NCBI GenBank assembly: GCA_007693605.1 | Contig: REDG01000035.1 | Coordinates: 1-64,000 of the forward strand | Direction of reading: 5' to 3' | Source: Bradymonadales bacterium | Lineage (GTDB): Bacteria; Bdellovibrionota; UBA2394 | DNA length: 64,000 nt | Part shown: in pieces, positions 1-64,000 of the stretch | How positions within the stretch are numbered: position 1 is the stretch's first letter | Layout of the letters: each line of letters starts with the position of its first letter | Made by a program: the position numbers and the translations under genes | Notes under the pieces: generated by a model | The model's input: the letters and a program-made list of their open reading frames with translations, nothing else | Database searches by the model: none | What the model was told of the DNA's origin: nothing

Positions 1-116
1 GCGCTTCGTCTTTCTACAAAATCGGCGGTATAGACGGTGCTATAGCCAGTTTTGTCTTCGGAAGCTGACCTCGACATCTTCTAACACGGCTCTTTTTAAA
101 AGTGCAAAGCCAAAAA

Positions 117-647
117 CTAGCGTCGTCGGATTTGCTCAAAGGCAATGGCTAGCCCGTTAATGCAGGATGCCAGTCTGGCCACATCATGAACGGTCTCGAC
201 ACTTCCCCCATGCTCAATCACCGACTTTTCATGGCCTTCCACACAGACCTCACAGCCATTGATCACGGAAACAGCCAAAGCGGCCATCTCAAAGGCCTTC
301 TTGCCCATCACAGGCTTTGCCATCACACTCATTCGAAAACCCGCAGGCTTTTGATAATCGTCCTTTTTTACAAAGTGACGAAATCGATAATAGTTGTTCG
401 CCACTCCCATCACGATGGCAGCATCTCTCGCCTCTGAAATTTCTTCGTCGGAGGCTTCAGATTCCTTTGCAGCCTTTTCGGCAAAGGCAATCAATTCGGG
501 ACAACGCACGGCCTCTGCACAGGCAAGAGCCGTTAAGGCTGACTCCTTTCGACTATAGCTCTCACTTTCAAAGAACTTCTTAAAGTTCAACTTCATATCC
601 GTAAGTGTTTGTCGGTCAAATTTTTCAAATAACTGGTCTGTGTTCAT
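117..647 (-). CDS. ahpD: AhpD-type alkylhydroperoxidase
   Basis: Carboxymuconolactone decarboxylase/AhpD-family protein, 176 aa, the same size as mycobacterial AhpD. The active-site signature is visible as C132-x2-C135-x3-H139 (GCEVCVEGHE). In the known family this dithiol reduces AhpC after it has destroyed a peroxide, in the cytoplasm. The start is supported by AGGAGA eight bases upstream. It lies 108 bp downstream of ahpC on the same strand, but a strong terminator sits between them (686-718), so it is probably expressed by read-through or from its own weak promoter. Pairing of AhpD with a mycobacterial-type AhpC supports the assignment. Confidence 0.9.
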   Translation of the reverse strand: MNTDQLFEKFDRQTLTDMKLNFKKFFESESYSRKESALTALACAEAVRCPELIAFAEKAAKESEASDEEISEARDAAIVMGVANNYYRFRHFVKKDDYQKPAGFRMSVMAKPVMGKKAFEMAALAVSVINGCEVCVEGHEKSVIEHGGSVETVHDVARLASCINGLAIAFEQIRRR

Positions 648-685
648 GGGGTTCTCCTGTCTCTGACATCGGGTTCGCTCAAAAA

Positions 686-718
686 AAGAGAGGGGCAGAT
701 GACCCGCCCCTCTCTCTT
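686..718 (-). terminator. Rho-independent terminator between ahpC and ahpD
   Basis: On the minus strand a GC-rich stem (GCCCCTCTC at 706-714 paired with GAGAGGGGC at 688-696, extended by A-T pairs) is followed by a run of seven T (681-687). It would end most transcripts from the perR-ahpC unit before ahpD. Confidence 0.8.
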
Positions 719-726
719 GGTACTCA

Positions 727-747
727 AACTAGTGGTTGGACCACTAG
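727..747. repeat. CTAGTGGTCCAA 12-mer within a perfect inverted repeat after ahpC
   Basis: The minus strand carries CTAGTGGTCCAACCACTAG just downstream of the ahpC stop codon; the exact 12-mer occupies 736-747. The arms CTAGTGGT and ACCACTAG are a perfect inverted repeat around a 3-base loop. It lies directly ahead of the 686-718 terminator. It is one of the copies of the dispersed gene-end motif described in the findings. Confidence 0.75.
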
Positions 748-755
748 CAGCGGGA

Positions 756-1340
756 TCAAGCAACTTTAAGAGTGTCTTTTCCTTTTTCCCAGCAGCTGGG
801 GCAAAGTTCATCCGTCTGGAGGGCGTCCAAAACTCGAATGAACTCTTTGGTGTTTCGTCCCACTTTTAAATCACAAACATCGACATATCGAATAATGTTG
901 TCGGGATCGACAATGAATGTCGCTCGAAGAGGGGCTCCTGCACCTTTTGCAAGAATGCCCAACTCTTTCGATAGGGTTTTATTGTAGTCAGCAATCATTG
1001 GAATGTTGATGTCCTTCAAATCGGGATGGTTGTTTCTCCATGCCAAATGAACATGCTCTGAGTCACAGCTAGCTCCTAGAACCACAGCGCCTCGGTCCTT
1101 AAACTCGCCGAGGTGCTTGTCGAAGTCGACAATTTCTGTCGGGCATACGAAGGTGAAATCGAGCGGCCAAAAGAAAATGACTCGCCACTTTCCCTTGCTG
1201 TCGTCGAGTGCAATCTCCTGAAAGTTTTCAAAATAGTTTTTGGTGTTTGAGGTGCAGGCCTGCAGCTTAAAACTGGGGAAAGTGTCTCCCACAGTGAGCA
1301 TCCCTCGATTCTGTGTTTCATTGGTTTCTGAGTTGTTCAT
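756..1340 (-). CDS. ahpC: Alkyl hydroperoxide reductase AhpC (2-Cys peroxiredoxin)
   Basis: Peroxiredoxin that reduces hydrogen peroxide and organic peroxides in the cytoplasm. The peroxidatic cysteine is C66 in DFTFVCPTEI. The C-terminal pair C180/C183 in DELCPSCW resembles the extra-cysteine tail of mycobacterial AhpC (DELCACNW) more than the single resolving cysteine of enteric AhpC, and that mycobacterial form is the one reduced by AhpD. Length is 194 aa, normal for the family. An AAGGAG Shine-Dalgarno precedes the ATG, and the gene follows the Fur-family regulator by 36 bp, so the two are probably co-transcribed and peroxide-controlled. Confidence 0.95.
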   Translation of the reverse strand: MNNSETNETQNRGMLTVGDTFPSFKLQACTSNTKNYFENFQEIALDDSKGKWRVIFFWPLDFTFVCPTEIVDFDKHLGEFKDRGAVVLGASCDSEHVHLAWRNNHPDLKDINIPMIADYNKTLSKELGILAKGAGAPLRATFIVDPDNIIRYVDVCDLKVGRNTKEFIRVLDALQTDELCPSCWEKGKDTLKVA

Positions 1341-1376
1341 TTTTACACTCCTTACTTCTTTTATTTTTCATTCGAC

Positions 1377-1814
1377 TTATCTGGTTTCACACTTTTCATT
1401 CGGGCTTTTCTTCTTTCGCCCACGAATCAAAACATCAATCTCGGCGATCTCGTAGCTGGCATCAATTTTTAAAAGTTTGGTATCCACTTCACAGAGGCGG
1501 GGGTCCAGATCAGTCAACTCGCCGGTGCTCTCATCGTAAAAGTGGAAATGGGGCTCGACATTGCAGTCGTATCGCAGCTTTTCAGTGCCAGGATCTTTCA
1601 CCGCTCGAATCAAACCGTGTTGGGTCAACAAATTGAGGGTGTTGTAGACGGTGGCCAAAGAGACGCTTGGCATTTTCTTCTCTACCGCAATTCGTACTTC
1701 TTCCGCCGTGGGATGAGATCGTGTGTTCAAAACAAAGTCTGCGATGGCCACCCGGGGGGCGGAGGCCTGAATGCCCAAATCATTGAGCTTCTGACGAATA
1801 GCTTCGAAAGACAT
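1377..1814 (-). CDS. Fur-family (PerR/Irr-like) transcriptional regulator
   Basis: A 145-aa Fur-superfamily repressor. It has an N-terminal winged helix with the recognition helix VSLATVYNTL (about 51-60) and the HPTAEEV motif (H34). The metal-sensing region has H89-x-H91 (PHFHFYDESTG). The CxxC pairs that hold structural zinc in PerR and Fur are absent, as in Irr-like members. Being first in an operon with ahpC, and preceded by two PerR/Fur-box dyads, suggests a peroxide-responsive autorepressor. Whether it senses peroxide (PerR), iron (Fur) or haem (Irr) cannot be read from sequence alone. Confidence 0.88.
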   Translation of the reverse strand: MSFEAIRQKLNDLGIQASAPRVAIADFVLNTRSHPTAEEVRIAVEKKMPSVSLATVYNTLNLLTQHGLIRAVKDPGTEKLRYDCNVEPHFHFYDESTGELTDLDPRLCEVDTKLLKIDASYEIAEIDVLIRGRKKKSPNEKCETR

Positions 1815-1823
1815 GCCTTTACT

Positions 1824-1855
1824 TTAGAATAATTCTAATATTAGAGCAAGTCTAA
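1824..1855. promoter_or_regulatory. Tandem PerR/Fur-box operators upstream of the regulator
   Basis: Bases 1824-1838 form TTAGAATAATTCTAA, a perfect 7-1-7 dyad that fits the PerR-box layout (TTATAATNATTATAA). Two bases further upstream of the gene lies TTAGAGCAAGTCTAA (1841-1855), a weaker dyad with TTAGA/TCTAA arms. They are 10-41 bp upstream of the regulator start codon, where they would overlap its promoter, which is the expected position for autorepression of the regulator-ahpC unit. Confidence 0.75.
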
Positions 1856-1892
1856 AATACTTGTTTCTGAAAACAGCAATCAGTTCAGGGGC

Positions 1893-2951
1893 TTAAGCCT
1901 GTTCGCTCAAGAGGCTTTCAATAGCCATTCTAATGTCTTTCTTTTGGGGAACGCTGTGATTCTCCAGCACGGGGCTCAATCCGATCCCAGGCACCGCTTT
2001 TCCGCAAAGAAGCTTCGGACGGACCGCCAGCTCGTAGAACATCTCATCCACAACCCGTCTCAACAAATGCTCAGCAAAATTTGAGATCTCGGTTTCCTCG
2101 TTCACGAAGATGACTCGGCCCGTCTTTCGAATCGACTTTGTGATGGCCTCCCAGTCATAGGGAATCAAACTCCTGAGGTCGATCACTTCGATATCGCCCT
2201 TAGACTCCTTTTTCAATTCTTCTGCGACTTGCAGGGAGATCGGCGCAAGTCGACCATGGGTGATGAGAGTCGCATCTCGTCCTTCTCTCGCAATCTTTGC
2301 TTTCCCAATGGGAATCTCCACTTCTTCAAGTTTTGGCCAATTGGGTTTCCATTTCGAGCGGTCTCCAATGGGGGCATCGATCATTTTTTTCAAAGCCTTT
2401 TCGTCTTCCGGTTCGCCCGGAATCAAATCTCGGCCCTTCGCTCGGAGGAGGGCTTTGGGCTTCAAATACAAAACGGGGTTATCGTCTTTAATCGCCGCGA
2501 TCATCAATCCGTAGGCGTCGAGTGCGGTCGAGGGGCAAACCACCTTCATGCCGTGAATTTTTGAAGCAATGCTGTCGAATGAATGCGAGTGATAAATTGA
2601 GCCATGAATCCCGCTTCCGGTGGGGGTCATGAAAACGACCGGGCAGGGCATCAGGCCCCCCGAACACCACAAGCTATTGCCAGCCAACTTCAGTAAATCA
2701 ATGGTGTTAAAAATATAGTCGACGAACTGAATCTCAGCGACGGGCCGAGAGCCCGCCCAGCCCAAACCAATGGCAGCTCCCACAATTCCTCTCTCGTCGA
2801 GCGGAGAGTTCCAAGCTCGTTTCAGACCTTGAGTCGCTGTGAAAACCCCGCCCAAGGGAGGGCCGACATCTTCGCCAAAAATCTCCTGAACCCCTAAGTT
2901 CTCTTCGCCATAGTGAAGGGCCATTCGAATGGCCTGCGCCATATTTGCCAT
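1893..2951 (-). CDS. 2-oxoacid dehydrogenase E1 component, beta subunit
   Basis: Transketolase-like E1 beta subunit of a pyruvate or branched-chain 2-oxoacid dehydrogenase complex; with the alpha subunit it performs the thiamine-diphosphate-dependent decarboxylation. Family features include FGEDVGPPLGGVF near the N-terminus, ERGIVGAAIGLGWAG and the C-terminal GRVIFVNEET segment. I place the start at the ATG at 2951 (352 aa): it has a GGGGGAAG Shine-Dalgarno and follows the alpha-subunit stop by 4 bp, whereas an earlier in-frame start would run back into the alpha gene. No E2 or E3 genes are in the window, so the exact substrate is undecided. Confidence 0.9.
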   Translation of the reverse strand: MANMAQAIRMALHYGEENLGVQEIFGEDVGPPLGGVFTATQGLKRAWNSPLDERGIVGAAIGLGWAGSRPVAEIQFVDYIFNTIDLLKLAGNSLWCSGGLMPCPVVFMTPTGSGIHGSIYHSHSFDSIASKIHGMKVVCPSTALDAYGLMIAAIKDDNPVLYLKPKALLRAKGRDLIPGEPEDEKALKKMIDAPIGDRSKWKPNWPKLEEVEIPIGKAKIAREGRDATLITHGRLAPISLQVAEELKKESKGDIEVIDLRSLIPYDWEAITKSIRKTGRVIFVNEETEISNFAEHLLRRVVDEMFYELAVRPKLLCGKAVPGIGLSPVLENHSVPQKKDIRMAIESLLSEQA

Positions 2952-2955
2952 AAAC

Positions 2956-4002
2956 TTAACTTCCCCCTTTTTTTGGGTAACTCTTATCGACGCCTTCCAC
3001 AAAAACGCCATTCCAAATATCTTCCGGCTCTGGATAAGGCTCTTTCTTGACTTGATTGTAGGCTTCGTCGCACTCCTTCTGACAGTCTGACCAAACTTTC
3101 TTGAGATCTTCGGTCTTCATCAAGCCTCTCTTTTTCAGTTCGGCTTCAAAAACCTCAATGCAATCCACCTCGTCCACCCGATTTGCACCAGAAGATGAGC
3201 TGTGGCCATGAAGTCGACTCGTCTTTGCTTCCAACAAATAAGGCCCCCGAGTCTTTCGAATATGTTCGATGGCCTCCTGAATCGCTCGATAAGATTCCAC
3301 CGGATCATTTCCATTAATCGTTTTTCCGGGCATGCCCTCAAAGGCTTTCGCCCAATTCGAAATGCTCCCTTCTCCGTGCTGGTCTTTCCAGGGTGTTGAG
3401 ATTCCGTAGGCGTTATTGACCACCACAATCAAAATCGGAAGAGGGTTGGCGGGTCGAGTCGCCCAAACGAGACAGGAATGGAAATCTCCCTCTGCTGTTC
3501 CTGCGTCACCTCCGGTTACAATACTCAGGCCGTCTCCTCCGTGGCGCTTCTGAGCGATCGCCGTTCCAATCACGGTGGAGTACTGCGTCTCAATGGTGGG
3601 AGAGACGGGCATGATATTCCACTTAGGAATGCAGTAGTGATTCACAAAATTTCGTCCACGGGAGTAGGGGTCTGTGACAGCCGTTCGCATCTGTCGAATG
3701 GTGTCGATTGGCTTAGCACCCATGGCCAAGGCGATTCCGCTGCTGCGGTAATGTAGGTGAAGATAGTCGAAGTCGTTGCCTTGGCCTTTTCGAACCTGAA
3801 GCCCCAGCGGAACTCCAAAGCCTTCTTCTCCGGGACCTCCAATCCAGAAAAAGCCGTCACCGCCCTTGCTCATTTTGATCAGTCGTTCTTCAAGAACCCG
3901 ATTCAAAACCATCAGGCGATGCATTTTTTTTAAGAGCTCAGGACCTAAGCTTTCGTAGGGATCTGAACTTCGCCGATTCATTGTCTTTACTTTTCCTGTC
4001 AT
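2956..4002 (-). CDS. 2-oxoacid dehydrogenase E1 component, alpha subunit
   Basis: E1 alpha subunit binding thiamine diphosphate. The ThDP motif is visible as GGDAGTAEGDF followed by NNAYGIST, with the usual spacing (about residues 165-203), and a family-typical SRGR phosphorylation-loop-like segment lies before it. It resembles branched-chain/pyruvate E1 alpha proteins of the two-gene E1 type. The start is uncertain: ATGs at 4002 and 3981 and a GTG at 4011 are all possible; 4002 has GGG eight bases upstream. It is co-directional with the beta gene 4 bp downstream. Confidence 0.88.
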   Translation of the reverse strand: MTGKVKTMNRRSSDPYESLGPELLKKMHRLMVLNRVLEERLIKMSKGGDGFFWIGGPGEEGFGVPLGLQVRKGQGNDFDYLHLHYRSSGIALAMGAKPIDTIRQMRTAVTDPYSRGRNFVNHYCIPKWNIMPVSPTIETQYSTVIGTAIAQKRHGGDGLSIVTGGDAGTAEGDFHSCLVWATRPANPLPILIVVVNNAYGISTPWKDQHGEGSISNWAKAFEGMPGKTINGNDPVESYRAIQEAIEHIRKTRGPYLLEAKTSRLHGHSSSSGANRVDEVDCIEVFEAELKKRGLMKTEDLKKVWSDCQKECDEAYNQVKKEPYPEPEDIWNGVFVEGVDKSYPKKGGS

Positions 4003-4086
4003 TGTTTTCACCCTGCCTTTTGAAATATTCTGAATTGGGGCTTGTGTCCAATCGTAAAGCCTTAAAATCAGCCCGTTCTAGGGGCC

Positions 4087-4680
4087 CTAAGCGGGTAAAT
4101 TCTTCACAAAATGAACAAAATACCGAAAGCCCGACCAAAGAGCAGCCAAGACGGAGATTCCCAAAAGGATCTGACCCCAAATGAGAACTTGCTCCCAGTT
4201 CAAAAGTAAAAGGCTAATGGCGACAAATTGAATGGCCGTCTTTATTTTTCCACCTCGATCAGCGGGGACGACCAGTCCGACGCTTGATGCAATTCCCCGC
4301 AGTCCGGTGACGGCAATTTCTCGACCCACCGTGACGATCACCATGACTGGCCCCAAAAGAGACAGAAGCCGCTCGTCTCCTGCCACATCCAAGCGACCGA
4401 GCCACAGCAACATGATCATCGTGCACACAATGATCAGCTTGTCGGCAAGGGGGTCAAGTAGAACGCCCAACCTCGATTCCGACTGGTAGCGACGAGCGAT
4501 ATAGCCATCCACTCCATCAGAGATCGCAACCGCCACAAAGGTAATGGTCGCTCCGATGTTGAAGTCCCAATACAGAAGCAGAATGATGAGGGGCACAGCA
4601 ATCACTCGACTCACCGTAATGAGATTGGGCAGCAGATAAAAATCTGACTGATGAATGGAGTCCTTTTGGCGTTTCATCAC
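4087..4680 (-). CDS. pgsA: CDP-diacylglycerol-glycerol-3-phosphate 3-phosphatidyltransferase
   Basis: Inner-membrane CDP-alcohol phosphatidyltransferase that makes phosphatidylglycerol phosphate, the first committed step to phosphatidylglycerol and cardiolipin. The family signature DG-x2-AR-x8-G-x3-D-x3-D is complete (DGVDGYIARR through DPLADK, about residues 51-77). Hydrophobic segments surround it and continue to the C-terminus. Length (197 aa) is typical. Its ATG overlaps the stop of the upstream lipoprotein gene by 4 bases, so translation is likely coupled. Confidence 0.93.
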   Translation of the reverse strand: MMKRQKDSIHQSDFYLLPNLITVSRVIAVPLIILLLYWDFNIGATITFVAVAISDGVDGYIARRYQSESRLGVLLDPLADKLIIVCTMIMLLWLGRLDVAGDERLLSLLGPVMVIVTVGREIAVTGLRGIASSVGLVVPADRGGKIKTAIQFVAISLLLLNWEQVLIWGQILLGISVLAALWSGFRYFVHFVKNLPA

Positions 4681-5315
4681 TGAACTTCCAAAAATCGTAG
4701 GGAAGGGGCGCTTTGATCGCCTTGAAAGGAGTAGCGCAGAGAGCCATAGGGGCCACTAATGTATAGAATCAGATGATCTACTTCTTTGAACTCATACTTA
4801 GGAAACTGAATTCGATAGGTTTCGCCAAACCGACTCATACTTGGAAAGAAGTGTCGCTGGCTCTCCTCGCGAGACGAAAACCTTTCAATTCGAGTGGGGC
4901 TTACCCGCAGATCTCCCGATTCATCCTCTAGGCTGAGTCGCCAAGAGGAGTTGGGTCGGTGAAAGTCGTTAAGCCTGGCATCTCTTGTCATCGCCGTGAG
5001 AATGAAAACAACATAACTCTCTTCTTCTGCCAGTTGTTCTAAAGCCAGCGCATTCTGTTCGCTCTCACTTAAACGGAAGCTTCGAGTCATTTCTTCTACG
5101 TAGGCTTCTCTTAAGCGAGCATTCCAATGGGTGACATTGGCTTGCAAGACGATATCAAAGTTGCTGGAAACGCTTCTTTCCTGGGTCTGACTTCGATACA
5201 AGGACTCGTAGGGGCTCTCCCCACGAATGGGATCAAAAAAATGCCGGCCACCATCTCCGCCCTTGGAGCAGGCCGCCAGAATCAAAAGACCGCAAGCCAG
5301 AAGGTTTCGTTTCAT
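4677..5315 (-). CDS. Predicted lipoprotein of unknown function
   Basis: A 212-aa protein starting with a short charged region, a hydrophobic stretch and a lipobox (LILAAC, lipidated cysteine C16), followed by a glycine/aspartate-rich linker. This indicates a lipoprotein anchored in the inner or outer membrane. The mature part is predicted to be mixed alpha/beta and I recognise no domain. It overlaps both pyrE upstream and pgsA downstream by 4 bases, so it is firmly within that operon, but neither neighbour suggests a role. Confidence 0.8.
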   Translation of the reverse strand: MKRNLLACGLLILAACSKGGDGGRHFFDPIRGESPYESLYRSQTQERSVSSNFDIVLQANVTHWNARLREAYVEEMTRSFRLSESEQNALALEQLAEEESYVVFILTAMTRDARLNDFHRPNSSWRLSLEDESGDLRVSPTRIERFSSREESQRHFFPSMSRFGETYRIQFPKYEFKEVDHLILYISGPYGSLRYSFQGDQSAPSLRFLEVQ

Positions 5316-5860
5316 TCCTCTACGATTCCAAAGTCCCTCTTTTGATACAAGCTACAAAAGCGATAACCCGCATTTTTTATTTTTTCGCCGCCTCCTTCTT
5401 CTCGATCGACAACGGCGAGAATGCCCAAGACCTTCCAGCCGTGTTTTTCGAGCTTCTGCACGGCATCGAGGCTTGACTTTCCACTCGTCACCACATCCTC
5501 CAACACCACGACCGGACTTTCAGAAGGAAGCAAGTCCCCGCCCTCAATCAGTTGCTGGAGTCCATGTTCCTTGGCTTCCTTTCGAACAATGAAGGCGGTG
5601 AGAGGAGAGGACTTCATATGAGAGGTGATTGCCACGGCCGTTGCCAAAGGATCGGCGCCCAGAGTAAGCCCGCCAGCCCCGCGTGCTTCCGGAAACTCGG
5701 CCTGAATCTTGTCAAAAAGTTCTTGGCCCAACCAGTAAGCCCCATCGGCCGTCAAACTCACTCTCTTGACATCGATATAGAATTGCGACTTTCGACCGGA
5801 AGAGAGTGTCACGGCCTTTCGTTGAAAAGCTCGCTCTTTCAATAGATCTAAAAGATTCAT
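5312..5860 (-). CDS. pyrE: Orotate phosphoribosyltransferase
   Basis: Transfers phosphoribosyl from PRPP to orotate, forming orotidine monophosphate in pyrimidine synthesis. The PRPP-binding motif VVVLEDVVTSGKSS lies at about residues 117-130, and the substrate region GADPLATAVA and the loop VRKEAKEHG match the family. At 182 aa it is a normal short-form OPRTase. Start and stop overlap its neighbours by 4 bases each. No other pyrimidine gene is nearby. Confidence 0.95.
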   Translation of the reverse strand: MNLLDLLKERAFQRKAVTLSSGRKSQFYIDVKRVSLTADGAYWLGQELFDKIQAEFPEARGAGGLTLGADPLATAVAITSHMKSSPLTAFIVRKEAKEHGLQQLIEGGDLLPSESPVVVLEDVVTSGKSSLDAVQKLEKHGWKVLGILAVVDREEGGGEKIKNAGYRFCSLYQKRDFGIVEE

Positions 5861-6171
5861 GTTAGCAGCTCCCTTAACTCATAGACTTTTTTCAGGTCTC
5901 CTCGAAGCTTCAGTTTTCGAGTCGCCAGGGCCCAGGGGATATTGAGCTTCCCTTCAATTAGCTTCTGAAAGTCCTCTTCACTGAGTTCAAGCGCACAGTC
6001 CGGATTGGGAGCCTCTCCTGATTCCACTTTGATCGGACTTCGACTTAAGTCGATATGCCAAATCTCCGCATCGATCTTGATTTGGTAGACACCGGCCCGA
6101 GCCTGAAGCCGATCGGCTTTCGCCTGAAGATATTGGTTGACTGTGACTTCGAAGAAATCATGCAGACTCAT
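5857..6171 (-). CDS. SCP2 sterol-binding-domain protein
   Basis: A 104-aa stand-alone SCP2-like domain, a fold that binds hydrophobic ligands such as fatty acyl groups. The pattern of short strands (YQIKIDAEIWHIDL), a charged turn and the C-terminal helix with GKLNIPWALATRKLKLRGDL is typical. I chose the ATG at 6171 because it overlaps the upstream stop as ATGA; a GTG at 6189 would lengthen it by six residues. Ligand unknown. Its place between a membrane-microdomain module and pyrE gives no specific hint. Confidence 0.78.
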   Translation of the reverse strand: MSLHDFFEVTVNQYLQAKADRLQARAGVYQIKIDAEIWHIDLSRSPIKVESGEAPNPDCALELSEEDFQKLIEGKLNIPWALATRKLKLRGDLKKVYELRELLT

Positions 6172-6923
6172 CGCTGAAAGCGTCTCCACCGAGCTTTGGG
6201 CTCTAAAATCTCTTTGGCGATGATCGCGCTCTGTACGCCCCGAGGAAAGTGCAGGTCAAAGAAGTTCGCACCAGGGCCTCGGCGGGCATAGGGACGATCT
6301 GTTCTGGCATAGGCCGAAGGGGGCAAGGCCCGACGGTCTCCTAACTCCGATTCGCGAAGACTCTCAATCTCTGCCACTTCCACATCTTCAGGCCCACCGA
6401 TTTCATATTCACCGATCTCGGGCACATCTTTGTCAATGGCTCCAATCTGCTCAAGAAAATCTTCAATCTGAACTTCCAGATTTCCGCCTTGGCGAAGCAC
6501 TCGATAGGGGGCTTGTCGAGCTTGTTCTTCCGCTTCCTCAAGGCTGCTGGAATCCCCCTCCCAGCCTGAACTGTAGGGCTGTTCCGCTTCTCCCGAGGAG
6601 GGTAGGTTCGAGTTCTCTGAAGACGGGGTGGAAGAGGGAAGCTCCTCATCCCACTTGATGCTCTCCGCTTGATCCCTTCGCCCTCGGCCTTGCCCAGTAG
6701 GGGCCCAGTCCCCCGAACTGGATGGAGGGAGGGGCTGAGGTTTGGCTCGCTCTGCTCGTACAGGTGGAGCGTCGACCTTCTCCCGAGCTTCGCGGCCCAT
6801 TTTTTCTCGGGCTTCTTTCAAGCGCTGCTTTCGCTTGCGCTCCACCCACCAGCTGAAGACCCAAATGGCCACGACTAAGAGGAAAAACCAGTTTCCCTCG
6901 GCTGTTAGAAGGCTTGGTTCCAT
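6168..6923 (-). CDS. Membrane-anchored low-complexity protein
   Basis: A 251-aa protein with one N-terminal membrane segment (about residues 11-27, WFFLLVVAIWVFSWW) followed by a basic stretch and then a long Ser/Pro/Glu-rich, probably disordered cytoplasmic tail. It abuts the floA stop codon with no gap, in the position held by a third small gene in the yqeZ-floA-yqfB operon of Bacillus, so a role linked to the FloA/NfeD module is a reasonable inference. I recognise no catalytic domain. Confidence 0.7.
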   Translation of the reverse strand: MEPSLLTAEGNWFFLLVVAIWVFSWWVERKRKQRLKEAREKMGREAREKVDAPPVRAERAKPQPLPPSSSGDWAPTGQGRGRRDQAESIKWDEELPSSTPSSENSNLPSSGEAEQPYSSGWEGDSSSLEEAEEQARQAPYRVLRQGGNLEVQIEDFLEQIGAIDKDVPEIGEYEIGGPEDVEVAEIESLRESELGDRRALPPSAYARTDRPYARRGPGANFFDLHFPRGVQSAIIAKEILEPKARWRRFQR

Positions 6924-7904
6924 TTACTGCTCAGTTTTTGCCTGGTTACTTTGCTTGGCAATCCCTTCTCGCATTTCCGTGTCAGACACAATATTTCTCA
7001 TTTGATAGTAGTCCATCACGCCCAGATTTCCTGCTCGAAAGGCGTCGGCCATGGCCATTGGAATCAGAGCCTCTTTCTCAATGACATTGGCGCGCATTTC
7101 TTGAGCTTTGGCCTTCATCTCTTGTTCAGCAGCAATCGCCATGGCTCGGCGCGACTCGGCCTTGGCTTGCGCGACTTTCTTGTCCGCTTCAGCCTGGTCT
7201 GTTTGCAGCTTCGCTCCGATGTTTTCTCCGACATCAACATCAGCGATATCAATAGAAAGAATCTCGAAGGCGGTTCCGGCATCTAGGCCTTTCGAGAGAA
7301 CCGTCTTTGAAATTTTGTCCGGATTTTCAAGAACTCCTTTGTGCGACTCTGCGCTTCCGATCGTGGAGACAATCCCTTCACCGACCCGAGCGATGATGGT
7401 TTCTTCTCCGGCTCCTCCGACCAACTTTTCAATATTGGCTCGTACCGTTACCCGGGTGACGGCCTTCAACTGAATTCCGTCTTTCGCGACGGCGGCAACG
7501 ATCGGGGTGGTGATGACTTTGGGGTTCACGGTCATCTTGACGGCCTCCAAGACATCTCGACCGGCCAAGTCAATCGCGCAGGCCCTTTCAAAGGTTAAGT
7601 TAATATTCGCTTTGTCGGCAGAGATCAGTGCCTGCACCACTCTCTGAACATTTCCTCGGGCGAGGTAGTGAGTTTCTAACTGGTCGCTGGTGACGGGGAG
7701 CCCCGCTTTAATTGCGGCCACTCTCGACAGAACAATCACTCGCGGATTGACCCCCCGAAGACGCATTCCAATCAAGGTTCCAATTCCAACATAGGCCCCC
7801 GACAACAAGGCCTGTACAAACAGGGCGACCGGAACAATCCACAAAATGAAAACAAAGAGGATGACCGATATAAAAATCACAAATAATAAGACGGTTGCGT
7901 CCAT
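6924..7904 (-). CDS. floA: Flotillin-like protein FloA
   Basis: SPFH/flotillin-like membrane-microdomain scaffold of the FloA (YqfA) family. An N-terminal hydrophobic hairpin (about residues 5-48) is followed by the SPFH domain and an Ala/Glu-rich coiled coil (about 230-290). The family-typical [20 protein letters not shown] and the C-terminal [16 protein letters not shown] are both present, and the length (326 aa) is normal. An AAGGAG ribosome site precedes the start. It follows the NfeD-protease gene, the same order as in Bacillus, where the two form an operon. Confidence 0.94.
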
Positions 7905-8005
7905 AAGAAAAATTCTCCTTCAATTGATTAATCTCTGATTCTGTCTATTGCCACGGAGACTAACAAAATTTTCTGAACTTGGCAGGCCAGATTTTCGAAA
8001 AGTCT

Positions 8006-9385
8006 TCAAATGGCCCGAACGATGATTCGAACCCCTTCGGTGTCGATGACCTCGATCTTGCGGCCCCGCTCCAAAAAGGCCCCATCGGAGACCACCTGGT
8101 AGCTTTTGCCGTCAATTTCAGCCCTGCCGACCGGCCGGAGGTCAGAGAGAAGAAGGCCCTGCTTGCCAATCAAGGACTGTAGACTGTCTCTTGCCCCCCT
8201 TTCTTCGCCGCCCCCTTTTTCAAGGCTCGTTCTTAGCACCAAGGGGGTCCGATTCGGCCTCTTCCGAAGTAGAAAGTAGAGAATGACCATCCCGAACAAT
8301 GTGACCACCAGACCAATGGCGACGGACTGAAGTTGATCTTGAACATCGGGGGCTGAAATGCTGAAGGGAATGTTCGGGGAGACTCCGGCCCAAAACAAGG
8401 CCCCCACCACACACAAGATGCCGGCAATGGCGAAGAGGAATGTCCCTGGGGCGACAAAGATTTCGACCCCAATCAAAATTAAACCCAAAATGAAAAGAAG
8501 AACCTCTTCCAGCCCAGCCAGGTTAACGATGAATTTGCCGAAGAAATAAAGGCCCAGACAGCTCAAGCCCACAATTCCCGGAACGCCAAATCCTGGGCTT
8601 TGAATTTCTAGAATTAGCCCCAAAATTCCAGCAGACATTAAGAGCCCCGCCACTGTTGGGTCGGTCAGAAACCGCACGATGGATTCTGCCCAAGAAATCT
8701 CAAATTCTTCGACCAGCGCATTCTCAAGCTCCAGAAACTTCAAGACTTCGGTTCGATGGTTGAGAGTGGCGTCCGAAATGCCGTGTTCGAGAGCCATTTT
8801 GTCGGTCAGGGTGAGAACTTCGCCCTCAGCGATCAGCCCAGGAATTTCTTTGCTCGCCATCACCATGGCTTCTGCAATCTCTCGAGATCGACCGTTTCTC
8901 TCTGCGGTCGCCCCCATTTCACCTCGAAAGTAGCTCACAAACTTTTTGCCAGCGTCTTGAGCGCCTTCTCCTCCAGCTTGAACTGGAGTGGCCGCCCCCA
9001 TGGTAGATCCACCGGCAAAAACGATTTTATCGCAGGCCAGTGAGATCAAAGCCCCAGCGGAAATGGCGCGCTTATTCACCCAAGCCAATGTGAGCACGGG
9101 GCTGTCCATAATGGCGTCTCGAATATCCACCGCCGCGTCGACTCGGCCTCCAAAGGTGTCGACTTCAAAAACAACCGCGTCAAAATTGTTTTCTTCGGCG
9201 TATCGCAGGGAGCGTTGAACAAAAGGCGAAAGACCTAACTCGACGGTTCCCTCAAAAGGAACCCACAAAACTTTTCCAGCCGTGACGGGCTCTTCGTTCT
9301 CTCCAATCAGATGACTGCCGAGGCTGAAAATCAGGCTTAAAACAATAAAAATACCAGATCGGTAAGCTTTCACGATTGCATTCAA
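8006..9385 (-). CDS. NfeD-family membrane-bound serine protease (ClpP class)
   Basis: NfeD1b-type protein of 459 aa: an N-terminal signal/membrane segment, a ClpP-class serine-protease domain (about 40-230), four or more membrane helices (about 235-360) and a C-terminal OB-fold NfeD domain (about 390-459). A catalytic-serine candidate is in ISAGALISLA, and AERNGRSREIAEAMVMASKE offers the expected lysine region. In related organisms such proteins are paired with FloA or stomatin-like partners, as here. Likely role: membrane quality control with FloA. Confidence 0.9.
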   Translation of the reverse strand: MNAIVKAYRSGIFIVLSLIFSLGSHLIGENEEPVTAGKVLWVPFEGTVELGLSPFVQRSLRYAEENNFDAVVFEVDTFGGRVDAAVDIRDAIMDSPVLTLAWVNKRAISAGALISLACDKIVFAGGSTMGAATPVQAGGEGAQDAGKKFVSYFRGEMGATAERNGRSREIAEAMVMASKEIPGLIAEGEVLTLTDKMALEHGISDATLNHRTEVLKFLELENALVEEFEISWAESIVRFLTDPTVAGLLMSAGILGLILEIQSPGFGVPGIVGLSCLGLYFFGKFIVNLAGLEEVLLFILGLILIGVEIFVAPGTFLFAIAGILCVVGALFWAGVSPNIPFSISAPDVQDQLQSVAIGLVVTLFGMVILYFLLRKRPNRTPLVLRTSLEKGGGEERGARDSLQSLIGKQGLLLSDLRPVGRAEIDGKSYQVVSDGAFLERGRKIEVIDTEGVRIIVRAI

Positions 9386-9417
9386 GCAGTCTTTTAGTCA
9401 CGAATCAAACAGCGAAT

Positions 9418-10260
9418 TCAAAAGCGAAAGCGAGGTCTAGACCTGGAGTCCGCCGCATCCAAGATTTGTTTCAAGTCTTCGGCCCCGTCACGAGTTCTTG
9501 GCAAGGTGTAACCCCGGCTCATCAGGGCGTCTCCGCCTAAGAATCCGATTCTGGCCCCCGCATAAGCCCCCACGCCGGCTCCGATAATAATGAATCCTCC
9601 GCGGCTGGCCCACTTCAAGATCAGTCCTAGACTCAACTCTGTTTTTGCGATGGGCAACATCTTTTGAGTTGCCATAAAACTGAGATAACCCACGGCGGCA
9701 GCTCCAACCACAGCCCCAGAAATGCTCAAGACTTCCGTCCATAATTTTCGCCGCTCTAGCAGGCGAAGGTCCTCGTCTCGCAGCGCCTGATCGAGAACAT
9801 GAAATCGGCCGTATTCGTCTAGGTTCTTACGATAGCTACTATAGATGACATAGAGGCGGTCCCACCAGATTTGTTCCGATTCAGATTGGAAGAGTCGTTT
9901 GGTGATTTCTCCCACCAGCGCCATAAAGTAGGGGCTGGCTTCCGGATCTTCTGGGAAAAAGTCTGCCTCTAAAAAGCGATCCACCAGTTGAATAAACTCC
10001 TCTTGTCTCATTTCAATCAACTTCATGATGCGCTTATAACGGTCGCCAAGATCGGGCCAGCCATCGTTGAACTGATCTTCCAAGGCTCTCATCTCGTTTT
10101 CGTTTCTCGGCGCGCGGACTCCTAAGCCTTCATCTTCTAAAAGTGAAATCATCTCATGATCGTCAGGTTCAACCAAAAAGATCAAGCGAGGCTCGGCCAT
10201 CGAATAGGCCGGAAAGCCAAGACATCCCATCAAAATCCAAGTCGCGAAATTCTTTTTCAT
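9418..10260 (-). CDS. Exported glycine-zipper hairpin protein (cluster member 1)
   Basis: Unrecognised 280-aa protein. It has a cleavable-looking signal peptide (about 1-22), a helical acidic middle, then two hydrophobic glycine-rich segments (about 177-197 and 221-242, the second GGFIIIGAGVGAYAGARIGF) and a short basic tail. The RRKLWTEVLSISGAVVG entry into the hairpin resembles the corresponding part of the next two genes, suggesting a diverged tandem family. It is 33 bp from its upstream neighbour and probably in one transcript. No function can be assigned. Confidence 0.72.
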   Translation of the reverse strand: MKKNFATWILMGCLGFPAYSMAEPRLIFLVEPDDHEMISLLEDEGLGVRAPRNENEMRALEDQFNDGWPDLGDRYKRIMKLIEMRQEEFIQLVDRFLEADFFPEDPEASPYFMALVGEITKRLFQSESEQIWWDRLYVIYSSYRKNLDEYGRFHVLDQALRDEDLRLLERRKLWTEVLSISGAVVGAAAVGYLSFMATQKMLPIAKTELSLGLILKWASRGGFIIIGAGVGAYAGARIGFLGGDALMSRGYTLPRTRDGAEDLKQILDAADSRSRPRFRF

Positions 10261-10293
10261 ATTTCTCCCCCCCCTTGTCGAACCCCTCTAATC

Positions 10294-10896
10294 TTAAAAG
10301 TCTCCGGAAATTTCTTTGGCTGAATCCAAGCGCCTCATCAGCCGATCCAAATCTTGTGAAAGAAGATCTCGGTCGTAGGATCGGGGTGGTGAGTAGCGCA
10401 GATCAGAGAGTAAAAAGCCAAAGCCCGCACCGGCCAATCCGCCTACCGGAACCACTAGCCAAAGAAGCTGGCTGCCAAAGGCTTTTGACAGCATATATCC
10501 GGCGGGAATGGCCACAAGCACTCCAATCACCGCCCCCGTTGCAGAGTAGATCTTTCTTTTTGTTTTTGCGAGCGCCAGTCTCTTTTCAAACTCTCGCTCC
10601 AAAGCTCTGTGAAGGCTGAGACTCAGCGGCCATCGCTCAGGTTGCTCGGCCAGAGAGTCTTCAATCAGCCGAAGTAGACGAACCACTTCTTCTCCGGTCT
10701 TCACACTAAAGACGGATTCGGCCAATCGTTCCGAAATCAGTCGAGCCAGCGGATCGTCAAAGGCCAACTGGTGAGACTTGAAGTCATAAAAATAAAAGTC
10801 AAATTCAGGAGGAAGCTCTCTGGCCCACAAGCTGTTGGCGAAGAAGTAAAGGCCCAAACTCGCAAGCAGACTTCTAGCGAATCGGAATCTGTTCAT
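10294..10896 (-). CDS. Exported glycine-zipper hairpin protein (cluster member 2)
   Basis: Unrecognised 200-aa protein with a signal peptide (about 1-26), a helical region, and a C-terminal hydrophobic hairpin (about 118-138 and 143-164, including GGLAGAGFGFLL). The segment KRKIYSATGAVIG aligns by eye with the same place in both neighbours. The start has a clear AAAGGAG Shine-Dalgarno although it lies 23 bases inside the end of the upstream gene, so translation is likely coupled. Confidence 0.72.
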   Translation of the reverse strand: MNRFRFARSLLASLGLYFFANSLWARELPPEFDFYFYDFKSHQLAFDDPLARLISERLAESVFSVKTGEEVVRLLRLIEDSLAEQPERWPLSLSLHRALEREFEKRLALAKTKRKIYSATGAVIGVLVAIPAGYMLSKAFGSQLLWLVVPVGGLAGAGFGFLLSDLRYSPPRSYDRDLLSQDLDRLMRRLDSAKEISGDF

Positions 10897-11629
10897 AGAA
10901 ACTCCTTTCGAGCTGAGAGAGTCTTTCTGAGATATCTTGTGTTGATGATCCGGTTCTTCGAATGAAGTCCTCTCCGTTTGGATACTTCAAAACAAAATCT
11001 CTGGCAGTGAGCACATCGGGGTCAATCGGAACGAATTGCCCGACGACATGAGGGCTGGCATAGTATCCGGCAGCCGCTCCTCCACCCGTGAGGATTGCCA
11101 GGGCAAAAACCTTTCCGAAAACAGATTGTGTTCCCGGTGCTCTGAAGTAGATGAGGGCAGAGCCGCCGGCGAGCCCCAAGACGGCACCCCCTGCGGCCGA
11201 CCAAAGCCGGAAGCTTTGCTCAAATTTCTCTCGGTCGCCGATGATCAAGCGGGCCTGATCGACCATCTGATTTCCGATGAGATAGAAGAAAACTCGAAGC
11301 TCCTGGTATTCAGACAACACCTGCTTGAGGCTTGAATTGAACTCTTGATCATGATCGAGATGGAGGCTCGCGAAGTAAATCTGAGAAACTCTGCCGGCAA
11401 TGCTCAAAAGCTTTTCCACTTCTTCCTCTTGTTGCCTTGGGCTGAGGTCAGAGGCTCGTTCTCGAAAGCTTTGAGCGCTCTCCACAAAGTCCGCCAGTTC
11501 TTGTTCAAAGATCTCGATTCGATGCACCCAAAGCTCTTGGCTTGCTTGGGTGACACTAGAGACTCCGAAAAGAAGGGCGAGGCCAAATCCTAAGAGCGAC
11601 CGTCCACACCACCGAGTTGTTTTGTTCAT
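10874..11629 (-). CDS. Exported glycine-zipper hairpin protein (cluster member 3)
   Basis: Unrecognised 251-aa protein: signal peptide (about 1-30), helical acidic region (about 35-140), then a glycine-rich hydrophobic hairpin (about 143-162 and 172-190, with GGAVLGLAGGSALIYF and TGGGAAAGYY), and a soluble tail. Same architecture as the two genes after it. The start overlaps the upstream stop by 4 bases. Confidence 0.72.
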   Translation of the reverse strand: MNKTTRWCGRSLLGFGLALLFGVSSVTQASQELWVHRIEIFEQELADFVESAQSFRERASDLSPRQQEEEVEKLLSIAGRVSQIYFASLHLDHDQEFNSSLKQVLSEYQELRVFFYLIGNQMVDQARLIIGDREKFEQSFRLWSAAGGAVLGLAGGSALIYFRAPGTQSVFGKVFALAILTGGGAAAGYYASPHVVGQFVPIDPDVLTARDFVLKYPNGEDFIRRTGSSTQDISERLSQLERSFYEQIPIR

Positions 11630-12960
11630 CGCGTTCGACCTCCATCGCTTGAATTTCTGTGAGTTGGAACTTCTAAGCTTTGCTCAATGAAAGCGATCTC
11701 TCTTTCAATCTGGGCTAATCGTTTTTGAATCTGATTTCGAGCCTTCTCGAGAACTTCTTGTCGCCGAAGGACCTGGTCGTATAGGTCGTAAGACTCCAGC
11801 TTTAGTTGCATCAGCTTGTTGCCACCTCCAAGGCGCAAAGGATGTTGTTGAATCGACCAAAACTGGAAGGCGCTAAAGGCTGTTAGGGTTCGAAGAAAGC
11901 TCGGACCGACCCAAGCTTTCAGAATAAAGAAGTCAAACATGAAGGTTCCAACCGAAGCGGTGAAGGCATTTATCTCCTCTTCTTGGTAGAGTCGAGAATG
12001 GAGCTGCTGATCGGCCTGATTTCGAAGCAAAGGATTTGCAATGCTTTGCATATTTTCGAGCCCAAGTACGCCGAACTCGAGATCATTGAAAGCCTGTAGG
12101 CTGTCGATGGCCTTTTCAAGGCTATCGTAGGCTCGCGATAAGAATCGGTTTCGAGGGGCATCAAAGAGTTCGTTTGGGCCGGCCAAACGAGACCACTCGC
12201 GAAGGTGAAGCAACATTTGAAGTTGCTGAGCCGGATTGAGGCTCGGAAACAGCGGGGGTTGATGGGGCGAGCCCGTCAGCACACTAAACTCATCTGCCTC
12301 TCCGAAGACTTGTTCACTCAATTTGTGAAACTTATCATAATGAGCTTCTGAACGAGCTCGGGTCTCTTGAAGCCTTTCGGAGTTGTGTTCCATGAAGGCT
12401 TCCGTGACTCCTGACAGGGCTTTCTGCCCTCGGTCCATATGGAAGGCGACTTCCAAGAGCCCCCGACCGATGAGTCGTTTCAATTCGAGTTTTCTCTGTG
12501 GGTCGGCCTGAACCTCGGTGAAAACCCGGATGAGGTCTTGAATCAAGTAGAGATCTGAAATCAGCGTGTACCAGGAGCTCCGCCAGTTGATGTGATGCGA
12601 GACATGAAATCGTTGCTCTCTCCACTGGTCACTCCGATCCAGTACATGAGGGGGCGCGGACGAAGCCAATCGATAGCCAGAAAAAATGGCTCGATCAAAG
12701 TCGGCGACAAAGGGAGAAGTCGATCGAGGGAGTCGAGCCAGATGGTGCGAAAGCTCTTCTAGCAGGGCCATCTTCTGCAATTGGCACGAAGGAGTGTGGC
12801 AAGGGGGACGACCTTTCTCCACTCTCTCTAGAAATGAAGAGAATTCTCGATGAAGGGATGTCAGTCCGTCGAGTTGCGCCTGCAAAGAGGGTGGAGGCCC
12901 ATCTGACAAAGCCATCGTCAGTGCCGAAAAAATGAAAGTGCTGCCTAAAAACATCCCCAA
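11626..12960 (-). CDS. Exported helical protein of unknown function
   Basis: A 444-aa protein with an N-terminal signal peptide (about 1-18), a long largely helical body, one hydrophobic stretch near residue 345 and a C-terminal coiled coil (about 390-435). No known domain was recognised. It is the first gene of the apparent four-gene exported-protein run reading toward nfeD and overlaps the next gene by 4 bases (ATGA). The helical composition and coiled coil suggest a structural or binding role, but this is inference. Confidence 0.7.
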   Translation of the reverse strand: MGMFLGSTFIFSALTMALSDGPPPSLQAQLDGLTSLHREFSSFLERVEKGRPPCHTPSCQLQKMALLEELSHHLARLPRSTSPFVADFDRAIFSGYRLASSAPPHVLDRSDQWREQRFHVSHHINWRSSWYTLISDLYLIQDLIRVFTEVQADPQRKLELKRLIGRGLLEVAFHMDRGQKALSGVTEAFMEHNSERLQETRARSEAHYDKFHKLSEQVFGEADEFSVLTGSPHQPPLFPSLNPAQQLQMLLHLREWSRLAGPNELFDAPRNRFLSRAYDSLEKAIDSLQAFNDLEFGVLGLENMQSIANPLLRNQADQQLHSRLYQEEEINAFTASVGTFMFDFFILKAWVGPSFLRTLTAFSAFQFWSIQQHPLRLGGGNKLMQLKLESYDLYDQVLRRQEVLEKARNQIQKRLAQIEREIAFIEQSLEVPTHRNSSDGGRTR

Positions 12961-13068
12961 AGAACCCCAACCTCAAATTAGTGAATTGAGGCCTCGGTGG
13001 CAATGAAAATGATGCAAAGCTCCAACACAGAGACCGCCAAGACAACGCAACCCGCACAGCCTGAGTGA

Positions 13069-13097
13069 GGGGCAGACGGGCTTTTAGCGCCACTCCC
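13069..13097 (-). repeat. Dispersed intergenic repeat, copy 1
   Basis: The minus strand reads GGGAGTGGCGCTAAAA then GCCCGTCTGCCCC. It matches the copy at 38329-38356 at nearly every base. It lies in the 142-bp gap between the degenerate GGDEF gene and the exported helical protein gene, just downstream of the former. I see no gene in this gap. Confidence 0.6.
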
Positions 13098-13102
13098 AAG
13101 GT

Positions 13103-13972
13103 TTAGACGGATTGGCTCCGCAGCCTAGTAACCTGAAAACTCAAGTTCTGAGTTCGACGGTTTTGTGTGATTTCGACTTGCTCAAGAGCCGAATGCAGTC
13201 GTTTCAGGCAGGACTGAAGTTGTTTGCGATCCATGTCGGCAAGAAAGACCAAGAACTCATTCTCCTGACATCGCAAAACTCGATCGGAGCCTCGAACCGT
13301 GCGGGTAAGGGTTCGAGAGGTGGCCTCCACCAGCTCAGAAGCGGCCACTGGGCCCAGAGATTTCTTCAATCTCGACCATGAAGAAATGACCACTCGTAAG
13401 CCTTGGTTTCGGCTTCTTTGGATCAGATCGGCATGAAGATCTTTTGAGAGATCGATGGGTTCTCGAAGATTCGGGTTGCCTGAGAAGCTTTGCAAGTCCC
13501 GATCGTTGACCATTTCTACCAGTCGTTGGTTGTTGTCGTGCAGACTTCGTTTGAGTGCGACATCTCTCATAATTCGCGGGAGCTGCGTGAGAAAATCTAG
13601 TGACTTGAATTCACTTAAAACAAGAGTGCAAAGATGAAGGCTCTTCTTTCTTCGTTGATTCAGGATGCGGTAGCTTTCGGGTGAGAGCACCAAGATTTTG
13701 TGATAGAACTTACTCTCTCGAAGCACCTGGTCAAAAAGCTTCAGCTGACCCTCTGCAAACTTCTTGAGCTCAATAAGAACCCCAAGCGGTCGACTTTGTT
13801 TGAGTTCCTTTGAGATTCTGGGAAGAACTTGTGATCGGAAGGACAAAAACTGAAAGCACTGGCCAGGGAATCGGCTCTTCATGATCGACTCGAACAAGGC
13901 TTCATGGGCCTTCGAACCCGAGCGAACCACTAGCCACGAGTTTTGCATCGTCGAGTCTACCCGTTCTCCCAT
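13103..13972 (-). CDS. Degenerate GGDEF-domain protein
   Basis: About 289 aa. The C-terminal third follows the GGDEF fold pattern (helix ending in TRTVRGSDRVLR, then the signature position, then FLVFLADMDR), but the signature reads CQENEF instead of GGDEF, so diguanylate cyclase activity is very unlikely. The N-terminal part looks like a receiver- or sensor-like alpha/beta domain without a recognisable phospho-acceptor set. Likely a structural or c-di-GMP/nucleotide-sensing relic. The start is uncertain: GTG at 13984, ATG at 13972 or ATG at 13948 are all possible. Confidence 0.65.
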   Translation of the reverse strand: MGERVDSTMQNSWLVVRSGSKAHEALFESIMKSRFPGQCFQFLSFRSQVLPRISKELKQSRPLGVLIELKKFAEGQLKLFDQVLRESKFYHKILVLSPESYRILNQRRKKSLHLCTLVLSEFKSLDFLTQLPRIMRDVALKRSLHDNNQRLVEMVNDRDLQSFSGNPNLREPIDLSKDLHADLIQRSRNQGLRVVISSWSRLKKSLGPVAASELVEATSRTLTRTVRGSDRVLRCQENEFLVFLADMDRKQLQSCLKRLHSALEQVEITQNRRTQNLSFQVTRLRSQSV

Positions 13973-14110
13973 CTCCTCACTCACGCCCCGATTATGGGCA
14001 ATGATATGACGAAAGTGCAAGCCTTAATTCGACCCCGTCGGAGCCTCTCTCGATCCTTGTTGGCTACTTTAACAGTTCTCATCTGTCTCGGGATTCTGAT
14101 CAGAGGCGGA

Positions 14111-14122
14111 TTGGACCACTAG
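14111..14122 (-). repeat. CTAGTGGTCCAA 12-mer at the 3' end of the 14119-14460 gene
   Basis: Exact copy of the 12-mer on the minus strand; its TAG is the stop codon of the small exported-protein gene. Flanking GGCGG and CCGCC arms could form a short stem around it. Confidence 0.75.
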
Positions 14123-14460
14123 CGCCGCCTTCGGCGACGAATCCGATCTTCAAGTCCGTGAACGGCCTTTCGATAGAAGTCCACTTGGGCCTCTGCAGAT
14201 CGAATACGATTGCGGCGGCTTAAGACCCCCCCAGACTCCCGAGCTCTTTCTTCTTCTAGTCGTTCTTCAGCAATTCTTAACAAAGCTCGCTTTCGAATCA
14301 AAATTTCTTCTGTTTCCTCCGGCCAAGACTCCAGAAACTCTTGGGTCACTTCCGAGAATCGACGAATGGCGTAGTCCTCTGGGCTGACAAAACTCAAACC
14401 CGCCCCATCCTCTTCTGGGCTTGAAAGGCTCAACACAAGTAAAAGAGCAAGATTGTTCAT
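14119..14460 (-). CDS. Small arginine-rich exported or membrane-anchored protein
   Basis: About 113 aa. A short hydrophobic N-terminus (NNLALLLVLSLS) is followed by a charged helical region, probably a coiled coil, ending in a run of six arginines. The ATG at 14460 is preceded closely by GGAGG; a GTG three codons earlier is also possible. No homologue recognised. The stop codon lies within the dispersed 12-mer. Confidence 0.55.
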   Translation of the reverse strand: MNNLALLLVLSLSSPEEDGAGLSFVSPEDYAIRRFSEVTQEFLESWPEETEEILIRKRALLRIAEERLEEERARESGGVLSRRNRIRSAEAQVDFYRKAVHGLEDRIRRRRRR

Positions 14461-14688
14461 GACCTCCACACCGCTTTCTATGCTTTCAGAAAGCCCCCAA
14501 TTCTTACAATCGAAAAAGTTTGCAGACCAGAGGGCTCAAAATTGGCTCTCTCGGCGCCTTTCGCTCTCCATTCTCGATCGACAGAGTCTCAAGATGTGAA
14601 GGAACTTTTGTTTCCCCGCCTTTGGCATAGATCCTGTAGTGGTTTTAGGCTTCTGGGTGTTTGTGTTTCCGTGAGAAGGGTGGTTCTC

Positions 14689-15828
14689 ATGGGGTTGAGA
14701 GGGTTAGTCATTTTGGGTCTTTTCTTGGGGAGTTCCCTGCTAGAGGCTCAGTCGAAGGTTTATCAAGCTGAAGAAATCTTTCCCCGAGTGATGGTCGACG
14801 ACCATGCGGTCTATATGTTGGAGTCCGTTGAACTCTATGAAAATGAGACCGTCGTCTTTTCAGAACCCTCTCGGGTCTTCGTTCAAGACTTAAAGTTTCA
14901 CCCCAACGCAGGCTTTTTCATCGATGGAAGTGAAATCGATCTGATGGTTTCAGGAAAACTCGAATCAGAGGGTGGAGGAATTCAAGCTCGTTCCAGCATT
15001 CGTTCAGAGGCCGGCGCGGACGGTGATGTCGGAGTAGACGGAGAGAAAGCTCAAGATGGACTTCGAGGTTCGGCGGGGTCTCACGGATCTAATGCGACGG
15101 ATGGGGGCCATGGAGGTCATGGGTCGTCCATTCGCATCACCAACCCTCATTTGTCGGGCGACCTCATTTTAATCACACGAGGCGGTGACGGCGGGCACGG
15201 CGGACGAGGCGGCAGTGGCGGCAAAGGGGGAGTGGGTTTTTCAGGTGAAGATGCTCGGATCCTCTATGAGTTCAGGGGCCTCGACTCTTATCCGTTGGAT
15301 ATGTTGGTAGACATCGGAATGATGATTGGGGTGCCGGTGGTCGGTCAGGTTCTCGCCATCATGAAAATTTTTAATGGCTTACGAATTGGAGATGGCTTTG
15401 ATGGCTATGACGGCGGAGCCGGCGGTAATGCGGGTAATGGCGGAAGCGGCGGAGATGGCGGAGACGCTGGAGACATCTTTGTGATGATTGGGAAGAGAGA
15501 CCCTCAAACTGAGATTCGAGTGAACGCGCGAGGAGGTCTTGGCGGAGTGGGCGGCCCTGCGGGAGTTCCGGGTGTTGGGGGCCCAGGTGGCGAAGGGGGC
15601 CGCGCCGGTGGGCTTTGGTCTAAGAATGGGAAGCCCGGAAAGGCCGGAGCAACAGGTGAGCCTGGTCTAAGAGGAGAGAGGGGGATGCCGGGCCAGGCCG
15701 GAAGAGTGGCGTTGCACGAAACAGGAAGTCCCAAGTTTGTGGAGTGCTACATTAGCTTTGAAAGAATGAGAGATTTGGGAGTGGATGACTCCGTTGCGGT
15801 AGACTTTTTTCTTCGTTGCATCCCATGA
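14689..15828 (+). CDS. Secreted glycine-rich collagen-like protein 1
   Basis: A 379-aa exported protein. Signal peptide MGLRGLVILGLFLGSSLLEAQ, then a beta-rich region, then two glycine blocks of the GGxGG type (about residues 130-180 and 245-270), separated by a hydrophobic segment, and a collagen-like Gly-X-Y tract with proline (about 285-345). It ends with a cysteine-containing non-repetitive tail. The start is chosen for the signal peptide and an AAGGGTGG upstream; a GTG at 14671 is an alternative. It is the first of three tandem genes of this kind that overlap by a few bases. Surface or extracellular matrix role is likely but unproven. Confidence 0.75.
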   Translation: MGLRGLVILGLFLGSSLLEAQSKVYQAEEIFPRVMVDDHAVYMLESVELYENETVVFSEPSRVFVQDLKFHPNAGFFIDGSEIDLMVSGKLESEGGGIQARSSIRSEAGADGDVGVDGEKAQDGLRGSAGSHGSNATDGGHGGHGSSIRITNPHLSGDLILITRGGDGGHGGRGGSGGKGGVGFSGEDARILYEFRGLDSYPLDMLVDIGMMIGVPVVGQVLAIMKIFNGLRIGDGFDGYDGGAGGNAGNGGSGGDGGDAGDIFVMIGKRDPQTEIRVNARGGLGGVGGPAGVPGVGGPGGEGGRAGGLWSKNGKPGKAGATGEPGLRGERGMPGQAGRVALHETGSPKFVECYISFERMRDLGVDDSVAVDFFLRCIP

Positions 15829-16637
15829 TTTTAACATCGCTTCATTGGATCGCCTTTTTCAGTTTTCAACTTTTTGTCGACGAAGATTGGCAAGAGACGG
15901 AGGCGCTGGTTCTTGAAGAGTTGGAGCTTAAAAAAGATGAGTCCATTGAACTTCCCGCCTTTCAAAACATTCGCATCAAGAGCTTGATCGCTCGAGAGGG
16001 CGCTCGAATTCAATTTCCTGTTCAACACTCGGGGGCCTCTGCCGACTGGAGTTCGGACGGGGGCAATGGCGGCAGCGTTCTGCTGTTTGTGGACAAACTG
16101 GATGGGCATATTGTGGTGGAGGCTCGGGGTGGCGACGGAGGAGTCGGCAGAGACGGTCGTGACGGACAAATGGGAGCTCGGGGCAGTCGAGGCCGAGACG
16201 CTCGAAGACTCTTTTTCTTTTGGTTGGGGCCTGGGGAGCGAGGTGGTCACGGTCGCCCCGGCGAAAATGGAGAAGCGGGTGAGAATGGCGGCGACGGTGG
16301 CAAGGGTGGTCGCATTCAAATCTACATTCAAGAAAAACTTCCAGGCTCTCAGGTGCTTGTGGATGTGTCTGGCGGTAAGGGCGGCGCTGCCGGCCGTGGA
16401 GGTCGAGGAGGTTTGGGCGGCCCAGGAGGGCCTGGCGGTCGAGGATGGATGGACGGACCTCAGGGAAGAATGGGAGAGCCCGGCAGCCCTGGCAATCCAG
16501 GAAGGCCCGGTCGACCTGGAGCACCTGGCGAAAGCCTCATTTTGCAATTGAGCCCCCAACAATATCTCTGTGCGCAGCTTTGGGAGTTGAAGGCACTATC
16601 AACAGAGGAGGCCCTGTGGGATTGCTTCGCTCGATAG
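15825..16637 (+). CDS. Secreted glycine-rich collagen-like protein 2
   Basis: A 270-aa protein with a hydrophobic N-terminus (probable signal peptide), a beta-rich segment (ALVLEELELKKDESIELP), then alternating glycine-rich tracts and short beta strands (HIVVEARGG; QVLVDVSGG) and a final Gly-X-Y tract resembling collagen (GEPGSPGNPGRPGRPGAPGE). The ATG overlaps the upstream stop as ATGA. The tail contains two cysteines. Architecture parallels its two neighbours. Confidence 0.75.
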   Translation: MILTSLHWIAFFSFQLFVDEDWQETEALVLEELELKKDESIELPAFQNIRIKSLIAREGARIQFPVQHSGASADWSSDGGNGGSVLLFVDKLDGHIVVEARGGDGGVGRDGRDGQMGARGSRGRDARRLFFFWLGPGERGGHGRPGENGEAGENGGDGGKGGRIQIYIQEKLPGSQVLVDVSGGKGGAAGRGGRGGLGGPGGPGGRGWMDGPQGRMGEPGSPGNPGRPGRPGAPGESLILQLSPQQYLCAQLWELKALSTEEALWDCFAR

Positions 16638-17380
16638 CTTTGATCAGTTTGTGTTTTGTCTTCACAAAAACGGAAGCCACTGAAGACTATAGCTTTTGGT
16701 GGGCGAATGAAGGTCTTGAAGTTTCTTGGGATCCAGAAACCGATGTCCTTTTGGTTGAGGCTAACGGAGAAGATGGAATGCCAGGCCGGGCGGCTTGGAT
16801 GGGTTCCGCCCCGAGTGCGGGGAGTTCTGGAGCGAGCGGCGGATCGGTCACTCTCGTTCTTCACCGAATGCCCAAAGAGTTGCGAGTCGTTGCTCGGGGA
16901 GGGGCCGGAGGAGACGGAGCGACTGGAGCTCGAGGAAAGGCCGGTCGGATCGGTAAAGAGGGTCGAGACGCGAGAGTTTTTTCTCGTCCGAGGCCGGGTC
17001 GTCCAGGAGGTGACGGAGAAAATGGAGGCCGAGGCTCTGACGGAGGACAAGGGGGTCAAGGGGGCTTTGTGCGAATTGTCTATTGGCCTCAATTGGAGTC
17101 CTACAACCCCTATTGGCAGAGCCGAGTCTTCGTAGATGTTTCGGGAGGACGGGGAGGTCGCGCAGGCCTTGGAGGAGAGGGCGGTCGCGGCGGTGAAGGT
17201 GGTCAAGGAGGCAAACAGCTGATTTCTGATCGTCGAGAGCCCGCGGGTCGCCCCGGGGCCGATGGCCAATGGGGTCCCCCTGGATACTCGGGCCAAGCAG
17301 GGGATGAGGGGCAGATCCAGCTTCTTGAAGTGAGCCAGGCAGAAGAAATACTCGTCGAAATCCTCTCGTCTTCACGCTAA
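16616..17380 (+). CDS. Secreted glycine-rich collagen-like protein 3
   Basis: A 254-aa protein started by GTG at 16616, which has a strong GAGGAGG ribosome site and gives a good signal peptide; longer in-frame starts lie inside the previous gene and produce non-secretory, arginine-rich sequence. The mature part alternates short strands (DVLLVEANGEDG; ELRVVARGG; RVFVDVSGG) with GGxGG and Gly-X-Y tracts. Strand-glycine repeats of the form VVVEARGGDGG are shared with gene 2, which argues for duplication. Confidence 0.73.
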   Translation: MGLLRSIALISLCFVFTKTEATEDYSFWWANEGLEVSWDPETDVLLVEANGEDGMPGRAAWMGSAPSAGSSGASGGSVTLVLHRMPKELRVVARGGAGGDGATGARGKAGRIGKEGRDARVFSRPRPGRPGGDGENGGRGSDGGQGGQGGFVRIVYWPQLESYNPYWQSRVFVDVSGGRGGRAGLGGEGGRGGEGGQGGKQLISDRREPAGRPGADGQWGPPGYSGQAGDEGQIQLLEVSQAEEILVEILSSSR

Positions 17381-17455
17381 ACAAGTCTTTATATCAATGC
17401 CAAACTTCTCTTTCGGGCCCGAATCTGGTTAGGATTGAGGCGTGGGAGATGACTC

Positions 17456-18121
17456 ATGAAGCTTTTTCTAGACACTGCGAATATTCAAGAGCTTAAAGAC
17501 GCGGCGCAAACGGGACTCATCGACGGAGTGACGACGAATCCGTCGCTGGTAGCAAAAGAGGGCGTGAAGTTTGAAGATCGGCTTCGCGAGATTTGCGAGT
17601 TCATCTCAGGCCCTGTCAGCGCCGAGGTCATCTCGTTGGACTATGAAGGAATGATGAGAGAGGCGAAGAAGCTCGTTACGATTGCCAAAAACATCGTGAT
17701 CAAGGTTCCCCTCACTCGAGAAGGTTTAAGGGCTTGCAAAAGCCTTCGGGCCGACGGTGTGGATGTGAATGTCACCCTGTGCTTTTCACCCCTTCAAGCG
17801 CTCTTGGCGGCAAAGGCCGGGGCCACATTTGTCAGTCCCTTTGTTGGGCGTCTAGACGATATCGGACAGGCGGGGATGTCTTTGATTGAGGACATCCTGC
17901 AGATATTTAGAATGCAGCAGCTTGAGACTCAAGTCTTGGTCGCCAGCGTTCGACACACCGAGCATTTATTGCAGGCCGCTATGATGGGGGCAGATGTAGC
18001 GACGATTCCCTATAAGGTCTTCAACCAGGCCTATCAGCATCCTCTGACAGATATCGGAATTGAGAAGTTTCTTGCCGATTGGAAAAGCTCCAAAACGAGA
18101 CAGGAAAGTTCAACTTCTTGA
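17456..18121 (+). CDS. tal: Transaldolase (small TalC/fructose-6-phosphate aldolase-like form)
   Basis: Cytoplasmic Schiff-base enzyme of the non-oxidative pentose phosphate pathway. The catalytic lysine is K83 in [15 protein letters not shown] at the N-terminus and [13 protein letters not shown] and [17 protein letters not shown] are family hallmarks. At 221 aa it is the short class, which includes true transaldolases and fructose-6-phosphate aldolases; sequence reading alone cannot separate them. A TTG-started membrane-protein gene overlaps its stop. Confidence 0.93.
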
Positions 18122-18636
18122 GTACTCAATTCGCAATCAGTCTCCTTCTTTTCTTTGGAGTCGCGGCCCTTGTGTACCTGTTTTACATTCTTTTGCAGCC
18201 CAAGTTCAAAGCTTCCGATTCCGATCGATTGGCCCGTCGGGCCTTGCGCAAGAAGGAGAAAAAGAAGCCTCAAGACAAAGAGTTTTCCGGGGAGGGCTTT
18301 TCGGCCAGTCAGCTTCGAGGAAGCATGCCTCGCTTGGTTCCGACTCAAACTCCCGCCGCGAACAAAAAGGCCAGAGAAGATTTGATGAGGCTGATTTCTG
18401 ACCTAAAGTCTGTGCGAAAAGAAGAGTTTTTTCAGAGTCTTCCAAACGAAGATGTCTCAGAAGAGGAGTTCTCTTCTTCTGAAATCATCAATGCCTTGGT
18501 GGGCACCTTAATCTCTGAAGTGGAAGTGAAGGGAGAGGATTCTGAGAAACTGTCGAAACTCTCACTCGACGCCTCGTTACTCTTTGACGAAGAAGAGGCT
18601 GAAAGCTTCGCCAAAGAGTTTGAACAAAAGACTTAG
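18118..18636 (+). CDS. Single-pass membrane protein of unknown function
   Basis: About 172 aa: an N-terminal membrane helix (about 5-27, [22 protein letters not shown]), a lysine-rich juxtamembrane segment and a Ser/Glu-rich cytoplasmic tail. I place the start at TTG 18118, overlapping the transaldolase stop (TTGA) with AGGAAAG upstream; an earlier TTG at 18079 lies inside the transaldolase. No domain recognised. Confidence 0.65.
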
Positions 18637-18648
18637 TTGGACGACTAG
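18637..18648 (-). repeat. CTAGTCGTCCAA, one-mismatch copy of the 12-mer
   Basis: Lies in the 13-bp gap between two convergent genes, directly after the TAG stop of the plus-strand membrane-protein gene and just past the stop of the minus-strand lipoprotein gene. One base differs from CTAGTGGTCCAA. Confidence 0.55.
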
Positions 18649-18649
18649 C

Positions 18650-20764
18650 CTAGCGAATTCGGAGCTGAAAGTTTCGGTCTGAGTGAATCAGTGCGGCCCT
18701 CGTTCGAAAAAACTGAAGCCTTCTTTGTCTCTGAAGCCAATCTTCGAAGCTCTTGAGCGATTCTGATGAAGGCAGGTCCTCAGTGATGAGTAGCCATCGA
18801 GGAATGGGTTCTCGAAGGCTACGCTGAGGGCTGGTGTCTCTCAATTGAAAAAAGCGCCACTTCAAGCTCTCAGCGCTGGGGCTGGGTGAGCACACCAAAC
18901 GTTTCATCGACTGGGCGTCTCTCTCAAAAAACAGAAGAAGGCAGACCCGAAAAAGACCTGAAATCTCGGCGCCCCACTCCTGTAGCCCCAGCTGCAACTC
19001 TCGTTCGGGCCCCGTTCGTTTCAAGGAGATCGAAGCCCGTTCTGTTAACGGGAGTCGCCCTTCCTCGGTGATCAGTACATGAAGTTGGTAGATTTCAAGA
19101 TGAGTGCGACCTTTGGCCGGGGCTGTGAGCAAGGAGTGCACCTCGCTGTCGGAAGCCGAGATCAACTCAACCAAGCTCTCCCAAGCCCTTGGTTCGATCT
19201 TCATAAGCTGCTCTGGGCTTTGGTTCAGAAGGTCGTTGACTCGGTCTTGGTTAAAAATCCCAACCTCATCAATTTGTGTGAGCTCGTTGGGGCGGGCGAC
19301 CAGAAAGTGGGGGCTTTGGTTGAAGCTTTCCACCTGAGGCAGCACGCCAGGGCTCACCAAAAACCACTGCGGTGGAATGAAGGCAAGCCGCGAGACTCTG
19401 ACCTCCATCAAGAGCCAAAGATCTTCATCGAGATAGAGAGGTTCGGACCCCTTCAGGGTCGCACGAAGAGAAATTTGTCCTCGCGAGTTGGTCTCTGCCT
19501 CTCCCTCCCAGCGGGCAAGAGCCAGAAGGTCTTCCCCTTCATTGGGCCTGTGCTTCAAGGCAAAGATGCGCATCCGGAGGGCTTGGTTCGAGAGAGGGAG
19601 CAGCTTCGAGTGACCTTGAATTTTCAAGCTCTCGACTTCGACTTGGGACTCGAACTGAAATCGGCTTTGAGCCAAGAGATTCAGATCTTCGTCGAGGCTC
19701 AGCTCTGCCCCGGCCTTTCGATGAAGACTGAATCTCGAGAGATGGAGCCTTTGGGCTTCGGTCGAAGCGGGAAGAAAGCTTTGATTCTGCCAATTCGCAG
19801 GAGCCCGATCGGTTCCGCGCCGCCAGGCGAGAATCAGTGGATTCCTATCCGATTCTGAAAGATTTAGAATGAACGACCAGCGAGAACGGTCGGGATAGAG
19901 TTCTTCTGCGGATTGGATGTCGAGGTCAATTCTTTGCTGATATTCATGTTCGAATGGAGAGTAGAGCAAATCAAACTCTAAACTGAAATTTCCGAATCGG
20001 TCGGTGGAGCTTTCCTTTCGAATCGAGCTTGCCCAGCGCTGATCTCGAAGACTAAAGCTCAACGGAAGCTCGGGGATGGCGGCCCCCGTCTTTTCGTCAA
20101 TGATCTGTGCTCGATATCGAAGTCGAACTCTCTCAAACTCTCCGTCCAAGCTTTCTCTTTGTACGAATTCCCAACTGGGCGCATAGGTGGCAAAAGTTCT
20201 CGAATTCATTTTAGCGGCTCGCGCACGCAAAAGCTCAGGGTTTGGAGCTTTTTCCAATGGGGTGATACTCGGCTGAGCGACTCCTTGAATCTCTCGCGTA
20301 TTCAGTTGAAACAGGAAGCTGCCGAGCTGACTGGAAGAAATTCGGATGGGAATTTCTCGAAGGTCGTTTCTGGTGTAGGGATGAACTTGCAGAAGGAATT
20401 CAGCACTCAATTGCCCAGCCTTGTCTGTTCGAATGACATTCTCAGCCTCGAGAACCTCTTCTGAAAAAATCTCGAGTTGGAACGGGTGAAAGGCCAAGGC
20501 TCTCAAGCTGACGCGATCAGTTAAACTCCAACTCAAACGAACAGAAAGACAGTCTCGATTTGAGTCTCTAGGTTCGGGGCAATTGGCATTCGAGACTGTC
20601 GGAGTTCCCATCTCCACTTTCACTCGATCTTCGAGTGTAACAAACTCAAAGTCTCTCATGCTGCGATCTTGGCAAGCACCGAGAAAAAGTCCGACGATAA
20701 ACAAGAACAGGGCTTGGGCGGTTCTGGTCTGAATCAAAGCTTCAGTTCGCATCCTAAAATCCAT
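18650..20764 (-). CDS. Large predicted lipoprotein
   Basis: A 704-aa protein with a lipoprotein signal (LFLGAC, lipidated cysteine about residue 31 from the 20764 start) and a long beta-rich extracytoplasmic body that looks like several immunoglobulin-like or similar strand domains, with two CPEP/DCLS cysteines near the N-terminus. No family recognised. A second ATG at 20752 is possible. It overlaps the end of the upstream outer-membrane-protein gene, so the two are probably co-translated and may act together at the outer membrane. Confidence 0.75.
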   Translation of the reverse strand: MDFRMRTEALIQTRTAQALFLFIVGLFLGACQDRSMRDFEFVTLEDRVKVEMGTPTVSNANCPEPRDSNRDCLSVRLSWSLTDRVSLRALAFHPFQLEIFSEEVLEAENVIRTDKAGQLSAEFLLQVHPYTRNDLREIPIRISSSQLGSFLFQLNTREIQGVAQPSITPLEKAPNPELLRARAAKMNSRTFATYAPSWEFVQRESLDGEFERVRLRYRAQIIDEKTGAAIPELPLSFSLRDQRWASSIRKESSTDRFGNFSLEFDLLYSPFEHEYQQRIDLDIQSAEELYPDRSRWSFILNLSESDRNPLILAWRRGTDRAPANWQNQSFLPASTEAQRLHLSRFSLHRKAGAELSLDEDLNLLAQSRFQFESQVEVESLKIQGHSKLLPLSNQALRMRIFALKHRPNEGEDLLALARWEGEAETNSRGQISLRATLKGSEPLYLDEDLWLLMEVRVSRLAFIPPQWFLVSPGVLPQVESFNQSPHFLVARPNELTQIDEVGIFNQDRVNDLLNQSPEQLMKIEPRAWESLVELISASDSEVHSLLTAPAKGRTHLEIYQLHVLITEEGRLPLTERASISLKRTGPERELQLGLQEWGAEISGLFRVCLLLFFERDAQSMKRLVCSPSPSAESLKWRFFQLRDTSPQRSLREPIPRWLLITEDLPSSESLKSFEDWLQRQRRLQFFRTRAALIHSDRNFQLRIR

Positions 20765-21813
20765 TCTTGGCGATCGTTTTGTAAGAGATTTTGTCGAATT
20801 CGATTAGCCCTTTGAAAGGAAGCCCATAGGCTGAGTTCATCCAAAATGAAATACGATAGTTCGACTCGAAAGCCTCGTCGGTTTGTTCCCCCCAGCTCTT
20901 GATCGAGCAAAGAGGCGATTTGCAAATCGGACTCAATTGAAAAGAGTTGAGCGGCGAACAGAAAATTTGATTTCGTATTCGGTCGGCCCAGCTTGCCTTC
21001 GAGATAGAAGCCCCGGTCTTTTTGCTCAGAACGCAGATTGAGCGCTGCCGCCGCACGCAACTCGGTCAGAATTCCAAAGGGGTGGCTCGCAACAGACAGA
21101 GCTACTTCTATGGGGGCAAAATTCTCTTCAAAGCCAGAAGCTTGATCTTCTTCCAATTGCACTCGATTGCCAGACGCAACCGAAGCATCGGCGAGCGCGC
21201 TGGAAGGCTGATGCTGCCAAAAGCCCGTGGCGCTCAAGCTCCCCCGTGTAAAGTCTCCAAACTGTGCTCCGAGTTCGAAGCCGGCCAAAAAACTCCAAGA
21301 ACGGCGCCTTTGCTGATTAAAACGAATATCGGCGGCTTGAGGGCTTAAGGAGAACTGACCCGCATAAAGCCTCAGTTCAAATCTTTCACCCCAAGCGAGC
21401 TGTTGCAGAAGCCCTTCCGGATTTCTTTGGGGGTCCCAAAGCAGGGGAGAGGCCATCGACGAAAGTGGAAACTTCCCCAAAAAGATCTCGAAGGAGCTCA
21501 GCTCTCCCAACTCCCAAGCTCTGTTCAAAAAGCCTTGTGAGAGTCCCAGACTCTTCTGTCCGAATCCGTCGGCCAGTCGAACCCAAGAGAGCGAGTGGGG
21601 TTCGGCCTCAGAGGCTCGCAATCCGAGCCCAAAGCGCCATTTTTGCCACTCACTAAAAAAATTCAGGCCCGCCTTCAGCTCAAGTACAGACTCGTCTTTT
21701 TCTGTCTCGAAGCTTTCTCGATACCGCAGGCCCAGCTCAGGTCGTAGCTCCCAGGTCTCTGCTACAGAAGCCTGGGTTATGAGAAGACCCACAATTAAAT
21801 TGAGTGTAGGCAT
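20734..21813 (-). CDS. Predicted outer-membrane beta-barrel protein
   Basis: A 359-aa protein with a signal peptide (about 1-18, ending ASVAE) and alternating amphipathic strands throughout, rich in aromatic residues at strand ends (for example WRFGLGLRASE, RLYAGQFSLS, FRVELSYFI), the pattern of a porin-like barrel. The last residue is leucine rather than the usual phenylalanine. It precedes and overlaps the large lipoprotein gene. Confidence 0.7.
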   Translation of the reverse strand: MPTLNLIVGLLITQASVAETWELRPELGLRYRESFETEKDESVLELKAGLNFFSEWQKWRFGLGLRASEAEPHSLSWVRLADGFGQKSLGLSQGFLNRAWELGELSSFEIFLGKFPLSSMASPLLWDPQRNPEGLLQQLAWGERFELRLYAGQFSLSPQAADIRFNQQRRRSWSFLAGFELGAQFGDFTRGSLSATGFWQHQPSSALADASVASGNRVQLEEDQASGFEENFAPIEVALSVASHPFGILTELRAAAALNLRSEQKDRGFYLEGKLGRPNTKSNFLFAAQLFSIESDLQIASLLDQELGGTNRRGFRVELSYFILDELSLWASFQRANRIRQNLLQNDRQEWILGCELKL

Positions 21814-21840
21814 AATTCAGAGAAGGCTTAGCAAAGTTCG

Positions 21841-23961
21841 ATGCGTCTAGACCAATGGTTATTTGAAGAAGGTTATTTTGAGTCTCGAGAGAAGGCCCGT
21901 CGCGAGATTTTGGTCGGAAGAGTGCGCGAGAAGGGCAGTGGCGAGGTTTTGGATAAGCCCGGCCAAAGGGTGAAGTCAGGCCTGCAGGTGCAGATTTTGG
22001 CGGCCAGTCGCTTTGTGAGTCGAGGCGGCGAAAAATTGGCGGGCTTTCTTGACGAGACAGGCCTCCAAACCGAGGGCTATCGGTGTCTCGATGTGGGTTC
22101 CTCGACGGGAGGCTTTACCGACTGTTTGCTTCAACGGGGAGCCCAATCGGTGGTGGCCGTTGATGTGGGAAGCCATCAGTTGCATGAAAAGCTGCGGAAA
22201 GACCCTCGGGTGGAACTCTTTGAGAATCAGGACGTTCGACATTTTTCTTTTGAGTCGGGGGCTTCGTTCGATCTCAGCTGCGTAGATTGCTCCTTCATCT
22301 CGTTGAGAAAGCTCTTGCCTTCTTTGATCGAAAGGCTTCGTTCGAAAACCTGGATCATGCTCTTTAAGCCTCAGTTTGAAGTGGGTCGCGGAGTACGCAT
22401 GCCGCGGGGCGTAGTGCCAGAGAGAGCCGCCTGGAAATGTCTCGAGGAAATGCTTCTTTTTTTGGATTCCTTAGGATTTAATTCGCTTGTGATTCGAGAG
22501 AGCCAAGTTCGTGGAACGAAAGGCAATCAGGAGGTGTTTATTCAAGCGTCGATCGAAAAACAACAGGGAAGAGATCTTTTACACATCTTCAGAACTTACG
22601 ACATCAGGGGCCGAGCTGGCACCGAGCTGACTCCTCAGCTCATGAGAGGAGTGGGGAAAGTTTTGGTCAGACGGCTTTTGTCTCGCTTTCCGAAGGAGAA
22701 AAAACTGAGAGTGGGCTTGGGTCGAGATCAAAGACCGAGCTCGCCAGAGTTGGCACGAGCGCTTCAGGAGGGTTTGCAACACCCTGCTCTTGAACTGTTT
22801 TGGGCGGGTGAGGTGGCGACTCCTTCGCTTTATTTTGGAAGTCAGCACTTCTCTTGGCATGCCGCATTTCAAGTCACCGCGTCGCACAACCCGACGGAAG
22901 ACAACGGATTAAAAATGTTAATCAATGGGCAGGCGCTTTTTGGTGATGAGATTCGTGGAATTGGTTTGGAGGTCTTGGCAAGAGCACCCGAGCTGGAAGC
23001 CCAGCCTGGCGAATTGCCTCTTATAGATTGTCATGAAGAACTGCAGGCCTCTTATCTAAAATTTTTACACTCTGATATTCAGCTCGATAGAAAATTTCGA
23101 GTGGCAGTGGACTGTGGAAATGGAATGGGAGGGGTTTTGGCAAGGCGAGCGCTGGAGCCTTTTTGCGACAAGCTGGAGATTCTATTTGAGACCGTAGATT
23201 GTCGCTTTCCGAACCATCCGGCCGACCCGAGTGTCGGGGCCAATATGCAAGACCTTGTCGCATTGATGAAGAAAGACGAGTTTGATGTGGGCTTCGCTTT
23301 TGATGGGGATGCCGATCGCGTAGGAGTGGTGACCCGTCAAGGCCGTATTTTGTGGGGAGACGAGATTCTGATGCTCCTGGCAGAGAAGGTTTTGAAAGAG
23401 AAGCCCGGAAGCGTCGTGATCGGAGAGGTCAAGTGCTCTCAGAAGCTCTTTCAGATGATTCGCGACCGAGGCGGACAGCCTGTGATGTACCGAGCCGGGC
23501 ATAGTCTCATGAAAAAGAGGCTGAAGGAGTTGGAGGCTCCGATCGCCGGAGAGATGAGCGGGCATCTGTTTTTTGGGGATCGGTTTTTTGGCTTTGACGA
23601 TGGAATCTACGCGGCTCTTCGAGTTCTGGAAGTGATGGCCGTTCTCCATCTTGACCTGGATGAGTGGATCAACAGTTTTCCTGAAATGACTTCGACCCCA
23701 GAGATTCGAGTTCATTGTCCAGAAGATCAAAAGCAGGCTTGGGTAGAGAAGATTAAGGGACTTTTTGAAAAGGATGAGGGAGCCGAACTCAATTTGATTG
23801 ACGGGGTTCGAGTGAGTTTTCCAGATCAGTCTTGGGTTCTTGCCCGAGCAAGCAATACGGAAGCCGCCATGGTCTTTCGCATTGAGGCCTTGACCCCTGA
23901 TCGGCTAGAGGAGTTACGAGCAAGAATGGAAAAGAGTTTGGGAGTGCTTGTTCGTGTTTGA
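21841..23961 (+). CDS. TlyA-type rRNA methyltransferase fused to phosphomannomutase/phosphoglucomutase
   Basis: One 706-aa reading frame encodes two enzymes. Residues about 1-60 are an S4 RNA-binding domain and about 60-243 an FtsJ-like methyltransferase (FVSRGGEKL; SAM motif LDVGSSTGGFTD), together a complete TlyA, which 2'-O-methylates rRNA. Residues about 248-706 are an alpha-D-phosphohexomutase: IFRTYDIRG, active-site serine in TASHNP, Mg-binding DGDADR, sugar loop GEMSGH and a phosphate loop SNTEAA (normally SNTEP). No ATG, GTG or TTG lies in frame between QEVF and the mutase start, so separate translation is unlikely. The mutase probably makes mannose-1- or glucose-1-phosphate for surface sugars. 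Confidence 0.88.
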   Translation: MRLDQWLFEEGYFESREKARREILVGRVREKGSGEVLDKPGQRVKSGLQVQILAASRFVSRGGEKLAGFLDETGLQTEGYRCLDVGSSTGGFTDCLLQRGAQSVVAVDVGSHQLHEKLRKDPRVELFENQDVRHFSFESGASFDLSCVDCSFISLRKLLPSLIERLRSKTWIMLFKPQFEVGRGVRMPRGVVPERAAWKCLEEMLLFLDSLGFNSLVIRESQVRGTKGNQEVFIQASIEKQQGRDLLHIFRTYDIRGRAGTELTPQLMRGVGKVLVRRLLSRFPKEKKLRVGLGRDQRPSSPELARALQEGLQHPALELFWAGEVATPSLYFGSQHFSWHAAFQVTASHNPTEDNGLKMLINGQALFGDEIRGIGLEVLARAPELEAQPGELPLIDCHEELQASYLKFLHSDIQLDRKFRVAVDCGNGMGGVLARRALEPFCDKLEILFETVDCRFPNHPADPSVGANMQDLVALMKKDEFDVGFAFDGDADRVGVVTRQGRILWGDEILMLLAEKVLKEKPGSVVIGEVKCSQKLFQMIRDRGGQPVMYRAGHSLMKKRLKELEAPIAGEMSGHLFFGDRFFGFDDGIYAALRVLEVMAVLHLDLDEWINSFPEMTSTPEIRVHCPEDQKQAWVEKIKGLFEKDEGAELNLIDGVRVSFPDQSWVLARASNTEAAMVFRIEALTPDRLEELRARMEKSLGVLVRV

Positions 23962-24469
23962 GTTGAGTAGCCCGCCCTTTGTGGACCTTCAGAAAGAGAA
24001 GCTCCTTCAATTGTACCAGTCTCTCAATCAGCCCGTTTTGTCTCCTGAGCCCGGCTTACCCGCAGAGACGGCGCAGGCCTATTTCATTCTGAGTCTGGGG
24101 CAGGGAGAAAAGCTTCATCTGTATATTGGGCTTTGTTTCTTAGATTCGAGTCATCGCATTTTGTACAAAAGCGAGGCTTTCTCGGATGAAGAGATGGTGA
24201 ATTGTCTTGTTGAGGCGGAATCTTTCGTCGGCGAAATGGGCTTCATGATGGATGACCTTCATTTTCAGGACGGTTCTGAGGCCGAGCGAAGGGAAATGAA
24301 GCGGACCAACCCCTTTTTTTATCGAGAGCACAGCCAGTTCTTAGAGGCCCTCACTCGACAAGAGAAAGCGGAGAAGGTCTCGAAAGCCCCCTTGACACAA
24401 CGACAGACGGGCTCTCAGAAATATTCGTTTTTTCTAGAACACTATGTCAGAATGTTAAGCATGCTGTAG
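23948..24469 (+). CDS. Conserved-looking protein of unknown function next to pilotin gene
   Basis: A 173-aa soluble protein overlapping the end of the TlyA-mutase gene by 14 bases. The middle (EMVNCLVEAESFVGEMGFMMDDLHF) is predicted helical and ends in MDD; the C-terminus is basic. I do not recognise the family. Its position directly before a type IV pilotin gene suggests a link to pilus or gliding functions, by context only. Confidence 0.65.
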   Translation: MFVFELSSPPFVDLQKEKLLQLYQSLNQPVLSPEPGLPAETAQAYFILSLGQGEKLHLYIGLCFLDSSHRILYKSEAFSDEEMVNCLVEAESFVGEMGFMMDDLHFQDGSEAERREMKRTNPFFYREHSQFLEALTRQEKAEKVSKAPLTQRQTGSQKYSFFLEHYVRMLSML

Positions 24470-24481
24470 GAGGCGACTTAT

Positions 24482-25258
24482 ATGATGAATTCATCAAGGA
24501 AATGGCTAGTGTTGTTTTTTGTGGGGGGCTTGGCGCTTGCCTGCTCTTCGAAGACCGAATTGACTCATCAGCCGATGGGCGAGAGGGCTTCGGTTCAGTA
24601 TCAATTTGCTTTTGATTTTTTTCGGGGGGGAGATATTGTGCGGGCTCGATCGGCCGCGCTGACGGCCGCTGAACTCGCTCCCCAGGATGCGGATGTCAGA
24701 AACCTGCTGGGCTTGATTTATTTTCGAAGGGGAGAGTATGAGCAGGCAGAGCGGGAGTTTAAATTAGCCTCTCAGTTGAACCCAAGAATGTCCGAGGCGC
24801 ATAATAATTTGGGGACTCTCTATTACGACTTGCAGCGCTATGAAGAGGCATTAGAGGCTTTGGATCGAGCTTTGGACAATCCTCTGTATTTAAATCCTGA
24901 GCGAGTTCACAACAACCGCGGTCTTGTCTTTGAGGCTATGGGTCAGCACGATAAGGCCCGAGAAGAATACGATCGAGCGATTTTTTTGCGGCCTAGTTAT
25001 CATTTGCCTTATCAAAACTTAGGCAGAATGTTGGTGACTTTGGGGGTGCACGCGGAGGCTCGTGACTTTCTTGAAAGAGCCGTGGTGCTTTGTGATGAAT
25101 GTTTAGAGCCAAGGTATCATTTGGGCATGGCCCTGCTTGAGACGAACCACCGAGAGGAGGCGATTCGTCTGTTCAAAGAGGCCCATGAGATGAACCCCAG
25201 AAGTTACTTTGGGCAGTTGGCAGGGGAGCGACTTGAAAGAGAAGGGATTGCTCGATAG
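24482..25258 (+). CDS. Tgl/PilF-like TPR lipoprotein (type IV pilotin)
   Basis: A 258-aa lipoprotein (GLALAC lipobox, about residue 21) followed by about six tetratricopeptide repeats (for example AHNNLGTLYYDLQRYEEALEALDRAL and VHNNRGLVFEAMGQHDKAREEYDRAI). This matches PilF/Tgl, outer-membrane lipoproteins that assist assembly of the type IV pilus secretin. Assignment rests on architecture; other TPR lipoproteins look similar. AGGAGG lies a few bases before the start, and the stop overlaps the next start by 1 base. Confidence 0.82.
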   Translation: MMNSSRKWLVLFFVGGLALACSSKTELTHQPMGERASVQYQFAFDFFRGGDIVRARSAALTAAELAPQDADVRNLLGLIYFRRGEYEQAEREFKLASQLNPRMSEAHNNLGTLYYDLQRYEEALEALDRALDNPLYLNPERVHNNRGLVFEAMGQHDKAREEYDRAIFLRPSYHLPYQNLGRMLVTLGVHAEARDFLERAVVLCDECLEPRYHLGMALLETNHREEAIRLFKEAHEMNPRSYFGQLAGERLEREGIAR

Positions 25259-26040
25259 TGGGAACTGAAGCCAACGGAGATTCCGATAGCGTTGAACTCT
25301 CTGAGTTGACTGAGAGCTTTGGGGATTACCTCAAGAAGCAGCGCGCCGCCACGGGGAAGTCACTTGAAGAAATTGCGAGAACGACTCGAATCTCGAAAAG
25401 ATACCTAGAAGCCTTTGAGGAGAATCGAATTCGAGACTTTCCGGAAACGGCTTTCGCAAAAGGTTTTCTTCGAAACTACGCTCAAGAGATTGGTTTAGAT
25501 TCCGAAGAGTGTCTCAGTCGATACGATCAGTTAATGCGGGCACAGATGCCCACTCAAATTCGAGACCTCAAGAGAAACACGGCGAGCAGCCATCTTTTGA
25601 ACTTGGGAGCCAAGTCGTCAAAGAACTGGTCTTTGGGGATTTCTCTGGCCGTTGGGGGGCTGGTGTTACTCACTGTTCTGTGGATGATCGGGTCTAAGCT
25701 CTTTCAGGCGGGCCCTGATTTGGCTGAAAGAGAGGTTCTCAGGCCTGGTGTCGTCGAAGTCGAAGAGTTTCGAGTCGATGAAGAACGGTCTTTGGTGGCA
25801 GCTCGACCCTCTTCGTTGGAGTTGAGGGCTGACACGAGGCTCACTTTGATTGTGCGATTAGATGAGTCGGCCTCTCAAGAGATAATGATTTCTCCTGGAG
25901 AGACAAAGGTCTTTGAGGTTTTTCGTCAGGTGGAGCTTCAGGGGGTCGACCAGGGCGGGCTGGAGCTGACCTACAACGGACAGCCTCTTGAGGTCGCGGG
26001 CTCAAGCGTAAAACTGTTTAATCGATTTCTTTTTGACTGA
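25258..26040 (+). CDS. RodZ-like helix-turn-helix membrane protein
   Basis: A 260-aa protein with an XRE-like helix-turn-helix (about residues 20-90: FGDYLKKQRAATGKSLEEIARTTRISKRYLEAFE), a membrane helix (about 122-148) and an extracytoplasmic beta domain of the DUF4115 type. This is the RodZ architecture; RodZ links MreB filaments to cell-wall synthesis and sets cell shape. GTG start overlapping the previous stop by one base. The tail is shorter than in enteric RodZ, so divergent function is possible. Confidence 0.85.
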   Translation: MGTEANGDSDSVELSELTESFGDYLKKQRAATGKSLEEIARTTRISKRYLEAFEENRIRDFPETAFAKGFLRNYAQEIGLDSEECLSRYDQLMRAQMPTQIRDLKRNTASSHLLNLGAKSSKNWSLGISLAVGGLVLLTVLWMIGSKLFQAGPDLAEREVLRPGVVEVEEFRVDEERSLVAARPSSLELRADTRLTLIVRLDESASQEIMISPGETKVFEVFRQVELQGVDQGGLELTYNGQPLEVAGSSVKLFNRFLFD

Positions 26041-26900
26041 TGGCAGAGGCCTTTATTCTTTCTTGTCGAGCTTACTCAGAGAGTGATCTGATTGTTGAGT
26101 TTTTCATGGAAAACGGAGAGAGATGTCAGGGCTTTGCCCGAGCCGCCAAAAACTCCAAACGAAGATTTCCGCATCAGTTTCGTTCTACGGGTCTTTATCA
26201 GGTGAGTTTTTCAAAGCGAAGAGACTCACGCTCTTTGAGCCCGGTCGCAAGCTGCGAACTCCTTCGCTATTATGAGGGTATTGAGTCTGGAAGCTTTTCG
26301 ACTCTGCTGCGATGGACATTTTTGATGGAGTGGCTTCGGGAAGAGGCGGTTGAGCCTATTGGGTTTGAAGACTTGAAGCTTTTTGCCGAGAAGATGAGTG
26401 GAGGCTTATCTCAAGAAGCCTTGCTCGAATTCTGCCGCTTCTCAATTGACCAGCAAGGTTTGCGTCCAAACTTTTTGGAGTGTAGTCACTGTCATAAAGC
26501 CATGGACGAATCAAAGGGGGTTGTTTTTTCTTTAGCCCGATTTGGCTTGTGTCATCCTGAATGCGGAGCCGGCTTGCGGCTTTCATCGAATGCGGTCGCG
26601 TGGTGGTCTGAGGCCTTTGAGCCGAGTGGGCCACTGTCCGCAGAAGACGCGAGTGCACTCGAAAAGATTCTTCCCTCTTATCTCCAGTCTGGCTTGGGTC
26701 GAGAGCTCAAAAGTCTTCGACTGCTTCAGCAAGAACTTTCTGAGAGCTCTAGTGGCCCAAGCGGTTGGACCACTAGTTCAGGCAGACTTCCGTCCCCTCT
26801 TGAGCAAGTTCTTCGAGTTGAGGAAAGAGCGCCATCATTGCCACCCTTTCCTCCATCCCTCGGCCTAGCCGGTGAAGATTTGCCAAAACCGATCGGATGA
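26040..26900 (+). CDS. recO: DNA repair protein RecO
   Basis: RecO mediates loading of RecA with RecF and RecR. An N-terminal OB fold (EAFILSCRAYSESDLIVEFF) precedes a helical domain and a zinc-type motif (CSHCHK, then CHPEC). At 286 aa it is about 40 residues longer than most RecO proteins. The excess, from about residue 245, is low-complexity Ser/Pro sequence encoded opposite the 3' end of the convergent subtilase gene (128-bp overlap), where the 12-mer inverted pair lies, so the true domain likely ends near residue 240. Confidence 0.88.
   Translation: MAEAFILSCRAYSESDLIVEFFMENGERCQGFARAAKNSKRRFPHQFRSTGLYQVSFSKRRDSRSLSPVASCELLRYYEGIESGSFSTLLRWTFLMEWLREEAVEPIGFEDLKLFAEKMSGGLSQEALLEFCRFSIDQQGLRPNFLECSHCHKAMDESKGVVFSLARFGLCHPECGAGLRLSSNAVAWWSEAFEPSGPLSAEDASALEKILPSYLQSGLGRELKSLRLLQQELSESSSGPSGWTTSSGRLPSPLEQVLRVEERAPSLPPFPPSLGLAGEDLPKPIG
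26749..26776. repeat. Inverted pair of 12-mer motifs in the recO/subtilase overlap
   Basis: A one-mismatch plus-strand copy (CTAGTGGCCCAA, 26749-26760) faces an exact minus-strand copy (26765-26776), forming a 12-bp-arm hairpin with a 4-base loop. The minus copy supplies the TAG stop of the subtilase. It could act as a bidirectional transcription stop between the convergent genes although no T-run follows. Confidence 0.75.
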
Positions 26901-28503
26901 GCTTCGGCGATTGGAGGCTTGCAAAGACCCCCAAGTTCTCAGGATGGTAAGCTAAGAGAGATCGTTGAAGCCACATGGCATGTTGAGTGTAGGCGAGGAG
27001 CAATTCGTCCTCTTCGCAAAAGTCTTGATAGTTGTAAGACAGAAAGCGAAGGCCTTCTGAGTAGAAGTTGAAGTTTCGGCTGTAGAACTCAGACATTCTC
27101 TCAAATTCTGACATATCGTCAGAGAGCAAGACTTGTCGATAGACGCTTCGACGATAGGCTTCTGAGTGCCGAGGGGCTCTAATCTCTTCGATACGGGCTC
27201 TTCGTATCTCTCTACTGAAGTCGAAAAGCTCTTCTAGTCTAAGAGCCTCTGCCAGAGAAATAGACTCAGCCTCCATGACACGAGAAAGTCGTATGGCGAG
27301 CAAGGTGGCTTTGTAGACATTGATAAGACCTCGACCCCAGTTCTGAGATTTTCTCTCTAGTTTCCAGGCTGTTCTTTCAAGAATCTCCTCTAGCAGCTCT
27401 GCGGGCTCCTCCGGAAAAATCACTCGAAGGTTGGCCAAGGCACCCGATGCCAAGGGGGCCGCCATGCTTGTGCCTGACATCAAGCCCAAGGAGGCGCCGA
27501 CCTCGGCTCTTGAGTGAAGTCGAGAGGCGATATCCACACCAGGGGCCATGATGCGAACTTTTCGTCCGTAGTTGGAAAAACTGGCGACGCCACCCCAAGG
27601 CCCGATGGCACCGACCACGAAGGCCCCTTCGGTTTTATCGGCAATCCAACCCCTGCCAAGGCTCTTCCCATCATTTCCTGCTGCGATCACCAAGTTGGCA
27701 TTCTTCTCAGTGCGAACTCGTTGGGCGGCACGAAGATAATCGTTCGATGCTGGAAGCTGAAGACTCATATTGACGATGAAGTTGGCGTAAGGGAATTCAA
27801 GCAAACTCTCAAGAAAGTAAGGAAAGTCTTGCGGAAAGTGGCGAACATTGCCTTGAAAAGCGTCGAAGGCAAAGAGTTCTACATTCGGACTAGTTCCGAT
27901 CTCAAGCTCAAGGCCGCCAATCGTGCCCGCCACATGAATGCCGTGATCTGATTGAATTCTGGGCAGAGGACTTTTGAAGTCTGGGATCACAATTTCTTCC
28001 AGAAGAAGCGTCTCTAACCAGGAGCTGGCGAACTCGAGGTCAGCCGGCCTGTCGTTGCTCATACGATCGCCAGTTGGAGTGCCGCTCAGAAAATCCATAA
28101 AACGAAAGCGAAGCCTTCGGTCGGGCAGTTCTGGAAAGGGCAGTTGAGTCGCTCGCGGATCATCAATCCGATCGTCCATCACAATCACTCGAGCGGCTTG
28201 ACCCCCAAATCTCGACAAGGGCTCGCGGGCGAGTTCGGCTCCCGAGATTCTCAAGTGCCACAATAGAGGAACGGGTCCGTAGGGAGCCTCCGTCAAGACC
28301 TGTGGACGACGGCCTTGTTGGGCCGACTCCACGGGAGCGCTTCGATCTAAACTCTGATCTAGAATTTGAGCGATTCGCTCCGCCGAGATTTCAGCAGAAA
28401 GACTGAAGTGCCCACTAAAAGACGCCAGCAAAACAGCTGCCACCCCCGCTAAGCATCGAACTGAAAGAGAACCGACCGAATTCCGTCGAAAAAAGACCCC
28501 CAT
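26773..28503 (-). CDS. Secreted subtilisin-like serine protease (S8)
   Basis: About 576 aa: signal peptide (MGVFFRRNSVGSLSVRCLAG...), then a subtilase domain. The triad is visible as aspartate in VIVMDDRID (about 110), histidine in DHGIHVAGT (about 187) and serine in GTSMAAP (about 346), with the oxyanion asparagine in AAGNDG. A roughly 150-residue helical C-terminal region follows. The start at 28503 has GGGGG four bases upstream and gives the signal peptide; an earlier in-frame start does not. Probably extracellular or periplasmic protein degradation. Confidence 0.9.
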   Translation of the reverse strand: MGVFFRRNSVGSLSVRCLAGVAAVLLASFSGHFSLSAEISAERIAQILDQSLDRSAPVESAQQGRRPQVLTEAPYGPVPLLWHLRISGAELAREPLSRFGGQAARVIVMDDRIDDPRATQLPFPELPDRRLRFRFMDFLSGTPTGDRMSNDRPADLEFASSWLETLLLEEIVIPDFKSPLPRIQSDHGIHVAGTIGGLELEIGTSPNVELFAFDAFQGNVRHFPQDFPYFLESLLEFPYANFIVNMSLQLPASNDYLRAAQRVRTEKNANLVIAAGNDGKSLGRGWIADKTEGAFVVGAIGPWGGVASFSNYGRKVRIMAPGVDIASRLHSRAEVGASLGLMSGTSMAAPLASGALANLRVIFPEEPAELLEEILERTAWKLERKSQNWGRGLINVYKATLLAIRLSRVMEAESISLAEALRLEELFDFSREIRRARIEEIRAPRHSEAYRRSVYRQVLLSDDMSEFERMSEFYSRNFNFYSEGLRFLSYNYQDFCEEDELLLAYTQHAMWLQRSLLAYHPENLGVFASLQSPKLIRSVLANLHRLGRGMEERVAMMALFPQLEELAQEGTEVCLN

Positions 28504-28642
28504 AAAACCCCCTATTTCCCCATCTGAGATTTTACGACTCGCGTTAACGCACTGCAAGTAAATTCCGTTTTTGGCCTGAGAAAAGTCTGCACATTTTCAG
28601 TTCTTTCGATTAATTCTCGAAACAGGAGTTCAAAAGCAGAAT

Positions 28643-29986
28643 ATGTCAGGTTCTCAGGCCGATAAGATGGCAAAAATAGTTTCCTTGTGTAAACGAAGAG
28701 GGTTCATTTTTCAATCCTCCGAAATCTACGGGGGTTTGAACTCCTGCTACGACTATGGCCCTTTGGGGGCCGAGCTGAAGTCTCGGGTGAAGTCCCTTTG
28801 GATGGACTCCATGCTTCGGGAGCATGAGAATATCAAGGCACTCGATAGCTCGATTCTGATGCACCCCAAGATTTGGGAGGCCTCGGGGCATGTGTCCAAT
28901 TTCACCGATCCCCTGGTGGATTGTCGCACTTGCAAAGCCCGATTCAGAGCCGATCAGCTCGACTTGAGTTCCTGCCCGAAAAAGCCCTCAAAAAAACCGG
29001 GCGAGTGTGAGGGGGAGTTCACCGAAGCTCGTCAGTTTAACCTAATGTTTCGCACCTTTATGGGGCCTCTGCAAGACGAGTCGGCCGTGGTGTTCTTGCG
29101 ACCTGAAACGGCTCAGGGGATCTATGTGAATTTCTTAAATGTCATGACTTCTAGCCGACAAAAGATTCCGTTTGGAATCGCGCAGATCGGAAAGGCTTTT
29201 CGCAACGAGATCACACCAGGCAATTTCATTTTTCGAATGCGTGAGTTCGAGCAGATGGAGATGCAGTATTTTGTAAAGCCAGGTGAAGACATGGCGAGTT
29301 TTGAAGAATGGAAAGAGAAGAGAATGCAGTGGCATTTGGCCATGGGAATTCGAAAAGAAAAACTTCGGTTTCATGAGCACGGGCCTAAAGAGCTTGCGCA
29401 CTATGCCAAAGCGGCTTTCGATATTCAGTACGAGTTCCCCTTTGGATGGCAAGAGATCGAGGGGATTCATCACCGAAGTGACTTTGATTTAAAACAGCAC
29501 GAAAAGTTTTCCGGAAAACGGCTAAGCGTTCACGATGTCGACACCAAAGAATCTTATACCCCCTTCGTGGTTGAAACTTCCGTCGGTTGTGATCGCGCTT
29601 TGTTGACACTCATGGTCGATGCCTATGGTGAAGAACAGGTGGAAGCCAAAGAAGGGGAAGAAGGCGGACAGCGCGTGGTACTTCGCTTTTCACCGAGAGT
29701 GGCACCGGTGCAGCTCGCCGTCTTTCCGCTTTTGAAGAAGCCTGAGTTGCAGGAAAGGGCTCGAAAGATCCACCAAGATCTTAAGAAGACCTATCGATTG
29801 GAGTTCGACGAAAGTGGCAGCATCGGAAAGCGCTATCGTCGAGTTGATGAGATCGGCGTGCTGAGTGCCGTCACCGTAGACTTTGAAACGGATTCCGTGA
29901 CGGTTCGAGATCGAGATTCTATGAAGCAAGAGAGAGTAGGAGTGGAGCAGTTGCCCGCCTATTTGGCTGAACGATTGATCACTTGA
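28643..29986 (+). CDS. glyS: Glycyl-tRNA synthetase (dimeric class II type)
   Basis: Charges tRNA-Gly. Class II motifs are present: ETAQGIYVNF, GKAFRNEITPGNFIFRMREFEQMEMQYF (motif 2), and the motif 3 region TSVGCDRALLTLMVDAYGEE. It is the single-chain alpha2 form seen in Gram-positives, thermophiles and Bdellovibrio-like bacteria, not the alpha/beta form of most proteobacteria. A Cys-rich insert (C-R-T-C ... C-P) is present about residues 93-120. An AGGAG lies 14 bases before the ATG. Confidence 0.95.
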   Translation: MSGSQADKMAKIVSLCKRRGFIFQSSEIYGGLNSCYDYGPLGAELKSRVKSLWMDSMLREHENIKALDSSILMHPKIWEASGHVSNFTDPLVDCRTCKARFRADQLDLSSCPKKPSKKPGECEGEFTEARQFNLMFRTFMGPLQDESAVVFLRPETAQGIYVNFLNVMTSSRQKIPFGIAQIGKAFRNEITPGNFIFRMREFEQMEMQYFVKPGEDMASFEEWKEKRMQWHLAMGIRKEKLRFHEHGPKELAHYAKAAFDIQYEFPFGWQEIEGIHHRSDFDLKQHEKFSGKRLSVHDVDTKESYTPFVVETSVGCDRALLTLMVDAYGEEQVEAKEGEEGGQRVVLRFSPRVAPVQLAVFPLLKKPELQERARKIHQDLKKTYRLEFDESGSIGKRYRRVDEIGVLSAVTVDFETDSVTVRDRDSMKQERVGVEQLPAYLAERLIT

Positions 29987-29998
29987 GGAGGTGTCACT

Positions 29999-32815
29999 AT
30001 GGAACTAGCAAAGTCCAAAGTCTTGAGGTCCAAGCTGGCCGGTCAGAGAAAAGACTCCGCAAAGAAAGGCAAGAGTTCTGTGAGAAAGAGTCAGCCTGTG
30101 AGTGAGCAGCGATTGAAGAAAATGATTTGTAGCATAGGCTTTCGGGCGAGTCCCTTTGCTGAGGCGAAGGCACTGAAGTTAGATTCCAAGCGACTTGCAG
30201 AACGATTGGGCGGCAAGGGAGCGGGCCTGGTGGAGATGACTCGATTAGGGCTTCCGGTGCCCCCCGCCATCAATCTATCTACTGAGCTGTGTCAGATTTA
30301 TCTGCTTCGGGGAAGTTTGCCTAGTTCAGTCATGACTTGGACGATGAAGGCCATTCAGGGCATGGAGAAAAACCTAAACCGTGAGTTTGGTTCGGATACA
30401 AGACCCTTGCTGGTTTCGGTTCGATCGGGAGCCCCAATCTCGATGCCGGGCATGATGGATACGATTCTGAATCTCGGCTTGAACACCAAGATTGTCGAGG
30501 CTTTGTCGGGGGAGTCGGTCGACCAGGCTAGGTTTTGGTGGGATTGCTATCGTCGTTTCATTGTGGCCTTCGCAGAAGTCGTTCTGAAAGAAAGGAGAGA
30601 CCCCTTTGAGCGAAAACTTGAACGAGCGAAGAATTTGGAACGAGTGATCGAAGATTCGAAGCTTTCTGCTGAGTCTCTAAAAGACCTCTCTTTGGAGTAT
30701 CTTTCTATGCTCGGGTCGAAGTTTCCTCAAGATCCGGGCGGGCAGCTCAAGAGGGCGATTGAGGCGGTCTTTCAATCCTGGAACACCGAGCGAGCCCTGC
30801 ACTATCGTCAGTTGAATCGAATTCCTGAACATTGGGGGACGGCGGTTAACATTCAGGCGATGGTTTTCGGGAATAGAAATGAGCGATCGGCCACGGGGGT
30901 TGTGTTTACGAGAAACCCCTCGACGGGTGAGAAAAAGCTCTATGGCGAGTATCTTATCAACGCCCAGGGAGAGGATGTGGTGGCAGGCATTCGAACGCCT
31001 GAGTCGATTGAGGGCCTTTCGAAAAGATTGCCGAAGGCGGCTAAGGAGCTTCATTCGATTCTGAAGAAGCTCGAGGGGCAGTATGCAGAAGTGCAGGATG
31101 TCGAGTTCACCATTGATGACGGGCGTCTTTTTATTTTGCAGACCAGAACGGCCAAACGAACAGCCGCCGCAGCCGTTAAGCATGCGATTCAATTTGTTTC
31201 TGAAAAGAAATTGCGGCCAGAAGAAGCTTTGTTTCGCTTGAGTTTTGATCAGGTCAAGCAGATGCTCCACCCCTCTCTTCAGCCCACCAAAGAGAGCCCG
31301 CTTGGAAAGGGGCTTCCGGCGAGCCCGGGGGCCGTTTCGGGAAAGCTGGCTTTTGATGCGGAAGCCGCCGTACAGATGAACCGGGCCGAACAGCGGGTGA
31401 TTCTTGTAAGAAAAGAAACCTCGCCAGAAGACATTGTTGGCATGAGTGCTTCTGAGGGAATTCTAACAGCCACCGGAGGCATGACTTCGCATGCCGCTGT
31501 GGTTGGTCGGGGCATGGGAAAATCATGCGTTGTGGGTTGCCAGAGCCTTCAGATTGACGAGAGTCGACGCGAGCTTCGTATCGGAGATGTCGTCTTACGA
31601 GAAGGGGATGTGGTCACTCTTAATGGTTCTACGGGTGAATTTTATCGAGGAGAGTTGCCGACCTTGGCCACTAGTTGGAGTCGAGAGGCAGAGAAGTACT
31701 TTGGTTGGGCGGATCGTTTTGCACGAATGCAGGTTTTGACGAACGCCGACACGCCGGTGCAGTGTCAGACCGCGCTTGAGTTGGGCGCGAAAGGAATTGG
31801 ACTTTGTCGAACAGAGCATATGTTCTTTGAGCCCTCAAGGCTTCGTTCCTTTCGCAGGATGATTCTAACGGAAGATCAAGCGACTCGGCTTGAAGAGATT
31901 CAGACTCTAAGGGCTCATCAGACTCGAGACTTTATCGAAATTTTTCGAGTGATGAATTCTCGTTCGGTTTGTGTGAGGTTGCTAGATCCCCCTCTGCACG
32001 AGTTTCTTCCGAAACTAGAGGACGAAGCGGAGTTGCGTGTTTTGTCTGAGGACTTGGGCATGAGCCCGTTTGACTTAAAACGCCGATTGCAAAGCCTGGA
32101 AGAAAGCAATCCGATGCTGGGCCATCGGGGCTGTCGCCTCGGCATTAGCTTTCCAGAAGTTTATCAGATGCAGGTTTTAGCTCTGGTGGGAGCATTAGCG
32201 ACTCACCTTGCCAACGGTGGGCGACTCGAGTGTAAGATCATGCTCCCATTGATTGTGGCAGCGCCTGAGCTGGATTATTTGCTTTCAAGATTAAAGAGGC
32301 TGGCTTTGTCTGAAGTTCCCCAGAAGTTTCATTCTAAACTAATGAAGTCGATTAAGTGGGGGAGTATGATTGAGTTGCCCCGAGCGTGCATGGTTGCAGG
32401 AGACTTAGCGAAGGATCTTGATTTCGTATCCTTTGGAACCAATGATCTCACTCAGACCGGATTGGGAATTTCTCGCGATGATTCTCATAAGTTTATGTCA
32501 GTTTATTTGGAGAAAGGACTCTTTCCAGCTGAACCTTTCGAGCAACTCGATCAAGAGGGAATTGGCCAATTGATTCGTTTTGCAGTTGAAGCTCTTCGCA
32601 AAGCCAATCCAAAGATTGAGATTGGAGTCTGTGGCGAACATGCCGGCGACCCGAGTAGTATTGAGTTTTTTGAGCAGCTGGGGTTTGACACGATTAGTTG
32701 TTCTCCCTACCGTGTGCCAGTTGCGAGATTGGCAGCGGCCAGGGCCGTTCTTCAGACTCCAGTGAAGTCGAAGCTTCGAAGAACCGCCAAGAAGTCTTCC
32801 AAGAAAGGATCTTAA
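29999..32815 (+). CDS. ppdK: Pyruvate, phosphate dikinase
   Basis: Interconverts pyruvate, ATP and phosphate with phosphoenolpyruvate, AMP and pyrophosphate. Contains the ATP-grasp N-domain (GGKGAGLVEM; SVRSGAPISMPGMMDTILNLGLN), the phospho-histidine swivelling domain (GGMTSHAAVVGRGMGKSCVVGC) and the C-terminal PEP/pyruvate barrel (GIGLCRTEHMFF; SFGTNDLTQTGLGISRDD; GVCGEHAGDP). Length 938 aa exceeds the usual 875-890 because of a lysine/serine-rich N-terminal leader of about 45 residues. It follows glyS by 12 bp with GAGGAGG upstream. Confidence 0.95.
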   Translation: MELAKSKVLRSKLAGQRKDSAKKGKSSVRKSQPVSEQRLKKMICSIGFRASPFAEAKALKLDSKRLAERLGGKGAGLVEMTRLGLPVPPAINLSTELCQIYLLRGSLPSSVMTWTMKAIQGMEKNLNREFGSDTRPLLVSVRSGAPISMPGMMDTILNLGLNTKIVEALSGESVDQARFWWDCYRRFIVAFAEVVLKERRDPFERKLERAKNLERVIEDSKLSAESLKDLSLEYLSMLGSKFPQDPGGQLKRAIEAVFQSWNTERALHYRQLNRIPEHWGTAVNIQAMVFGNRNERSATGVVFTRNPSTGEKKLYGEYLINAQGEDVVAGIRTPESIEGLSKRLPKAAKELHSILKKLEGQYAEVQDVEFTIDDGRLFILQTRTAKRTAAAAVKHAIQFVSEKKLRPEEALFRLSFDQVKQMLHPSLQPTKESPLGKGLPASPGAVSGKLAFDAEAAVQMNRAEQRVILVRKETSPEDIVGMSASEGILTATGGMTSHAAVVGRGMGKSCVVGCQSLQIDESRRELRIGDVVLREGDVVTLNGSTGEFYRGELPTLATSWSREAEKYFGWADRFARMQVLTNADTPVQCQTALELGAKGIGLCRTEHMFFEPSRLRSFRRMILTEDQATRLEEIQTLRAHQTRDFIEIFRVMNSRSVCVRLLDPPLHEFLPKLEDEAELRVLSEDLGMSPFDLKRRLQSLEESNPMLGHRGCRLGISFPEVYQMQVLALVGALATHLANGGRLECKIMLPLIVAAPELDYLLSRLKRLALSEVPQKFHSKLMKSIKWGSMIELPRACMVAGDLAKDLDFVSFGTNDLTQTGLGISRDDSHKFMSVYLEKGLFPAEPFEQLDQEGIGQLIRFAVEALRKANPKIEIGVCGEHAGDPSSIEFFEQLGFDTISCSPYRVPVARLAAARAVLQTPVKSKLRRTAKKSSKKGS

Positions 32816-32820
32816 GAGTG

Positions 32821-34287
32821 ATGAACAGTTTGGTCGGCCGTGCATGTTTTTTCCTCCTTGCCGTTTTACTGATGGGTTGTGAGGGAAGTTTTACGGGGGA
32901 TCCTCCTGAAAACCCTTCATCGCTTCTCGGCCAGGGGGCTCTGATGGAGCTAGACGGGCCCTATCAGGTTAAAGACAGAGAGTTTTTGGGGCAGCGATAT
33001 TTGATTGTAATGAATACCGCTGAGGCGCTTCGCTTCAGAAACGGGGGTCTTATCTTTTACGAGATTGAAGGGGCCGACACATTCTCCAGACGAGCTGCTT
33101 TGGATTTGAAGATTCCTCCCTTCTCAGGAGATTTTGAGGTCTACGAGCGAGAAGGGGCTTGGCATGTGTTCGTGACCGATCGGAGGAATCAGCGACTTCG
33201 GGTTTTCATTTGGGATGCCATCGAAGAAGAGTTTGAAGAGGCTCTGGATGCTGACGGCAATCCTTTTGTGTTTGAGACTTTCCGAAACCCCAGAGAGATC
33301 ATTCTTTTTACGGATCAAGGGGCCAAAGATTATCTGGCGATTAGTCACTTTAGTTCGGGGACCCTTCAGTTTTTTGATTTGGAAGAATTTCGTTGGTTTG
33401 ATCAGTCTGATCTTGTCGAGAGATTTGGCTCAAATTTTGCCCAGACCATTGCGACTGTGCGGCGAGAAGAGCTGGTCGGTGCGAGTTTTCGGATGGAGGT
33501 CGAGAATTCTGACACCATGAACCTTCGAGGGGCTTCCGGCGCTCAGCGAGCCGGTTTTGGAATAAACCCCGGACTCTTTTTGGGCGGAGATCAAAGTTTT
33601 TTTGTCTATGCTTCGAATTCGGCCTCTGCTCTTTTCGGCTTTCGTTTTGAGAGTTTTGTGAACTCTGCGAATCTACTTTGGAACCTTCGGGCTGAAGAGC
33701 GAGGATTTCGAGATCAGGACGGAAACCGAGTCGAAGGATCTCAAGAGCGTGGCTTTCGAGGGATTTCGCGAGATGGGGAGAACCATATCTTCGCGGCGAG
33801 CCGAGCCGACAATCGAATCTACAGAGTCCCCAGCTCAGAGTTTGATTTCAGCACGAATCGAAATCAGAACACTCGAGCTTACAACGAAAATGCTCAGAAT
33901 TTTGCCTTGCAGCCACAAGAGGATCTATCGGACGAGGAAGAGAATTTCGTGATCGACCGGGAGGCCAGAAAATTCCCCCGGCTCGGAGACTTGACGGTCA
34001 ACGGAAGACTAGGGGCCGTGGCGGCAGATTTGTTGTGGGTATTGTCCTATGAGGCGAGAGGAGCTGGAGGTCGAGGTTTTGAAATTTCTCGACTCTATCA
34101 GTTAGAGCTGCTCGGAGATCCTCCGCTGTATCGGATTGCAAACAGCTTTGAGTTCGCCGAAGGGGACGCCCCCCAGAAACTGCTCTTATTGGAGGATTTG
34201 GACCGCCTTGTGGTGAGCGGCTTGGGAAGCCACGAAATCTCGGTTTTCGATGCTCTGACGATGGACCTTCTGTTCAAGCTGGAGTAG
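32821..34287 (+). CDS. Predicted lipoprotein, possibly beta-propeller
   Basis: A 488-aa protein starting MNSLVGRACFFLLAVLLMGC, a clear lipoprotein signal (lipidated C20). The body is beta-rich with repeats of short strands and aspartate/asparagine turns, compatible with a beta-propeller. AAAGGA precedes the ATG, 5 bp after ppdK stops; longer in-frame versions start inside ppdK. Function unknown. Confidence 0.75.
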   Translation: MNSLVGRACFFLLAVLLMGCEGSFTGDPPENPSSLLGQGALMELDGPYQVKDREFLGQRYLIVMNTAEALRFRNGGLIFYEIEGADTFSRRAALDLKIPPFSGDFEVYEREGAWHVFVTDRRNQRLRVFIWDAIEEEFEEALDADGNPFVFETFRNPREIILFTDQGAKDYLAISHFSSGTLQFFDLEEFRWFDQSDLVERFGSNFAQTIATVRREELVGASFRMEVENSDTMNLRGASGAQRAGFGINPGLFLGGDQSFFVYASNSASALFGFRFESFVNSANLLWNLRAEERGFRDQDGNRVEGSQERGFRGISRDGENHIFAASRADNRIYRVPSSEFDFSTNRNQNTRAYNENAQNFALQPQEDLSDEEENFVIDREARKFPRLGDLTVNGRLGAVAADLLWVLSYEARGAGGRGFEISRLYQLELLGDPPLYRIANSFEFAEGDAPQKLLLLEDLDRLVVSGLGSHEISVFDALTMDLLFKLE

Positions 34288-34302
34288 AGCCTTTTTCTTG
34301 AA

Positions 34303-34797
34303 ATGCTCAAAAGCTCTGAAATGCATCTGGTCTTGGTCGCGCCAAGAATTCCTGCGAATGTAGCGAGTGTGGCTCGAACGGCGATGGCCTTGGGGGCCAA
34401 GCTTCATCTGGTGGGGCCCTTTGGCTTTCGCTTAGACGAAAAGTCTATGGCTCGGGCATCGGTGGGCTACTTTAAAGAAGTAGACTACCAGACCTATATT
34501 GACTTCGACGACTTCTGGAAGTCGGCCCCTGTCGCGAGCTATATTTTTGTCACGAAACGGGGTGATTTTGACTACTCCGAGATCTCGTATTCACCGCCCC
34601 TTTGTTTGGTTTTTGGAAACGAAGAAGAGGGAGTGCCCCCAGAGTTTTGGGAAGTCCCAGGAGCCCAGAAATTTGTGTCTTGTCGGATTCCCACGGTCTC
34701 AGTACGCTGTTTAAACCTAGCGGTTGCGGTCGGAATACTGGGATTTGAGGTTCAAAGACAGTGGAGGCTGCAGAGAAAAATTGAGGGGGTAGGGTGA
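34303..34797 (+). CDS. SpoU-family tRNA/rRNA 2'-O-methyltransferase (TrmL-like)
   Basis: A 164-aa SPOUT methyltransferase without extra domains, the size of TrmL, which methylates the wobble ribose in certain tRNAs. Motif 1 (IPANVASVARTAMALGA), motif 2 (LVFGNEEEGVP) and motif 3 (CRIPTVSVRCLNLAVAVGI) of the deep trefoil knot are all visible. Substrate is inferred from length only. Its end overlaps smc by 4 bases. Confidence 0.85.
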   Translation: MLKSSEMHLVLVAPRIPANVASVARTAMALGAKLHLVGPFGFRLDEKSMARASVGYFKEVDYQTYIDFDDFWKSAPVASYIFVTKRGDFDYSEISYSPPLCLVFGNEEEGVPPEFWEVPGAQKFVSCRIPTVSVRCLNLAVAVGILGFEVQRQWRLQRKIEGVG

Positions 34798-37700
34798 AGC
34801 TAAAACGCTTGTTAATGCAGGGATTCAAGTCCTTCGCAGACAAAACCGAGCTGGTTTTTGATGAGCAAATTGTTGGAGTGGTGGGCCCAAACGGCTGCGG
34901 AAAGAGCAATATTGTAGACGCCATTCGCTGGGCGATGGGCGAGCAATCCGCCAAGGGGCTTCGTGGCAAAGAGATGTCTGATGTCATTTTCGCCGGGACG
35001 CCGGCCCGAAAGGCTTCGGGTCTAGCGGAAGTCAGTTTGGTCTTTGATAACTCTGACCATCAGGCCCCTGCGCCTTATACGGATTGCGCAGAAATCATGA
35101 TTACTCGCCGGCTTTATCGAAGCGGAGAAAGTGACTACCTGATCAATCTGGTGACCGTGCGCTTGAAAGATATTCATGACCTTTTTCTGGGCACGGGCTC
35201 TTCGGCCAAAGCCTATTCCATCGTGGCCCAAGGCAAGGTAGACGAAGTGGTTTTGGCAAAACCCGAAGACCGCCGTTTCTTGATCGAAGAAGCCGCCGGC
35301 ATCGCGAAGTACAAAATCCGAAAGCAGTCGGCCGAGAGAAAAATGGAGGCCACCCAGCAAAATCTAGATCGCGTGAACGATCTCTTAAGGGAGCTGGAGA
35401 AGAATTCAAAGAACCTTGAGAGGCAGGTCGAAAAAGCGGAGAAGTTTCGCTCTCTGCAGTCTGAGTTGAAAGCCAAGGAGTGTGATTGGATTGCGGCTCG
35501 ATTGAAGCGATTGGATGAGTCAGCCGTCGCCAATCAAGAGGCCTTGCAGTCTGCTCAAGATGCTCTCACCGAAAAGCAGTCTCGGCTTGCTGAAATTGAA
35601 GCGAAGATCGAGACTCTACGGCTTGAGTCCTTGCAGTACGAGAAGATCACCGCAGAGGATTATGAGTCTTTGATGTCTACGAAAGATCAACTTGCTCGCT
35701 TGGATACCGAGAGGGAGTTGGCCCAACAGAAGATGGAGCTTTTGAACAATCAAATCGCCGAAAGGCGATCAGATGTCGCAAGGTTGGGATCAAAATTTGA
35801 GAATCAAGAGGGCTCAAGGCAGCAGCTTCAGGCAGAGCTAGAGAGACGACAGCAAGAGAGGCAGCAGGCCGATCAGAAGCTTCGAGAGCTTCAGGCGGCA
35901 AGGGATCAGGCAGAGGATCGACTCAAAGACACTCAGGCAAACCTTGAGCGGATTTCTGAGGTCTTACAGGCTCATCGCTCTGAGCTGGCGGTAGAGAGCC
36001 AGCAATTGAAGATGAAAAGGGCTGAGCTTGTAGACATTGAGCTCTATCGGGCGGGTTTGGAGTCTCGCCTAGAGGTAGAGCGGCAAGAGATCAAAAGCCT
36101 AGAGATTGAAGACCACAGCTTTAGCGAAGACTTGCAGACAAAGCTTGATGAACTTCGAGTAAAAAAAGAAGAAGAGCAAGATCTCAGCGGGCGACGGGAG
36201 CAGCTTCTCAAAGAGCGAGAGAGTTTGCTAGCGGAGCTTTCTCGGCTCGATTCGGGCTGCATCGAGAAAGAGGCCGCTATTAAAAGCCTTAAGCAGTTAG
36301 AGCAACATGCTTTGGGTTACGATGGCATGGCTTTAGAGCTCAAGAAGCAAACGGGTCTGGAGCTCCTCATGGATCAAGTCAAGTTTCGACCAGAGGCTCA
36401 GGATCTGGGCGAGACCTTGATTTATCATCTCGGCCAGTTCTTTACAGAGAGTCTTGCCGATCAAGCGCTCGAGGCTCGGTGGACGAGTCTTCTATTGAAA
36501 GCGGGCTCCAATCGCCCGGAGCGCAGTCTGAGCTCTCTGCTGGACGAGTCGTCGAGTGAGCAGGTCAAAGATTTATTCTCTGCCATTGAGCTGGTGGACG
36601 AAATCGATTGGGAGTCGCCCACGGAGTTCTGCCAGTTAGATCGAAAAGGCGGCTGGCGAGCTTCTTTGGGGGCGAGTCTGGAGTTGAGAAGTTTTGGTAA
36701 GGTTTCTAGAGAGCAGAGCCCCTTCTCTCGCCATCATGAGATCATTCGCTCTGAGCAGGAGCTTTCAGAACTAAGACAAGAGCTGGGAGCGATGCAGGCG
36801 CGAGTGGAAGACAATCTTCAAAGGCAAGAAGAGCTTCGCAAGAACCTAGAGAAGACTCAATTGGCGCGACAAGAAATTGAACAGAAGCTTGAAGCGCTTC
36901 GTCAGGATCGAGAGCTGATTTTACAGCAGAAAGCCGGAAAGAATGCTCTTGCAGAAGAGCTTTCTGAAGAGATTCAAAAGACCGAGGAAAAGATTGCGAA
37001 GAAGAACGGCGAGATTCTCAGTCTGCCTGAGTTGAAGAGCACAGAGTCGATGGAGTTGGAGCTGGCGGAGGCTCGGCAAAGACTGGCTGAGGCGAAGAAT
37101 CAACTCGATGAAAGAGACGCCGATTGGGTGGAGTACCGAATCGAATGTGGAGCTTTGCAAGAGAGGCTAGAAAGAATTCAGCAGCAGTTTGTTTCGCTCG
37201 ATATGGCTCAGTCCGAGTACAAGCACAACCAAGGTCTTTACCAAAAGGATATTGAATTGTGGGAGCAAGAGATTCACTCGCTTCGACAGAATGTCAAAGA
37301 CTGGGCTGAAAGGGGCGCTCAAGAGCGAGAGAAGGTCCAATCGCTTGAGAAGGGCCTCGCGAAGTCTAAGGATCAAGTCGCAAACTTTCGTCGTGATTTG
37401 GAGGAGCTAGAGAAGTCTCGGCGAGAGTGGGCTTCATCAAAAGAGGAGTTGGTCGAGAGTCTTCAAGCGCTGGAGCTTGAAAAACAGCGCTTTAGCCTTG
37501 AGCTTGAGGAGATCAATCGCAGTCTTGAGGAGCGCTATGAGATCTCGGCTCAACAGCTTTTGTCCTCTCTTTCAGAGGAAGACTTAGAGAGCTTGGCGAG
37601 TTCGTCCTTGGAAGAGATGGCCCTAGAGGTGAAGGCTTTGAGGGAGCGCTTGTCGAAGTTCGGAGATGTGAATCTTGTCGCCCTCACCGAATATGAAGAG

Positions 37701-38288
37701 ATGAAGTCTCGCGTGGAGTTCATGAACACTCAAAGAGAGGACTTGTTAGGCACCTTAAGCTCACTTCAGAGCATCATTGATCGGATCAATCGAATCTCTG
37801 AGTTTCGCTTTCGAGAGACTTTCAATGCGATTAACCATAATTTTCAGCTCCTCTTTCCGAAACTTTTCGGAGGGGGTAAGGCTTTTATGCGATTGACTGA
37901 TGAGTCGCAGCTCTTAGAGACCGGCGTAGAGATTTTTGCAGAGCCTCCTGGAAAGAAGATCCAGGCGATGTCTCTGTTAAGTGGAGGGGAGAAGGCCATG
38001 ACGAGCATTAGTCTGCTCTTTTCTCTCTTTGCCTATCGCCCCTCTTCATTTTGTATTCTGGACGAGGTCGACGCGCCCTTGGACGACATCAACACGAGGC
38101 GCTACAACGAGATCATTCGAGAAATGTCCTCTCTTTCTCAGTTTATCGTGGTGACGCACAACAAGCGAACCATGGAAGCCGCATCCACCCTCTTTGGGGT
38201 GACTATGCAAGAGCCTGGCTGTTCTCGAATTGTTGGGGTCAACCTCACCGAAGCCAAGGCGTTCACCACGGCAGCGGCTGAGGCTTAA
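34794..38288 (+). CDS. smc: Chromosome segregation protein SMC
   Basis: A 1164-aa SMC ATPase that organises and segregates the chromosome. Walker A is GPNGCGKSNIVDAIRW near the N-terminus; the ABC signature LLSGGEKAMTSISLLFSLF and Walker B FCILDEVDAPLDD lie near the C-terminus; between them are long coiled coils and a hinge around residues 500-620. GTG start overlapping trmL. No scpA or scpB is in the window. Encoded beside a histone locus and ftsY. Confidence 0.96.
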   Translation: MKLKRLLMQGFKSFADKTELVFDEQIVGVVGPNGCGKSNIVDAIRWAMGEQSAKGLRGKEMSDVIFAGTPARKASGLAEVSLVFDNSDHQAPAPYTDCAEIMITRRLYRSGESDYLINLVTVRLKDIHDLFLGTGSSAKAYSIVAQGKVDEVVLAKPEDRRFLIEEAAGIAKYKIRKQSAERKMEATQQNLDRVNDLLRELEKNSKNLERQVEKAEKFRSLQSELKAKECDWIAARLKRLDESAVANQEALQSAQDALTEKQSRLAEIEAKIETLRLESLQYEKITAEDYESLMSTKDQLARLDTERELAQQKMELLNNQIAERRSDVARLGSKFENQEGSRQQLQAELERRQQERQQADQKLRELQAARDQAEDRLKDTQANLERISEVLQAHRSELAVESQQLKMKRAELVDIELYRAGLESRLEVERQEIKSLEIEDHSFSEDLQTKLDELRVKKEEEQDLSGRREQLLKERESLLAELSRLDSGCIEKEAAIKSLKQLEQHALGYDGMALELKKQTGLELLMDQVKFRPEAQDLGETLIYHLGQFFTESLADQALEARWTSLLLKAGSNRPERSLSSLLDESSSEQVKDLFSAIELVDEIDWESPTEFCQLDRKGGWRASLGASLELRSFGKVSREQSPFSRHHEIIRSEQELSELRQELGAMQARVEDNLQRQEELRKNLEKTQLARQEIEQKLEALRQDRELILQQKAGKNALAEELSEEIQKTEEKIAKKNGEILSLPELKSTESMELELAEARQRLAEAKNQLDERDADWVEYRIECGALQERLERIQQQFVSLDMAQSEYKHNQGLYQKDIELWEQEIHSLRQNVKDWAERGAQEREKVQSLEKGLAKSKDQVANFRRDLEELEKSRREWASSKEELVESLQALELEKQRFSLELEEINRSLEERYEISAQQLLSSLSEEDLESLASSSLEEMALEVKALRERLSKFGDVNLVALTEYEEMKSRVEFMNTQREDLLGTLSSLQSIIDRINRISEFRFRETFNAINHNFQLLFPKLFGGGKAFMRLTDESQLLETGVEIFAEPPGKKIQAMSLLSGGEKAMTSISLLFSLFAYRPSSFCILDEVDAPLDDINTRRYNEIIREMSSLSQFIVVTHNKRTMEAASTLFGVTMQEPGCSRIVGVNLTEAKAFTTAAAEA

Positions 38289-38303
38289 GTTCGCTCCCTT
38301 TTC

Positions 38304-38356
38304 GGGACTGTCGCCAAACTCTGGATTCGGGAGTGGCGTTAATGGCCCATCTGCTT
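38304..38356 (+). repeat. Dispersed intergenic repeat, copy 2 (composite)
   Basis: In the 130-bp smc-ftsY gap. GGGACTGTCGCCAA (38304-38317) resembles the element at 60429-60442; it is followed by GGGAGTGGCGTTAAT and GGCCCATCTGCTT (38329-38356), which match the copy at 13069-13097. The two halves are separated by 11 bases and CGCCA/TGGCG could pair. Confidence 0.6.
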
Positions 38357-38418
38357 CGGCGGCTGCTTCGCTCCCTTTTTGTGATGATCCTCTGCTGAAA
38401 TTTCGATAGAAGGTCTTC

Positions 38419-39522
38419 ATGTCTGATTTTTCATGGTCGCCGGAGTGGATTTTTGGCCTGACGCTCATTTTGTTGATGCTCTATGGTCTGGGGCTTGTCT
38501 ACAGAAAGTGGAAGTATGGAAACATCGACCGCTTTACGAGTCGCAAGAAGAAGGCCCCAGTCTCAGAGGATTCAGAGCTGGAGCGTTCGGATTCTGAATC
38601 GAGAGCCGGTGTTCGTCCGCCCTCTGCCGATCAGGAGCTGAAGCCCACAAAAAAGAGACTTCGACTGTCCAAAGCCATTGCGGATTGGTTTCCACTTCTT
38701 CAGAAGGACTCTAAAGACCCCAAAGAGTGGGAGCGAGTGATGATTTCTTCTGATCTTGGACCAAAACTGACGAAAGACTTGATTGCTGAGCTTCAAGGCC
38801 TTGAGGAAGAGCCTAAGGTTTTCTTGAAAAGACGATTGAAGGCTTGGCTTGATATCGAGACCCCCAAAAGGCCCGAAGACTCTTCGAGTCGTCCCTGGAC
38901 GGTCTTTGTGATCGGCGTGAATGGAGCGGGCAAGACGACCAGCATCGTAAAGTTAGCTCATTTCTATCGAAATCAGGGAAAATCGGTGGCAGTAATCGCC
39001 GCCGACACCTTTCGAAAGGCGGCGGTAGAGCAGCTTCAACGAGCCTGCGATCGTCATCAGATACCATGCTTTCAGGTGGTTCGAGAAGGAAGCACCGAGG
39101 GGGCCGATCCGGCCTCCGTTGTTTTCGACGGCCTAAAAAAGTTTCGAGAAGTCGATATCGTGTTGGTCGATACCAGCGGGCGGCTTCATAATAAAAAGAA
39201 CCTGATGGAAGAGTTAAAAAAGATGCAGAGGGTCGCCGAAAAGGCCTTGAACTCACCGCCTCAAGAGAAGCTTTTGGTGATTGATGCCTCTTTGGGGCAG
39301 AACGCGGTGCAGCAAGCTGAAAGTTTTCATGAAGCGGTGGGGGTCACGGGGATCATGTTGACCAAGCTAGATGGTTTGAGTCGGGGCGGCAGTGTTTTTC
39401 AGATGGTTCAGAGTCTGAGAATTCCCGTTCGATTTCTCGGAACCGGGGAGTCGGTTGAAGATCTGAGGGAATTTCGGGCAGATGAATTTGTCGATGAAAT
39501 GTTTGACCAGACTGGCACTTAA
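38419..39522 (+). CDS. ftsY: Signal recognition particle receptor FtsY
   Basis: SRP-receptor GTPase that docks ribosome-SRP complexes at the membrane. A predicted N-terminal membrane helix (about 11-28), a charged linker, and an NG domain with GVNGAGKTTS (G1), DTSGR (G3) and TKLDG (G4). At 367 aa it resembles membrane-anchored FtsY of non-enteric bacteria. It is upstream of the histone gene by 59 bp, so the histone could share its transcript. Confidence 0.95.
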   Translation: MSDFSWSPEWIFGLTLILLMLYGLGLVYRKWKYGNIDRFTSRKKKAPVSEDSELERSDSESRAGVRPPSADQELKPTKKRLRLSKAIADWFPLLQKDSKDPKEWERVMISSDLGPKLTKDLIAELQGLEEEPKVFLKRRLKAWLDIETPKRPEDSSSRPWTVFVIGVNGAGKTTSIVKLAHFYRNQGKSVAVIAADTFRKAAVEQLQRACDRHQIPCFQVVREGSTEGADPASVVFDGLKKFREVDIVLVDTSGRLHNKKNLMEELKKMQRVAEKALNSPPQEKLLVIDASLGQNAVQQAESFHEAVGVTGIMLTKLDGLSRGGSVFQMVQSLRIPVRFLGTGESVEDLREFRADEFVDEMFDQTGT

Positions 39523-39581
39523 TACTAAGGCTTGAAACCAGTTTGTCGTAATCAAGGAACTACCAGAGGAGATAGAGAGAA

Positions 39582-39758
39582 ATGTCAGATAGCTTAATTA
39601 TTCAATCGAAGATACGGGATGTATTTAAAGAGGCGGGATGCAACACAGGAAGTGATGCGATTGATTCCCTTAATCAAGAGGTGGCTCGAATTGTGAAGCG
39701 CGCAGTCGAGAGAACAAAGGAGAACGGTCGAAAAACCGTAAAATCTTCAGATATTTAG
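39582..39758 (+). CDS. Bacterial histone (single histone fold, Bdellovibrio HBb-like)
   Basis: A 58-aa protein, MSDSLIIQSKIRDVFKEAG at the N-terminus and ending GRKTVKSSDI. The helix-strand-helix pattern (short helix, DAIDSLNQEVARIVKRAVERTKENG, then RKTV and a terminal DI) fits a lone histone fold and resembles the single-domain histone HBb described from Bdellovibrio bacteriovorus. In that family, dimers coat and bend DNA without eukaryotic-style wrapping. AGGAGA lies about ten bases upstream. It lies between ftsY and an oppositely oriented H1-like gene. Fold match is by pattern; I have not run a structure or profile search. Confidence 0.8.
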   Translation: MSDSLIIQSKIRDVFKEAGCNTGSDAIDSLNQEVARIVKRAVERTKENGRKTVKSSDI

Positions 39759-39798
39759 CCCATTTTCGCTAAATTTTTCCGAAAACGAGTATAAAAAA

Positions 39799-39820
39799 AG
39801 GGCCTCCCAAAGGAGGCCCT
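39799..39820. terminator. Bidirectional Rho-independent terminator between the histone genes
   Basis: AGGGCCTCC (39799-39807) and GGAGGCCCT (39812-39820) form a perfect 9-bp stem with a CAAA loop. It is followed by TTTTT on the plus strand and by AAAAAA (a T-run on the minus strand) before it, so it ends the histone transcript and the H1-like transcript alike. Confidence 0.9.
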
Positions 39821-39843
39821 TTTTGCAAACCCAAGAAGAGAGC

Positions 39844-39966
39844 TTACTTTCTCTTTTTCTTAGTAGCTTTTCGCTTGGTTGCTTTTCGCTTAGAAGCTTT
39901 TCGCTTCGTTGCTTTCTTCTTAGTAGCTTTTTTCTTAGTAGCTTTTCTTTTTCTTCTAGCGGCCAT
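39844..39966 (-). CDS. H1-like lysine-rich repeat protein
   Basis: A 40-aa protein made almost only of K, R, A and T: it begins MAARRKRK and continues as pentads of the form KATKK/KATKR/KASKR, ending KKKRK. It has 25 basic residues in 40 and none acidic. Such tails resemble histone H1/H5 C-termini and the bacterial Hc1/AlgP-type DNA-binding tails. GGAGAAAAC precedes the ATG. It faces the histone-fold gene across a shared terminator. A DNA-compacting partner is the likely role, by composition and context, not by homology. Confidence 0.7.
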   Translation of the reverse strand: MAARRKRKATKKKATKKKATKRKASKRKATKRKATKKKRK

Positions 39967-40102
39967 GTTTTCTCCTTCGTCGATTTTGAATTAGGTCAGG
40001 GGCTTTGTCCTCAAGTAACGAAGAGGATAAATCCACTGATCCAATTCTGTTTATCAAGAATCGAAAAACAACAACAGCGTTTTTCTGCTCTTGACACTTA
40101 CT

Positions 40103-40133
40103 AACATTTTAAAATGTTTTTCTTTTGTTGCAA
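40103..40133 (-). promoter_or_regulatory. Candidate promoter with palindromic operator for the H1-like gene
   Basis: On the minus strand TTGCAA (40128-40133) and TAAAAT (40106-40111) are separated by 16 bases, a plausible -35/-10 pair. The -10 lies inside AACATTTTAAAATGTT (40103-40118), a perfect 16-bp palindrome that could be a repressor site. The start codon is about 130 bases further on, implying a long leader. The rest of the 265-bp gap is AT-rich with nothing else that I can support. Confidence 0.4.
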
Positions 40134-40231
40134 TACCTATTTCTTAATTCTCTGCGAATTTTGCAAAAAAATTGCCTCAAAGTTTCAATTCGGACATGAA
40201 ACAAAGTCTATTGAGTACATTCTCGTGCAGC

Positions 40232-41143
40232 TTATCGGATTTCGATTCTTCGATCGGGATTGTTTCGACTAGTTCGGCGAGCTTTTGGCTTGGGCAAGCT
40301 TCTCATGACTTCGATCGATTGCTGAAAGTTTCGAGGCAGTTGCCGCATGTTTGCCGGAGTTGGGGAAAAGTAAATGCTCTCACCGCTCTCTAGTGTGAGT
40401 TCGATGTATTGATCGGTAGTTTGAGAGATCGAACGAACCTCTTGAGGTCGAAACCGCTGTCCGGCCACTTCATACTCCTGTTGAATCTGCGCTCTTTTGC
40501 CCTCTTGGATTTCTTTTGACACATATTGAACGCCCAAAAAGAGGTTGAGAACGAGTAGAGCGACCAAGGCGCCAAACTTCTGAAATCGCTCCCGTCGGCT
40601 CTGGGCCTGCTCCCACTTCAACAGGCGGATCTCCTCTAAGCGATCGATGCTGGCCTGTTTCGTCTTGGCTTGAACCGCGACGCCAGACGGCAGTGCCGAG
40701 CGAACAAAAGACTCTAAGCGCGACCGAATGTCTTGAGTGAGGTTCACAAACTCTACCCCAAGTCCATTAGGAGCGACCCGACACACCCGAGCCTTCAGTT
40801 GAAAGTCAAAGCTTTCTCCATTTGCCGGATTCGGAACGCTGAAATGAATGCCGATGAGTTCGCCCACCCGCCTCTTCTCGTCAGTTTTGACAAAAAGGCC
40901 CCCTAAAGAGATGTTCTCAATATAGTGCTTGGCGAATTGTGCATCGTGCGAAAAACGAAGGCTAATCTCGTTCTTTCTAAGCCCGGCCCGTGAAAAGCTT
41001 CTTCGCTCGTCCGGACTGGGATGTTCAGGCTGTGTGTCTGAATCTAAAGACTGCGCCTTCGAATCTGCTTCAGCCGTTGATGGCTCTGACTTGTCGGTCC
41101 CTTCCGTATCGAAGAGGCTTTCAATTCGGTCTTTAAAATCCAT
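40232..41143 (-). CDS. PilZ-domain membrane protein
   Basis: About 303 aa. A PilZ-like domain (about residues 45-150) has RRSFSRAG and IENISLGGLFV (the NxSxxG part of the c-di-GMP site), a membrane helix follows (about 189-208, FGALVALLVLNLFLGVQYV), and a soluble C-terminal tail. The arginine motif is not the canonical RxxxR in full, so c-di-GMP binding is likely but unproven. The ATG at 41143 has GGGGA upstream; an earlier in-frame start is poorer. Confidence 0.82.
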   Translation of the reverse strand: MDFKDRIESLFDTEGTDKSEPSTAEADSKAQSLDSDTQPEHPSPDERRSFSRAGLRKNEISLRFSHDAQFAKHYIENISLGGLFVKTDEKRRVGELIGIHFSVPNPANGESFDFQLKARVCRVAPNGLGVEFVNLTQDIRSRLESFVRSALPSGVAVQAKTKQASIDRLEEIRLLKWEQAQSRRERFQKFGALVALLVLNLFLGVQYVSKEIQEGKRAQIQQEYEVAGQRFRPQEVRSISQTTDQYIELTLESGESIYFSPTPANMRQLPRNFQQSIEVMRSLPKPKARRTSRNNPDRRIEIR

Positions 41144-41302
41144 GAAATCCCCGCACTCCAAACTTCAGTTTACCAAATTCCCTGAATTTTCGGGCCTCTA
41201 GCTCAAATGAGAATGATCTGGCCCCCTGAATCCGAAAGAGCGGAACTAAGTGACTAAAATCACTGCTTTTCTAAAGGGCTCTCCTCAAGATAAAAGAGAA
41301 GG

Positions 41303-41992
41303 ATGTTGAAGAGATTTTGGATTTGGATGCCCCTTTTATTATGTTTCTCCATCGGTTCAGCCGAGGCCTTCTCTGGATCGGTGGGATTTCATGTGAACCA
41401 AAGGGCATTCAATGATGAACGATTTGGGTCTATGAATGGCTTTTCTGATTTTAAGCCTGAGTTTGAGCTGAGGTTTGGGCTTCACGAGTTTTATCCTCGC
41501 ATTGAACCCTTGCTTTCGGTGGCCTATCAGAAGAATTCGGCCACGGCCTGTGCAGTCGAGGCAGACGGCTTTACCTGTCTCCCGGCCGACCAGCAGGTCG
41601 GAAATCAAGATCGTTTTGAGTACAAGATTCTTAGTTTGGGAACTGGGGCTCAGTGGAAGGCCTGGGAGCCTGATTATTTTCCGATCATCCCGACCAGCTT
41701 TGTTCAGGTGGTCTATCGTCGAGTGTGGATTGAAAAGGTGGGGGCGGCAGCCGATGAGCTTGGCAAGGCCAAAGGAGGTGACTTGGGTTTTGACTTCGGC
41801 GGAGGTGTGCTCATTTCTTTTATGTATGACCAGCGGCGAAAGTCAGAGATGTCTTCAGAGTGGGGAGTCAAAGATTTTGGTTTGCAGATTCAGGCCCGCT
41901 ATATTCTGGCCGGTCTTTTGAAATCCGGCATGGCGGGCGTCACAGGCACCGGCGGCTGGAGCTTGGGTGTCGGACTTTTGGTCGATTGGTGA
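41303..41992 (+). CDS. Predicted exported outer-membrane protein
   Basis: A 229-aa protein with a signal peptide (about 1-22, ending SAEAF) and beta-rich mature part with alternating hydrophobic strands, a pair of cysteines in an exposed loop (TACAVEADGFTCLP) and a C-terminal aromatic end (LLVDW). This suggests an eight-stranded barrel or similar outer-membrane protein. Family not recognised. Its stop overlaps the truA start. Confidence 0.68.
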   Translation: MLKRFWIWMPLLLCFSIGSAEAFSGSVGFHVNQRAFNDERFGSMNGFSDFKPEFELRFGLHEFYPRIEPLLSVAYQKNSATACAVEADGFTCLPADQQVGNQDRFEYKILSLGTGAQWKAWEPDYFPIIPTSFVQVVYRRVWIEKVGAAADELGKAKGGDLGFDFGGGVLISFMYDQRRKSEMSSEWGVKDFGLQIQARYILAGLLKSGMAGVTGTGGWSLGVGLLVDW

Positions 41993-42843
41993 CTTCCGGT
42001 GCTGCCGACGATCAGCTCCTTTTGAGAGTGGCTTATGACGGCCGTCTCTTCTCTGGCTTTCAAAGGCAGAGGTCATGCGAGAGCGTTCAAGAGTTTGTTG
42101 AAAAGAAACTCCAGAAAGCCTTGGGTTGGAACTCTCATATTCAGTTTGCTTCGAGAACAGATGCAGGAGTGCATGCCCTAGATCAATGCATCATTTTACC
42201 CGCTTCAAAATCTTGGTTTTTAAAAAAGCATTCCAAAAAGCTGTCTCGCCTACGCCTGTATTTGAACTCCCACTTTGAGCGCAAAGTGGTGGTTTGGCAG
42301 GCGGCATGGTTATCCGCCAATTTTTCATTCAAAAAAGATGTCTTGTGGAAGACCTACCGCTACTTGATCTACAATTCCAGAGTTCCTCTTGTCATGGATT
42401 CGGATCTTTATCTCTGGATCAAAAAGCCGCTGGACTGGGAGGCCATGAAGAGAGAGGCCAATCACTTTTTGGGGGAGCACGACTTTGCCGCCTTCGCGAA
42501 ATCCTCTGGTCGAGAGGCTGCGAGCAAAGCTTCAGGCACCACTCGAAAGATTTTGTCGATGAGGATGAAAAGAAGTCCTCATCCCTCTTGGAGCGACAGC
42601 CAGTTCATTGAGATCGATGTAAGGGGAAAAGGCTTTCTTCACCATATGGTGAGAAATATGGTGGGAAGCCTGGTGGATATTGGGATGGGAAAGCCGCTTG
42701 ATGTTTTGGAACTGCTGCGAGGCCGCATTCGAGATCGAGCCGGCAGAGCTGCTCCTGCCTCGGCGCTGACTCTGCTTAGAACAAAAGTACGAGACTCTCG
42801 TCTAAAAGTTTTCGACCCAAGTCCCCAAAGTCCCAGGCTCTGA
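41989..42843 (+). CDS. truA: tRNA pseudouridine(38-40) synthase TruA
   Basis: Isomerises uridines 38-40 in the tRNA anticodon arm. The catalytic aspartate lies in FASRTDAGVHALDQ; YDGRLFSGFQRQ and the C-terminal RGKGFLHHMVRNMVGSLVDIG are family hallmarks. I start at GTG 41989, which overlaps the preceding stop as GTGA and leaves 284 aa, close to family size; a longer frame reaches back into the preceding gene. Confidence 0.92.
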   Translation: MTSGAADDQLLLRVAYDGRLFSGFQRQRSCESVQEFVEKKLQKALGWNSHIQFASRTDAGVHALDQCIILPASKSWFLKKHSKKLSRLRLYLNSHFERKVVVWQAAWLSANFSFKKDVLWKTYRYLIYNSRVPLVMDSDLYLWIKKPLDWEAMKREANHFLGEHDFAAFAKSSGREAASKASGTTRKILSMRMKRSPHPSWSDSQFIEIDVRGKGFLHHMVRNMVGSLVDIGMGKPLDVLELLRGRIRDRAGRAAPASALTLLRTKVRDSRLKVFDPSPQSPRL

Positions 42844-42872
42844 GTATAATAGGCCTTGGGGCAATCGTTATA

Positions 42873-45800
42873 ATGAAGGTTTTTCAGATGCGGGGGGAAA
42901 CCGCAGACGAAGCCAGAGAGAGGCTGTCTGCGGACCTTGGAATTGATAAGGATCAGCTAAGGTTCGTTCGAGAAAAAAACAAAGAGTTCTCGTTCGAGGC
43001 TTCTGTCTGCCCTCCCATCTTGGATATTGAAGTTTCCAAAGACAAGTTGAAGGCTAGAATTCGGCGAATTCAGTTGCCTCAAGGCGATTCTGCTCCGAAG
43101 TTAACCACCGACTTTGTGCTCGAACAGCTCAAGAAGAAGGGCATTCAGTTTGGCATCAAGACGGAAGAGATTACGGCCGCTCTCTTTAAGATCTCTTCAG
43201 ATCCGAATTTTAACGACACCAAACCACTGAGCATTCTGGTCGCAGAGGGGGAGAGCCCTTCGTCGGCCCAAGGCGGACGACCGCAATGGGTGCTCGACCT
43301 GAAAAAGTTCGAAGGCGGAAAGTTTGCCTTAGCCAATAAAGATGAAGTGGTGGCGAAAGCCCCTACGGCCGTTCCCGGTCGTGAAGGTAAAACGGTGACC
43401 GGCGAGCCGATCCCTTTTGATTTTGAAGAGTCCTTTCGATTGCCCATCGGAAAGGGAATCGGAGTTCGCCGTGTGAAAGGTCATACCGAGTACTTTACTG
43501 AATCTTTCGGCCGCGTCTTCGTAGATGACGGCACTCGAGTTCGGCTCGATGTGGATATCAAAGACCAGAAGGATGGCCTAGAGGCGGTCGTGGAATTAGT
43601 CGGGCCAAAGACATTCTCAGGCAAGAGCGTCTCAGCTCAGGACATTCTTGAAGCCGCCTCTGCACACGGAGTTTCAAAAGGGCTGCTCAGTCTTGAAGAA
43701 GTCGAGAGACAGATTCGAGCCGTCAAGAAATGGCCTGCTCGTATTGTATTGGCGAAGGGAAAAGATCCGGTTGATGGGCAGCTTGGAGATCTGAAAGTTC
43801 ATTACAAAACTCCTCACTCTGAAAAGCCCCTCGATGTTGAAAGAGCCAAGTTGGGCATTGTGTTTCCGGGAGAAATCATCGCCAGCATCCAATTTGCCCA
43901 CCCTCCTCAAGACGGGTTTACCGTCTTTGGCGAAGTTCTTCGGGGGCGGCAATGCAACGAGCAACCCATCTATCCGGGAAAGAATGTGAAGCGGGTTCGG
44001 CTAGAGACTCACGAGGAGCTTCATGCCACGGCTTACGGTCAGGTCAAGATTGTGGAGGATCGAATTCATGTTGAAAACATCGTCAGAGTTTCGCAAGACG
44101 CCATGGAGGCCACTCTAGACCTGTTTCCTCAACAGCCTCTCAGGGTTGAAGATATTCAGAATCTTCTTCGAGATAAAGATGTCCTGGCGGGTTACGAGAA
44201 AGAGGATATCGAGAAAAAGCTACAGTTGGTTGCCAACGGGCAACGCCGCGAGCCTAAGCTGGTATTGGCAAAGGCGCGCCCTGTCATTCCCGGAAAGAGC
44301 GCCAAAATCCGCTACTATTTTCGCCCATCAGAGATGAAGTCGAAGGGCATTCTCATCAAATCTCAGCCGAGAGACTATTTTGCCGCCCCCGGGGATCTTT
44401 TGTTGGTCAAATTTCTTCCCGAAGAGGCCGTTGAAGGATTCAATCTCTATCGAGAAAAGATTCCTGTGCCCGCCGAGATGAAGTCCGCCGACATTCAGAT
44501 TAAAGTGGGCGATCTGATTCGAGAAGAGTTGAGGGGGAAAGATGGAGACCCCAATGATCTGCCGCGAATAGAGTTTCGGGCCGAAAGTTTTGGGGTTGTT
44601 TCGTGGAAGAACAAAGAACTCAGCTTGAAGTCGGTGATCGAGATTCCCGAGTCTGAAGACTTTGTTCAGCTTCGCTTGCCCCAGAAGAGTGATTTTGGGC
44701 GCGCCATTAGCTTTGAACTGGTGAAGAAGGTGGCAGAAGAAGAGGGAGTGCGAGTAGAGCTAGATCGAGAGGCCATTGAGAGGTGTTTGCGGACTGCGCG
44801 AGCGAAGCCTACTGATTTGGTTCCCGTGGAAATTGCCCGCTCTCAGCCCGCCAAAAACGGGGAAAACGCCAAGATCGAGTACTTTGTGAAAATCAACGGC
44901 GAGAGTGTCGAAAAGTTTGTCAGCCGCGAACTCCCCACTCCTGAAGAGATTCTTCAGGCTGATTGTGTGAGGCCGGGCGATGTGATCGCCATTAAAACTC
45001 CGGCAGGAACCGGAGAAGACGGAAAGAGTGTTTTTGGGCGCCGCATTGTGGCCGAGCGAGGGGTGGACGAGCCGTGGATGCTTGGTCGAGGACTCGAGAG
45101 ATCGAGTGATGATCGCTCTTTGGTGGTGCAGACTCAGGCTCCTGCCTTTGTTTTTGTCGAAGACGGACGATTGGTGGCCAGGTCGACTTTAGAAATTGCT
45201 CCGGACAAAATGTCAGCATCGATGACGATCTATCCTTCTTCTAACCCCAGGTTTCAGGCCAGGGAAGAGAGGGTCATGACGATGATCCAAGCGGAGGGGA
45301 TTCAGGCGGGGCTTCAGATCGAACGAATTCGCGAGGCCATTCAGAGCTGTTTAACCGATCAAGCGCCTCAAACATTTGAGGTGGCCGTTGGGCAAGCTCC
45401 AGAAGTGGGAACCGAAACCAGCTATGAGTTAGCGGTAGACACCGACCGATCTCAGCTTCGCTCTGACGGTAGCGTGGATCACAAGGCGGCCAGCGTCTTT
45501 TTGCAGGTTCGCAAGGGGCAGCTGCTCTTGCTGAAAAGGCCCGCAACTCGAGGAGCGGACGGATTCAATATTCTTGATCAAAAAATCCCTGGCATCATGG
45601 GCAAAGACTATGAGGTGGCAGCCGGAGAGGGCGTGAAAGTCTCAGATTCTGGGCTGGAATATTATTCGACCCGAGACGGAATTCTTGAATTCACTGGAAA
45701 GCGAATTCAAGTGATTGAAGGTCTCATGGTCAACGGAGATGTGGACTACTCGACGGGGAATATTGATTCGGATCAGGCGCGAGTCATCATTCGAGGTTCC

Positions 45801-46598
45801 GTCTTGCCGGGCTTTGAGCTTCGCTCAAAATCTGATGTGAAGGTCGAGAAGGTGGCCGAGGCCTGCATCATCGAAGCGGGCGGAGAGCTTTCCGTTTCGG
45901 GGGGAATCGTGGGTAAAGACAAGGCCCATATCAGTGCCAAGAAGAAGCTGGAGTGTCTCTATATTAACAGTGGAGCGACGGTGGAATGCCATGGGGACAT
46001 TGTCTCTCGAAACGAAATACTCAATAGTCAGATTCGCTCTGGCGGAAGAGTCCTCTGTGTAGAGGGTGCAGGAGCGGTGTCTGGGGGCGAGATTTGGAGT
46101 CAAAAGGGGGTCGAAGCCAAGGTTTTTGGGGCCCAAGGCTCTGAGAGCAAAACCCATATACACCTGGGCCTCAACTTTATGGAGCTCCAAGCGGCTCTTA
46201 AACGGATCGAAGATGAGGGCTTAAAGGCCAAAGAGGAGGATCTTCGATCTGAGATGGCCGAAATGGATAAGGAGCTTAAGGAGATCTATGAAAAGATTCC
46301 CGAAGCTTCGGAGAAAAGTCCGGAAGACGCGGCTGAACTACAGGCTCAATACAAAGATCTCTACGAGAACCGTAAGCTCAAAGAAGAGAAGCTAGGAACC
46401 GTAGAACGGCAAAAGGCCGTCATTCTGAAGCATGTTCAAAAGGCTAAAGATTTCAAAGTCATCGCCAGAGAGATGATTCACCCGGGAGTCGTCTTCCATC
46501 ACGAAGGCGTCGAATGGGTGATCCGGGAGCCTATGCGAGCGGTCGAGATTTCCTGGAGTGAGGCTTCTAAGAATTTTGTCATGCGAAAAGCCCCTTGA
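42873..46598 (+). CDS. Giant DUF342/FapA-family protein with N-terminal Jag-like domain
   Basis: A 1241-aa cytoplasmic protein. It begins with a Jag-N-like domain (MKVFQMRGETADEARERL), then carries at least five diverged copies of an FapA-N-like module: similar segments occur near residues 118 (SILVAEGESP), 287 (RIVLAKGKDP), 459 (KLVLAKARPV), 648 (PVEIARSQPA) and 833 (FEVAVGQAPE). The FapA right-handed beta-helix follows (about 945-1110, VNGDVDYSTGNI onward) and then a coiled coil. FapA proteins elsewhere have one N-module and are linked to flagellar assembly or polar localisation. The specific role here is unknown. Confidence 0.82.
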   Translation: MKVFQMRGETADEARERLSADLGIDKDQLRFVREKNKEFSFEASVCPPILDIEVSKDKLKARIRRIQLPQGDSAPKLTTDFVLEQLKKKGIQFGIKTEEITAALFKISSDPNFNDTKPLSILVAEGESPSSAQGGRPQWVLDLKKFEGGKFALANKDEVVAKAPTAVPGREGKTVTGEPIPFDFEESFRLPIGKGIGVRRVKGHTEYFTESFGRVFVDDGTRVRLDVDIKDQKDGLEAVVELVGPKTFSGKSVSAQDILEAASAHGVSKGLLSLEEVERQIRAVKKWPARIVLAKGKDPVDGQLGDLKVHYKTPHSEKPLDVERAKLGIVFPGEIIASIQFAHPPQDGFTVFGEVLRGRQCNEQPIYPGKNVKRVRLETHEELHATAYGQVKIVEDRIHVENIVRVSQDAMEATLDLFPQQPLRVEDIQNLLRDKDVLAGYEKEDIEKKLQLVANGQRREPKLVLAKARPVIPGKSAKIRYYFRPSEMKSKGILIKSQPRDYFAAPGDLLLVKFLPEEAVEGFNLYREKIPVPAEMKSADIQIKVGDLIREELRGKDGDPNDLPRIEFRAESFGVVSWKNKELSLKSVIEIPESEDFVQLRLPQKSDFGRAISFELVKKVAEEEGVRVELDREAIERCLRTARAKPTDLVPVEIARSQPAKNGENAKIEYFVKINGESVEKFVSRELPTPEEILQADCVRPGDVIAIKTPAGTGEDGKSVFGRRIVAERGVDEPWMLGRGLERSSDDRSLVVQTQAPAFVFVEDGRLVARSTLEIAPDKMSASMTIYPSSNPRFQAREERVMTMIQAEGIQAGLQIERIREAIQSCLTDQAPQTFEVAVGQAPEVGTETSYELAVDTDRSQLRSDGSVDHKAASVFLQVRKGQLLLLKRPATRGADGFNILDQKIPGIMGKDYEVAAGEGVKVSDSGLEYYSTRDGILEFTGKRIQVIEGLMVNGDVDYSTGNIDSDQARVIIRGSVLPGFELRSKSDVKVEKVAEACIIEAGGELSVSGGIVGKDKAHISAKKKLECLYINSGATVECHGDIVSRNEILNSQIRSGGRVLCVEGAGAVSGGEIWSQKGVEAKVFGAQGSESKTHIHLGLNFMELQAALKRIEDEGLKAKEEDLRSEMAEMDKELKEIYEKIPEASEKSPEDAAELQAQYKDLYENRKLKEEKLGTVERQKAVILKHVQKAKDFKVIAREMIHPGVVFHHEGVEWVIREPMRAVEISWSEASKNFVMRKAP

Positions 46599-46600
46599 AT

Positions 46601-46622
46601 TGCTAACGGCCCGTCTGCTTTG
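46601..46622 (+). repeat. Dispersed intergenic repeat, partial copy 3
   Basis: TGCTAACGGCCCGTCTGCTTTG follows the DUF342 stop directly and matches the right half of copies at 38341-38356 and 60438-60456. Confidence 0.5.
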
Positions 46623-46845
46623 TGGGGGGAGAGGGCATTTTCGGGGGCTTTTCCCCCTTGACCAGTTCTTCAGCTGGTTTTACACCTGTGCTTCTATGGC
46701 AACGGAAAATTCAAAGGGGGCTCGCCGCTTTGTAGGCTGGCAAAAGACTCCTATTCAACAGGCGAGTTTCGGCTCAACCACCAAGGGGGGGCGTAGAAAG
46801 AGTTTTGAAATCAAGGGCGCTCGGGGCAGCTTGAAGCTAGAGTCG

Positions 46846-47274
46846 ATGAAGACCTACTTGTTAGATGCTTCTTTAGTTCCTGTCGGACGACTGGCGACGG
46901 TGGCCGCAAGCCTACTTTCAGGAAAGCATAAGCCCTCGTTCACCCCAGGAGCTAATTCTGGAGATCAGGTGGTTGTGATCAATGCGAATCGCGCTTTCTT
47001 TAGTTCAAATAAAGCAGAAAAGAAAATTTACTACTGGCATACAGGCTGGATGGGCGGGCTAAAAATGAGAACCGCCGGTGAAGCGCTTGAGAGAAACCCA
47101 GAGAGAGTGATCTTTGAAGCAGTCGAGGGCATGTTGCCAAAAAACCGACTCTCTCAACGGCAGCTTGTTCATCTGAAAATTTATAAGACGGCAGATCATC
47201 CCCATCAGGCACAGAAACCCTATGCCTTGACGGAAGAACATTTTGGTTTGAAAAAACTTGGGCTTGGAGACTAG
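46846..47274 (+). CDS. rplM: Ribosomal protein L13
   Basis: Large-subunit ribosomal protein, 142 aa from the ATG at 46846. GRLATVAASLLSGKHKPSFTPGANSGDQVVVINA and the AVEGMLPKNRLSQRQLVHLKIY region are unmistakable. Relative to E. coli L13 it lacks about 14 N-terminal residues and has a longer C-terminus. The frame stays open upstream to an ATG at 46696, which would add a basic 50-residue leader; I treat that as possible but less likely, since the region could also be a 5' regulatory leader. rpsI follows closely. Confidence 0.9.
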   Translation: MKTYLLDASLVPVGRLATVAASLLSGKHKPSFTPGANSGDQVVVINANRAFFSSNKAEKKIYYWHTGWMGGLKMRTAGEALERNPERVIFEAVEGMLPKNRLSQRQLVHLKIYKTADHPHQAQKPYALTEEHFGLKKLGLGD

Positions 47275-47279
47275 AGGAT

Positions 47280-47672
47280 ATGGCATCGAATCAGATTTTT
47301 CACGCAGTAGGAAAGCGAAAGACTTCGATCGCTCGGATCTATCTGCAAAAGGGAAAGGGAGTGGTCACAGTCAACTCTCGACCTCTGAGTGAGTATTTTG
47401 ATGAATTGAATCGTTTTAAACTTTTGAGATCTTTGAAGACCTTGGGTTTGGAGTCTCAAATGGATGTCAGTGTGAATGTAGAAGGAGGCGGCCCTTCATC
47501 TCAGGCTGAAGCCTGCATGTTTGGAATTGCCAAAGCTTTGACGCTTGTCGACGCAGGGCATCGCCCTGAGCTCAAAAAGAATTCTCTGCTCACTCGAGAT
47601 GCTCGAGTGGTCGAGCGCAAGAAGTACGGCCATAAAAAAGCCAGAAAGAGCTTCCAGTTCTCGAAACGATAG
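47280..47672 (+). CDS. rpsI: Ribosomal protein S9
   Basis: Small-subunit protein of 130 aa. AVGKRKTSIARIYLQKGKG, VNVEGGGPSSQAEA and the C-terminal KKYGHKKARKSFQFSKR, which reaches into the tRNA site, are diagnostic. Five bases after rplM, in the usual rplM-rpsI order; AGAGG lies before the ATG. Confidence 0.96.
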   Translation: MASNQIFHAVGKRKTSIARIYLQKGKGVVTVNSRPLSEYFDELNRFKLLRSLKTLGLESQMDVSVNVEGGGPSSQAEACMFGIAKALTLVDAGHRPELKKNSLLTRDARVVERKKYGHKKARKSFQFSKR

Positions 47673-47784
47673 AGCGGACTCTCCACTCCTCGCCATCGCT
47701 TCCTCATCTTTAGAAATGATAGCTCATGGGCCCTCTTTTTTTGGAGCGTCAAAATCGACGCTTTCTTTTCCCTGCCCGAAAGCA

Positions 47785-47793
47785 TGGTATACT
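47785..47793 (+). promoter_or_regulatory. Candidate extended -10 promoter for rpoN
   Basis: TGGTATACT matches an extended -10 (TGn followed by TATACT). It would start transcription only a few bases before the rpoN ATG. No good -35 is visible at 17 bases. Confidence 0.3.
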
Positions 47794-47806
47794 ACTTGCA
47801 GGTCCT

Positions 47807-49405
47807 ATGGCAGCTGATTTACGCCTATCGATGAAACTCGGCCAGCAGATGGTCATGACGCCTCAGTTGCAGGCGGCCATCAAACTGCTGCAGATGAACC
47901 GTCTCGAACTGACTGAGACCATTAACGCTGAACTCCTTGAAAACCCACTTCTTGAAGAAACGGCTGAACTGTCTGAGCTGGAACTCAAGAAAGCAGAGCT
48001 AGAAAAACAGGCGAATTCCTCTGAGAGTCTGCAAGAGGTTAGTCCCGAGAAGGACAAAGACCCTGAGTTTGATTGGGAGGCCTATCTCGAACAGAGTTTC
48101 TCTTATTCGGGAAAGAGCACCGGAGGGCTTGGGCATGACCCCAACCAAGAAGAGGGTCCGGGCTTTGAGGCCAATCACACGCGCGCAAGAAGTCTGTCGG
48201 AGCATTTGCTGCAACAGGTTCAAATCAATGAGTTTAATGGGGTCGAGAAAGAGATCGCGCAAGACATCATTGGCTGTCTTGATGATCAGGGCTATTTTCG
48301 TGAACCATTAGAAGATCTCGCGAAAAGAAGCGAGGTTCCTCTCGAACAGGCGGAGTTCGTACTGCAGTTGGTGCAGGAACTGGATCCGCCTGGGGTGGCG
48401 GCCCGAGACCTCAGAGAATGCCTCTTGATTCAGTTGAAGCAAGCCAAGCTTCGCTTCAAGTCGCACAAAGAGCTTTTAAAGCAACTCATCGAAGACCATC
48501 TGGTTCACTTAGAGAAGAGAAACTTTAAGTTGATCGCAAAAGAAATGGGATTGGAGATGGAAGAACTAGGCGAGTTGATCGAAACTCTTCAGGAGTTTGA
48601 ACCCCGTCCGGCAAGACCCTTTTCTGAGGTCGACAACAACTACATCACTCCCGATATCTATATCTATCAAATGAATGACGAGTTTGTGATCTCAATGAAC
48701 GAAGACGGATTGCCAAAGCTTCGCATCAGTCGATTGTATCGAGACATTTTACGGACCCTTCCCGAAGCAAAGAAGTTGATTGAGACCGCCAGTGCAAAGT
48801 CAAAAGAGAGTGTAGAGGAAGAGTTGGGCATATTGGCAGACAAGCTTGTGGATCAACAAAGGCCCATGGAGGGCGCTGAGGAGAGTGGGCAAGATCCTCG
48901 AACCTATATTCAGGGGAAGCTTCGCGGGGCTCTCTGGCTGATTCGTTCCATTCATCAGAGGCAGCGCACCATCTTTAAGGTGACCGAAAGTATTGTAAAG
49001 AGTCAGAGGGACTTTCTGATTCATGGGGTGAGTCATCTTCGACCGATGGTCTTGAAAGATGTGGCCGCAGATATTGGGATGCATGAGTCTACGATTTCGC
49101 GAGTGACCTCAAATAAATATGTGCATACGCCCCAAGGAATTTTTGAGTTGAAGTACTTCTTTTCAAGCGCTATTCAGAGAACCAATGGCCAAGACATTGC
49201 TGCCGAGAGTGTTAAAGAGAAGATCAAGTTGATTGTGAAGTCTGAAGATGAGCAGAATCCGACAAGCGATCAGGGCATTGTTGACGAGCTGCGCCGACAA
49301 GGGATTGACATCGCTCGTCGAACGGTTGCGAAGTACCGAGAGATGTTGGGAATTCTCCCATCTTCTCAGAGAAAGACATTAGTCAAATCTAAGCGAATCC
49401 GTTAA
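47807..49405 (+). CDS. rpoN: RNA polymerase sigma-54 factor
   Basis: Sigma-54 directs polymerase to -24/-12 promoters and needs an AAA+ activator. The glutamine/leucine-rich region I is at the N-terminus (LGQQMVMTPQLQAAIKLLQMNRLEL), followed by an acidic linker, the core-binding domain and the C-terminal RpoN box (ARRTVAKYREMLGI). At 532 aa it is of normal size. The ATG at 47807 fits homologues; an upstream in-frame ATG adds only low-quality sequence. Confidence 0.95.
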   Translation: MAADLRLSMKLGQQMVMTPQLQAAIKLLQMNRLELTETINAELLENPLLEETAELSELELKKAELEKQANSSESLQEVSPEKDKDPEFDWEAYLEQSFSYSGKSTGGLGHDPNQEEGPGFEANHTRARSLSEHLLQQVQINEFNGVEKEIAQDIIGCLDDQGYFREPLEDLAKRSEVPLEQAEFVLQLVQELDPPGVAARDLRECLLIQLKQAKLRFKSHKELLKQLIEDHLVHLEKRNFKLIAKEMGLEMEELGELIETLQEFEPRPARPFSEVDNNYITPDIYIYQMNDEFVISMNEDGLPKLRISRLYRDILRTLPEAKKLIETASAKSKESVEEELGILADKLVDQQRPMEGAEESGQDPRTYIQGKLRGALWLIRSIHQRQRTIFKVTESIVKSQRDFLIHGVSHLRPMVLKDVAADIGMHESTISRVTSNKYVHTPQGIFELKYFFSSAIQRTNGQDIAAESVKEKIKLIVKSEDEQNPTSDQGIVDELRRQGIDIARRTVAKYREMLGILPSSQRKTLVKSKRIR

Positions 49406-49413
49406 AGATATAG

Positions 49414-50487
49414 GTGATGAGCAGAAACTCAAAAGGCCGAGAACGATGGAAGCAAGGCTTCCGCCAACGCTTTGGCTGGTTGCGACATTGGCTTAAAAGA
49501 GATCCAGAGCCTCTCACTCTGCTCCTGATGACCAAGGGTCATCTCGAAGTTCGAAAGCTCTATCTCAGCCCGAAAAGTATCTGGTGGATTAAAATCGGCA
49601 GTGTAGCGGCAGTTTGCTTTCTGGCACTGAGTACCGTTATTTTTATTCAGTTTGTGGTGACTCTCCCCGACAGAAGTTTACTGGAACGAGAGAACCTCGC
49701 CCTACAGAGAGAGTTGAATCATATTCAGTTCCATCTCGATACATTGCAGACCACAGTCGACCGAGTACAGCGCTTCAACCACAAGTTGCGAGCGCTGACG
49801 GATGTGGATAAAGAGTTTGCCAAGAGACAGCAGGGTCCTCTCGGTCAGGGAGGGGGAGAAGAAGTAGTTGAAGACGGAGAATTTCTGTACCACTTCGGGG
49901 ACTTTAGTATCGAAGAGAATAGTTTGGAGTTAGCAAGAGATTCGCAGCCGCACCTTGATCGGCGCCAGAGGTTTTTAGTTCAGAAATTGTACTCTTGGAT
50001 GAATCGCCTCTACCGAGACACGGAGCTAGAGAGTCAGAGCGTGGAGGAGTTGTTCGAAGTTCTGAAGGGCCAAAAGCTTCAGCTCGCGGCAACGCCGTCG
50101 ATTATGCCGGTGCGAGGCTGGGTCACCTCTCACTTTGGATACCGAATTGACCCCTTCTCGGGGCGAAGGTCACTTCATCGGGGAATGGATGTGGCGGCTC
50201 GTAAGGGTTCCCCAATTGTTTCCCCAGCCGAAGGGGTCGTGAGCTTTTCGGGGCCTTACGGGGGCTTTGGAAATACGGTGATTGTGTTTCATGGTTATGG
50301 AATTTCGACCCTCTATGCCCATGCGCAAGATCTTCTGGTTCGAGCCGGACAGCGGGTCAGCCGAGGGGATGTTTTGGCGACGGTCGGCAACACGGGCCGG
50401 TCTACAGGCGCTCACCTACACTATGAAGTTCGGGTCAACGGAATTCAGGTAGATCCGCGCAAGTACATCCTGGATCGCTCTCTCTAG
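49414..50487 (+). CDS. Membrane-anchored M23 peptidase
   Basis: A 357-aa protein: cytoplasmic basic N-terminus, one membrane helix (about 60-82), a periplasmic coiled coil (about 88-130), then a lysostaphin-type M23 domain. The zinc ligands are visible as HRGMD and HLHYE, with SHFGYRIDPFSGRR before them. The active-site set is complete, so it probably cleaves peptidoglycan cross-links, rather than being an inactive NlpD/EnvC-type activator. It follows rpoN by 8 bp. Confidence 0.9.
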   Translation: MMSRNSKGRERWKQGFRQRFGWLRHWLKRDPEPLTLLLMTKGHLEVRKLYLSPKSIWWIKIGSVAAVCFLALSTVIFIQFVVTLPDRSLLERENLALQRELNHIQFHLDTLQTTVDRVQRFNHKLRALTDVDKEFAKRQQGPLGQGGGEEVVEDGEFLYHFGDFSIEENSLELARDSQPHLDRRQRFLVQKLYSWMNRLYRDTELESQSVEELFEVLKGQKLQLAATPSIMPVRGWVTSHFGYRIDPFSGRRSLHRGMDVAARKGSPIVSPAEGVVSFSGPYGGFGNTVIVFHGYGISTLYAHAQDLLVRAGQRVSRGDVLATVGNTGRSTGAHLHYEVRVNGIQVDPRKYILDRSL

Positions 50488-50547
50488 TGTGTCTGACATT
50501 TAAGCGTTTACGAAGAATTTCCTTTTCAGCTAGGTTGAAGATTCAAG

Positions 50548-53199
50548 ATGCAAAGTTTTTTCAAAAGATTTCTGGGCTCTAGAAACGATCGTGAAGTCGC
50601 GCGTCTCATGGCAGAAGTCGGCAAGATCAACGCGTTTGAAGCCGATTTAGAGCGGCTCTCAGATGATCAACTGAAGGCCAAGACTCAAGAGTTTCGAGAG
50701 CGACTCGAGAAATCAGAGAGCTTGGATGGTCTTTTGCATGAGGCCTTTGCCTGCGTCCGAGAGGCCTCGAAGAGGCATTTAAAGCTCAGGCACTACGATG
50801 TTCAGATGGTGGGGGGCATGGCCCTTCATCAAGGCAAGATCGCGGAGATGAAAACGGGTGAGGGAAAGACCTTGATGTCGACCCTTCCGATTTATCTGAA
50901 TGCTTTGAGTGGAAAAGGGGTTCACCTCGTCACGGTGAACGACTATCTGGCGAAGAGGGATGCGGAGTGGATGGGGCCCATCTATGAAGCTTTGGGCATG
51001 AGTGTTGGAGTGATTGTGCATGGGATTGATGATGTGGCTCGAAAAGCCGCTTATGCTTGTGACATCACCTACGGCACAAACAATGAGTTTGGTTTTGACT
51101 ATCTTCGCGACAATATGAAAGTTCAGTTGGAGAATCTCTGCCAAAGAGAGCTGAACTACGCGATCGTCGATGAGGTGGATAGCATCCTGATTGATGAGGC
51201 AAGAACTCCCCTGATTATTTCAGGGCCCTCCACCAAGTCTTCTGATAAGTATTCTCGTTTAAATCGGGTGATTCCCTTCTTGAAGAGAGAAGTTCATTAC
51301 ACAATGGATGAGAAGTCTAGAACGGTGCACCTGACGGACGAAGGGGTCGAAGAGGTGCAGAAACGATTGGGCGTCGACAATCTTTATGATCCTCGTCATA
51401 TGGAGACTTTGCATCATGTCGATCAGGCGCTGAAAGCCCATGTCATGTTCAAGAAAGATGTCGACTATGTGGTGAAAGATGGCCAGGTCATTATCGTCGA
51501 TGAGTTCACTGGGCGACTGGCCCCAGGCCGCCGTTACGGGGATGGCTTACACCAAGCCTTAGAAGCCAAAGAAGGCGTTCAAGTTGCGACGGAGAATCAA
51601 ACTCTCGCCTCCATTACCTATCAGAATTATTTTCGAATGTACTCTAAGCTAGCGGGAATGACTGGAACGGCAGAGACCGAAGCGGAAGAGTTTGCATCCA
51701 TTTATAAGCTGGATGTTCTTGTCATTCCGACTCATCGCCCTATGATTCGTATCGATCACTCGGATGTGATTTACAAGACGAGTCGGGCTCGAGATCGGGC
51801 AGTGGCCGAAGACATCAAAGAGAGGCATCAGAAGGGCCAGCCCGTTTTGGTGGGCACGGTCTCGATTGAAAAATCAGAGAGGCTGAGCGAGCTTCTAAAG
51901 AAAGAGTCTGTCCCTCATCATGTGTTGAACGCGAAGCATCATGAGAAAGAAGCCCAGATTGTGGCGGCCGCCGGTCAGAAGGGTTCTGTGACAATCGCCA
52001 CAAATATGGCCGGTCGAGGGACCGACATTAAGCTCGAAGAAGGAGTAGCCGATCTTGGAGGCTTATACATTGTCGGCTGTGAACGGCATGAGGCTCGTCG
52101 GATTGATAATCAGCTGAGAGGCCGCTCGGGGCGGCAAGGGGACCCCGGAGAGAGCCGGTTCTATCTGAGTCTTGAAGACCAGATGCTGCGAGTCTTTGCG
52201 GGCGATCGGATGATGAAAATCATGAACTTCTTTGGCATGGAAGAAGATGAACCGATCGAAGCCAGAATGATTAGTAAGTCCATCGAAGATGCCCAGACTC
52301 GAATGGAGGGTCGCAACTTTGATACCAGAAAGCATCTTCTGAAGTATGATGATGTGATGAACCACCAGAGAAAGGTGGTGTATCAGTGGCGCCGAAAACT
52401 TCTTGGAAAAGAAGATGTTCGCACGGAGATTCAGGAGAGCGCCGAAGAAGTGATCGGAGCCATTTGTGAAGAGCATATTCCTCCAAAGGCGGTGGTGGAG
52501 GACTGGGACTGGTCTGGATTGAAAGAGTCCATGCTTCGTTTTGTCGGAGAAGACCTCGGCTTGGACGAAATTCAAAAAGAGATTGAGGACGCCCCTCCCT
52601 CGACGGCCGATCAGAAGCTTTTTGAGGCCATCGTGACTCGGTGGGAAAAGTATTACGGCGAACTTGAGAGTGAATTGACCCCGGAACTTCTTCGGCGGCG
52701 AGAGCGGGTGGTCTTTTTGCACACCCTAGACGACCGATGGAGAGAGCATCTGCTCAATATGGATCATTTGCGAGAGGGGATCAATCTTAGGGGTTACGCT
52801 CAAAAGGATCCGGTTCTTGATTATCAAAAGGAGAGCTTCCGACTCTTTGAGTTGATGTTCGCCCGAGTGAAGCAAGAGGGGGTCGAAAGGCTCAACCGCC
52901 TCAAGGCGCTTATGGCCTTTGAAGAGGCTCAAAGAATGATGAGCCCTGAAATGCGCCGACAAAAACTTTTAGCCGAAATGGACGAAGAGCAAAGGCTACG
53001 ATCTGAGCGGGCCAGAAAGTTGGCAGAAGCCTCTTCAGCGGCCCGAAGGGGCGGGCAGGCGTCGGCGGCCAAGCCCGAGACCATGCGAAGACAAGAAGAG
53101 AAGGTGGGTCGAAATGACCCCTGTCCCTGCGGAAGCGGCAAGAAATTTAAGAAGTGTCATGGGATCAGCAGTAGCGCGAGCCTCCAGGAGAAGGGTTAA
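50548..53199 (+). CDS. secA: Preprotein translocase ATPase SecA
   Basis: Motor of Sec export. KTGEGKTLM (Walker A), [19 protein letters not shown] (DEAD region), [33 protein letters not shown] and the C-terminal zinc tail [14 protein letters not shown], which binds SecB or ribosomes, are all present. 883 aa is normal. SecG is encoded in the glycolytic operon downstream. Confidence 0.98.
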
Positions 53200-53368
53200 A
53201 GGAGGTAACCAGCCCTCGATTTAAAGAGGTTGGTCATCCATAATTTCTCGGGATTTGTTTAACCGACACCAGTTGCCCTGTTTTTCCACCTAAGTGACAC
53301 ACTGGTAATACACTGAAAAGAGGGCATTTTCCTTTTCCTAAATCATATGGTATTATAAGACATAGGTT

Positions 53369-53671
53369 ATGCCTGGGGCGGTCTTGGTCCACCACGAAAA
53401 GCTCTTTCTAGCCTATGAGGTGATCGCAGAGGTGAAGGTTTGGAGTATAGACCACTCAGAATACTATCCAGAAGGCTTCAAGTACTCACTGTTTGCCGTT
53501 CGGGAAGGGAGCGTCTTGGTTGGCTATGACAACCACAAACCCAAGTCTCACCATCGGCATTACCTCGGAAAGGAGACTGTCTATTCGTTTCGAGGGATCG
53601 ACAAGCTGATGTCTGACTTTTGGAATGATCTTCAGGATGTCCTTGACGCCCTATCGAAGGAGGAAGTTTAG
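53369..53671 (+). CDS. TumE-like (DUF6516) toxin
   Basis: A 100-aa DUF6516/TumE-family protein. The conserved core KYSLFAVREGSVLVGYDNHKPKSHHRHY and the C-terminal FRGIDKLMSDFW match this family, whose members are toxins, often RNases, paired with a helix-turn-helix antitoxin. A TATTAT-like -10 lies about ten bases before the ATG and no ribosome site is visible, so the transcript may be nearly leaderless. The downstream antitoxin gene starts one base after the stop. Confidence 0.8.
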   Translation: MPGAVLVHHEKLFLAYEVIAEVKVWSIDHSEYYPEGFKYSLFAVREGSVLVGYDNHKPKSHHRHYLGKETVYSFRGIDKLMSDFWNDLQDVLDALSKEEV

Positions 53672-53672
53672 A

Positions 53673-54050
53673 ATGAATATGAAAGCGATCAAGATTCAGA
53701 TTAAGCCCACAAAGGATTTTCTGAACGATACAGCAAAGATTATGAAGGCCATTCAGGCGGGAAAGAGGCCAAAGCCTGTAAAAGAGCCAAAGTTTTTCTT
53801 TGAAAGCTTGGATGCTGTAAGAAGCATCCTGACAGACAAGAGAATGCAGCTTCTAAGGCTTATTAAAAAAGAAAGGCCTAGCTCCATCAAAGAGCTGGCT
53901 CGATTGGCCAAGCGAGACTTCAAGGCTGTCTATGCTGACATTCAGAAGCTAGAACAATTTGATTTGGTCCAGGTTACTAAATCAAGGCCAGGCTCGAACA
54001 CTCAAGTGCGCTCAAAGGTGTCGGCTATTCAATTCAGCGTAGAGATTTGA
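53673..54050 (+). CDS. Winged-helix antitoxin of the TumA/HVO_A0114 type
   Basis: A 125-aa MarR-like winged-helix protein. The N-terminal strand region (FFFESLDAVRSILTDKRMQLLRLI) and helix-turn-helix (SSIKELARLAKRDFKAVYADIQKLEQFDLV) match HVO_A0114-like regulators, the standard partner of DUF6516 toxins. AAGGAGG precedes the ATG. It should neutralise the toxin and repress the pair. Confidence 0.8.
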   Translation: MNMKAIKIQIKPTKDFLNDTAKIMKAIQAGKRPKPVKEPKFFFESLDAVRSILTDKRMQLLRLIKKERPSSIKELARLAKRDFKAVYADIQKLEQFDLVQVTKSRPGSNTQVRSKVSAIQFSVEI

Positions 54051-54194
54051 TGAAGCTCCTTTGGCTTGCCAACACAGCCTCTATTCTCCGGGGGAAGGCG
54101 ATGTGGCCGTCACTATACAGCGTCTGGCAGGCACGATTCTGTGGGCTAGGGGAGGCTTCAAAGTCTTGATGGGCCGGAAATCCATTTCGCCTGA

Positions 54195-54223
54195 TTGACA
54201 CCCGAGAAGAGCTTTTCTAGCGT
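54195..54223 (+). promoter_or_regulatory. Candidate promoter for the gap operon
   Basis: TTGACA (54195-54200) is a perfect -35, followed 17 bases later by TAGCGT, a poor -10 (54218-54223). A start near 54230 would make gap nearly leaderless. The 180-bp region before gap holds no other supported feature. Confidence 0.35.
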
Positions 54224-54230
54224 CCCGATT

Positions 54231-55265
54231 ATGATCCCACTTCAGAAAGAACTTCGTTTAGGCATTAATGGTTTCGGTCGAATTGGTCGATGCATTCTTC
54301 GGTTGATTGCAAAGCATCCTGACTTTCAAGCCGGCAAGTTGGTGGTCACCCAAATTAACGATCTCACCGACGCCAAAACCCTAGCACACCTGTTGAAGTA
54401 TGATTCTGTTCACGGCCCCTTTGATCAGCCGGTGGTGGCTGAGGGAAATCGCTTAAGAATAGGAGATCATTTGATTCCGGTCACAGCGGAGCCTAAGCCA
54501 GAGAAGCTCGATTGGGCCTCTTCATCGACAAGTCTCGTCTTGGAGTGCACAGGGCGTTTTAAAAATCGAGAGGAGGTGGCCCAACACTTGAAGGCGGGAG
54601 CCAAGAGGGTGATTGTTTCTGCCCCTCTAAAGGGAGCAGATCGGACCATCGTTTTCGGGATCAACGAGAAAGAAATCGATCTGGAAAAGGACCTTGTTTT
54701 AAGTAATGCCTCTTGCACCACGAACTGTTTAGCTCCCGTCGCAAAAGTGATTCATGAAAGTTTTGGAATTGTCAGGGGCTCGATGACGACCGTGCATTCT
54801 TATACCAACGATCAACGAATCTTGGATCTTCCGCACTCCGATCTTCGGCGGGCTCGAGCCGCGGCCGTTTCGATGATTCCCACAACGACCGGAGCGGCCA
54901 AGGCAGTGGCTTTGGTTCTGCCAGAGCTCAAAGGGCGCTTGGATGGAATGGCCGTGCGGGTTCCGACTCCCAATGTTTCTTTGGTCGATCTGAATGTCTT
55001 GGTGGAAAAGAAGGCCAGCCCTGAACAAGTAAACGAAAAACTCGAGGCTGCAGCAAATGGACCACTAAAAAACATTCTATTTGTGTCTCGCGAAGAGCTG
55101 GTATCGATTGACTATCGAGGTCGTTCGGAATCCTCTCTGGTCGACGCTCCCTTCACTGCCGTTGTGGATGACTATTTTGTTAAAGTCCTTTCTTGGTACG
55201 ATAACGAATGGGGTTTTTCAGCTCGAATGCTTGATCTCAGTTGTTATCTAGGTTCCCATTCATGA
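54231..55265 (+). CDS. gap: Glyceraldehyde-3-phosphate dehydrogenase
   Basis: Glycolytic enzyme oxidising glyceraldehyde-3-phosphate with NAD(P). NAD site INGFGRIGR, catalytic cysteine in SNASCTTNCLAP and C-terminal WYDNEWGFSARMLDL are intact. I start at the ATG at 54231 (344 aa); a TTG at 54195 is more likely part of a promoter. The stop overlaps pgk by 4 bases. Confidence 0.96.
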   Translation: MIPLQKELRLGINGFGRIGRCILRLIAKHPDFQAGKLVVTQINDLTDAKTLAHLLKYDSVHGPFDQPVVAEGNRLRIGDHLIPVTAEPKPEKLDWASSSTSLVLECTGRFKNREEVAQHLKAGAKRVIVSAPLKGADRTIVFGINEKEIDLEKDLVLSNASCTTNCLAPVAKVIHESFGIVRGSMTTVHSYTNDQRILDLPHSDLRRARAAAVSMIPTTTGAAKAVALVLPELKGRLDGMAVRVPTPNVSLVDLNVLVEKKASPEQVNEKLEAAANGPLKNILFVSREELVSIDYRGRSESSLVDAPFTAVVDDYFVKVLSWYDNEWGFSARMLDLSCYLGSHS

Positions 55266-56524
55266 AGCTTTTGAAGATTGAAGATTTGCCATGGGAAAAA
55301 ATCCCAGAAAAGAAGCGAAAAGTATTTCTTAGGGTGGATTACAATGTCCCCTTAAAAGACGGACGAGTTCTCGACGACTTTCGAATTCAATCGAGCTTGC
55401 CGACCATACGAAAACTTCAAGAGATGAAGGCGGTGATTGTGATCGGCTCCCATTTGGGAAGGCCTCAAAAGGAGCCCAAAAAAAAGGCCAGCTTAAGCCT
55501 TGTGCCGGTGGCGGAGCATTTGGCGACCCTACTCGGCCAAGAGGTGATTTTTTCTGAAGAGATTCAAGGCTATGCGCTGGGCAAACTCATTTCAGACGCG
55601 AAAGCGGGTGAGGGCATTGTTTTCTTAGAGAATTTGAGATTTCATCCTGAGGAGGAGAAGAACGATCCTCATTTCGCTGAAGTCCTTCAAAACGCTTTGC
55701 CCATCTATGTGAACGATGCCTTTGGGGCCTCTCATCGGGCCCATGCTTCCGTTCAGGCGCAGGCAGAGAAGACGCGCTTGAGAGCGATGGGTGAGTTGTT
55801 GGCAAGAGAGGTCAGTGTTTTGGAGAAGATTCTACGAGAGCCAAGTCCGCATCAAATGGCCGTCTTGGGAGGCGCGAAAATTGAAGATAAGATAAAAGTG
55901 ATTGAGTCTTTGCTGCGAACTTGTCGAAAGATTTTTATTGGGGGTCGCATGGGCTTGAGTTTTTTAGCGGCTCAAGGCCTGTCTCTGGGTGGAAGCCGTA
56001 TGGAGCAAGAGTCCATTCAGCTTGCAAAGAGAATCACGGCCGACGCCAAGCGAAGAAAGGTCGAGCTGTTTTTTCCAGAGGATGCTCGCCTAGGGGAGTC
56101 TTTGGAGTCTACGACCTGCCGAGTGACCGCTCTAAACAAAAAGTTTTATCCGACAGAGTCTGAAATGATCTTGGACATTGGCCCCAAGACCTTAGAGTCG
56201 TGGACCTCGGAGTTAAAGAAGGCGGATCGTGTGCTCTGGAACGGGCCCATGGGAGTGTTTGAGAACCCCGTTTTTGCCGAGGGGACTTTGGGTCTTGTCG
56301 ACTTTTTGATAGAAAACCGAGAGAAGATTCAAGCGGTTTTAGGGGGGGGTGAAACGGTGGCGGCCGCGGCTCAGAGAGGAGCCTTGGGTCAGCTGTGGCA
56401 TGTTTCGACCGGGGGAGGCGCCATGTTGGAGTTTTTAGAAGGGAAGGCTTTGCCCGGCATTGAAGCTCTAAAGCTTCGAGATCGAGAGATCCTTCAACTT
56501 CAAGATTTGGATCTGGCCTCATGA
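55262..56524 (+). CDS. pgk: Phosphoglycerate kinase
   Basis: Transfers phosphate from 1,3-bisphosphoglycerate to ADP. RVDYNVPLKDG, GSHLGRP, NDAFGASHRAHAS, GGAKIEDKIKV and the nucleotide-binding GGGETVAA region with STGGGAMLEFLEG are diagnostic. 420 aa is slightly longer than usual. ATGA overlap with gap and 4-base overlap with tpiA. Confidence 0.96.
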   Translation: MKLLKIEDLPWEKIPEKKRKVFLRVDYNVPLKDGRVLDDFRIQSSLPTIRKLQEMKAVIVIGSHLGRPQKEPKKKASLSLVPVAEHLATLLGQEVIFSEEIQGYALGKLISDAKAGEGIVFLENLRFHPEEEKNDPHFAEVLQNALPIYVNDAFGASHRAHASVQAQAEKTRLRAMGELLAREVSVLEKILREPSPHQMAVLGGAKIEDKIKVIESLLRTCRKIFIGGRMGLSFLAAQGLSLGGSRMEQESIQLAKRITADAKRRKVELFFPEDARLGESLESTTCRVTALNKKFYPTESEMILDIGPKTLESWTSELKKADRVLWNGPMGVFENPVFAEGTLGLVDFLIENREKIQAVLGGGETVAAAAQRGALGQLWHVSTGGGAMLEFLEGKALPGIEALKLRDREILQLQDLDLAS

Positions 56525-57246
56525 AGCTGTTTGGCAACTGGAAGATGGCTCAGTCTCGTCAAGGGGCTCAAAGCTTTGCAGCCGATGCTAGCGGCTATCG
56601 TCCCGATCCGTTGGTAGAGTCGTTGATCTTTGCCTCTTGTTTGCAGATCCCTGAGATGATGGAGCGATTAAAGGATTGGAGTTTTGGGGCTCAAGATTGC
56701 TCCGCCGAGTTGCCAGGGCCCTATACTGGTCAGGTTTCTGCAAGAGAAATTTCTGAGTTTGGGGTGAAAGATCTTCTGCTCGGGCATTCTGAATGTCGAG
56801 CGGCTGGGCAGTCGGAAGAGCTATTGAAGAGAAAGCTCGAGCGGGCGAAAGAAGCTTCATTAAGGCTTTGCTATTGTGTTGGAGAGAGCCTTCAAGAGCG
56901 AGAAGAGGGTCGCTTGTGGGATTGTTTGAGTCGGCAGCTTGAGAACCTCGAGAATTGTTCTGCTGAGTTTTGTATCGCCTACGAGCCCGTTTGGGCAATC
57001 GGTACCGGTAAGACGGCATCACTGGAGCGGATTGCTGAAGTGCATCTTTGGATTCAGGCTAAGTTTCCGAAGGTTCCCATTCTATACGGAGGCTCCGTAA
57101 AGCCCGAAAATTCTGCAGAAATCATGGGTTTAGAGTCTGTGGGGGGGCTTCTGGTGGGAACTGCAAGTTTGAAGTGGGAGTCCTTGGAAAAGATTCTGGA
57201 GCTTGCTAGTCTTGAAGCTCAGAAAAGGAGACAACGCGCCAAATGA
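56521..57246 (+). CDS. tpiA: Triosephosphate isomerase
   Basis: Interconverts the two triose phosphates. Catalytic residues are visible: lysine in FGNWKMA, histidine in LLGHSE and glutamate in AYEPVWAIGTGKTA; the phosphate loop YGGSVKPEN is present. 241 aa, normal. Overlaps pgk and secG by 4 bases each. Confidence 0.96.
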   Translation: MKLFGNWKMAQSRQGAQSFAADASGYRPDPLVESLIFASCLQIPEMMERLKDWSFGAQDCSAELPGPYTGQVSAREISEFGVKDLLLGHSECRAAGQSEELLKRKLERAKEASLRLCYCVGESLQEREEGRLWDCLSRQLENLENCSAEFCIAYEPVWAIGTGKTASLERIAEVHLWIQAKFPKVPILYGGSVKPENSAEIMGLESVGGLLVGTASLKWESLEKILELASLEAQKRRQRAK

Positions 57247-57641
57247 ATACAGATGCTGGTGTTTTTGAGACGATTCTAATGAGTTTTGAGCTGCCCCTGA
57301 TGCTCTTTCAGGGCCTAATTTGCTTGGCCATTATTGTTCTGATTCTTTTGCAGTCAGGCAAGGGAGACGATTTAGGCACCGCCCTTGGGGGCGGCGGCTC
57401 AGGCAGCACCGTTTTGGGAACGGGAGGAACCTCGAAGTTGCTCGTGAAGCTGACGGTCATTTTTTCCGTTTTGTTTATGGTGAACAGTATTGGGTTGGCT
57501 AAGATTTCAACGGCAAAGAGTGAGAGAGGGAGCGTGGTTCGAATGTCAGATCCCTTGGGAGATTTCAATCCTTTTGAATCTGAAGAGCTCCGAGGGCTTG
57601 ATCCCGAGTCTATCGAAGAGATCGAACCCGACTTGGAGTGA
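57243..57641 (+). CDS. secG: Preprotein translocase subunit SecG
   Basis: A 132-aa two-helix subunit of the SecYEG channel. First helix about 14-38 (LPLMLFQGLICLAIIVLILLQSGKGDD), a glycine-rich loop (GGGGSGSTVLG) and the second helix about 63-86 are typical. The acidic C-terminal tail is longer than usual. tpiA-secG linkage is common in bacteria. GTGA overlap with murB. Confidence 0.92.
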   Translation: MNTDAGVFETILMSFELPLMLFQGLICLAIIVLILLQSGKGDDLGTALGGGGSGSTVLGTGGTSKLLVKLTVIFSVLFMVNSIGLAKISTAKSERGSVVRMSDPLGDFNPFESEELRGLDPESIEEIEPDLE

Positions 57642-58501
57642 GTCTACTTCGGAGATTTTCCACAATTAAGATTGGCGGCTCTGCCGAAAGAGTGCTCTGG
57701 ATGTCAGAGCTGTCTGGAAGAATCGACGATCTTCCTCAACCGATTCGCGTGCTCGGCAACGGCAGCAATGTTCTGATGTCTGAGACATTGCGAGGAACTG
57801 TGATTTTGACTCGAGAGGAGTCTCTTGCCGCTCCCGAGATCGTCAGAGAAGAGCCCGACGAGATGCAACTGATTCTTCCTGCCGGAATGTTTTTGCCAAG
57901 TCTTTCGAAGTGGACCGCTGATAGAGCTTTAACCGGCGCGGAGTTTATGGTCGGAGTGCCTGGCACCATCGGTGGTGCTGTCGTGCAGAATGCGGGGGCG
58001 AATGAACAGAAAACTTCTTCTTTGGTGGTCGAGGTGGAAGCCTGGGATCTGGAGTCCGCAGCGCTGCGGTGGGTCTCGGCTGCGGATGCTGAGTTTGCTT
58101 ATCGTTCCAGTCGCTTTCAGAGAGAAAAGTTTTTGCTCAGACGAGTCAAGCTTCGGTTGAAGCGGGGCGAGCCCGAAGAGATTCAAGCAAGGCTTAAACT
58201 CAATTTGGATTATCGACGGCAAAAGACGCCCTTTTCAAGACCGAGCCTGGGGTCGATGTTTACGAGAATTCCCAAAGAAGATGGAGACTGGTGGTATCCT
58301 GGGCAGCTGATTGAGTCGGTCGGCCTAAAGGGCTTTCGGCGAGGCCAGACTCAGATCTCAGAAGTTCATGCCAATTACTTTGTCAATTTGGGGGGGGCTC
58401 GCTTTTCTGAGGTTCTCTCTCTGATGGATCTGGCGCAAGAGCGAGTCCTGAAAGAAACGGGCCTAGAGCTTCGACCCGAGGTGCAGATTTGGCAAGACTA
58501 G
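57638..58501 (+). CDS. murB: UDP-N-acetylenolpyruvoylglucosamine reductase
   Basis: FAD enzyme completing UDP-MurNAc in peptidoglycan synthesis. TIKIGGSAE, LGNGSNVLMSE, FMVGVPGTIGGAVVQNAGANE (FAD site) and YRSSRFQ are present; GSMFTRIPKEDGDWWYPGQLIE and PEVQIW complete the C-terminal part. 287 aa, type II-like. The TAG stop lies in the dispersed 12-mer. Confidence 0.93.
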   Translation: MSLLRRFSTIKIGGSAERVLWMSELSGRIDDLPQPIRVLGNGSNVLMSETLRGTVILTREESLAAPEIVREEPDEMQLILPAGMFLPSLSKWTADRALTGAEFMVGVPGTIGGAVVQNAGANEQKTSSLVVEVEAWDLESAALRWVSAADAEFAYRSSRFQREKFLLRRVKLRLKRGEPEEIQARLKLNLDYRRQKTPFSRPSLGSMFTRIPKEDGDWWYPGQLIESVGLKGFRRGQTQISEVHANYFVNLGGARFSEVLSLMDLAQERVLKETGLELRPEVQIWQD

Positions 58502-58509
58502 TGGTCCAA
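58498..58509 (+). repeat. CTAGTGGTCCAA 12-mer at the 3' end of murB
   Basis: Exact plus-strand copy; its TAG (58499-58501) is the murB stop. The following AGCGGT also matches the sequence after the partner copy at 26749. Confidence 0.75.
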
Positions 58510-58576
58510 GCGGTAAATTTTTTCCGTGTTGTGCTGAGGCCAGTTTGAGGCGATGCAGGGCGGCAGTGGGTCTGAA

Positions 58577-58601
58577 AAAAAATGGATCTTGACCATTTTT
58601 T
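58577..58601. terminator. AT-rich hairpin between murB and lepB
   Basis: AAAAAATGG and CCATTTTTT form a 9-bp stem with a 7-base loop between convergent murB and lepB. T-runs form part of the stem on both strands, so it may stop transcription from both sides, though the stem is low in GC. Confidence 0.5.
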
Positions 58602-58610
58602 ACAAAAGAA

Positions 58611-59351
58611 TCATCGCAGGGTGGTGAAAAATCGATTCCATCGAAGGAAGGGAAAGTTCCGTCGATCAAATGAAAACCAGATAAAACTTCCCTGACCCAA
58701 AAGATAGTCTCGCGGAACGACGCCCCATTCCCTCGAGTCTGAACTGTCGTCTCGATTATCTCCAATGACAAAGAAGCTGCCCTCTGGAACTTCAATGGGG
58801 CCGGCATTTCGTGGGGCTCGGAGGTGGGAGTGGGCAACAATATAACTTCGGTCGCCAAGGTGTTCACGGAACAGGCTCATATGATCGGGATGGTACTCTT
58901 TACCTGCATCCAAGAGAGTATCTGTATCTTCAATCGGATCCAAACGAAGGGCTGTGCCGTTCAGCCAAACGCGCTTATTTCGTACTTCCACAATGTCTCC
59001 GGGGATGCCGATGACTCTCTTGATAAAGTCCTTCGACCGGTCATTTGGGTATTCAAAAACGACGATGTCTCCTCGCTGAGGGTCGTTGCGATGAATCCAC
59101 TTGTGTCGCGTAAAGGGAATGTGCAGATCGTAACTATACATCTTTACAAAGATAAACTCTCCAATCTTGATGGTGGGAACCATGGAGCCTGTTGGGATGT
59201 GGCGCGGAGAGGCGATCGTGGTTCTAAAGAGAAAGGCTACTACTACGGCCAAGCCCAAGGGTAAGACCCACTCCTTTAGAAATCCCCGAGCGCTTTTCGG
59301 CAGATTGTTCCATGACCTTTGAATCTCAGTCCTAAATCCCATTTCTGCCAC
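58611..59351 (-). CDS. lepB: Signal peptidase I
   Basis: Cleaves signal peptides at the periplasmic face. One N-terminal membrane helix (about 26-47) is followed by the catalytic domain: serine in IPTGSMVPT, lysine in DFIKRVIGIPGD, and GDNRDDSSDSR. 246 aa. The GTG start at 59351 has AGAGAAG about nine bases upstream; an ATG at 59342 is an alternative. It follows the Rsm22-like gene by 4 bp. Confidence 0.94.
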   Translation of the reverse strand: MAEMGFRTEIQRSWNNLPKSARGFLKEWVLPLGLAVVVAFLFRTTIASPRHIPTGSMVPTIKIGEFIFVKMYSYDLHIPFTRHKWIHRNDPQRGDIVVFEYPNDRSKDFIKRVIGIPGDIVEVRNKRVWLNGTALRLDPIEDTDTLLDAGKEYHPDHMSLFREHLGDRSYIVAHSHLRAPRNAGPIEVPEGSFFVIGDNRDDSSDSREWGVVPRDYLLGQGSFIWFSFDRRNFPFLRWNRFFTTLR

Positions 59352-59355
59352 TTAA

Positions 59356-60390
59356 TCACGCTTCTCTTGAAAGTGTCGAGCGAGAATCGATCACCCCGCC
59401 TCTCGGAGCAGAAAAGAAGCCCTGATTCTTTTCGTTTTGATCACGAACAAGAAGGCTCTCTTTCCACCGACGCCCTTTCATGCAAAGAAACTTCTCACAT
59501 CTTCCTTTGCCGCCCACATCTTGACTCACCACTCTCGCTTGAGTTTCTGAAAAAGCAGAAGCCTGCTGTCCAAACACGAGAAGAGAAAAGCTCAGACGAG
59601 ACTTGCGAAAGCCCAGCTTTCGCACAAGTTCCCAATATCGAGCAGGGGCAGAATATTCCACTTCTTCATGACACCACTCGTCTTGGGCCAGGGCCGGACA
59701 GGCGAGTGCGTGCGTGCAGGGCAGAAGAATCTGAGTCAGATTTCTCAGCTGATCTCGAAAGCGAAGCAGCCTCTGATTGGTCAGTTTATCGGCAGGTTCA
59801 ATAATGATGAACAGGTCGTCTCGAGAAGCCAATCGCAGCTGAGCGAGCCAGTTCTTTGTAAACTGACTTTTTGGGTTCTGCCAAATCTCATTCCAAACAT
59901 TCGCCATCAGATGAATTTGAGCAGAGGATTTTTTCAAGCGAGGCCACCGTTTAGCGAAAGAGACTTCGCTCGGAAGAAAGGCTGCGAACTCCGTCTTCGC
60001 CCAATCGACCGGGCGAGGGTCTCGGTCAACGGCGATCACGCGATCAATAGAAAGCCCTTCTCCTTTAAAAAATTCGTAGGCCCCTAAACTCCCGCCTAAA
60101 CTGCCCGCCCCATAGTCTAAAAGACTGATTTTAGACTGCTGAAACCTCTCAAGATAGCCCCAGACCTTGAGCTCCTGAAAGACTCGCTTGGTCTTCAAGG
60201 CCGTCAGAAAGCCAAAGTAACAAGAATAAGGCCGATACACACTCTCTCTCCAAAGACTCTGCTTCTGCCGATGATAGCCCTCACAAAGTCTCTTCAGGGC
60301 CAAGACCTGATTCTGCTCAATTTTCTTCGAGAAGAAGGCCTTTTCGAGTTCGCCAGACAATGAGACTTTTGGGGGCTTTGCTTTGGGCAT
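59356..60390 (-). CDS. Rsm22-like SAM methyltransferase with iron-sulfur cysteines
   Basis: A 344-aa protein related to Rsm22/METTL17, linked to small-ribosomal-subunit assembly. A SAM-binding start is seen in LLDYGAGSLGGSLGAYEFF (about 90-108). Four cysteines spaced as in METTL17 are present: C225-x5-C231-x8-C240 (PCTHALACPALAQDEWCHE) and C298 in GRCEK, matching the 4Fe-4S ligand pattern described for the mitochondrial protein, with C303 beside the last. Methylation activity is uncertain because related proteins may act as assembly factors. Confidence 0.8.
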   Translation of the reverse strand: MPKAKPPKVSLSGELEKAFFSKKIEQNQVLALKRLCEGYHRQKQSLWRESVYRPYSCYFGFLTALKTKRVFQELKVWGYLERFQQSKISLLDYGAGSLGGSLGAYEFFKGEGLSIDRVIAVDRDPRPVDWAKTEFAAFLPSEVSFAKRWPRLKKSSAQIHLMANVWNEIWQNPKSQFTKNWLAQLRLASRDDLFIIIEPADKLTNQRLLRFRDQLRNLTQILLPCTHALACPALAQDEWCHEEVEYSAPARYWELVRKLGFRKSRLSFSLLVFGQQASAFSETQARVVSQDVGGKGRCEKFLCMKGRRWKESLLVRDQNEKNQGFFSAPRGGVIDSRSTLSREA

Positions 60391-60793
60391 GGGGGTTACT
60401 ATTAGCAGGCTCCAGTCAGGGCCTCAAGGGGACTGTCGCTAAGGGCCCACCTGCTTTGAAGGGCTTCGGGTCCTGATTTGGCGTTAGATAGGCCTCTTGA
60501 TCTCAGAGTTCAGCATGAGTTCTGGAAGCATCCGCTGGGGACCGCCTAGAATGCCAAACAACTTCGATAACATCCAGGGCCCGCTCCTCCTCGCGCCAAC
60601 GACTTTTTACTTCGCTTCCCAGTCCAGCCGCTCGGAGAGCCCCATCGGCTGTCTTCCATAACTCATGCCACCCAGCCCTAGCCAGCGCTCGATCTACCAC
60701 TTCTTTCTTGTGATGGGAATGTTGAGGGGCTTCGAATCAGCTCTCAAGTGATTTGCATTTGCTCTTTCTCTCGAAATTTCGCATCTTAACGGC
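60391..60793. other. 403-bp region without a supported gene
   Basis: It holds the repeat copy at 60429-60456 and, on the minus strand, a 65-codon GTG-started frame (60503-60700) with AGAAAGAA upstream, whose product (WHELWKTADGALRAAGLG...) I cannot place; it may be a gene remnant. The frame upstream of the GTG also stays open for some 16 codons. Otherwise nothing was recognised. Confidence 0.4.
60429..60456 (+). repeat. Dispersed intergenic repeat, copy 4
   Basis: GGGACTGTCGCTAA (60429-60442) runs directly into GGGCCCACCTGCTT (to 60456). The left part matches 38304-38317, the right part matches 38341-38356 and 46604-46620. TTTGGCGTTAG follows at about 60477-60487 in the same region. Confidence 0.55.
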
Positions 60794-61363
60794 ATGTCGC
60801 AACAAGAAGCCCCCTCTTCGTTTATGGTCCCGGCGACCATTCAAGGTGTTTTTGAGGAGTTAAAAACCGAAGACCAGAGGTTGAGCCGAGAAAGGGACTT
60901 TTCTCGGCCCTCACCCTTCTCGGCCATGCGGCTCGCTCTAGAGACTCAGATTCAGTCCGGAGACTTTGGTTCTAAAGATAAAGAGCTCGTGATTCGAGCC
61001 TTCGAGATTCTTTTGAGCATTGAACAGCGGACGGCTCGTATCGAAGAGTTTTTATTGAAAAGAGAGAGGGGTGAAAAGACGCCTTTGTTTCAGTGGCTGT
61101 CGGTGAAACTCAGCGGAGAGGCCTGTGTGCTTCAGCTCTCGGATCGACCCCGATTTAAGGTCGGGGCTCTGTTTTGGTTAGACTTTTTGCTCCCCTCTGT
61201 TCCAGAATATCGAATTCGATGTATTGCGGAACTGGCCTCTCAGGTGGAGTGCGACTATCAACTTGTTTTTAGACAGATTCATCCCGAAGATCAGGAACAG
61301 ATCTATCGCTTTGTGAGACAGCGAGAGCGAGAGATCATTCGTCAAAAATCTCCTCGCGTATGA
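60794..61363 (+). CDS. Atypical PilZ-like protein
   Basis: A 189-aa protein. An N-terminal helical region (about 1-95) is followed by a beta-rich domain ending in FRQIHPEDQEQIYRFVRQRERE, the helix that closes many PilZ domains. The RxxxR and NxSxxG c-di-GMP residues are not evident, so it is an atypical member, possibly a protein-binding PilZ. Overlaps xth by 4 bases. Confidence 0.65.
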   Translation: MSQQEAPSSFMVPATIQGVFEELKTEDQRLSRERDFSRPSPFSAMRLALETQIQSGDFGSKDKELVIRAFEILLSIEQRTARIEEFLLKRERGEKTPLFQWLSVKLSGEACVLQLSDRPRFKVGALFWLDFLLPSVPEYRIRCIAELASQVECDYQLVFRQIHPEDQEQIYRFVRQREREIIRQKSPRV

Positions 61364-62121
61364 AGATTCTTTCTTGGAATGTGAACGGCTTTCGAGCGGC
61401 TTGTAAAAAGGGCCTGGTGCAGACACTTCAAGACATCAAACCAGACATTGCCGGAATTCAGGAGCTCAAGGCTTATCGTGAGCAGTGTGAAGACTTCTCT
61501 GCGGCCTCTCTCGACTACCGAGAAGATTGGCACTCGGCCGAGAGGCCCGGCTACAGTGGGGTAGGGCTGTTCTGGCGAGGGCCGGAGTCTTGGAAGGCGA
61601 CCTCCGGAATGGGCCTGAGCGAAGTCGATCGAGAGGGGCGGGTGCAAATCTTAGAGACCGAGGATCTATCCCTTGTGAATGTCTATGTGCCCAACGGTGC
61701 AGCGAGTGAGGAGCGACATTTTTTTAAAATGGAGTTTTTGGATCAATTCCTCGAGTGGTTGCGCGCTTTAGATCAAAAGAAGCCTGTCGTTTTGTTTGGA
61801 GATCTGAATATTGCCCATCGTGAAATCGACATCCACGACCCCGTTCGTTTAGATGGCACCAGTGGTTTTAAGCCGGAAGAGAGGGATTGGGTGACAAAGC
61901 TTCTGAAGGCAGGCTTTGTAGACGCCTTTCGAGAAAAGCATCCCGAAGCCCGAGACGAATACAGTTGGTGGTCCTATCGGGCGGGGGCTCGGCAGAGAAA
62001 CAAGGGTTGGAGAATTGACTACTTTGTTGTTTCTGAACGAATCCGAAATCGAATCAAGCGCATCGAGATGGCTCAACAAATTACAGGCTCCGATCACTGC
62101 CCTTTGATTTTAGAGATCTGA
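61360..62121 (+). CDS. xth: Exodeoxyribonuclease III
   Basis: AP endonuclease/3' exonuclease of base-excision repair. WNVNGFRAACKKG, IAGIQELKA (metal-binding glutamate), LVNVYVPNG, FGDLNIAH and GSDHCPLIL (catalytic histidine) are all visible. 253 aa, normal. Starts with ATGA overlap of the PilZ-like gene. Confidence 0.96.
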   Translation: MKILSWNVNGFRAACKKGLVQTLQDIKPDIAGIQELKAYREQCEDFSAASLDYREDWHSAERPGYSGVGLFWRGPESWKATSGMGLSEVDREGRVQILETEDLSLVNVYVPNGAASEERHFFKMEFLDQFLEWLRALDQKKPVVLFGDLNIAHREIDIHDPVRLDGTSGFKPEERDWVTKLLKAGFVDAFREKHPEARDEYSWWSYRAGARQRNKGWRIDYFVVSERIRNRIKRIEMAQQITGSDHCPLILEI

Positions 62122-62365
62122 AGCAGCATCGGGCTGCCTTCATTCTGAGGCTTGGTCGGGACATTCCTCACAGCAGAGTCTGGGAAATGGGCAAAATCAG
62201 CAGCTTTCGGGAGTCTTTGTCGCAGTTGGAGGGACATCTCGAAACGGTCAAAGCCGGCTTTCATGAAGATGATGTCCATGCGGTAAAGCTGTTTGATCTT
62301 CAGTAGTCTGTTTTAGGCTTTCCTGAGGGTGTCGTAAAGTAGTGCCATCTGCCTTGTCAACCTCG

Positions 62366-63901
62366 CTAGTCTGGCACTTCCGTCTCCCGACCCCATCCAT
62401 CAGTATAGGCCTCTTCTTTTGGGAGGTTCTTTTCGCTGAGTTCCTTGCCATCAAAGCTGAGGAGCTTGAACTGATCTTGAAGCTGGGTTTGGATGTGTAC
62501 AGGGCGGCGCCAGCAGTGGAACAAAGTCTTCAGACTCTCTTTGGCCGTGGCGAGCTTGAGTTCGGCCCCTTCAAATCGATGCCATAGGTAAAGCTCCCCG
62601 CGATTTTGATAGTTGCCGTCGACTACAAAAATAAAGGGAGAACCCCGATTCGTGAGTTGAAACAAGAGTTGCTGTTTAATCTTTTCAAACTCTCGAGACG
62701 CAATTTCGTACTCATTAGACTTAGGATTCAAGGCGAAGGTGAAAAGTTTGTGCTCTTGGCAAAACTCTGGAGTCAAAAACTCATCAATAAACATTAAATC
62801 ATTGTAAACTTTTCGAACCTCAAAGATCTTCTTTCGACCTAGATTGGTTTCTTTGTTCCAGGCCTTTTTCTCTGCAATGTTCTCACAGTTGTCGTAGTCC
62901 GTTCCAAATCGACCCATATCCCATCGTTCTTCAATATGTCGAAAAAGCTCAATGCCGATCTTATAGGGATTAAATCGACCTCCTGCCATCGACATGGTGC
63001 CCGCGTGAGAGTTTGCATAGTCGACAATCTCAGAGTCTTCTAGCTTGTGCTTTGTCATGATGGTCGAGTGCCAATAGCTCGCCCACCCCTCATTCATGAT
63101 CTTTGTTTGAGCCTGTGGAAGGAAATAATAAGCTTCCTCTCGAATGATACTCAGCACCTCTCGCTCCCAATTTTCCAAAGGGGCGTACTGAATCAAAAAA
63201 GCCAGGACATCTTGAACCGGTCTCTGGGGAATCTTTCTCTTCTCCTCATGCTCCTGTAGAAGCTTCTTTCTTTGCTCTGCCAAGAACTCTGGAGGGTTAA
63301 TGTATTTCTCCATATAGTCCTTCGCTTTCAACTTGGCGACTGGGAGTCGAGAGGGATCCACATCATAGGCTGAAGCCTCTTGAGCGGACTCAACCGGAAA
63401 GTTCGCTCTTGGGTCAATCAGGTTGTCGATGGTGAGGCAAAGGTCGATGAAGCTTTCCACTCGTTCGGCACCAATGTTCTCGACGAAACGACGGATCTGA
63501 ACGGCGTGGTTAGCCATCATATCAATCGCCTTTCGATTCGTCGTCCCAAAGTAAGCATTGTTCTTAAAAAAATCGGCATGTCCGTAGACATGCGCCATCA
63601 CGAGCTTCTGATCCATTAGGCTATTGCCCCGCATCAGATAAGCGACTACGGGATCATTGTTAATGACCATTTCGTAGATTTTAGAGAGTCCGTAGTGGTG
63701 GCTCTTCGAAAGCCGCTCATACTCCATCCCAAAGCTCCAGTGGGGGTAGCGGGTCGGAAAGCCCCCGTAGGATGCGAGCTGATTCATGACATCATAGTCG
63801 ACGATCTCAAAAATCGTGGTATAAAAGTCGAGGCCGTAGTTGGAGGCAATTTTTTCAATTTCCTCCTTATGCAAAGCCAGCTCGCGAGGAAGATCCGACA
63901 T
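62366..63901 (-). CDS. SpoVR-family protein
   Basis: A 511-aa SpoVR-like protein. Hallmarks: GFPTRYPHWSFGMEYERL, LVMAHVYGHADFFKNN, NEGWASYWHSTIM and AGGRFNPYKIGIELFRHIEERW. The biochemical role is not settled; in many bacteria it is co-expressed with PrkA kinase and a DUF444 protein in stress and starvation. Here the upstream partial gene fits DUF444, supporting that operon. Confidence 0.93.
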   Translation of the reverse strand: MSDLPRELALHKEEIEKIASNYGLDFYTTIFEIVDYDVMNQLASYGGFPTRYPHWSFGMEYERLSKSHHYGLSKIYEMVINNDPVVAYLMRGNSLMDQKLVMAHVYGHADFFKNNAYFGTTNRKAIDMMANHAVQIRRFVENIGAERVESFIDLCLTIDNLIDPRANFPVESAQEASAYDVDPSRLPVAKLKAKDYMEKYINPPEFLAEQRKKLLQEHEEKRKIPQRPVQDVLAFLIQYAPLENWEREVLSIIREEAYYFLPQAQTKIMNEGWASYWHSTIMTKHKLEDSEIVDYANSHAGTMSMAGGRFNPYKIGIELFRHIEERWDMGRFGTDYDNCENIAEKKAWNKETNLGRKKIFEVRKVYNDLMFIDEFLTPEFCQEHKLFTFALNPKSNEYEIASREFEKIKQQLLFQLTNRGSPFIFVVDGNYQNRGELYLWHRFEGAELKLATAKESLKTLFHCWRRPVHIQTQLQDQFKLLSFDGKELSEKNLPKEEAYTDGWGRETEVPD

Positions 63902-63948
63902 CTTGTCTTCATTGTATCGAAATATGGCGCTCCTGTCCCAACAAAGCG

Positions 63949-64000
63949 TTATAGGCCTTTTTTTAGGAACTCCTTGATGGAATCGTAGATCGCTTCTCGG
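63949..64000 (-). CDS. Partial gene, probable DUF444 (YeaH-like) C-terminus
   Basis: The window ends inside a minus-strand frame that finishes REAIYDSIKEFLKKGL and a stop, 48 bp before spoVR. The AIY..I..FL pattern resembles the C-terminus of DUF444 proteins, which usually precede spoVR. Only 16 residues are visible, so the name rests largely on context. Confidence 0.4.
   Translation of the reverse strand, partial: REAIYDSIKEFLKKGL

Follow-up and report, generated by a model that had tools for sequence, protein, structure and literature searches.

In an uncultured bacterium related to the predator Bdellovibrio, a genuine histone gene of very small size faces a gene for a very short lysine-rich protein, both within the 64 kb stretch of DNA that was analysed as a whole (the window). 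Our preferred reading, to which we assign a probability of roughly 60%, is that an ordinary tail-less histone of the face-to-face (FtF) type lies beside a real, convergent and independently expressed H1-like peptide of the Hc2/AlgP-tail type, which would condense DNA. Both kinds of protein are already known, and what is new is how they are arranged; we found no earlier report in the literature of histone and H1-like genes side by side. The Bdellovibrionota FtF histones in a published survey come mainly from class Bacteriovoracia; the present ones represent a further class, small and separate, in which the histones lack a tail, as in archaea, and two genera contain two FtF paralogues. The genome of the window is designated G000, and the relatives CG11_..._45_16 and UWPOB_DELTA4, which also contain the pair, G001 and G002. 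The features of the locus are as follows.

34794–38288, + strand: smc, collinear in G001 and G002
38419–39522, + strand: ftsY, next to the histone gene on its upstream side, in the same position in G001 and G002
39582–39758, + strand: tail-less single-fold histone of FtF type, 58 aa (phmmer, AlphaFold2, Foldseek and FtF residues)
39795–39824, either strand: bidirectional terminator, perfect 13-bp stem with a 4-nt loop and arms with an A-run and a T-run
39844–39966, − strand: lysine-rich H1-like protein with KATKK pentads, 40 aa (composition, codon usage, and homologues in G002 and G001)
39967–39978, − strand: ribosome-binding site of the H1-like gene, GAAGGAGAAAAC (from sequence)
40232–41161, − strand: PilZ-like protein gene (PilZ by sequence appearance), upstream of the H1-like gene

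The histone and other nucleoid proteins

The product of the histone gene, MSDSLIIQSKIRDVFKEAGCNTGSDAIDSLNQEVARIVKRAVERTKENGRKTVKSSDI, retrieved Leptospira HLp as its best match in phmmer comparisons against the PDB (2.7e-8), followed by HBb (3.5e-7) and then by archaeal histones, while its matches to NCBIfam archaea_histone (1.1e-6) and to Pfam CBFD_NFYB_HMF were both below cut-off. An AlphaFold2 model, obtained with a 35-sequence alignment as input, had a pLDDT of 92 and placed HLp at the top in Foldseek searches (TM 0.90–0.93), with HBb and HTkC next; the predicted structure is a single histone fold with a truncated alpha3. These profile and structure comparisons bear out the histone fold proposed in the initial annotation, although not the HBb type to which it was there attributed. 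FtF histones are defined by residues R41, N45, R47, T49 and D54 (numbering of H. volcanii D4GZE0), and bacterial dimer histones are devoid of the first two (R48 and N52 in the numbering of the HMM logo) (PMC11390915). In the 58 aa protein the signature is R44, N48, R50, T52 and D57, invariant across the 35-sequence alignment; since R44 and N48 are both present, at positions where HBb has S and D, the protein is an FtF histone by sequence. Equivalents were also found for all the residues to which tetramerisation of HLp is ascribed (R49, N53 and R55; PMC12701072), as well as for D62 of the RD clamp. By homology to HLp, the protein is expected to assemble into the torus-shaped tetramer of FtF histones, to wrap DNA (HLp wraps about 60 bp) and to act as a nucleoid-associated protein.

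A second FtF histone, of 57 aa, tail-less and 64–65% identical to the first, is encoded in G000 between ung and the gene for an NtrC-type regulator (C49:5438–5611, locus L003); G001 has one in the same place (L011), and there is no lysine-rich neighbour at either paralogue. Proteins of 149–173 aa combining a zinc finger with a histone fold, like the known ZZ family (PMC11390915), occur in G001 and G002 and in two other relatives, G003 and G004 (L012, L013, L014, L015), and none was found with the query used in G000, which is 90% complete. Proteins of the HU/IHF family are present in the five genomes, with one to three per genome, and the histone is therefore not the sole architectural protein. 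The only HU/IHF gene found in G000 (C30:67386–67658) is on the contig of the window, just outside it, whereas the relatives have two or three.

The lysine-rich gene and the convergent arrangement

The lysine-rich protein, MAARRKRKATKKKATKKKATKRKASKRKATKRKATKKKRK, is as first described: 40 aa of KATKK-type pentads with 25 K/R and no D/E (62.5% K+R). Its gene has its own ribosome-binding site, with the Shine-Dalgarno sequence AAGGAGAAAAC upstream of the ATG. By comparison, in 40 simulated sequences of 64 kb the highest K+R content among ORFs of 30 aa or more had a mean of 34% and a maximum of 43%. The repeats vary at third codon positions (GCT/GCA, ACT/ACG/ACC, AAA/AAG), which fits a coding sequence; together with the Shine-Dalgarno sequence and the comparison with simulated DNA, these synonymous differences exclude a chance ORF. 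Short lysine-rich repeats and the absence of acidic residues characterize Hc2 and other H1-like proteins, and both were found here. None of the curated H1, Hc1 or Hc2 families in Pfam or NCBIfam matched the protein, which is a weak test for a low-complexity sequence, and the winged-helix globular domain of eukaryotic linker histone H1 is absent, the protein consisting of repeats throughout. It is a disordered polycation resembling the lysine-rich pentad tails of Hc2 and AlgP, and its most likely role is to neutralise and condense DNA, or some other polyanion, irrespective of sequence.

The stop codons of the two genes are separated by 85 bp, and the perfect bidirectional terminator that the initial annotation had placed there was confirmed, as was the position of smc and ftsY directly upstream. 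Folding of the stem gave z = −3.5; a simple terminator scan of the window did not list it, and an RNA family search produced no match. G001 and G002 contain hairpins in the equivalent position, although different in sequence. The convergent orientation implies that the two genes have a terminator in common, but no common promoter.

Conservation of the pair and comparison with other histone loci

Each of the three related genera with this ftsY-linked histone has the pair. G002 encodes proteins of 58 and 18 aa, the latter (MAAKKKGKKKKATKKKKK) in the same place and preceded by its own AAGGA, whereas in G001 the H1-like gene is cut by the contig end and only its C-terminus (KRKKASKKKKK, then the stop codon) is visible. 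These two further genera retain the C-terminus and the convergent terminator and, where visible, the start and ribosome-binding site, with a varying length, in agreement with the H1-like protein being the product of a real gene. The order smc, ftsY, histone and, on the opposite strand, H1-like and PilZ-like is found in G000 and G002, and also in G001 within the limits of its contigs, the PilZ-like gene of G001 being at a contig start.

This conservation extends well beyond the pair. Between 34 and 60 kb of the window, the majority of genes encoding 100 aa or more have collinear counterparts in G001 as well as in G002, and the same holds between 22 and 33 kb for G001, the only relative covered there. 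Because nearly the whole neighbourhood is collinear, the adjacency of the pair, whose expected recurrence in relatives did hold in three genera, provides no independent evidence for joint function, and its value as proof of coupling is weakened accordingly. Retention of both genes argues that each of them is real and useful, without implying that they act jointly. No true ftsY was found in G003 or G004, only matches of about 36–39% in frames of about 450 aa that are probably Ffh; the PilZ-like gene of G004 is at a contig end, and the pair could lie beyond the contig there.

A scan of 113 histone loci for a basic ORF within 1.2 kb detected only that of G002, the contig-truncated gene of G001 being invisible to it, and no H1-like neighbour appeared at the other ~110 prokaryotic histone loci outside the lineage. 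Likewise, smc or ftsY accompanied the histone only in G001 and G002 among the other loci, and an archaeal locus (L104) had an ftsY-like match about 4.6 kb from the histone. Searching the phylum for KATKK proteins gave matches in 29 of 369 genomes, of which 24 also have a histone, as compared to 272 of 369 overall, indicating no clear enrichment. Among the matches listed in both searches, no KATKK gene outside the lineage adjoins a histone gene, the nearest distance on one contig being about 118 kb (G270); a general pairing of histones with lysine-rich proteins across the phylum was thus discarded. Long KATKK-type H1-like proteins of 80–157 aa exist elsewhere in the phylum (L054, L058, L067, L071, L074), with no adjoining histone seen. 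Histones with 57–64% identity were also found in MAGs whose label is either Gemmatimonadota or simply "bacterium" (L084, L085, L086), and in L086 an apparent rlmN gene, recognized by eye, is convergent to the histone gene.

Possible relationships between the two proteins and similarity to known systems

The initial annotation had proposed a two-component chromatin locus. On this reading, the lysine-rich protein would bind DNA between or around histone tetramers like linker histone H1, the two acting as a pair. Both proteins are of predicted DNA-binding types and the pairing itself is conserved, but the convergent genes, the block-wide synteny, the lack of a globular H1 domain, the mere 18 aa of the G002 protein, and the lack of pairing at the paralogue and at other histone loci make this cooperation unlikely. 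A related idea, that the adjacent gene supplies in trans the basic tail that the histone lacks, takes account of the histones from G000–G002 being tail-less, each with a separate lysine-rich gene, while those from G003 and G004 start with MAKKKM in cis and no lysine-rich gene was found there. Nevertheless, that cis tail is very short, the genomes are incomplete and an 18 aa gene would escape the search for lysine-rich proteins, and tail-less histones without a lysine-rich neighbour are found both at the paralogue and at loci L025–L027; we consider a tail in trans distinctly unlikely. Put more broadly, it is doubtful that a separate polycation of 18–40 aa gives the tail-less FtF histone its basic tail or linker function as a minimal core-plus-linker pair. 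If the polycation did act with the histone, the two would make up a core-plus-linker chromatin system of great simplicity, in which the role of the histone tail could be addressed directly, the tail being a separate molecule. Least probable is that the 40 aa protein is a general binder of polyanions, such as ribosomes or RNA or polyphosphate granules, and not a chromatin protein: AlgP, with its H1-like tail, localises to these granules (PMC9239181), but no polyphosphate gene was seen in the immediate neighbourhood and no Pfam or NCBIfam match places the protein there.

We favour an independent histone and H1-like gene, which lie next to each other in what is probably an ancient part of the chromosome that rearranges slowly, and which would be expressed separately; both products may act on the nucleoid, not necessarily in a dedicated complex. 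Consistent with this are the matches of the histone to HLp, HBb and HTkC, including the HLp tetramer residues and RD clamp; the composition of the 40 aa protein, far from chance, and its maintenance in three genera; and the absence of such a neighbour at the ~110 other loci and at the paralogue, while the near-complete collinearity of the neighbouring genes explains the adjacency without functional coupling. Conversely, the pair has stayed together even though the proteins around it diverged to roughly 30–60% identity and gene order in G002 changed just past the PilZ-like gene, which adjoins the pair there too, and 18 aa is a very small size for a protein that condenses DNA.

The closest known relative of the histone is the FtF protein HLp of Leptospira perolatii (PDB 9QT0–9QT2), with which it shares the fold (TM 0.93), the equivalents of R49, N53, R55 and D62, and the truncated alpha3, although they are only 37–38% identical in the structural alignment and HLp has a short N-terminal extension; the accessible part of the HLp report does not mention an H1-like neighbour (PMC12701072). 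According to the same report, hlp adjoins smc in many Leptospira, and the FtF histone of the window is also near smc (smc-ftsY-histone, 34794–39758). A basic N-terminal tail is typical of most bacterial FtF histones (PMC11390915), and in being tail-less the histone resembles archaeal FtF histones (HTkC and the 55 aa haloarchaeal proteins), which also have the FtF residues and, in the haloarchaeal case, the LIVQSKVRE start, but belong to another domain of life, with identities of about 41–45% for the haloarchaeal ones. HBb of Bdellovibrio bacteriovorus (Bd0055) is similar in histone fold, RKTxxxxD motif and length, and differs in the S and D that replace R44 and N48 and in being a dimer that bends DNA. 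The lysine-rich protein, in turn, shares short lysine-rich repeats with chlamydial Hc2 (HctB) and the tail of Pseudomonas AlgP, these being much longer (165–237 aa for Hc2; 352 aa for AlgP, with an N-terminal domain) than the repeats-only proteins of 18–40 aa described here. The number of lysine-rich pentamers in Hc2, and hence its length, is variable (PMC2848022), a variation by repeat number that is shared by the H1-like proteins of this lineage.
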